Positions 1 to 25,403 of a stretch of DNA of 25,403 nucleotides are shown one piece after another. The notes under the pieces were generated by a model that had not been told where the DNA came from, did no database searches, and worked only from the letters and a program-made list of their open reading frames with translations. The DNA comes from a virus. The stretch is taken from IMG/VR virus record IMGVR_UViG_3300041586_000070, positions 1-25,403 of that record; one strand, 5' to 3'. Each line of letters opens with the position of its first letter. Within the stretch, counting starts at the first letter, position 1. Both the position numbers and the translations under genes were made by a program.

Positions 1-1
1 T

Positions 2-193
2 GCTGAATCTAAGCCGAAGCTGGTAGATGTCACATGGCTATTGCAACGCTACCCGCTGACTCGCACCACAATCCTCAACAGACTGGCTGGGCACAATCAA
101 GGCAGCGAAGGCAAGCACCTGTACTGCCCTGATACTGTCCATGCCATCTTGACCGCTGCGCCTAAAAAGCGTGGCCGCGTACGCAAGGAATGA
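2..193 (+). CDS. Partial small HTH protein, possibly excisionase or regulator
   Basis: The reading frame is open from the window edge to TGA at 191-193, giving 63 visible residues; the true start lies outside. The visible part reads as a winged-helix/MerR-like DNA-binding domain: VDVTWLLQRYPLTRTTILN resembles the helix-turn-helix by which excisionases and AlpA-type regulators choose a site. A hydrophilic stretch and a basic tail (KKRGRVRKE) follow, suited to DNA contact. It ends 3 bp before the integrase stop codon on the opposite strand, so the two genes converge tail to tail. Position beside the integrase favours an excisionase or a lysogeny regulator, but this is inference; the family is not firmly recognised. 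Confidence 0.6.
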   Translation, partial: AESKPKLVDVTWLLQRYPLTRTTILNRLAGHNQGSEGKHLYCPDTVHAILTAAPKKRGRVRKE

Positions 194-196
194 GGG

Positions 197-1276
197 CTAA
201 TTGCCCTCTAACATATCCGCGATTTCATCAACCGTGGGGTTGTAATAGGTGTTGATCAAAACAGTTGACGTGCGATGCCCTGTGATCTTCATCAAGATCT
301 CGACCGGTACTTTTTGAGACCTGACAAAGCGACTGATCGCTTCGTGGCGCGTGTCGTGAAAATGCAGATCGGCCAGCTCGCTTTTTTTTAAGCCACGCTG
401 CCAAGACTTTTTAAAACTATCTAAAGTATTCGGAAATAATTTCGGCTTGTCGTGCTGAATCAGCGCAATCAAATCTTTAGCACCCTGCAACAGTGGCACG
501 TCACGCGGATGTCCGTTTTTGGTATCCGGCAAATGTAGATGCCTGGCGAATATATTTTTACGCTCGGCCGCCAATATCTCGCCTTGCCGCATGGCCGTCT
601 CCAGCGCGAACAAAAAGCACCAAGCGACGTAGTGGCGCGGTTCGGTCGGCACTTGGCCGCGCTTGTATTCAAATGCCGCTATCAGTGTCTCGACTTCGTC
701 ATCGGTAATGCGCCGTGATCGCGCCTTAGGTTGTTTTGGCTTGGCCACCAAATCAAATGGGTTTGACTCAAGTAAAAATAACTCTTTTCTGGCGTAGCTG
801 AAGATCGACCCAAACAACGCCATCTCGCGCAGCACAGTCGCGTCAGCAATCGTTTTTTGGCGTTCGTTGCGCCATTTGGTGAGTATTTGCGGTGTGATGT
901 CGTGGATGCTGGTTGTGACCAGCTCAGGAAATCGGGTTTTGATCGTGTGCAGCTGCTCTTTGATGTACTGCGCGCTTTTCTTGTTTCGACCAGACTCGGC
1001 GTAGTATGTGTCGAGCAGCTGGCCAAACGAATAATACAGTTTAATCCCCGCCCGCTCATTTTTGACCTGTGCTTTTTCTTCGAGTAGTTTTAGTGCTGCC
1101 CACTGCTCACATTCTTTCGCAGTGTCGCGTGTAGCGGTCAAACGCTTACCGCCCACCATCAGTCTGATCTGGTAGGAGTCGCCGTGTTTGTATGGGGTTG
1201 GGATCTTACGCATTTTCTTGCGACAATCTTGCGGCAATTGATGGTGCATATTAGATATTTTATATCCATTTTGCAC
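197..1276 (-). CDS. int: Tyrosine recombinase integrase
   Basis: This 359-residue site-specific recombinase would integrate the phage at a host tRNA gene through attP. Residues about 22-70 form a short basic arm-binding region (KIPTPYKHGDSYQIRL), about 83-170 a SAM-like core-binding domain, and about 185-350 the catalytic domain. The catalytic set is visible: R230 in TAMRQGEI, K253 in DTKNGHPRD, H307 and R310 in HFHDTRHE, H334 in ITGHRT, and the nucleophile Y344 or Y345 in NTYYNP. Length and order are normal for phage integrases. The start at 1276 has only a weak ribosome site, and Met10 or Met22 are possible alternatives. The tRNA-Val core at 1351-1397 lies 75 bp upstream in the same direction, the usual arrangement for integrases that use tRNA genes. 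Confidence 0.93.
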   Translation of the reverse strand: MQNGYKISNMHHQLPQDCRKKMRKIPTPYKHGDSYQIRLMVGGKRLTATRDTAKECEQWAALKLLEEKAQVKNERAGIKLYYSFGQLLDTYYAESGRNKKSAQYIKEQLHTIKTRFPELVTTSIHDITPQILTKWRNERQKTIADATVLREMALFGSIFSYARKELFLLESNPFDLVAKPKQPKARSRRITDDEVETLIAAFEYKRGQVPTEPRHYVAWCFLFALETAMRQGEILAAERKNIFARHLHLPDTKNGHPRDVPLLQGAKDLIALIQHDKPKLFPNTLDSFKKSWQRGLKKSELADLHFHDTRHEAISRFVRSQKVPVEILMKITGHRTSTVLINTYYNPTVDEIADMLEGN

Positions 1277-1316
1277 GCTTTTGATATGTATTTAATTGCA
1301 TCACAACAGTAGAAAT

Positions 1317-1353
1317 CCATTGATTTAAGGTAAAAACCTTTGTAAATCAATGG
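1317..1353. repeat. Inverted repeat abutting the attachment core
   Basis: CCATTGATTT at 1317-1326 is the exact reverse complement of AAATCAATGG at 1344-1353. Inside it AAGG (1327-1330) can pair with CCTT (1337-1340), leaving a small bulge. The right arm includes the TGG that corresponds to the CCA end of the tRNA. It may be an integrase or excisionase binding site, or a terminator-like hairpin for the restored tRNA after integration. The sequence does not decide which. Confidence 0.6.
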
Positions 1354-1397
1354 TAGGCACAAGCAGACTCGAACTGCTGACCCCCACCATGTCAAGG
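1351..1397 (-). other. attP: attP core: 3' fragment of tRNA-Val(GAC)
   Basis: Read on the minus strand, this stretch runs CCTTGACATGGTGGGGGTC, then a T arm with stem AGCAG/CTGCT and loop TTCGAGT, then acceptor strand TGTGCCT, discriminator A and CCA. That is the anticodon loop to 3' end of a tRNA with anticodon GAC, so valine. Upstream of 1397 the match stops: the anticodon stem partner should be CCACC but reads TAACC, and no D arm or 5' acceptor follows. It is therefore a crossover core that would rebuild the host tRNA on integration. The integrase lies on the tRNA 3' side and the late genes on the other, as in attP. Confidence 0.85.
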
Positions 1398-1521
1398 TTA
1401 ATTATTATAAATAAATACAATAACTTATTTTTAATTGCGACATATTTGCACCAATAAAAAATAAACAACTACTGCAAAAAGTAGGTGGTCTTGTCCCATA
1501 TTTAAACCTCAAACCCGCAAC
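1398..1521. other. AT-rich attP arm, no gene
   Basis: This intergenic stretch between the attachment core and the endolysin terminator is rich in A/T runs (ATTATTATAAATAAATA and AATAAAAAATAAAC) and carries a small inverted repeat CTACT/AGTAG near 1470-1485. AT-rich flanks with bends and arm-type integrase or IHF sites are usual beside attP cores. I could not pick out a convincing repeated arm motif, so this is positional inference. Confidence 0.4.
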
Positions 1522-1546
1522 AAAAAAGACCCCGCCGCAGCGGGGT
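1522..1546 (-). terminator. Rho-independent terminator after the endolysin
   Basis: On the minus strand ACCCCGC, loop TGCG, GCGGGGT form a perfect 7-bp stem (1529-1546), followed after one C by a run of six T (1522-1527). It lies 16 bp beyond the endolysin stop codon and ends the whole late transcript before it reaches attP and the integrase. Confidence 0.9.
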
Positions 1547-1561
1547 TAGTTTTGCAGCAGG

Positions 1562-2152
1562 CTACGCATCGAGCCACGTCCGCATCGTTTCCAACCGCCG
1601 CAAGCGATCATCATAGCCATTAAGCCCGCCATTGATTCGGCGTGTGATTGCATTGATGTCGCCAGCGTCGGCCAGATTATTAAGCCCTTTATCCGCCCAA
1701 TACTTGCAAGCGATCAGCAGGCCAACTGACGGCGTGGCCACAATCTCAGGATGACGCTCAAAGTCCATGCCCAATGATCTGCCATAGGTGCGATAGTTGG
1801 CACGGCCTGTCAACTGGATTGGCCCGCGCCCCTTGTATCGCACACCGTCGCCTCGCTGCGTATTGCCCAAATCCTGCCGACCTTCGTACGCCGCGCCGCT
1901 TGCAATCTCCTGCATGTACTTAAAGCTGCCTGATTCGTGACCGAGCTGCGCTACAAAGTGCATCAAGCGCAGGTGATTGTCGAGTATGCCGTAGCTGCGC
2001 ATGTGTACCGCAGCTGCAAGACCAAGCTCATCTGCGATCTCAGTAGACGCACCCAGCCGCCGAAATAGCGCGATCAGCGTCATGCGGCCAATCACCCCAT
2101 CTGCCGCCACGCCAATCTGCCGCTGTAAAGACATTGCATTTTTACTATTCAT
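1562..2152 (-). CDS. Endolysin, GH19 chitinase-like muramidase
   Basis: This 196-residue protein should cleave the glycan strands of peptidoglycan at the end of infection. Residues 8-33 (LQRQIGVAADGVIGRMT) look like a shortened peptidoglycan-binding repeat. Residues about 55-195 form a glycoside hydrolase family 19 domain, with E73 in QLGHESG as the likely catalytic acid and a second acid near E82-E90. The conserved KGRGPIQLTGRANY lies at 107-120 and ITRRINGG..GYDDRL at 169-184. No signal peptide is seen, so export would need a holin. The ATG overlaps the TGA of the upstream membrane protein by 4 nt, with GAGGT as ribosome site. No Rz/Rz1-type spanin gene is seen next to it. Confidence 0.93.
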   Translation of the reverse strand: MNSKNAMSLQRQIGVAADGVIGRMTLIALFRRLGASTEIADELGLAAAVHMRSYGILDNHLRLMHFVAQLGHESGSFKYMQEIASGAAYEGRQDLGNTQRGDGVRYKGRGPIQLTGRANYRTYGRSLGMDFERHPEIVATPSVGLLIACKYWADKGLNNLADAGDINAITRRINGGLNGYDDRLRRLETMRTWLDA

Positions 2153-2394
2153 CGCCGCACCTCATTATTAAATGGACTTGCACACGTCAGCAGCGCGTAT
2201 AAGCACACTGCGATGCCAATAATCAGCAACGGCAGTGCAAGCCACTGCGTCCCCGCCATGCCGATCAGACATGCCAATACATTGATCAGCAGACCCGTTT
2301 GCAGTGAGATACACGTCGTATCAAGACGGCAGGTGGGCACTGCGATAGCCAAGCCATTGATCAGCCCAAATACAATCCAAAAAATGATCATCAT
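2149..2394 (-). CDS. Small membrane protein, lysis cassette (holin candidate)
   Basis: This 81-residue protein starts at ATG 2394; a longer frame upstream lies inside the preceding gene and is not preferred. The start overlaps the TAA of the upstream gene by one base (TAATG), so the two are coupled. Three hydrophobic segments are visible at about residues 2-20, 31-48 and 52-70, with a short charged tail (NNEVRR). There is no catalytic motif. Size, membrane character and position directly before the endolysin fit a holin or antiholin working with the larger membrane protein upstream. Specific family not recognised. Confidence 0.7.
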   Translation of the reverse strand: MMIIFWIVFGLINGLAIAVPTCRLDTTCISLQTGLLINVLACLIGMAGTQWLALPLLIIGIAVCLYALLTCASPFNNEVRR

Positions 2395-2810
2395 TAAGCC
2401 CCCATCTTTGACGACACAGCTTTGATCAGCCATGCCCGCACGATTTCGACGATGGCAGGCGCGATAAACGCAACGCCGCCAACCCACAGCGGATTAACCA
2501 ACGTCAGCGACCCATCAACACTCAGCACATAAATAAACGCCGCAACGCCGAAACTGACCGACACTAGAAATTTAATGCTGAGTGACATCGGCTTGGTCTT
2601 TACGTCGTCTGGCACGGGGTAAAACGTGCCGAGCAGCGAGCCTAAAAACAGACACAAAAGCGAGCCAATAAAAATCAGCTCAGTTGGATAGTCAGCGACT
2701 AAAACAGCCAGCGGACTCGCCGCCGCAGTTGACTTTTGCGGCGTCAAAAATGGCACGCTCAGGGCAAAACTTAATCGCCACAAGAATGCCCATAAAACAG
2801 ATAAGCGCAT
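2394..2810 (-). CDS. Putative holin or lysis membrane protein
   Basis: This 138-residue protein has an N-terminal hydrophobic segment (residues 4-22, possibly a signal anchor), then membrane spans at about 43-65, 78-100 and 107-130. Basic residues flank them (DDVKTKP and the RAWLIKAVSSK tail). Ribosome site GAGG precedes the ATG at 2810. It is the first gene of a three-gene lysis cassette with the 81-residue membrane protein and the GH19 endolysin. I infer that it forms or controls the pores that release the endolysin. It could instead be the antiholin of the pair; the sequence alone does not settle this. Confidence 0.7.
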   Translation of the reverse strand: MRLSVLWAFLWRLSFALSVPFLTPQKSTAAASPLAVLVADYPTELIFIGSLLCLFLGSLLGTFYPVPDDVKTKPMSLSIKFLVSVSFGVAAFIYVLSVDGSLTLVNPLWVGGVAFIAPAIVEIVRAWLIKAVSSKMGA

Positions 2811-2857
2811 AAAAACCTCAGATATTAAAAAATCGACAGTCGGCAGTCGGCAGCCTG

Positions 2858-3466
2858 TTAAACAAAAATCGCGTTGACGGAGTAAGGACTTAAAAAGCCT
2901 TCCTCTAGTTTTATTTCTTTAATCTCAACGGTTTGACCGATTAGGTTAACACCTGCATGATCGCCTTGCAGATACCTGAATCCAAGCAAGCTTCGATTGG
3001 GTGTTACTGTGTCCGTACCCGCTGGGAAAAAACTATAGGTGTAAAAGTTCCACTCATTTGGGATATAATCAACTATTATATTGACTAAATTTTTACCCGC
3101 AGAAGCCCCCGAAAGGCCCACATATATATAAAAGCGCGTACGGGCTAAAGACGGTTTAATCCAAAAGCTAACAGTATGCAGCTTGCTTGTGTCATAAGCA
3201 GCAAGGCTTGATGGCGGACAACACAGCTGAAAAAGCCTGCTCCATATTGCTGATTCACTCAGACTCGTGACTGTAAATTTGTAAGCCTGCGGCTGAAATA
3301 AGCTGTCTAGGACTACGACGTCCGATGTGCCGTGGTCATTAGCACCTGCATCATTAAGCGCCCACAGATTTTTGCCGTAGACCTTTACGCCCCGCGCTCG
3401 AATCGAATCAACCGCTTGATTGTTGTACCGCACAAAATTGCGCAACCCGCTATCTGCAATCCTCAT
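2858..3466 (-). CDS. Tail-fibre-associated protein with a carbohydrate-binding-like fold
   Basis: This 202-residue protein starts at ATG 3466 behind GGGGTGATGAC; a TTG at 3481 would add five residues. The first 30 residues (IADSGLRNFVRYNNQAVDSI) look like an attachment segment. The rest is rich in beta-type stretches with aromatic residues (SFWIKPSLARTRFYIYVGL, EWNFYTYSFFPAG) and ends in QTVEIKEIKLEEG, a pattern seen at the C-terminal strand of carbohydrate-binding modules. As the last tail gene before lysis it likely helps recognise the host surface. Fold assignment is by eye only. A 46-bp gap separates it from the lysis genes. Confidence 0.65.
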   Translation of the reverse strand: MRIADSGLRNFVRYNNQAVDSIRARGVKVYGKNLWALNDAGANDHGTSDVVVLDSLFQPQAYKFTVTSLSESAIWSRLFQLCCPPSSLAAYDTSKLHTVSFWIKPSLARTRFYIYVGLSGASAGKNLVNIIVDYIPNEWNFYTYSFFPAGTDTVTPNRSLLGFRYLQGDHAGVNLIGQTVEIKEIKLEEGFLSPYSVNAIFV

Positions 3467-3470
3467 GTCA

Positions 3471-4235
3471 TCACCCCACAATCACATAGAGTTTCGTTGT
3501 AGAAGCCTTTTGTGGTGCGGTAAGTGCGTCATAAGCAGCCTTGGTAAGCTGTACGATTTCGGCCTTAAGGGCGATAGCCGTGGCATTTGCAGAGGTTTGA
3601 CCTTGTAGCTTACCTGTAGCGATCAAGACTGTATCTGCTGCTGTAACTGGTGTAGCTGTTGCTGTAGACAAACCCGTTAGTGCTGTGCCACGCACTGTAG
3701 CGGCTGCCGCTGTTGTCTCTAGTTTTGCGTCAAGTGCGCCTTGTAGCCCTGTCACATCAGCAATGAGGTGTGTGTGTGTGCTGCTTGCCTTGCCTGAGAT
3801 TGCTGCGGCATTTGCAGTTGCCTGAGCCTGCAACTTACCCGCTGCTGTCCGCACCGTATCTGCGGCTGTGATAGGCGTAGCGGTAGCAGTAGACAGCCCT
3901 GTCAGCGGTGTGTCGCGTACTTTTGCATCTGTGTAATAAAGGTTAGATGACCCTTGCGGTAGCGCGTCAGTGTTGGCAATTACGCTGCTACCGACAGCCG
4001 ACCATTGCGCGTCAGACACGTCCCAAGCGTAGACAATCACATCTGAGCCTATACCCATGTCAACTTGTGCATAGTCGCCCGCTATAGATGTCGGGTACGC
4101 AGCAATCAAGTCAAAAGACGATGAATACAGACCTAAAAATCGCTGATTGTAATCAGCGGCATCTAGCTTGGCCGCAAGTGCGGCAGCATCAACTGTAGAC
4201 AGTGGTTGTGTTAAAACAGCATTTGGATTTGGCAT
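3471..4235 (-). CDS. Tail fibre protein with internal repeats
   Basis: This 254-residue protein is alanine- and threonine-rich, like phage fibre shafts. Residues 106-147 and 181-222 are two near-identical repeats beginning VRxTxLTGLSTATATP. Between them lies a fibre-type motif, HTHLIADVTGLQGALDAKL (154-172), like the HxH...I.GL..AL..K segments of many tail fibres. The C-terminus (LTKAAYDALTAPQKASTTKL) is a short knob or junction. It lies at the fibre end of the tail operon and should form a trimeric shaft at the tail tip that contacts the receptor. Its ATG at 4235 overlaps the stop region of the upstream gene. Confidence 0.8.
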   Translation of the reverse strand: MPNPNAVLTQPLSTVDAAALAAKLDAADYNQRFLGLYSSSFDLIAAYPTSIAGDYAQVDMGIGSDVIVYAWDVSDAQWSAVGSSVIANTDALPQGSSNLYYTDAKVRDTPLTGLSTATATPITAADTVRTAAGKLQAQATANAAAISGKASSTHTHLIADVTGLQGALDAKLETTAAAATVRGTALTGLSTATATPVTAADTVLIATGKLQGQTSANATAIALKAEIVQLTKAAYDALTAPQKASTTKLYVIVG

Positions 4236-4522
4236 TATGCACCCCCCCGAGCAATTCTAAGCCGCGCCGTGCCCTGCACTTGAAGCACTGGCCAAGTGTG
4301 CTGCGCAACGAGTGACTGCTTTGCGCCACCAACTGTTAGCGTCTCAATCCATTCCATATCAGCCCACGCATCGCCCGCAAACCCGCCACGAATCTCGACG
4401 GTTTGACCCGCTGTGCCAGTGGCGCGATATGTGTAGACGCTGCCCGTGCCATTTGGCTCAACAACAAATGGGGCTAAGGCCACGCCATCAAAAACCGTGA
4501 AAATATTGGTTTGCTTGCTCAT
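4235..4522 (-). CDS. Small tail-tip or fibre-base protein
   Basis: This 95-residue protein starts at ATG 4522, which overlaps the TGA of the upstream DUF2793-like gene (ATGA). It is beta-rich with no membrane segment: residues 24-45 (GTGSVYTYRATGTAGQTVEIRG) and the C-terminus (VLQVQGTARLRIARGG) read like a small jelly-roll or Ig-like domain. It is part of the fibre cluster and probably an adaptor at the tail tip. I do not recognise a named family. Confidence 0.7.
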   Translation of the reverse strand: MSKQTNIFTVFDGVALAPFVVEPNGTGSVYTYRATGTAGQTVEIRGGFAGDAWADMEWIETLTVGGAKQSLVAQHTWPVLQVQGTARLRIARGGA

Positions 4523-4860
4523 ACAATCACCCATCCAGACCCGTTAAAACGATAGTCATCGCCTTCATCATCGACAAATACTCGCCAGCCGCGCACTGGC
4601 GCATAAAATGCCCAACCATCGCTGTAATAGACGGCTAGATCATCTTCATGCGCTGCCCAGTCACCTGTAGCCGTAGCAGCAACGATGTAGGCGTTACCGA
4701 CCACTGGACTGACTGGCGGAGTGCTAAGGTCTTTATCCAAGACTACGCACTGCGCCAAAAAGCTCAAACGACGCAAATTGGCATTCATCGCCACGCCCCA
4801 AGCGTTATCACCCAGCGCAAAATCACCGGTTAAACCGATACCTCCTAACCCACTACTCAT
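4519..4860 (-). CDS. DUF2793-like tail-tip protein
   Basis: This 113-residue protein starts at ATG 4860, overlapping the TGA of the hub gene. Residues 45-113 carry the pattern of DUF2793 tail proteins: VVGNAYIVAATATGDWAAHE, then AVYYSDGWAFYAPVRGWRV and a final FNGSGWVIV. These small beta domains occur at the base of fibres in many siphophages. Its place directly after the central hub gene fits a tail-tip role. Confidence 0.78.
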   Translation of the reverse strand: MSSGLGGIGLTGDFALGDNAWGVAMNANLRRLSFLAQCVVLDKDLSTPPVSPVVGNAYIVAATATGDWAAHEDDLAVYYSDGWAFYAPVRGWRVFVDDEGDDYRFNGSGWVIV

Positions 4861-7160
4861 GCCCCACCCCAATTGCTGCCGTATTCAAAGCCAAATCCGC
4901 CATAGTTGCGTTCAAAGCGATGACTATGCGATTGGTACGAATCCACACCGTCGCGCACTGCCAAAAGCTCAATCGTCAAATGCGTCTGCATACCGCCACA
5001 GTCGGCTAGCTCATCTTCAATGGGGTATGTATAACTTGTGCCAGTCAGGTCGGTCACACTGCGACATAGCACGCTATCTTGGTCATAGATGCGGATGGTG
5101 TAGGTCAGATCAGGCTCAGGCGTGACGCTGGATTCATCCTGTGCGAGTAAATAAACAGTCTGCTGTAGTCGATTGCGATGCGCCCACGACACAGAGACAG
5201 CACGATCAACCTCGGCAGGTAAGTAGTCGCTGTTTAATCTAAAAAATGCTGGTGGATAGGGCTTGTTATGCCGGGCCACAATCTCGACGCTATCAATCGG
5301 TGCATCATCATCAGCAAGCACGTCTGTTGTGGTTGCCGTGATGACTTTGGCATCAACCAAGGCACCATCTGGATAAGCATTAGGATCTAATGCCTCAAAG
5401 CCTTCAGCAAAAAACAATTTGCTGCCAGCCGCATGCGCCTGTGGCACGGTATCAAGCACGCCACGCGCGATGGTCAATAATCCAGTATCTAGGTCAATGT
5501 CATCCAGACGCACATATTCAGTGCCAATGATGGCGTAGTCGCCCTCATCGATCCCGTCAAGGCTGCCAACAATTGATATATTGACAGTGCTAAACTCCTC
5601 GATCACTAAATCGCTTAAAATGGTCGCTACAGCACAGTGTGTGGCAGTATCGACGGCGACAAAATCAGCAATGCCGACGCGAGTTTTTAGTGTGTAATCG
5701 ACGCTTGCAGTAGCATGCTGTTGCGCATAAATCACAGCATAGCCATCGTCAGGCGCAACAAAACTAAGATCTGCCGCAGTTAAGCTGGTTGCTAAATCAT
5801 AGTAAGTAGCCTCTGTAAACAAGCGTGCTGGTGATGGCGCGGGAGGCGCAAGTGGATCTATCCAGCCCGCATTTTGCTGCGCCCCGTAGCTGCTAACTGG
5901 CAAGCCAAATACGTCTTCCGTCGCTTCGACAGTGATCATGCCATTTTCGAGCGTTCCGGTACTGACGGTAATCACGCGCAATACCACGCCAGATAGGCCA
6001 AGCTTCGGCCAGTCCAACACAAGCACGTCACCTTGGAGCAGCTTCCACGCCTGTCGATTCACAGTAAACTTGGCTTTGGCCAGCGGGGATGACCGAGCTA
6101 ATAAATCACGAATCGCCACGCGCTGCGCAATCTGGTTGCTATTGATACCGCTATAGTTGATTTTTTGGCTGACCACCTGCGCCTGTGCTTGGACGTTTGC
6201 CAAGTCATGCACGGTGATCGCGGTTTCTTTGCGTGTATCAGGGTCGGTATACGCGACGGTCAATTCATTGATGGTTTCGCCCCAGCCAGCTCGCTGAAAT
6301 GATTGCAGCTCGCCGATATTGCTGGGATCAAATACCGGCAAATCACCGACCACATAATCAGCACGGATCAGCTTAATTTGATACTTACCAGTTTTAGGAT
6401 CAATGCGCAGCGCACCGCCAATATGGTCAAACACGATCTGGATAAACGCTTGAATCGTGCTTTGCTGATTCCACATCAGGCTCAGGCCAAAACCTTCGTC
6501 ATACAGTGTATCTGCGGCTTCGGCAAAACTGACGGCATCAATAATGGCAGTCGGATACCCCATGCCCCACTCAGTGTCTGTAATGCACTGATAGACAATG
6601 TGCGCAGGATTCATATCGACGCCAATGACGGCTTTTTCTGGGTACCACACTGGCGTATTCCAGCCAGACAACATACGACTGACTAAAACCTGCCAGCCTT
6701 TTAGATATGGATTGTTTGCAGAGATCAAGCCTTTGAACACAATCGCAAAGATGCCGCGAAAAGCAGGGATTAGATCGCCAAGCGCAGCGGTCATTATTGG
6801 GCTGCGGCCTTGCGTAGGCTCGCCCATATTGATTTCAGCGGTACCGCTGATGCCGCCCTCTTTATCATCACCGCCAAAGATGTGCCAAGCGCGGATTGGT
6901 ACGGTCATCGACGACGTGACAGGAACGCCAGCAGAAATATCTGATGTTAATATCTGGGTTTTTTTCAGACGAAATCTGTCCCAGCCACTAACAAGCGGCT
7001 GCTCAGGCGGTTCTGGCGTGTCAACAACGCCGCTCCAGACCGCTCGATCATCCACATCAATCTGACTGACCGCATCGACGGGCCCATGACAAAATCCCAT
7101 ATGAATCGTCAATCCATAGCGATAGCCAACCGTCTGTTTTTTCTTTTTGCCGCTACTCAT
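4857..7160 (-). CDS. Central tail hub / host-specificity protein (gpJ-like)
   Basis: This 767-residue protein is the largest of the tail-tip proteins. It should form the hub that closes the tail tube and carries the fibres. The N-terminal part (about 1-190) has GLTIHMGFCHGPVDAVSQI and the GDDKEGGISGTAEI stretch typical of these hubs. Residues about 200-440 resemble the phage-tail-3 hub domain (NPAHIVYQCITDTEWGMGYP; FDHIGGALRIDPKTGKYQI). The C-terminal part contains beta-sandwich segments resembling fibronectin-type modules, ending near RNYGGFGFEYG. It overlaps the upstream 65-residue gene by 4 nt and the next gene by 4 nt, so translation is coupled. Confidence 0.9.
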   Translation of the reverse strand: MSSGKKKKQTVGYRYGLTIHMGFCHGPVDAVSQIDVDDRAVWSGVVDTPEPPEQPLVSGWDRFRLKKTQILTSDISAGVPVTSSMTVPIRAWHIFGGDDKEGGISGTAEINMGEPTQGRSPIMTAALGDLIPAFRGIFAIVFKGLISANNPYLKGWQVLVSRMLSGWNTPVWYPEKAVIGVDMNPAHIVYQCITDTEWGMGYPTAIIDAVSFAEAADTLYDEGFGLSLMWNQQSTIQAFIQIVFDHIGGALRIDPKTGKYQIKLIRADYVVGDLPVFDPSNIGELQSFQRAGWGETINELTVAYTDPDTRKETAITVHDLANVQAQAQVVSQKINYSGINSNQIAQRVAIRDLLARSSPLAKAKFTVNRQAWKLLQGDVLVLDWPKLGLSGVVLRVITVSTGTLENGMITVEATEDVFGLPVSSYGAQQNAGWIDPLAPPAPSPARLFTEATYYDLATSLTAADLSFVAPDDGYAVIYAQQHATASVDYTLKTRVGIADFVAVDTATHCAVATILSDLVIEEFSTVNISIVGSLDGIDEGDYAIIGTEYVRLDDIDLDTGLLTIARGVLDTVPQAHAAGSKLFFAEGFEALDPNAYPDGALVDAKVITATTTDVLADDDAPIDSVEIVARHNKPYPPAFFRLNSDYLPAEVDRAVSVSWAHRNRLQQTVYLLAQDESSVTPEPDLTYTIRIYDQDSVLCRSVTDLTGTSYTYPIEDELADCGGMQTHLTIELLAVRDGVDSYQSHSHRFERNYGGFGFEYGSNWGGA

Positions 7161-7354
7161 GACTGACTCACCTCGCGCAATTTCGCCTGCTCAACGGTCT
7201 TTATCGCCATTGCGTCACCCGTGGCCAGCAGTACTTCGCTATCCAGCCCACAGCGAACAAATTGCCGATAATCTAAGCCTTGTTGAGCAAACCATTCGCG
7301 AGCACCACGACTGCAATAGCCAAGTGCTCGCATATCGGCATAGGTCACGATCAT
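7157..7354 (-). CDS. Small conserved tail-tip assembly protein
   Basis: This 65-residue protein has the pattern TYADMRALGYCSRGAREWF, then ATGDAMA near residue 45, seen in a short protein that precedes the hub in Mu-like-head siphophages. It is predicted cytoplasmic, alpha/beta, with two cysteines (14 and 35). Its start and stop both overlap neighbours by 4 nt (ATGA). It probably assists hub assembly, but its biochemical role is unknown to me. Confidence 0.75.
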   Translation of the reverse strand: MIVTYADMRALGYCSRGAREWFAQQGLDYRQFVRCGLDSEVLLATGDAMAIKTVEQAKLREVSQS

Positions 7355-7590
7355 TTTTTGCCACCACTTTTTTGGATTGGCTCGTTATACAGCTGACCAA
7401 ACCAAAGCACGTTAGGGCCAGTGATTCGCACTGTGCCGAACACCACAGGAATTGGCCGACCTTCCTCGGCTGTCGGGGCGTCAAAGTCAGCCAGCTCGGC
7501 AGGCTTTGGCACTTCTGGCTTCGGAATCATCGCTGCTGAAATAAATGCAGATACAACTAAAATCACGAAATAAGCGGTAAATGGATCCAT
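7351..7590 (-). CDS. Small tail-tip protein with one membrane segment
   Basis: This 79-residue protein starts at ATG 7590 after AAGGAG, a strong ribosome site that decides against a longer frame. Residues 2-22 (DPFTAYFVILVVSAFISAAM) form one hydrophobic segment. The rest, with PTAEEGRPIPVVFGTVRITG, resembles the N-terminal edge of phage tail hubs. It may be a detached hub segment or a tail-assembly factor. It overlaps the next gene by 4 nt. Confidence 0.72.
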   Translation of the reverse strand: MDPFTAYFVILVVSAFISAAMIPKPEVPKPAELADFDAPTAEEGRPIPVVFGTVRITGPNVLWFGQLYNEPIQKSGGKK

Positions 7591-7600
7591 ATTTTTCTCC

Positions 7601-8395
7601 TTAAAAAATCGACCCGCCAAATGGGTTTTTGGTCGGGATATAGGGCATGCCGCCATAGTTCAGCGTGTTGTTAAATTTGCTGTGGCAAGTACCTAGACTG
7701 TGATCACAACCGGCATAAGCCGTGATCGTGTCGCCAACCTCAAGCGCATACAGCGGCAGATTGACGGTGATCATGTCGCCCGTGTGCTCAGTGATAAAGC
7801 GTCGTTCCGTGCCGAACTCAATAAAACCACCTGCCAAATATCCGGCGGCCAAGCTTCCAAATGCTGTACTGGTGAGCGTGACACCAGCCACTGCTGAGAG
7901 CGTGGACACAACATCAAATAACGACTTATTGACACCACAGGCCGTGCCATACAGCACATGTGGGCATTGCCGCTGATACATGCGGCGCAATCCAACCCGC
8001 TGTAAGCTGCTACTGATTGGCTCGCAGTTGAGAGAGGCGGTCGAACCTGTCCACTCACAATTCAGCACCCGACCCGACCAAATCACCGCACCGTCGCTAT
8101 CACCAGCGTGTACACGATGCACGGTCACCACGATCACATCGTTTGGCGGCATCACCCGAAACAGATCAGCAATCGCAAAATCACGCACCACCGCCAGTTT
8201 GAGATTATTGCGACCCTTCTCAGTGGTAAAGTCGATGCTGCCGCGCTGGATCAACGCGGGCTGCCACAGATAACCGTTGTACAGCTGTGTTGTCTTCGCG
8301 CTGGTAAAGCGCAATAGATTTGCACCCCACACAAACTCATACAGCTCAATTGGTTCGCCAGCCTGCATGCTGGTTTCGCGTAGGTCATACGTCAT
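7601..8395 (-). CDS. DUF2163 (BR0599-type) tail-tip protein, gpL-like
   Basis: This 264-residue protein starts at ATG 8395 behind GGAGGA; a frame 26 residues longer lies within the upstream gene. The N-terminus resembles DUF2163 (ELYEFVWGANLLRFTS). The C-terminal half carries the cysteine pattern of the phage BR0599 family: QCPHVLYGTACGV, AGCDHSLGTCHSKF, then NYGGMPYIPTKNPFGG. In phage lambda the functionally related gpL uses C-terminal cysteines to bind an iron-sulfur cluster, so metal binding here is an inference. It should sit between the tube end and the hub. Confidence 0.88.
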   Translation of the reverse strand: MTYDLRETSMQAGEPIELYEFVWGANLLRFTSAKTTQLYNGYLWQPALIQRGSIDFTTEKGRNNLKLAVVRDFAIADLFRVMPPNDVIVVTVHRVHAGDSDGAVIWSGRVLNCEWTGSTASLNCEPISSSLQRVGLRRMYQRQCPHVLYGTACGVNKSLFDVVSTLSAVAGVTLTSTAFGSLAAGYLAGGFIEFGTERRFITEHTGDMITVNLPLYALEVGDTITAYAGCDHSLGTCHSKFNNTLNYGGMPYIPTKNPFGGSIF

Positions 8396-9554
8396 CGTTG
8401 GTTGTCCTCCAATTTGCCCGCACGTCGACGTAATCGCCCCATGACCACGCCAACTCGATGGCATCAGCATCAAGGCGGCAATAACTCATTAGGCTGATAC
8501 GTTCAATGTCATCTGGCAGGACGGCGATGCCTAATGCTGCATCAAGCGTGAGCTGCTCGGTTTGTGCGTCAATGACGCTGGAGGCGGTAATGCGACGGTA
8601 AAGGACTAGGCCGCTGGATAGCTCGATGCGCAGATCACGGCGGTTCTTGTCGATTTGGTACAGATCGGTATAGCCGTGATTTCCGATATTGATCTGTAGA
8701 CTGATAGCAGCGACAGGCGTCACTAAGTCAAAGTCATTTAAAAATGAGGGTAGCCAAATGCACTTATAGCGACCACGCTGCGCATACAACCAACCACGAA
8801 ATGCACTGATTTGCGCACGACTGGCCAACACCCAATGATGCGATTGCAACAAGACGGGCTGTCCTGTTTCGTCGTCGCGGTACATGCCACCAATTTGAAA
8901 ATCAACCACCGACATTTTGCGCTGATAATCGACAGTGATGTCGTCCATCCAGTTGCTGGGAATGAGCAGCACTGGCTCACTGCGGTACAGCACGTCTGGT
9001 ATGGCGGCTGGATACTCGCTCACGTCATCCAACATGAAGCGTGCGACGTTGTAAACGGCATCGCCTGTAAAGCGAGTCACCTGCTGCTGCGGTTCGAGAT
9101 ACGCAGTGCGCAACGGCACAATGGTTGTTTCGATTGGCCAACTGCCAACGATGGGCGCAGCAATGCCGATCTGATCGGCTGACACACTGACAATATCGAC
9201 CACCACACGCCGCTCGCCGTCGATCAAGATCGCCTGACCACCAGTGACAAAATCACGATATTCAGCATCCAGCGGGATGACGGTTGCGCCACTGCTGATC
9301 GCTGCTGTTATCGGCGTTGCATCCGTCCAAATCGGCAATTGCCACGGCTTTGCACCGTGTGACCACAACGCGGCTTCAAAGGCACGACGGGCGTGTGCGC
9401 CATCAATCAAATAGCCAAATTCAAGCCAGCGGCGCGGACTCTGTCGCAAAGCTGCGCGCTGCTCCGCACCGTTGTAGGCCAGCAGCACGTCTGTCTTAAA
9501 TTCTAGGCGTTCGATGATTGGGGTTGACCAATCGGCGGGTGTTGTCCAAAGCAT
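8385..9554 (-). CDS. Tail-tip protein upstream of DUF2163, distal tail candidate
   Basis: This 389-residue protein opens tail unit D. It is mostly beta-rich with scattered tryptophans (WTTPADW, WLEFGYL, WSHGAKPWQLPIWTD at about 88-102). A second part, SQHHW-like at about 240 and YAQRGRYKCIWLPSFLND at about 255-272, recalls distal-tail or tube-adaptor proteins of siphophages with Mu-type heads. The ATG at 9554 follows a GAGGG ribosome site that is partly inside a terminator hairpin. The gene overlaps DUF2163 by 11 nt. A distal-tail role rests on position after the tape measure and before the DUF2163 protein. Confidence 0.75.
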   Translation of the reverse strand: MLWTTPADWSTPIIERLEFKTDVLLAYNGAEQRAALRQSPRRWLEFGYLIDGAHARRAFEAALWSHGAKPWQLPIWTDATPITAAISSGATVIPLDAEYRDFVTGGQAILIDGERRVVVDIVSVSADQIGIAAPIVGSWPIETTIVPLRTAYLEPQQQVTRFTGDAVYNVARFMLDDVSEYPAAIPDVLYRSEPVLLIPSNWMDDITVDYQRKMSVVDFQIGGMYRDDETGQPVLLQSHHWVLASRAQISAFRGWLYAQRGRYKCIWLPSFLNDFDLVTPVAAISLQINIGNHGYTDLYQIDKNRRDLRIELSSGLVLYRRITASSVIDAQTEQLTLDAALGIAVLPDDIERISLMSYCRLDADAIELAWSWGDYVDVRANWRTTNDDV

Positions 9555-9580
9555 AAAAATAGCCCTCGATTAGGGCTATT
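9555..9580 (-). terminator. Terminator hairpin directly before the tail-tip gene
   Basis: AATAGCCCT (9558-9566) and AGGGCTATT (9572-9580) form a perfect 9-bp stem with a 5-nt loop. On the minus strand the stem runs into five T just before the ATG at 9554. It would stop transcripts arriving from the CRISPR-like array, and would hide the GAGGG ribosome site in any read-through RNA. RNA starting from the promoter at 9578-9616 would begin inside the loop and escape the hairpin. Confidence 0.65.
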
Positions 9581-9616
9581 GTGTTGGGATGTGTGGAGCG
9601 TGTCAGGCTGCGACTA
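9578..9616 (-). promoter_or_regulatory. Late-type promoter D with YAGTCGCA element
   Basis: Minus strand: TAGTCGCAGC (upstream element) runs into -35 CTGACA (9606-9601), then a 17-nt spacer and -10-like CACAAT (9583-9578). The same layout occurs before the portal and protease genes. The predicted start near 9571 gives a leader of about 17 nt for the tail-tip gene, restarting transcription after the plus-strand island. Confidence 0.55.
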
Positions 9617-9704
9617 TTTCTAAGCCGCCTATGTGGCGGGCAACGAAAGCATCGAAAGCGTATTCACCACCACAGGTTTCTAAGCCGCCTATGTGGCGGG
9701 CAAC
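9617..9704 (-). CRISPR. Mini CRISPR array: two type I-F-like repeats, one 32-nt spacer
   Basis: Two identical 28-nt repeats lie at 9617-9644 and 9677-9704, separated by a 32-nt spacer (9645-9676). These are the lengths of type I-F arrays. In crRNA sense (minus strand) each repeat begins GTTGCCCGCC and ends GGCGGCTTAGAAA. The stem CCGCC/GGCGG with loop ACATA keeps the I-F hairpin, while the usual CTGCC/GGCAG pair has changed on both sides, and the 3' end CTTAGAAA matches the 8-nt I-F crRNA handle. No cas gene is in the window, so processing would need the host Cas6f. Orientation matches late transcription. I found no match to the spacer elsewhere in the window by eye. Confidence 0.85.
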
Positions 9705-9800
9705 AGCAACAGAATAGCACAATGCCTCATTAAATCAATATTTTGAAAACGCAAAACCCGCAAAACCAAAGTTTTGCAGGCGACAAACCAACCAACAGAC
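9705..9800 (-). other. Leader-side intergenic region of the mini-array
   Basis: No gene is seen. Read on the minus strand this is upstream of the first repeat and is AT-rich near 9725-9750 (CAAAATATTGATTTAAT), as CRISPR leaders often are. It contains a perfect hairpin, GCAAAAC/GTTTTGC with a 4-nt loop (9760-9777), followed on the minus strand by a T-rich stretch (GGGTTTTGCGTTTTC), which could be a weak terminator. No convincing minus-strand promoter was found, so the array may depend on read-through from the tape-measure transcript. Confidence 0.4.
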
Positions 9801-9830
9801 TGTTGACAAATGTCAACAAGTGGCAATAAT
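9801..9830 (+). promoter_or_regulatory. Promoter with palindromic operator for the island genes
   Basis: TGTTGACAAATGTCAACA (9801-9818) is a perfect 8+2+8 palindrome. It contains a consensus -35 TTGACA (9803-9808), followed after 16 nt by -10 AATAAT (9825-9830). A repressor on the palindrome would block polymerase, so the downstream HTH protein is a natural candidate autoregulator. This is the best sigma70-type promoter in the window and points into the plus-strand cassette. Confidence 0.8.
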
Positions 9831-9855
9831 AGCGATATCCATGCAGGAATTGGCT

Positions 9856-10086
9856 ATGAAAAAACACCCCAACAAGCACATTAGGGACGCGATTGCGTAT
9901 GCAGAGGCTAATGGTTGGGATGTGATTGAGACGGGCAAGTCCGCTCATGCGTTTTGTCGGTTGTACTGTAGGGCTGGTCATGCTGAACATATGATGAGCA
10001 TCTGGAGTACCCCACGCAACCCAGAAAATCACGCAAAGCAAATTCTGCACAAAGTCAGTCAATGTAACGGGGAGCAGGACGAATGA
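9856..10086 (+). CDS. HicA-like small protein (toxin or anti-defence candidate)
   Basis: This 76-residue protein starts at ATG 9856 behind AGGA; upstream ATG/GTG codons lack ribosome sites. Residues 6-38 (NKHIRDAIAYAEANGWDVIE then SAHAFCRL) resemble the small HicA-like double-stranded-RNA-binding fold: a helix, a strand and a histidine (H31) where HicA has its catalytic one. The C-terminal part, SIWSTPRNPENHAKQI (48-63), matches a conserved signature of a family of uncharacterised proteins that travel with a partner resembling the next gene. The stop overlaps the next start (ATGA). The gene faces against the tail operon, which marks it as a moron. A toxin role is inference; an anti-CRISPR or other anti-defence role is also possible. 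Confidence 0.7.
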   Translation: MKKHPNKHIRDAIAYAEANGWDVIETGKSAHAFCRLYCRAGHAEHMMSIWSTPRNPENHAKQILHKVSQCNGEQDE

Positions 10087-10556
10087 AGACTTATCATTTT
10101 ACGATTGTTGTTCGTGATGCACAGATCGGCATGACAGATTTGGAAGATCGGCTATTTGAAGCGGGTTGTGACGATGCGCTGCTATGTAGCTACAATCAGA
10201 CCGTGTATCTGGAGTTTGATCGTGAGGCAATCAACGCAGAACAGGCCATTAAAACAGCCCTAGCTGATATTAAGGCAGCAGGATTTAGGCAGCCTGTGGT
10301 GCAGGAAGCAGGAGTATCCACATTGTCTGAAATGGCAGATCGTGCAGGCATTACTCGTGCAGCTTTTTCATTATATGCTAGGAATAAACGCGGTGATGGT
10401 CACTTCCCCTCACCAGTTTACGGCGTTGCCTCTGGTTCGGCATTGTATTCATGGCCAGAGGTCTCTGAATGGCTGTACAAGCAAGGTAAGCTTGCCAAAG
10501 AACAGTATGACATTGCGCATGTGGCTTTGGGGTCATCTGAGCAACTGTCGAACTGA
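10083..10556 (+). CDS. Winged-HTH partner protein (antitoxin or aca-like regulator)
   Basis: This 157-residue protein has two parts. Residues 1-70 (HFTIVVRDAQ, LEDRLFEAGCDDALL, YLEFDREAINAEQAIKTAL) form the alpha/beta partner domain that accompanies HicA-like STPRNPENHA proteins. Residues about 79-131 are a winged helix-turn-helix (STLSEMADRAGITRAAFSLY, then a wing and SWPEVSEWL). It is translationally coupled to the small protein before it and probably represses the palindromic promoter upstream, as antitoxins and anti-CRISPR-associated regulators do. Its last 24 nt overlap the 3' end of the tape-measure gene on the other strand, so the two transcripts are antisense there. Confidence 0.75.
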   Translation: MKTYHFTIVVRDAQIGMTDLEDRLFEAGCDDALLCSYNQTVYLEFDREAINAEQAIKTALADIKAAGFRQPVVQEAGVSTLSEMADRAGITRAAFSLYARNKRGDGHFPSPVYGVASGSALYSWPEVSEWLYKQGKLAKEQYDIAHVALGSSEQLSN

Positions 10557-13500
10557 TCCAGCATTGCGTTCAATCATATTCAAAATCACCCGCTCACCTG
10601 ATGCACTGGACATATAGTCTTGCACCAGATTCGGATCAATCACGTTGACGATACGGGTTGAGCCGCCGCTGCCACCGCCGTTGGCGACGTGGCGTGGATC
10701 GTTGCGGGTCAGCACTTCCTCACCCGCCTGTAAGACGGCAGGCACTTCACCCGGCTTCATGCCTGCAATACCGCCGACGTGATAGCGTGGCGCGTGGGTA
10801 AACATCGACATATTATACGACTTCTTCGCGCCTGCACCGCCCGCGATGCCGCCACCATGAAACAGACCAGCCAAAACACCTCCGATCCCATCGCCTTTTT
10901 TTGCATTTTTCCCAGCCTTGCCGATACTGCCGCCACCGCCACCGCCACCCGCACTCGCCGCACCGCCAGTCAGCGCATTTAGCAGCATAAAAATCGCAAT
11001 CTTGGCCAGTGCCTGTGCTGCCATTTGTGCTAGTGACTTGACGAAGCTTTTGGCAAAGTCCTTAATCGCGTCACTAGCGGACTTACTCCCTTCGACCAGA
11101 TCCATAAAAAACGTCGATAAGCCAGACTCACCTGCACTGATCGAGGTTTCAGCAAGGTTGGCATAAAATTCCCCCATCTGATCTTGCAGGGCGGGAATAG
11201 TAAGCTGTAGGTTGGCGATTTTGGTTTCGAGGTCGGTGATCGGTGCGGATAGATTGGCCGCGCCATTTGCCTCAAGCTGTTGCAGTTCGGCCAGTTGCGC
11301 TTTGAGGTTGGTCAATGCCGCCAGCCGCGCCTGCTCTTTGTCGCGCTCGAGTGTCAGTGTGCCGCGTCCGCTCGATTTGGCATCCCGCTCCAGTATGCCC
11401 TCAGCGTTCGCCAGATTATCGAATTCAGTCTGTGCTTGCTTCTGGATGTCAGCGGCTTTGGCGGCCAGCTTCTGCTTCATGATGATTTCAAGCGTGATCT
11501 GTATCTGCGTCTGATCGGCTTCTTTTTGTAGGTTGTGCAGGGTTTCCGCCCACTTGTTGTCGATCTCAAGCAGCGATGCTTCCAGCTCATCGCCTTTTAA
11601 GCGCAGCAGCTCGACGCTCAGTTCGTTTTGCTGTTGCACCTGTTTGCGTGACAGCTCATCGAGGGCTTGCTCCTCTTCCCTTTGGTTAATCTCTAACAAC
11701 TGGCGTTTTTCGCTGATACTGTAGTCTTTGTTCAGCTCGATCTGTTCGCGCTCACGCTCAAACTTCCATTGCATAATCTGGGCTTCTGAGCGTTCGGCGT
11801 GTAGCAAGGCACTGGCGCGACTGGCAATCTCTAACGCGCGTTTTTTCCCCTCGGCGGTCAGGTTGTCCAGCTTTTGCAGATGGTTTTTTTGCTCCTCTGC
11901 ATATTGGCTTTTCAGTAAATCCAGCTCAGTCTGCTGAGTCTTTTTAGTGTTGATGATGTCGGTATTAATTTCGCCGCGCTTGGTCGGATCGGTTTCTTTG
12001 GACAAATCACGCTGTAGCATCTTGATTTCGATGTTATGCAGTTGTTGCAAAAGCGCCCGTTTGCGGTTGTACCACTCGGTCAGGCTTACACCCTCCTTCT
12101 GTTTTTTATCTTCGAGTAGCTTGAGTGCTTCTTCGGCATCTGTTTTTGCCATTGACAGTGCGTCATTTGGTGCATCAGGCTTGGGTTTTGTGCGGACAGT
12201 GCCTAGCGGCTTATTTGCAGGCTCGACCAAGCTTTTATATTCTGTGGTTTCTTTAAGAATGCCTTCAAGGTCATCAATCTTGCCGATAGACTCCGCCAAT
12301 GTACTCACGGTGCCATCAAAAAAACCTCCTGATCTAACCTCGATTTTATTTAGACCTGCGTCGATTTTGTTGATTTCTTGCAGTAATTCGGATGCACTCA
12401 AACGGCCAGACTCAAACTCGCCTGCCAACTTTTGCAATTGAGATGCTTTATTTCGATCTTGAGGCGATGCAAGTGCGGCTTGGCGCGGACTCGTGCCGAT
12501 AAGGCCACGCGCCTCTTTACGCAACTGAGCAGAGATATCTTTGCGCTGTTGCTCAATCGCACTTTTTTCCGCTGTGATCTTCTGATCAATCTGTGCTTTA
12601 TGTGCATTGCGCTGCGCCTCGGTCATCGCATTTAGTTTTTTGGTCACCTCCTCAGCGGTCGTGCCGATTTTTTCCAACTCTGTCGCCGCCGAGCTTGCAT
12701 TATCACCCATGGTCAAAAAGCCAGCCGCAAGCAGGCCGACGGTTAAAATCAAGCCAACAGGGCCACTCAGCACTGCCAGTAAGCCACGACCTGCCAGTGC
12801 TGCCCGACTGGTTGCCGCTGCTGCTGCCGCCTCACTGGCTGCCAGTTTTTTGGTGGTGGCGTCCAATGCCGCACGCGTGCGGGTTAAATTCGCCTCCGCT
12901 GCGGCTAATTGCGCGACGGTCACCGCACTCAGTTTGGCCGCCTCTGCCCGCTGTAAGTCAGCCAAGGCCAAGGCCTGCGCACCCCGTGCCGCTTGCAAAT
13001 CCGCTTGAGTCGCCGCAATCGTCGCATTCCGATCAGCAATCAGTGCCGCAATCTTCGCGCGGATGGCAAATATGGTTTTGGCGATAGCAACGCCTAACAG
13101 CGTCAGGCCAGTTGATGCGCCAATCGCCGCCACATAGGCCAGCACCTCGGAAAGGTTTGCGCGCAGTGACTCAATCCCACCAATCACCGCTGCCGAAAGA
13201 CCAAAGCCCCGATCAAACTCAGCCACCACATCATTAAAGTCGCGTTTGAGCGCGGTCATCGCTTGCGCCGACGTGCGCGGCATCTTGTTATACTGTTCGT
13301 CAGCTGTAGCGCCCATCTTCAGCAATGAGTTAATCATCAGCTCAGTGGTAATCTTCTGATCATGCGATGCCTTAGTAAATTCACCAATGGTCATCCCCAT
13401 GCCTTTTGCCATCGCAGCGGCGAGTGGCAAAGCACCCTCCATGATCGAGACAAACTCATCACCGTTTAGCTTACCTTTGCCCAATGCCTGACTAAACTGA

Positions 13501-14492
13501 AAAATAGCAGCATTAGCGGTTGCGGTCGGCGCACCACCAATAGCGACAAACTTATTTGTAATATCCGTCATCCGAAGCAGCATGTCATCTGATGCGCCAG
13601 TTAGCTCACTGGTAGACAGCTTCAATTTTGAGTACAACGCGATTGAGCCACCCAGCTCCGTACCCGTAAAGTTAGCGCTTTGGGTGAGTCTACGCTGCAC
13701 ATCGATCAGCTGTTCTTGCGTATCGGTCACCAAGGCAAGCTGACCCTGAAAATTCTTGGCCTCATCGGTGATCTGCATAAACATGCGGATACCCAGCATG
13801 CCGCCGATACTTGCAATCAGCCCACGCACCTGACTGGCCATGCCCGAAAACGCAGCTGAACCTTGATTCGCCTCGGTGCGGGTGCGTGCCATTTGTGCTT
13901 GTAGCTCACGCACCTGACGCTCTAGCGCATCGACTTGCGCGGCCGTCGCCGTTGAGCTACTGCCCAGCCCACCTAGTGAGCCACGCAATAAGCCGATTTC
14001 AGCTTTGAGTTGCTTGATGACTTTCTCGAGGCTTTTGAGTGTAGCTTCCATCGTGCCCATGTTGACATTGATATTCACTGCACCCGCAGGCAATGCGCCC
14101 ACACTGGCAATCATCGCGGCAATCATGGCACGGGCACTGGCAAGATCAGCTTGTAATTTTGGCAGGTCAACCCGTACCCGTACTGTTCCGCTTGCGGCTG
14201 CCAATGCCGCCGTAATCTGTGGACGGATTGCCGCCAAATCCGCAGCAATCGTGGCCGCATTGACCTTGACTTTAACCTTAACGGTCTCAGTGGCCGCGCC
14301 GCCCAACTGATTACGAATCTGAGCTTTGGCGCTGGCAATCTCAGTCTGTAACTTTGATCGATCAATTTTAAGATCAAACTTCATCGCCTTCACGTCAGTG
14401 ATCAGGCTGTTAAAGTCTTTACGCACCTGCTTAAGACCGTTGCGGATCTCCGCAAGATCAGCATTGATCTTAAAACCCAGTGCCATGCTCAT
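10533..14492 (-). CDS. Tail tape measure protein
   Basis: This 1319-residue protein sets tail length and is ejected with the DNA. Residues about 45-145 hold three imperfect repeats of roughly 35 residues, each a basic beta strand followed by a helix (DRSKLQTEIASAKAQIR, ATIAADLAAIRPQI, PKLQADLASARAMIA). Residues about 240-425 match the conserved tape-measure domain (TIGR02675 type: NFTGTELGGSIALYSKL, GDEFVSIMEGALP). Hydrophobic segments lie at 447-477 and 569-593, with long coiled-coil stretches on either side. The C-terminus is glycine-rich before NGGGSGGSTRI. Ribosome site AAGGAG; the ATG overlaps the stop of the frameshifted chaperone frame (TGATG). At about 0.15 nm per residue the tail would be near 200 nm. 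Confidence 0.95.
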   Translation of the reverse strand: MSMALGFKINADLAEIRNGLKQVRKDFNSLITDVKAMKFDLKIDRSKLQTEIASAKAQIRNQLGGAATETVKVKVKVNAATIAADLAAIRPQITAALAAASGTVRVRVDLPKLQADLASARAMIAAMIASVGALPAGAVNINVNMGTMEATLKSLEKVIKQLKAEIGLLRGSLGGLGSSSTATAAQVDALERQVRELQAQMARTRTEANQGSAAFSGMASQVRGLIASIGGMLGIRMFMQITDEAKNFQGQLALVTDTQEQLIDVQRRLTQSANFTGTELGGSIALYSKLKLSTSELTGASDDMLLRMTDITNKFVAIGGAPTATANAAIFQFSQALGKGKLNGDEFVSIMEGALPLAAAMAKGMGMTIGEFTKASHDQKITTELMINSLLKMGATADEQYNKMPRTSAQAMTALKRDFNDVVAEFDRGFGLSAAVIGGIESLRANLSEVLAYVAAIGASTGLTLLGVAIAKTIFAIRAKIAALIADRNATIAATQADLQAARGAQALALADLQRAEAAKLSAVTVAQLAAAEANLTRTRAALDATTKKLAASEAAAAAATSRAALAGRGLLAVLSGPVGLILTVGLLAAGFLTMGDNASSAATELEKIGTTAEEVTKKLNAMTEAQRNAHKAQIDQKITAEKSAIEQQRKDISAQLRKEARGLIGTSPRQAALASPQDRNKASQLQKLAGEFESGRLSASELLQEINKIDAGLNKIEVRSGGFFDGTVSTLAESIGKIDDLEGILKETTEYKSLVEPANKPLGTVRTKPKPDAPNDALSMAKTDAEEALKLLEDKKQKEGVSLTEWYNRKRALLQQLHNIEIKMLQRDLSKETDPTKRGEINTDIINTKKTQQTELDLLKSQYAEEQKNHLQKLDNLTAEGKKRALEIASRASALLHAERSEAQIMQWKFEREREQIELNKDYSISEKRQLLEINQREEEQALDELSRKQVQQQNELSVELLRLKGDELEASLLEIDNKWAETLHNLQKEADQTQIQITLEIIMKQKLAAKAADIQKQAQTEFDNLANAEGILERDAKSSGRGTLTLERDKEQARLAALTNLKAQLAELQQLEANGAANLSAPITDLETKIANLQLTIPALQDQMGEFYANLAETSISAGESGLSTFFMDLVEGSKSASDAIKDFAKSFVKSLAQMAAQALAKIAIFMLLNALTGGAASAGGGGGGGSIGKAGKNAKKGDGIGGVLAGLFHGGGIAGGAGAKKSYNMSMFTHAPRYHVGGIAGMKPGEVPAVLQAGEEVLTRNDPRHVANGGGSGGSTRIVNVIDPNLVQDYMSSASGERVILNMIERNAGSVRQLLR

Positions 14493-15081
14493 CAGCCAAT
14501 CTCCTTCATCGCTTTTTTAAAGTCTTTGCCATCAAACTGCGCCATGCGTGCAGCGGTAATCATCTGGATAAACACCGCTTTTTCACGTCGCTGGCAAGCC
14601 GCCAAAAACGCCTTAAACTGCCCTATAGTGTAATCGCAGACACTTCTGTAGCTGTGTCCGTTAGCGATGAGGCACTGGATGCCGTCATCCCAGTCACGTG
14701 TTGCAGTTGTGCCAGTGCACCCTTGAGGTTGCCTACTTTTTGCAGGATTGCTGGCAGTAGGCTCTGGACGAAAAAATCAGTGTTAATCTCGACTGCCGCA
14801 CCCACAATCTCGACAAACTCATCCATCAGCATATCGTCGAGTTGCTGTTTGCTCACTGGACATAATAGGGTGACCAGCAGCAACACATTGTCGTAGTGCT
14901 GCCGAATCAAATTAGTGATGACGGTTTGGTTGGCGTCGTTTACCAGCGACATGATGTCACCAATCATTGGCTCAACCGCGTCAGTAAACTGCTTGAGCTT
15001 GCCCATCCGCACAGGCTCTAGCGTGATGTCGCCAGCGGTGCGGGTTTTAACGGTAATACTTGGGATGTTTAGGGTTTGCAT
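14492..15081 (-). CDS. Tail assembly chaperone GT, by -1 frameshift
   Basis: The long form of the chaperone is read by slipping back one base at TTTTTTC (14770-14776): 104 residues in the first frame, then 92 in the -1 frame, ending at TGA 14492-14494, about 196 in all. The -1 part begins with a proline- and threonine-rich linker (RPEPTASNPAKS) and contains WDDGIQCLIANGHSY, YTIGQFKAFLAA and ARMAQFDGKDFKKAM, typical of the T domain that binds the tape measure. The -1 frame has TAA and TGA just before the slip site and none until the end, so the extension opens exactly there. Lambda G/GT is the model. Confidence 0.85.
14623..15081 (-). CDS. Tail assembly chaperone G
   Basis: This 152-residue protein is the short, unshifted product. 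It is beta-rich at the start (NIPSITVKTRTAGDITLEPV) and helical afterwards, with QLDDMLMDEFVEIVGAAV at about 79-97. It binds the tape measure with GT during tail building and is absent from the finished virion in known cases. AGGAG lies 6 nt before the ATG. It stands right before the tape measure gene, the fixed place of these chaperones. Its own stop TAG (14623-14625) is passed only after slippage. Confidence 0.85.
   Translation of the reverse strand: MQTLNIPSITVKTRTAGDITLEPVRMGKLKQFTDAVEPMIGDIMSLVNDANQTVITNLIRQHYDNVLLLVTLLCPVSKQQLDDMLMDEFVEIVGAAVEINTDFFVQSLLPAILQKVGNLKGALAQLQHVTGMTASSASSLTDTATEVSAITL
14732..14776 (-). promoter_or_regulatory. Programmed -1 ribosomal frameshift signal
   Basis: The zero frame reads GAT TTT TTC, so T TTT TTC (14776-14770) fits the X XXY YYZ rule exactly. 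Eight nt downstream begins the stem CCTACT (14761-14756), which pairs with AGTAGG (14737-14732) across an 18-nt loop that itself can fold (CAG/CTG). A spacing of 8 nt is in the working range for frameshift stimulators. Confidence 0.8.
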
Positions 15082-15093
15082 GCATTGCTCCTT

Positions 15094-15225
15094 TTATCGC
15101 GGCCAAATTTGACCAAATGCAGGAACACTACCGCTTGCTGCTGATGCAAGATCATCAAACATGCGGTAATTTTGCGTGTAAGCCAGCGGATCAATGTCAT
15201 AAATACCACAGTAGAAGTAGGTCAT
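15094..15225 (-). CDS. Small hypothetical protein, 43 residues
   Basis: This short gene fills the space between the 284-residue virion protein and chaperone G. Its ATG at 15225 comes 3 nt after the previous stop, preceded by GGTGGGA, and its TAA sits just before the chaperone's AGGAG. The protein begins MTYFYCGIYDIDPLAYTQNY and is rich in aromatic residues. No family is recognised. The tight packing on both sides and a plausible ribosome site make it likely real; it may be a minor virion or tail-assembly part. Confidence 0.65.
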   Translation of the reverse strand: MTYFYCGIYDIDPLAYTQNYRMFDDLASAASGSVPAFGQIWPR

Positions 15226-15228
15226 GGC

Positions 15229-16083
15229 TTAATCCCACCGAATCAAAGCTGTGGCAAACGTACCACCGCGCTGATCAGTACGTTGCGCACCAACACCCAA
15301 ACCCAGATAGGTATTACCGTCTAATAGGCTACTAATTACCTCACCTAAGCCAGCATTCTGACGTGCCGTGCCGAGTAGCACTCGTGGTCGCCAAAACACG
15401 CCAGCAGGGCTGATACATGCCGCAGGGAAAACGGGGGTTGTTGTGCCGTTTGCAATACTTCGATCGGTCGAAAGCGGTATCGGAATGGCAACGATCCCAC
15501 TACTTACCGATTCGGCAGTTGCGGCTGTATAGTCGATGAAGCGATACTCCTGATTATTACCTGCTCTCCACTGCCAGCCAACTAACAGCGCATCACCTGT
15601 GGGTGTGCCACCTGACAAAATGCTACGCTCAATCATCACTAGCCCGCCGTTTGTCAGTGGGTCTAGTGACAGCGCAAACCAAGAAGCACCAGCACTGATA
15701 TAGCAATTGTTTACAGTGCCTGCGCCGACATGGGATACAACTATAGTTGCAGCAAGCAAAACGCCACCAATATTACCCGCACCATCCGCTGACTTACCAA
15801 CTGTGAATCGCAATCCTGCACCCGTTGTACCAGCACCAGCGCCGTATTCAATCTTAATAAAAATCGGGGCTGTTGACTGCAAGCCGTCATTAAATCTAAA
15901 AACCTCACTACCCATAAACGTGCTATTCGCAAGGGGGGCAAGCACAGTAGTCCAGTTGATGTCACCAGTCTGCACTACCCGCGTAAGCATTGCCCCAATC
16001 TGAGCGGATAATGCAGACCCCCACGCCCTAAACGTCGCATCAGTCGCATTACTTAGCGTTAAACCAAAAATCGCCTTAGCCAT
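15229..16083 (-). CDS. Putative virion structural protein, 284 residues
   Basis: The start is taken at ATG 16083, 8 nt after AGGA; a TTG two codons upstream is too close to the ribosome site. The protein is rich in Gly, Ala and Thr with beta-type stretches, e.g. VFRFNDGLQSTAPIFIKIEY at about residues 61-80, a segment seen in uncharacterised phage virion proteins. The C-terminus (YLGLGVGAQRTDQRGGTFA) is also glycine-rich. There is no enzyme motif. It lies between the tail tube and the tail chaperones, where siphophages often carry tail decoration or minor tail proteins. The specific role is unknown. Confidence 0.75.
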   Translation of the reverse strand: MAKAIFGLTLSNATDATFRAWGSALSAQIGAMLTRVVQTGDINWTTVLAPLANSTFMGSEVFRFNDGLQSTAPIFIKIEYGAGAGTTGAGLRFTVGKSADGAGNIGGVLLAATIVVSHVGAGTVNNCYISAGASWFALSLDPLTNGGLVMIERSILSGGTPTGDALLVGWQWRAGNNQEYRFIDYTAATAESVSSGIVAIPIPLSTDRSIANGTTTPVFPAACISPAGVFWRPRVLLGTARQNAGLGEVISSLLDGNTYLGLGVGAQRTDQRGGTFATALIRWD

Positions 16084-16085
16084 AA

Positions 16086-16607
16086 TCAAAATCCTATGTA
16101 GTTAAAAGTGGCAGTGATTGCCGTGGCAGCAAGACCCGTGTTGGTTACGCTGTAATGCACATTGCCGTCATTGGTAAACCCATCGACCAGTGGTGACAGG
16201 TCGGCAGATAGCAGCCCTGTGACGCTAATAAACTCCAGCATCATGCTTGCACCTTGTGGCTTGTCTAATCCTGCTTGTCGCGCTAGATCGGCATTACGCT
16301 TAGCTGCTGTGACGTACAAGCGCACGCGACACGGTGCATTTGTAGCGATGGTTAAAAGGCGATAGATTGCATTGATTGGCACTGAACCAGTGGCTGTTGC
16401 ATTGCTTTGCAGTGACGCTGTGGTGATCTGTAGCTCCTTGGTGATTGCACCAAAGCCGTTTAGCTCACTCACTCGGATTACATTGGTTTCTTGGGCATTG
16501 GTCTGATTGTTAAAGCGTTCAATCACCATCAGCTCTGTGCCAGTCAGATCACTGGCTTCTAGCTCCTTACCCTCTAGTGCAAGATCAAACATCGACTTTG
16601 CTGGCAT
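16086..16607 (-). CDS. Putative tail-associated structural protein, 173 residues
   Basis: The first 50 residues (LEGKELEASDLTGTELMVIERF, then NVIRVSELNGFGAIT) resemble an attachment segment of fibre-type proteins. The rest is beta-rich, with YRLLTIATNAPCRVRLYVTAA at about 82-102 and an alternating C-terminus (SVTNTGLAATAITATFNYIG). No catalytic or membrane feature is seen. Its place just after the tail tube and before the 284-residue protein suggests the two act together on the virion surface. Function unknown. Confidence 0.7.
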   Translation of the reverse strand: MPAKSMFDLALEGKELEASDLTGTELMVIERFNNQTNAQETNVIRVSELNGFGAITKELQITTASLQSNATATGSVPINAIYRLLTIATNAPCRVRLYVTAAKRNADLARQAGLDKPQGASMMLEFISVTGLLSADLSPLVDGFTNDGNVHYSVTNTGLAATAITATFNYIGF

Positions 16608-16610
16608 GTA

Positions 16611-16718
16611 TCACCCCTGTATCGCATATAGGCTGCCGTCGCTTAGCGCAAACACGCCGTCAGGTTCGACGGCGAGCACGAAAATAGAGTCAGGTGGCGG
16701 CAGAACACCTGACGTCAC
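16611..16718 (-). CDS. Mini gene after the tail tube, 35 residues
   Basis: A GTG start at 16718 overlaps the TGA of the tail tube gene (GTGA), with GGGGGAG immediately upstream, and the TGA at 16611 lies 4 nt before the next gene's ATG. The product begins MTSGVLPPPDSIFVLAVEPD and ends SDGSLYAIQG. It fills the gap exactly and is translationally coupled, so I consider it likely real despite its length. No function is known. Confidence 0.55.
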   Translation of the reverse strand: MTSGVLPPPDSIFVLAVEPDGVFALSDGSLYAIQG

Positions 16719-17467
16719 TCCCCCAGCGCAATTTGCACCTTGAAGTATTTTGATACGCCAACACCTTTTTTGCTGTTGTCGCGCAGCAGCTTGCCTTTGA
16801 CTTCAAAGCTGGCAAAATCTTCGTTGATCAGGTCAAGCACTTGCGTTGCCCCAAACTTAATCCGATGCGCAGCGACATTCACCGCACGGCCAGACTTGGC
16901 CTCGTTCAGACCCTCAAAGTACAGTTCGTACTCTTTGGCAAAGGTGGTGATTGCTTCCATTGTCTGATGATCAAGCGTGGTATAGCCAATCTCCAGCGCG
17001 TCACCATCTTCGATATCGCCATCGGCCAAGATCGTGATCCCGCCACTGGATACCTCAAAATCGGTTCCAAGCACAAAGGTAGTGGCACCCATCGCCACCG
17101 TCACCGCAACAGAGGTATCAATCGGCTTATTGGTCGGTGTAAAGCCGCCGACATAACCGAGCTGCACCTCGCCAGTGACCGCTTCAGTGGCTAATTCGCT
17201 GGCTGTGCCAAAAAAAGCCCGTGCCAGATTATCTTTGTCGAGATCATGTAGCGTCATGCCACACTCGACCGCGCTGATACGGCGTGCCTCGGCGACCGTG
17301 CCACCGCCGACAACGGTATAATCGCGCTGCTCTTTCACGTCTTCAGTCACGCCAAAGTTCAGCACTGACACGTTACCGATATGTAGCATCGGTGCTGCTG
17401 CGCCTTTCTCGCGCAGATACACCATGCCGACGCCTAAATAACTGAAATCACCCGCCTGAACACCCAT
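16715..17467 (-). CDS. Major tail tube protein
   Basis: This 250-residue protein should polymerise into the hollow tail. The first 45 residues include GVGMVYLREKGAAAPMLHIG and VLNFGVTEDVKEQRDY, typical of tube proteins with a long beta sandwich and loop. DLDKDNLARAFFGTA near 74-88 and the C-terminal FEVKGKLLRDNSKKGVGVSKYFKV also fit. Residues about 95-150 (TNKPIDTSVAVTVAMGATTFVLG) look like an inserted Ig-like or surface loop domain. AGAGGGTAAGGGT precedes the ATG. It lies after the connector genes and before the chaperones, the standard position. Confidence 0.85.
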   Translation of the reverse strand: MGVQAGDFSYLGVGMVYLREKGAAAPMLHIGNVSVLNFGVTEDVKEQRDYTVVGGGTVAEARRISAVECGMTLHDLDKDNLARAFFGTASELATEAVTGEVQLGYVGGFTPTNKPIDTSVAVTVAMGATTFVLGTDFEVSSGGITILADGDIEDGDALEIGYTTLDHQTMEAITTFAKEYELYFEGLNEAKSGRAVNVAAHRIKFGATQVLDLINEDFASFEVKGKLLRDNSKKGVGVSKYFKVQIALGE

Positions 17468-17478
17468 ACCCTTACCCT

Positions 17479-17937
17479 CTATGTGCCACCGCGCACTGTT
17501 TTGCGGTGATTGAATTCAAGTGCAAAATAACCAAAACCATCATCGGTATAAGCCGGCTCAACCGTGCTTGGCGACAAACGCAACGGCTCTTGGCCCTTGA
17601 TTACTCGACAGCCCATCAACGCCTCAAGCACCCGCTCTAACACTGGATCAGCCAGCTCTTTAGTGCCTGATTGCGTGCCATGCGCCTTTGCCGACCGTGC
17701 CACCACCCAAACGATGTATGACTGCGTGAGCGTAGCAATATGTGGAATCGTCGCAGCCTGCTCCTGCACGCCGACAATCCCACTGTAGGCAACAATGACC
17801 CGTAGATCACCCTGCGACCGCTCTTTGACATTGGAAAGGTCACGACCGCGACCAATCTTAGGCTTGGGATCTAGGCTGGACAGTTTGTCCTCCAGCCGCG
17901 CGACAATCGCCAGCTCCACATCCTCAAAAAAGCTCAT
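17479..17937 (-). CDS. Mu gp37-like connector/tail terminator protein (DUF1834)
   Basis: This 152-residue protein begins SFFEDVELAIVARLEDKL, the helix that opens Mu gp37-like DUF1834 proteins, followed by a beta core (DLRVIVAYSGI, ATLTQSYIVWVVARSA) and a final GYFALEFNHRKT. In this gene order it likely caps the tail tube or joins it to the head. The ATG overlaps the preceding gene by 4 nt (ATGA). Confidence 0.85.
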   Translation of the reverse strand: MSFFEDVELAIVARLEDKLSSLDPKPKIGRGRDLSNVKERSQGDLRVIVAYSGIVGVQEQAATIPHIATLTQSYIVWVVARSAKAHGTQSGTKELADPVLERVLEALMGCRVIKGQEPLRLSPSTVEPAYTDDGFGYFALEFNHRKTVRGGT

Positions 17938-18431
17938 AGCAGCCGCTCCAGCTTGTTTTTAACGTCATTCACCACCGCCGTCTGCCAAGCTGCGGGTAGA
18001 TCAACCACGCCACCTGCCCGAATCGGCATAAATGGACGCGACGGGATGGTGACTGACTTGGCGAATACCACGCGCCCACCAACCACAAAGCGTAAGGTTT
18101 TGGCGACCTTTGGCGTAATGACCGCACCAAATTGATGTACTGGTGGATACTTTTGGATATTGGTGCCTATCTCTACAGTGTCGCCTTGCACAAGATGAGT
18201 GATGGACGCCTGCATACGGCCTGTGTCGCGTAACGGCTGACCTTGCCGCGATTTCAGGGCTTGCCACGGCACACCCCATGGACTACGACTGGTCTTAAAG
18301 CCTAGTCGCACAAAGTTGCTCAGTACCCGCCCCACCCCATCGAGGATCGGACGGGTGTTGCCCGTGGCGGCGATCAGCTTATCCAGCTGCTGTACCGCGT
18401 TGCCAGACAAGTCGAAACGAAACGTGGACAT
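17934..18431 (-). CDS. Virion morphogenesis protein, Mu gpG / P2 gpS-like
   Basis: This 165-residue protein fits the Phage_tail_S family: an N-terminal helix (LSGNAVQQLDKLIAAT), SPWGVPWQALK near 50-60, LRDTGRMQASI near 67-77 and PSRPFMPI near 136. The family acts in tail completion or head-tail joining. It lies between the gp36-like and gp37-like proteins, as in Mu-type head modules. The 138-residue gene before it ends 2 nt upstream of its ATG. Confidence 0.9.
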   Translation of the reverse strand: MSTFRFDLSGNAVQQLDKLIAATGNTRPILDGVGRVLSNFVRLGFKTSRSPWGVPWQALKSRQGQPLRDTGRMQASITHLVQGDTVEIGTNIQKYPPVHQFGAVITPKVAKTLRFVVGGRVVFAKSVTIPSRPFMPIRAGGVVDLPAAWQTAVVNDVKNKLERLL

Positions 18432-18433
18432 AC

Positions 18434-18850
18434 TCAGAACCCCGCCAGTGAATCACGACTAAACACCCGGTCATCAGCAATAAAATCTATGCCACCCGAT
18501 GGATTGGTTTCCGCCGGTGGAACATTCGGTAGCACCATAAAGCCCTTGGCATAGTCTTTAAGCCGTGCCAGCGCATCCTCGTAACGTGTACGCACTTCGG
18601 TGGGCGCGTTGTCGTCCCATAGCAAATAGCGCGTGATGTCGCACGATATGGCGCGGATTGCGTTTGGCACGGTTGCCAGTGGCGTGCTGTAACGACTGCC
18701 TAGGTAGCCGTCAATCAGCGCATCAGCATCGGCAGTCGTGGCACTCAGTGCCTGATCGTCGTCAGCACTGTCGTTATTGCGATCCAGCAAGTCAGATATT
18801 TCCGACTCGCCAAAACGCTGCACCAGATCCACACGACTGCAATAGGCCAT
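18434..18850 (-). CDS. Mu gp36-like head-tail connector (DUF1320)
   Basis: This 138-residue protein shows the DUF1320 pattern: YCSRVDLVQRFGESEISDL at the start, ADALIDGYLGSRYSTPLATVP near 41-62, ISCDITRYLLWDD near 68-80 and RYEDALARLKDYAKG near 87-101. Such proteins are gp6-like adaptors that form a ring under the portal. Its length is normal. It lies directly after the gp35-like gene. Confidence 0.92.
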   Translation of the reverse strand: MAYCSRVDLVQRFGESEISDLLDRNNDSADDDQALSATTADADALIDGYLGSRYSTPLATVPNAIRAISCDITRYLLWDDNAPTEVRTRYEDALARLKDYAKGFMVLPNVPPAETNPSGGIDFIADDRVFSRDSLAGF

Positions 18851-18851
18851 C

Positions 18852-19178
18852 TCAGTCGCCCACCTGAATGGTCAGCAAAGCGATGAGGTCAGCTTTTTTG
18901 GCATCCGATGGCACATCAATCTGACGCTCCGCCGCCAACGCTTTAAGCTGCTCGACGGTCAGCTTGGATAACCCTTGGCTTTCTGTCTGCTGCTCTACAG
19001 TTGCACGCGCCGCCTCTGCCTGAGCATCGACAACTACCGCGCCGCACTCAAGCAAAGGCTTGGCAAAGCGTTCTTCGAGGTTAATCAGATCGCCGCTTTG
19101 ATAGCGCACGCCGTCGTGTCGGATGGTGCGAGTCGCGGTATAGGCGAGGGCTAAAACGATTGCTGTTTTAATACTCAT
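18852..19178 (-). CDS. Mu gp35-like protein with C-terminal HeH/LEM-type domain
   Basis: I chose ATG 19178 (108 residues); a TTG two codons upstream is an alternative because the AAGAG ribosome site sits between optimal distances for both. The N-terminal half is a small beta domain (TIRHDGVRYQSGDLINLEE). Residues about 74-105 (LSKLTVEQLKALAAERQI then KKADLIALLT) form a helix-extended-loop-helix (HeH/LEM, SAP-like) domain, as in FluMu gp35. The family is part of Mu-type head modules. Its exact role is not established. Confidence 0.85.
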   Translation of the reverse strand: MSIKTAIVLALAYTATRTIRHDGVRYQSGDLINLEERFAKPLLECGAVVVDAQAEAARATVEQQTESQGLSKLTVEQLKALAAERQIDVPSDAKKADLIALLTIQVGD

Positions 19179-19200
19179 CTTCAAATCACTCTTAAATCAT

Positions 19201-19236
19201 AAAAAACCCCTGCCACAAACCAGCACGTGACAGGGG
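19201..19236 (-). terminator. Terminator after the major capsid gene
   Basis: Minus strand: CCCCTGTCAC (19236-19227) pairs with GTGGCAGGGG (19216-19207), one G-U pair, loop of 10 nt, then TTTTTT (19206-19201). It lies just after the capsid stop codon and before the gp35-like gene. It probably lowers downstream expression relative to capsid rather than ending it, since no clear new promoter follows. Confidence 0.85.
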
Positions 19237-19242
19237 AAAGCG

Positions 19243-20196
19243 TTAAGCGATGGCGTTCTCGAAGAAGTAGCCCAACTCATTGGCGACCACCAATTCACGC
19301 ACCGACTCACCGACCCGCACCCGCACCGCACCACGCAGGCCGACTTTCATCTCGGGCATCTGACCCGCAATGCGGCTTTGATACTGCGCGGTAAAGCCAA
19401 AGGTCACGCCACGCTGGGTATTGGCCAAGCGGTTGCGATGGATCAATGCGGCATGGTTGCCCCAAACACGCGCAATCGTCGGTGTTTGGTTCGGCTTGGC
19501 AGAGTTGATCCAACCCTGTCCCACCAGCACATCTTCGATTTCTAGCAACTCGGCCAGCTGCTGGCGAGTGATCGTGCCTTGCTGCCCGCTGTTGCTCAGG
19601 ATGGACGACACCAGCTTGGGATGCTGCCGTAGCTTCGTCCACACCGCCTGACCCAGCACCAACACGTTAGGACGCACTAGCGGCTTGTCCAGCGCATCCA
19701 GCATCTGCTCACGCGGATTGCTGTTGTCGTAGTCGCTCCACTGATCAGTCCCTGACAAAGTATCTTTAAAACCTGTCGCATAAGTCGCCGCACTGAATAC
19801 CGTGTTTGCGGTGCGCTTTTCACGATCTAGCATGATCAACTCAGACAGTGCTTCGGTTGCATGGCCAACAGGGTTGTAACCCATTGCACCAGATGCTGCT
19901 TGAATGATGTCGTCATTTGGAATCAGATCATCTAGACCATAATCACGCACAAAGCTGGATTTTTCCGTATACCCAAACTCAACCTCATTGGGCATACCCT
20001 TACGACCCACCAGCGTCTCAGGCAGCGTAAAACGCTCATCCTTACTGTACTCATTCCACTTAAATTCTTTGGTGAGGACATTGACACGCGGCAGCACCAT
20101 GTCTGCAATCATGTTTGGATTCTTGTAGGCCAGTGCGATGCTAGTCATCGTCGGATCGACTGGAAATGGGGTTACATTCGGGGTATTAACTGCCAT
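19243..20196 (-). CDS. Major capsid protein
   Basis: This 317-residue protein, expected to have the HK97 fold, makes the head shell. Recognisable parts are IALAYKNPNMIADMVLPRV near 18-36, an E-loop-like region at about 45-85 (LPETLVGRKGMPNEVEFGYT), LIPNDDI near 91-97, the spine helix with ATEALSELIMLDREKRTANT near 113-132, and the P-domain with DKPLVRPNVLVLGQAVWTKL near 169-188. It has no N-terminal scaffold or protease target segment; the scaffold is supplied by the nested gene upstream. AGGAG precedes the ATG, and a terminator follows. Confidence 0.88.
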   Translation of the reverse strand: MAVNTPNVTPFPVDPTMTSIALAYKNPNMIADMVLPRVNVLTKEFKWNEYSKDERFTLPETLVGRKGMPNEVEFGYTEKSSFVRDYGLDDLIPNDDIIQAASGAMGYNPVGHATEALSELIMLDREKRTANTVFSAATYATGFKDTLSGTDQWSDYDNSNPREQMLDALDKPLVRPNVLVLGQAVWTKLRQHPKLVSSILSNSGQQGTITRQQLAELLEIEDVLVGQGWINSAKPNQTPTIARVWGNHAALIHRNRLANTQRGVTFGFTAQYQSRIAGQMPEMKVGLRGAVRVRVGESVRELVVANELGYFFENAIA

Positions 20197-20210
20197 GATT
20201 GATTGGCTCC

Positions 20211-20588
20211 TTATGGAATATAGTGGGTGCTAAGTTGGATCAGGACGCCGCCCAAATCGCCACTTACGCCCGAAACTTGTGCGATACCAATCACACGACT
20301 GCCATCAGTTGCGACAATCGCGCGACCATCTGCATCAGCGGTGAGCACATCCCCTCGCGCCACTGTGCCGCCGTACTCGACGTTTGCGACACCTGAACGG
20401 ATCACATCAAACGGCTCACCAGATGCGACGGTGACGCCTTTTGGCACGCCAGCAACGCCAATCAGCTTGTCCGCTCCTGCCGCAGCCTGCACCGCCAGCT
20501 TGTCGCCTGACCCATGCTTGATGATGCGGTTTTCAGCAACCACCGCACCTGCATAAAACGTCTCAACCAAACCTACTTTTGCGTACAT
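20211..20588 (-). CDS. Head decoration protein (DUF2190-like)
   Basis: This 125-residue protein starts at ATG 20588, 9 nt after GGGAG. It is a small beta-rich protein with AGAVVAENRIIKHGSGDKL near 14-32, GVPKGVTVASGEPFDVIRSG near 47-66 and GTVARGDVLTADADGRAI near 74-91, the pattern of DUF2190-type capsid decoration proteins. It lies between scaffold and major capsid genes, the usual place. It probably binds the outside of the expanded head and stabilises it. Confidence 0.82.
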   Translation of the reverse strand: MYAKVGLVETFYAGAVVAENRIIKHGSGDKLAVQAAAGADKLIGVAGVPKGVTVASGEPFDVIRSGVANVEYGGTVARGDVLTADADGRAIVATDGSRVIGIAQVSGVSGDLGGVLIQLSTHYIP

Positions 20589-20593
20589 ATTGC

Positions 20594-21058
20594 TTACTCC
20601 CGATCTTTGCCAGCTTGCACAACGGCAACGGCTTCACTAAATGAGACATGTTGACCTGCCGCTGTTTGCTTGGCGTGATAGGCCTGTGCCTTGGTTGCCA
20701 GTTCAGCAGCGGTCAGCTCAATTTCTGTACCCGCGCCGTCTTCTTTGCTGCGCTCGGCAAAATCAATAACCTTGGGCAGACCAGACAAAAACGCCTGCAT
20801 AAACTGGCGTGGCGACTGCTTCACAGCTGCCGTGCCTTCGCCGAACTCGACGGTTTGATCCGCGTCATCCAGTGTGGCCATAAACTCGACCAAGCCGACC
20901 TTGTGTGCTGGCAGCACTTTGCCAGTTTTGATCAAATCATCAAGTTGGTTGCCGATTTCGCGCTTGGATAGATCACGTTCGCGCTTGGCAAGCGTCGCCA
21001 ACTGCTCGGCAAATTCTGCGGTCTGTGCTGGTGGTGTTACTGGTGGTGTTGCGGACAT
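20594..21058 (-). CDS. Nested scaffold protein (internal start in the protease gene)
   Basis: An in-frame ATG at 21058 (Met212 of the protease) is preceded by CGGAGGGACAAGAT, a far better ribosome site than chance. It would yield a 154-residue protein starting MSATPPVTPPAQTAEFAEQL, then helical KRERDLSKREIGNQLDDL. This is the arrangement of Mu gene Z inside gene I: a separate scaffold made in excess over the protease-scaffold fusion. The C-terminal part (ELAAKA-type helices near the end) would bind the capsid protein. Confidence 0.75.
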   Translation of the reverse strand: MSATPPVTPPAQTAEFAEQLATLAKRERDLSKREIGNQLDDLIKTGKVLPAHKVGLVEFMATLDDADQTVEFGEGTAAVKQSPRQFMQAFLSGLPKVIDFAERSKEDGAGTEIELTAAELATKAQAYHAKQTAAGQHVSFSEAVAVVQAGKDRE

Positions 21059-21691
21059 ATCTTGTCCCTCCGTAAAACTAGGCTGAGATTCAGATTTCTC
21101 TTGTTCTTGTCGTAGCCGCTTGGCTTCTTCAACAAGAATTTCAATTTCATAGGACGGCAATTCTTGGTCAGCAATCTCGATCCCATCTTTTGCGATAATC
21201 TTTTCACGCCATCGACGCATCATTCGCGCCAAACTATCCCAAGCCCAAGGCGATGAGTCGCCAAACTCGACGACCCCCTGCTCAGACTCGTTAAACTGCA
21301 CATCACCCAAGCCTTTCAGCGCGGGTGGTTGTGCGCCTAAAAAACCGACGTGACGCAAATACAACGTGCCAGGCGATGGATTGGCGGGACTGTCTGGCAA
21401 GTACCAAGAAGCACTGCGTTTTTTATAGCGACCCTCTTTGACCAACTCAGCAAACTCAGCATCAACCTGTTTTGGGTGTGCCAATACAACGCCGTCAGCG
21501 GTCAATTCGAGATGATCAATCCAGCCGAATGCTGGGTGATTGTCTTTGGGGTGGCCGACTACAATCGGTGCTTCGTGCGTCGCTGGTGCGTATGCGGCCA
21601 CTGCCGCCGCGAGGCTGTCACGGCTAAAGTCGAGTGTCTGACCTGCCATCGCTGTATGCGTGCCGATCTTGAAAATTTCGATAGGTTGCAT
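20594..21691 (-). CDS. Capsid maturation protease with scaffold domain, Mu I-like
   Basis: This 365-residue protein has an N-terminal Mu-I-type protease domain (about 1-150), with VVGHPKDNHPAFGWIDHLEL at 43-62 and KEGRYKKRSASWYLPDSP near 85-102, and RHVGFLGAQPPALKGLG near 113-129. The C-terminal part from about 210 is a scaffold, also made separately from an internal start. Ribosome site AGAGGG lies 6 nt before the ATG. The protease should cleave scaffold during head maturation. It is the first gene of unit B and has its own promoter-like element. Confidence 0.88.
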   Translation of the reverse strand: MQPIEIFKIGTHTAMAGQTLDFSRDSLAAAVAAYAPATHEAPIVVGHPKDNHPAFGWIDHLELTADGVVLAHPKQVDAEFAELVKEGRYKKRSASWYLPDSPANPSPGTLYLRHVGFLGAQPPALKGLGDVQFNESEQGVVEFGDSSPWAWDSLARMMRRWREKIIAKDGIEIADQELPSYEIEILVEEAKRLRQEQEKSESQPSFTEGQDMSATPPVTPPAQTAEFAEQLATLAKRERDLSKREIGNQLDDLIKTGKVLPAHKVGLVEFMATLDDADQTVEFGEGTAAVKQSPRQFMQAFLSGLPKVIDFAERSKEDGAGTEIELTAAELATKAQAYHAKQTAAGQHVSFSEAVAVVQAGKDRE

Positions 21692-21714
21692 CGTCTGCCC
21701 TCTGTCCTCATACG

Positions 21715-21753
21715 ACTTTAGGCGGTCGGTGACCTTGCATCACCCTGCGACTG
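21715..21753 (-). promoter_or_regulatory. Late-type promoter B with YAGTCGCA element
   Basis: Minus strand: CAGTCGCAGG (upstream element) leads into -35-like GTGATG (21743-21738), a 17-nt spacer and -10-like TAAAGT (21720-21715). A start near 21708 gives a short leader to the protease ATG at 21691. It lies just after the unit A terminator and has the same layout as promoters A and D. Confidence 0.5.
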
Positions 21754-21784
21754 CATACGGATAATTGATTTTATTTTGGGCAAT

Positions 21785-21807
21785 AAAAAACCCGTCATTT
21801 GGACGGG
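21785..21807 (-). terminator. Terminator after unit A
   Basis: CCCGTC (minus 21807-21802) pairs with GACGGG (21796-21791) over a 5-nt loop and runs straight into six T (21790-21785). It lies 19 bp after the stop of the 57-residue gene and separates portal/MuF transcription from the protease unit. Confidence 0.85.
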
Positions 21808-21825
21808 CTAGGTGCTTAAAATAGA

Positions 21826-21999
21826 TTAAGCAGATGTTTGCTGCATGTCTTTTAAGGTCTGCTTTAAATCCAACCTAAACTGACTCAAAGCATCCTCTTC
21901 AATCGCTCTGGACACGGGACCATCAAAACGCACAATCCCTTTGGCTTTGAGCCTTTCATCTTCGGCAGCAAGACTCTCTAGTATCTGTTTAGCATTCAT
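21826..21999 (-). CDS. Small gene coupled to the MuF-JAB protein, immunity candidate
   Basis: This 57-residue protein begins at ATG 21999, which overlaps the stop of the MuF gene (ATGA), with GAGAGA as ribosome site. A longer frame exists but has no signal. It is helical and acidic with charged faces (ESLAAEDERLKAKG, then RAIEEDALSQFRLDLKQTL at about 31-49). It is not part of the standard Mu head gene set. Small acidic proteins right after MuF proteins with a variable C-terminal domain are the usual place for immunity partners, so I propose this role; it remains inference. Confidence 0.7.
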   Translation of the reverse strand: MNAKQILESLAAEDERLKAKGIVRFDGPVSRAIEEDALSQFRLDLKQTLKDMQQTSA

Positions 22000-23456
22000 G
22001 AGCGTTCTCTCTCGTAGATCAGGCCTAGGTTTCCACACGCAACAACCCAAATATAATGCAAATACTCAGCCTCGGCAAACTGTGGATTAAGATCACCTGA
22101 GCGCACCAGCTCGTTGACAATGCGGTTAGCTTTGGCTTTGGCGTCTTCGAAAGCAGCAACCAAAGCAATTACTGAAGGCCATGCCGCGCCGACCTTAGTT
22201 GTTACGCGGTATCGTATCAATGGCGTGACAACCCTAATCTCTCCAATATCGTACTCTACAGCACGATTAATGTCTGTTAGCGATAGTGTTGTTCCTCTTG
22301 GGTGGTTGTGCGTAAATATATTTTTGGGGAGTAACAAAACCTCTTCTTTGCTCAAATCGACTCGATCAGGCTCACCTTGACGCTTAAACAACAGCACGCC
22401 ATTGCTATCAAAAGCCCCTGCTGTTTCAAGATCATCATTTCTAATGCCATCTTCAAACTCAACGACATTTTTCTTCAAAGGTGATGAAGTATCAGGTGTG
22501 ACTTTCGGCGCACCTATATCATAAATGCTAAAGGTCTCAGATGGCGGCTGATCAAAATGCTGCTTATTCACATTGCCACTCTGATATTTTGGGGTGGCCA
22601 ATACTACCTGATTTTTCTGCGCGACTTCTAACGCTACAAGGCCTTCCTGAGCAGCCTCTCGCAACGCCTGATCCTCAATCGCCACCGCCTTTTCGCGCGC
22701 CAATCGCTGCAACTCATCAACCCGCGCCTGACCCGCGTTATACGCAAAGCCCGCATCGACACCGTCAGGAATACGCTCACGCTGACCTGTGCGCGGGTTA
22801 GTCCAATCTACCAGCTTGACCTTGGGCGAGTCGGTCACACTCAAGCCCAACGCCTCAAGCTCCGACTTGGAAAACTGGATTAAATTACAGCGACAATTGA
22901 ACCCATTCGGCGGCGCGTGCGTCTGCCAAAACACATGACTGATGGGCAATATCGTATTATCCCATGCTCGATGTTTTGGCCGCGTCCGAAAGTCATCCAC
23001 CGCGTCATACATCAAATACGGCGCATCCTCGGCCTGTCGCATGATCTGCTCCCAACGTCCGACACTGTAGGCCATCTGCATGTTGGTGCGAAAAATGATC
23101 TGTAGCCGCCGCGCACTGCCCAACTCGGCCACCACGGTCTTACCCGTCAGTGGATCAAGTACCGCTTGCCGCCCCCACCAGCCATTGGCCTGCAAGTGCG
23201 GGATGATCCGATCTGCCCACTGCTCATATGTCCAGCCCTGTTTAATCGCCTGCCTGATGCCGTCCTGCATGTCTTGTAGCAGATCCATGTCCATCATTTT
23301 TGCGACAGTAAACGCGGTGCGATGCTCTTCAGCAGTCACATCAAGATAACTAAACGACGGCTTTAAACCCTTGGACTCAAAGTGCCTGATCGCTTCACGC
23401 GGCGGCACATTAAACCCAAAACTGGCCTGTATAAAATTGATAATGCCCTTGATCAT
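21996..23456 (-). CDS. Mu gpF-like head morphogenesis protein with JAB/RadC-like C-terminal domain
   Basis: Residues about 1-200 form the phage head morphogenesis (MuF, SPP1 gp7-like) domain: RRLQIIFRTNMQMAYSVGRW near 116-135, then HRAWDNTILPISHVFW near 162-177 and PPNGFNCRC at 182-190. Residues about 200-330 are a linker. Residues about 335-486 are an extra domain with FTHNHPRGTTLSLTD at 381-395: H383 and H385, then S392 and D395, and an upstream acid (E344), like the metal-binding HxHP...S..D of JAB/MPN and RadC proteins, though with one residue fewer than the classic spacing. MuF proteins sit inside the head in small copy number and may be ejected with DNA. The extra domain may act as an injected effector. 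It overlaps the portal gene by 4 nt. Confidence 0.85.
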   Translation of the reverse strand: MIKGIINFIQASFGFNVPPREAIRHFESKGLKPSFSYLDVTAEEHRTAFTVAKMMDMDLLQDMQDGIRQAIKQGWTYEQWADRIIPHLQANGWWGRQAVLDPLTGKTVVAELGSARRLQIIFRTNMQMAYSVGRWEQIMRQAEDAPYLMYDAVDDFRTRPKHRAWDNTILPISHVFWQTHAPPNGFNCRCNLIQFSKSELEALGLSVTDSPKVKLVDWTNPRTGQRERIPDGVDAGFAYNAGQARVDELQRLAREKAVAIEDQALREAAQEGLVALEVAQKNQVVLATPKYQSGNVNKQHFDQPPSETFSIYDIGAPKVTPDTSSPLKKNVVEFEDGIRNDDLETAGAFDSNGVLLFKRQGEPDRVDLSKEEVLLLPKNIFTHNHPRGTTLSLTDINRAVEYDIGEIRVVTPLIRYRVTTKVGAAWPSVIALVAAFEDAKAKANRIVNELVRSGDLNPQFAEAEYLHYIWVVACGNLGLIYERERS

Positions 23457-24964
23457 CGCTGCCCCCGTAGCATCCCCGTCAATCGCGCCCAGAACGTCGC
23501 TCGCTCGATTTTTTGCACGGCCTGAGCGCTGGGCATATCACGCGCCATCTCCCGCAAATGCTGCTCAAACGTGTCAAAGTCCTTGCTGCTCTCGGCATAG
23601 TCCAGCAGCTGCTGCACGCGCTGACCCATCACGCTTTGATAATCCTCAGCAGCGCGTTGGGCAGCATCCAACATGCCGACCTGATCGCCCCGCGCCCCCG
23701 CCTTAATCGCATCGATCACCGCAGACTCTGCAAAATTGGCTGCATTGGGGTCAGCCACTGGCAATTGGCCAATCTGATTGACCTGCGCTTGTTTTTTGAT
23801 CCAGCCCTCGCCATAGGTCGATGTGATGTATTCAGGGGTTGGCTCGTAGCCAAGCTCACTGATCTTCTTGTCGCGCTCTGCCCGCTTATTCTGGTCTTCG
23901 GCGGGCTTGACGTTGCGATAGACTCGTGGCGGCGTTGCGCCTGCAAATGCGGCTTGGTTGTACTCAAACCACCACTGCACAACCGACTGATTAAACGACT
24001 CGCACAGCATGTCGCTATCAGCCTGCACCACCATATCGCGCACGTCGGCATGGGTTTCCGACTGACTGCGACTACTGCCATTGTCGGTGGTCATGGTCTG
24101 CGACAAGACGATTTTGGCAATCGCCGCATCCATTGCGTCTTTAAGGGCTTCATAATCAGCAGCACCTGATCGTCTGGCTTCTAGCAGCGTAATTTCCATG
24201 CCATCTGGCACGAGAATACCTGTCTCAGTGGCAATCGCACGCAAGGCTTGCAGTGCCTTATTCCGCGTATCCTTGTCATTTTCTTTGCCTGCGGGCAACT
24301 TACCAACACCTGTCGGCTGGCCAAACTTTTCGAGAAAGATCAGCCAAAACTTGATGTCGTTACGCTTGAAAAACACGGGCCAATACAACCAGTGCGCGAG
24401 GCCAAGCCCATAGGGGTTGTCTGAGTTGTCCGCACCCGTCGAGACCACCCAGAACTTACGATCAGGCATGCGCTCAAATTGATGATCCTGCCGCAACAAA
24501 AACAACTCTGAATCGACGTTAAAGCGAAACCGCGCCCGCTCACGCACCTTGATCGACTCAATACCGATCAGGCCATCGTGTTGCGCCCACATGATCTCAC
24601 CCACGCCGTAGCCGTAGAAGGTGGCAAATAGCATTTTGTCATTGATGTCGTCCCAGCGGATGCGCGATAGGTTGTCACGCAGCGCATCAGCACAGGCTTG
24701 ACTGGCCGCGTCATCTGCGCCTGCCTCGACCGTCCACGGCTTAGACACGACAGATAAGCGACGTTGCTGAAAAGTGGCTTTAACCTGATCATCGCGCAGC
24801 ACCTCTTGATAGATTTCAAGATTGCCCGCGCCTTTGGTGGCAAGGATTTTGTCGGGATTGAGCAGCACCTTTAAGAATGGGTCGATGGTGTACGCAATCG
24901 TGTTATCGGTCGATGCTGGCGCGAGTTCTTGCGTGATCGGTGGCTTGGGCTTGAGGTTGTCCAT
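23453..24964 (-). CDS. Portal protein, Mu gp29-like (DUF935)
   Basis: This 503-residue protein forms the 12-subunit portal ring for DNA entry and exit. The DUF935 pattern is clear: QEVLRDDQVKATFQQRRLSV near 53-72, FATFYGYGVGEIMW near 114-127, FWLIFLEKFGQPTGVGKLP near 206-224, and VLSQTMTTDNGSSRSQSETH near 288-307 with a helical C-terminus. Length fits the family. The start at 24964 has no purine-rich ribosome site; a hairpin ends 2 nt before it. It heads unit A, with the MuF gene next. Terminase genes would be expected further right, outside the window. Confidence 0.92.
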   Translation of the reverse strand: MDNLKPKPPITQELAPASTDNTIAYTIDPFLKVLLNPDKILATKGAGNLEIYQEVLRDDQVKATFQQRRLSVVSKPWTVEAGADDAASQACADALRDNLSRIRWDDINDKMLFATFYGYGVGEIMWAQHDGLIGIESIKVRERARFRFNVDSELFLLRQDHQFERMPDRKFWVVSTGADNSDNPYGLGLAHWLYWPVFFKRNDIKFWLIFLEKFGQPTGVGKLPAGKENDKDTRNKALQALRAIATETGILVPDGMEITLLEARRSGAADYEALKDAMDAAIAKIVLSQTMTTDNGSSRSQSETHADVRDMVVQADSDMLCESFNQSVVQWWFEYNQAAFAGATPPRVYRNVKPAEDQNKRAERDKKISELGYEPTPEYITSTYGEGWIKKQAQVNQIGQLPVADPNAANFAESAVIDAIKAGARGDQVGMLDAAQRAAEDYQSVMGQRVQQLLDYAESSKDFDTFEQHLREMARDMPSAQAVQKIERATFWARLTGMLRGQR

Positions 24965-24966
24965 AT

Positions 24967-25006
24967 GCGGTAGATAGATTGCCAGTAATAGCGCACTATC
25001 TACCGC
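24967..25006 (-). repeat. Perfect 11-bp inverted repeat in the portal leader
   Basis: GCGGTAGATAG (24967-24977) and CTATCTACCGC (24996-25006) are perfect reverse complements with an 18-nt loop. On the mRNA the hairpin ends 2 nt before the portal ATG and occupies the place of the Shine-Dalgarno. No T-run follows, so it is not a terminator. It may control portal translation, mRNA stability or bind a protein. Confidence 0.7.
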
Positions 25007-25033
25007 GTGTGTCAGGCTGTCAGGGTGCGACTA
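24995..25033 (-). promoter_or_regulatory. Late-type promoter A with YAGTCGCA element
   Basis: Minus strand: TAGTCGCACC (upstream element) leads into -35 CTGACA (25023-25018), 17-nt spacer, -10-like GATAGT (25000-24995). A second CTGACA copy lies 8 nt on. The element starts right at the stop codon (TAG) of the 116-residue gene and faces the portal gene. Confidence 0.5.
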
Positions 25034-25381
25034 GATCAGCGAAACAAAGCGGCGAATAGCCTGCTGCAACAAATAGCCTAGCGCATGGACTGATTCAATC
25101 TGTAGGCGATTATTTGGACAGCTTGTTTCATTCAAAAACGCACACTGCAAGCAGGTCAGCCCCACAGTCACTTGCTCAACCAGACCAATAATCGGTGTCC
25201 AGTCGCTGCATTCAGCAGTTTTCAGACACTGATAGCCATCTTTGAGCAAGACGATAATTCCACCAATCAGGCTGGCTTTCTCGTGATGCTCAAGAATGAC
25301 CGCTTCGATGCTGTTTTGCAGTACGATTATTAGTGCGCTTGCACCTGAAAAATGCAGTGCCGCTTCGTCAAACAGTTCCAT
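25031..25381 (-). CDS. Hypothetical cysteine-containing protein, possibly 5' partial
   Basis: The visible frame gives 116 residues from ATG 25381 to TAG 25031. No ribosome site precedes that ATG, and the frame stays open to the window edge, so the gene may start further right. The N-terminal half has hydrophobic helices (FSGASALIIVLQNSIEAVIL at about 11-30). The second half has five cysteines (QCLKTAEC, TCLQCAF, SC) that could bind metal or form disulfides. It resembles no head protein I know. Its position before the portal is where terminase or a small accessory gene would be expected. Confidence 0.5.
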   Translation of the reverse strand: MELFDEAALHFSGASALIIVLQNSIEAVILEHHEKASLIGGIIVLLKDGYQCLKTAECSDWTPIIGLVEQVTVGLTCLQCAFLNETSCPNNRLQIESVHALGYLLQQAIRRFVSLI

Positions 25382-25403
25382 GCGGCTGGTTGGCAGCTTA
25401 GGG

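Follow-up and report, generated by a model that had tools for sequence, protein, structure and literature searches.

The window analyzed here, 25,403 nucleotides (25.4 kb) in all, is an IMG/VR record for which the host is not given. It belongs to a temperate Mu/B3-type phage, with a Mu-type portal, an F-like head protein, an endolysin and a tyrosine integrase, and with tail genes approximately 36% identical to those of B3/JBD67-like Pseudomonas phages. Between its tape-measure gene and the gene for a 389-aa tail-assembly protein there lies a short non-coding unit of two 28-nt repeats and one spacer (positions 9617–9704), and adjoining this unit, in divergent orientation, is a pair of small genes matching the PADLOC family PDC-M06 (Table 1).

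The accessory slot and its predicted transcription

The tape-measure/tail-assembly junction is, from the comparison of related genomes, an accessory (variable) slot in the lineage of this phage, because the relatives carry different content there. In L135, the nearest relative that we found (53% identity in the large tail protein), an unrelated 216-aa gene (5876–6526, phrog_17297) replaces the array and the PDC-M06 genes at the same junction, in most other relatives the stretch there is longer, and in the annotated B3-type phage PM105 the junction is occupied by further tail-region genes. The PDC-M06A and PDC-M06B matches of the window had E-values of 1.5e-20 and 4.7e-22, respectively, and the two genes lie side by side, making them a candidate defense pair by profile, whereas phage databases label the PDC-M06B protein an excisionase/AlpA- or HicB-like regulator.

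The array looks like a separate small-RNA unit, with a predicted RNA of ~155 nt, since a promoter-like site precedes its first repeat and a terminator-like hairpin trails its second. This candidate promoter is weak by consensus: it scores 9, a value reached by 2% of 2000 random positions, and a simple, stricter promoter scan leaves it out as below its threshold. The second hairpin, which precedes the candidate promoter, could shield the unit against transcripts of the tape-measure operon, and the promoter-like site of the PDC-M06 pair, 100 bp distant, is divergent from the array. A sequence-only reading had placed the unit inside a late tail operon; this position is right, but what the unit occupies there is an accessory slot, and on its own strand it has a terminator-like hairpin on each side.

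Table 1. Positions of the array, its predicted signals and neighboring genes in the window, and of spacer matches within the contigs of other arrays.
Feature	Record	Positions	Strand	Basis
Tail-assembly protein, 389 aa, phrog_1082, slot border	window	8385–9554	-	protein profile match
Terminator-like hairpin AATAGCCCTAATCGAGGGCTATT then TTTATG, just before the tail gene's ATG	window	9558–9580	-	sequence scan
Second I-F repeat, same sequence as first	window	9617–9644	-	repeat comparison, CRISPR-DR4 match
Spacer, 32 nt, CCTGTGGTGGTGAATACGCTTTCGATGCTTTC	window	9645–9676	-	position between repeats
First (promoter-proximal) I-F repeat, GTTGCCCGCCACATAGGCGGCTTAGAAA	window	9677–9704	-	repeat comparison, CRISPR-DR4 match
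Candidate promoter TTGATT-16 nt-TATTCT, extended -10 (TGC), 6 nt before first repeat	window	9711–9738	-	sequence scan
Terminator-like hairpin upstream of candidate promoter	window	9756–9781	-	sequence scan
Promoter-like site TTGACA-16-AATAAT (11/12), palindrome TTGACAAATGTCAA, upstream of PDC-M06 pair	window	9803–9830	+	scan
PADLOC PDC-M06A / phrog_5923, 88 aa, candidate defense	window	9820–10086	+	profile match
PADLOC PDC-M06B / phrog_2620, 157 aa, HicB/AlpA-like regulator	window	10083–10556	+	profile match
Tape-measure protein, other slot border	window	10533–14492	-	protein profile match
Own-contig spacer matches	L036	3007–3038, 3401–3432		
Own-contig spacer match	L035	1595–1626		
Own-contig spacer match	L023	4838–4869		
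Own-contig spacer match	L016	4298–4329		
Own-contig spacer match	L013	5443–5474		

A type I-F mini-array and its cellular relatives

The repeats are identical at 28/28 positions and the spacer is exactly 32 nt, just as had been described from the sequence alone. The unit is the sole exact direct repeat of at least 15 nt within 200 bp in the window; when the window was simulated 200 times with a first-order Markov model, any such direct repeat turned up in 1 simulation. The Rfam model for the type I-F repeat, CRISPR-DR4, matched both repeats on the minus strand across all 28 positions, with 31.2 bits (E 1.2e-4), slightly below its gathering score of 35 bits. The earlier observation of a co-changed stem was borne out as well: the repeat, which is of the GTTGCCCGCC type, carries the conserved CUUAGAAA handle and a 5-bp stem, CCGCC/GGCGG, that differs from the consensus CUGCC/GGCAG by one compensatory pair (U-A to C-G). 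RNAfold predicted a hairpin for the single repeat, but with the optimal structure in a slightly shifted register. The unit has what is expected of type I-F, i.e., a 28-nt repeat, this handle, a 5-bp stem and a 32-nt spacer, and also what is expected of a mini-array, i.e., CRISPR repeats that enclose one or two spacers, a viral genome as carrier, and a repeat corresponding to a cellular CRISPR type (CRISPR-DR4, and a cellular repeat identical at 25/28 positions).

No match to Cas6f, and no cas-like protein among those scanned, was found in the 25.4-kb record, which is possibly a fragment; the description of a type I-F array without cas genes in a phage was supported. A protein-coding reading of the unit was dropped, as no open reading frame of at least 60 aa spans it in the window, and the unit is unlikely to be a host array joined on during assembly, because phage sequence flanks the unit and the gene order and slot position are the same in L135. 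By its anatomy, the unit is a real and well-formed phage-borne type I-F mini-CRISPR array.

Comparison with cellular I-F repeats, in line with the proposal to compare the repeat with those of candidate hosts, produced a related repeat in G648, where a chromosome contig contains a type I-F array of 12 repeats with a 60-nt period and mostly 32-nt spacers; its 28-nt repeat starts with GTTGC, is identical to that of the window at 25/28 positions and has the stem ACGCC/GGCGT. The existence of this array shows that GTTGC-type repeats are real cellular I-F-like repeats. No exact copy of the window repeat was present in the genome contigs or the ~800 sampled genomes, and the G648 spacers matched nothing in the window beyond chance. 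Another genome, G339, has a repeat three mismatches away, and was set aside as an orphan repeat pair beside a glgA-like gene with no Cas6f. An orphan pair of I-F-like repeats separated by 33 nt, next to a glgA-like gene and in a genome lacking Cas6f, is at L215 (1441–1528). Assignment of a host via the phage proteins was also abandoned, the nearest relatives being just 43–53% identical.

That the closest cellular repeat differs at 3/28 positions, and that the spacer has no known target, would suit a relic, in which a fragment of a host array was caught by recombination and is now functionless or awaiting loss. We consider such an origin quite improbable, given that the repeats are identical, their spacing is exact, the unit is bracketed by a predicted promoter and a predicted terminator, and the class to which it belongs recurs with the same anatomy.

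Spacer matches in the window and in other phages

The window spacer was searched against phage, plasmid and other collections. Using blastn it had no match in phages, plasmids or Escherichia coli genomes, nor was there one in IMG/VR when every sixth base was a wildcard, or in a back-translated search covering two of its five open frames. Nothing beyond chance was found in 2.4 Mb of related phage loci or in 37 genomes of one family, and within its own genome the best match was 19/32, the chance level. The collections searched include no close relative of the window phage, and they yielded no protospacer with a CC PAM. The origin of the spacer in a homolog of the 389-aa tail gene (PVVVNTLSML versus RVVVDIVSVS) was rejected, as the homologs are unlike it at that position. 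The proposal that the array acts against a competing phage or a host gene therefore gained no support from these searches, and a target of that kind is what we infer rather than a match that was seen.

A further reading is that the array produces a regulatory crRNA, which by partial pairing would direct Cascade to repress a neighboring promoter, e.g., that of the PDC-M06 pair, without cutting. CreTA is the general precedent for a regulatory crRNA, and a divergent promoter 100 bp away with an adjacent candidate defense pair is a setting in which one might operate. A CC PAM with a seed match was found nowhere near, the neighboring promoter included, and in the whole window there are two one-mismatch PAM and seed sites (3707 and 22415), no more than chance; we regard regulation of this type as very improbable.

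Scanning of IMG/VR with a degenerate I-F repeat-spacer-repeat pattern revealed 44 stretches, of which ~29 have one or two spacers; some are at contig ends and may be longer arrays cut off. Cas6f was absent from all 31 records tested, the window included. In several arrays a -10-like box stands just before the repeat, with 20% scoring at least 9 compared with 2% of random positions. Upstream sequence is common within each of two groups of these records, L010, L012, L040 and L048 in one and L024 and L046 in the other. That the arrays at one such shared site have different spacers suggests spacer turnover, in as much as the common upstream sequence marks the sites as apparently the same. Two further viral contigs, L003 (141–168) and L004 (11647–11674), have I-F-like repeats with a GGCGG stem at a spacing other than 60 nt, and these are possibly Racr-like or degenerate units.

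When 35 spacers of the other arrays were compared with their own contigs, six, from five arrays, matched at 25–31 of 32 positions, and ~5/6 of the spacers had no own-contig match. All six matches lie at most ~600 bp from the array, and none has a CC PAM. The matched genes were those for the tape measure and an adjacent second small tail protein (phrog_680), the major tail protein, a neck/tail-completion protein, a baseplate hub/tail lysozyme, and a phrog_286 protein. The closeness of the matches to the arrays had a Fisher p of 3e-4 under uniform placement, a test in which two of the six matches come from one array and L013 is covered over only 12.5 kb. In addition, one spacer of L012 matched the relative L010 at 29/32 positions with a CC PAM present, and another spacer, of L010, matched a gene of an integrative element (90.6%, E 0.1). 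A simple reading would be that the comparison spacers were taken from, and are aimed at, the same genes of relatives, with a changed allele protecting the carrier. The neighbor-gene pattern is not new, having been reported in archaeal viruses and, via a cited survey, in phages, closeness to the array included (PMC6858448). Since nothing matched the window spacer, the pattern of the class is not transferable to it as fact.

A probable borrowed guide and its precedents

What was found directly is the repeat, the spacer length, the non-coding location, the absence of cas6f from the record, an accessory slot and neighbors of a candidate defense family. For expression, processing, host machinery and target, we infer that the array probably provides a crRNA which the type I-F Cas proteins of the host use to exclude related phages. 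The array's own predicted promoter would give a short minus-strand RNA, which host Cas6f would cleave after each repeat hairpin to leave one 60-nt crRNA made up of the 8-nt CUUAGAAA handle, the 32-nt spacer and a 20-nt hairpin. Host Cas5f, Cas7f and Cas8f would then assemble on this crRNA, and Cas2/3 would degrade spacer-matching DNA beside a CC PAM, the likely victim being a related or competing phage, or another mobile element, in the same cell. In this way the array would contribute to superinfection exclusion, together with the PDC-M06 pair beside it.

The main rival is an RNA anti-CRISPR, i.e., a Racr-like decoy whose repeats or target-less crRNA would titrate Cas6f/Cas7f and shield the phage from I-F immunity, and for which the sequence of the spacer would be irrelevant. 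The decoy ranks first among the alternatives, since a non-targeting crRNA by itself reduces interference in a type I-F host, Pectobacterium atrosepticum (PMC10651486). Solitary repeat units are described as having a promoter immediately ahead of the repeat (PMC10651486), as predicted in the window, and a spacer without a target in the collections searched also suits a decoy. Racrs are, however, defined as solitary repeats, whereas the window has two identical repeats 60 nt apart, the exact I-F period. The 5' handle is intact, though RacrIF1 still inhibits with an altered one, and among the comparable arrays some spacers match phage alleles and the spacers at one site change, which a decoy would not need. 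A decoy is unlikely in our estimation. The sequence-only reading had left guide or decoy side by side; the complete repeat-32-repeat anatomy, the candidate defense neighbors and the matches of other arrays' spacers to neighbor-gene alleles favor the guide, but a CC-PAM target for it was not found. The guide is also in line with RacrIF1, from which a working crRNA was obtained by linking it to a repeat and a spacer (PMC10651486). The two roles can coexist.

A more speculative extension of the guide, and one to which we give little credence, is that the mini-array is linked with the neighboring slot genes in one cassette, used in competition inside one phage lineage. The crRNA would cut the same neighborhood in sister phages without the cassette, the adjacent allele of the carrier being changed, so that guide and resistant allele would be co-inherited and could spread via recombinational repair, like a homing element. 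The nearness of the partial matches in the five other phage arrays fits such a cassette.

Mini-arrays without cas genes are already known in phages, and the window adds a good new example, a clean case of phage arrays seemingly borrowing the host's CRISPR machinery. Its place in an accessory slot beside a candidate defense pair suggests a recognizable location in which to look for more. The type I-F phage arrays repeat a published, unexplained trend of spacers that point at genes near the array, and with the gene and allele named for each of five arrays, that trend is now testable.

The precedents offered in the sequence-only reading, mini-arrays of archaeal viruses and solitary repeats acting as RNA anti-CRISPRs, were correct. 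The archaeal portogloboviruses SPV1 and SPV2 carry virus-borne mini-CRISPR arrays (Medvedeva et al. 2019, PMC6858448) that, like that of the window, lack cas genes, contain one or two spacers, lie between genes and have an upstream promoter (predicted in the window), and would share with it the borrowing of host machinery. Their spacers target related viruses in sequences that lie close to the array, with the carrier's copy mutated, for which the parallel is the other phage arrays and not the window. SPV1 and SPV2 differ in that they infect archaea, have true leaders and repeats like those of the host, and have reciprocal targets that are known, whereas the window comes from a phage of bacteria and its repeat is of type I-F. 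Spacers aimed at genes near the array are reported in archaeal viruses (PMC6858448) and, via reference 58 there, in phages. As far as that 2019 survey is described in PMC6858448 and the review PMC11656645, its phage and prophage mini-arrays are cas-less, like that of the window, and leaderless, and some of their spacers are directed at neighboring genes in close viral relatives. The cellular G648 array resembles the window in its GTTGC-start 28-nt repeat and 60-nt period, and differs in its 12 repeats, chromosomal contig and stem. RacrIF1, from a Thiocystis violascens prophage (PMC10651486), is likewise an intergenic I-F repeat mimic with a promoter upstream and a presumed substrate of Cas6f, but is a single repeat without a spacer, whereas the window has the full repeat-spacer-repeat.
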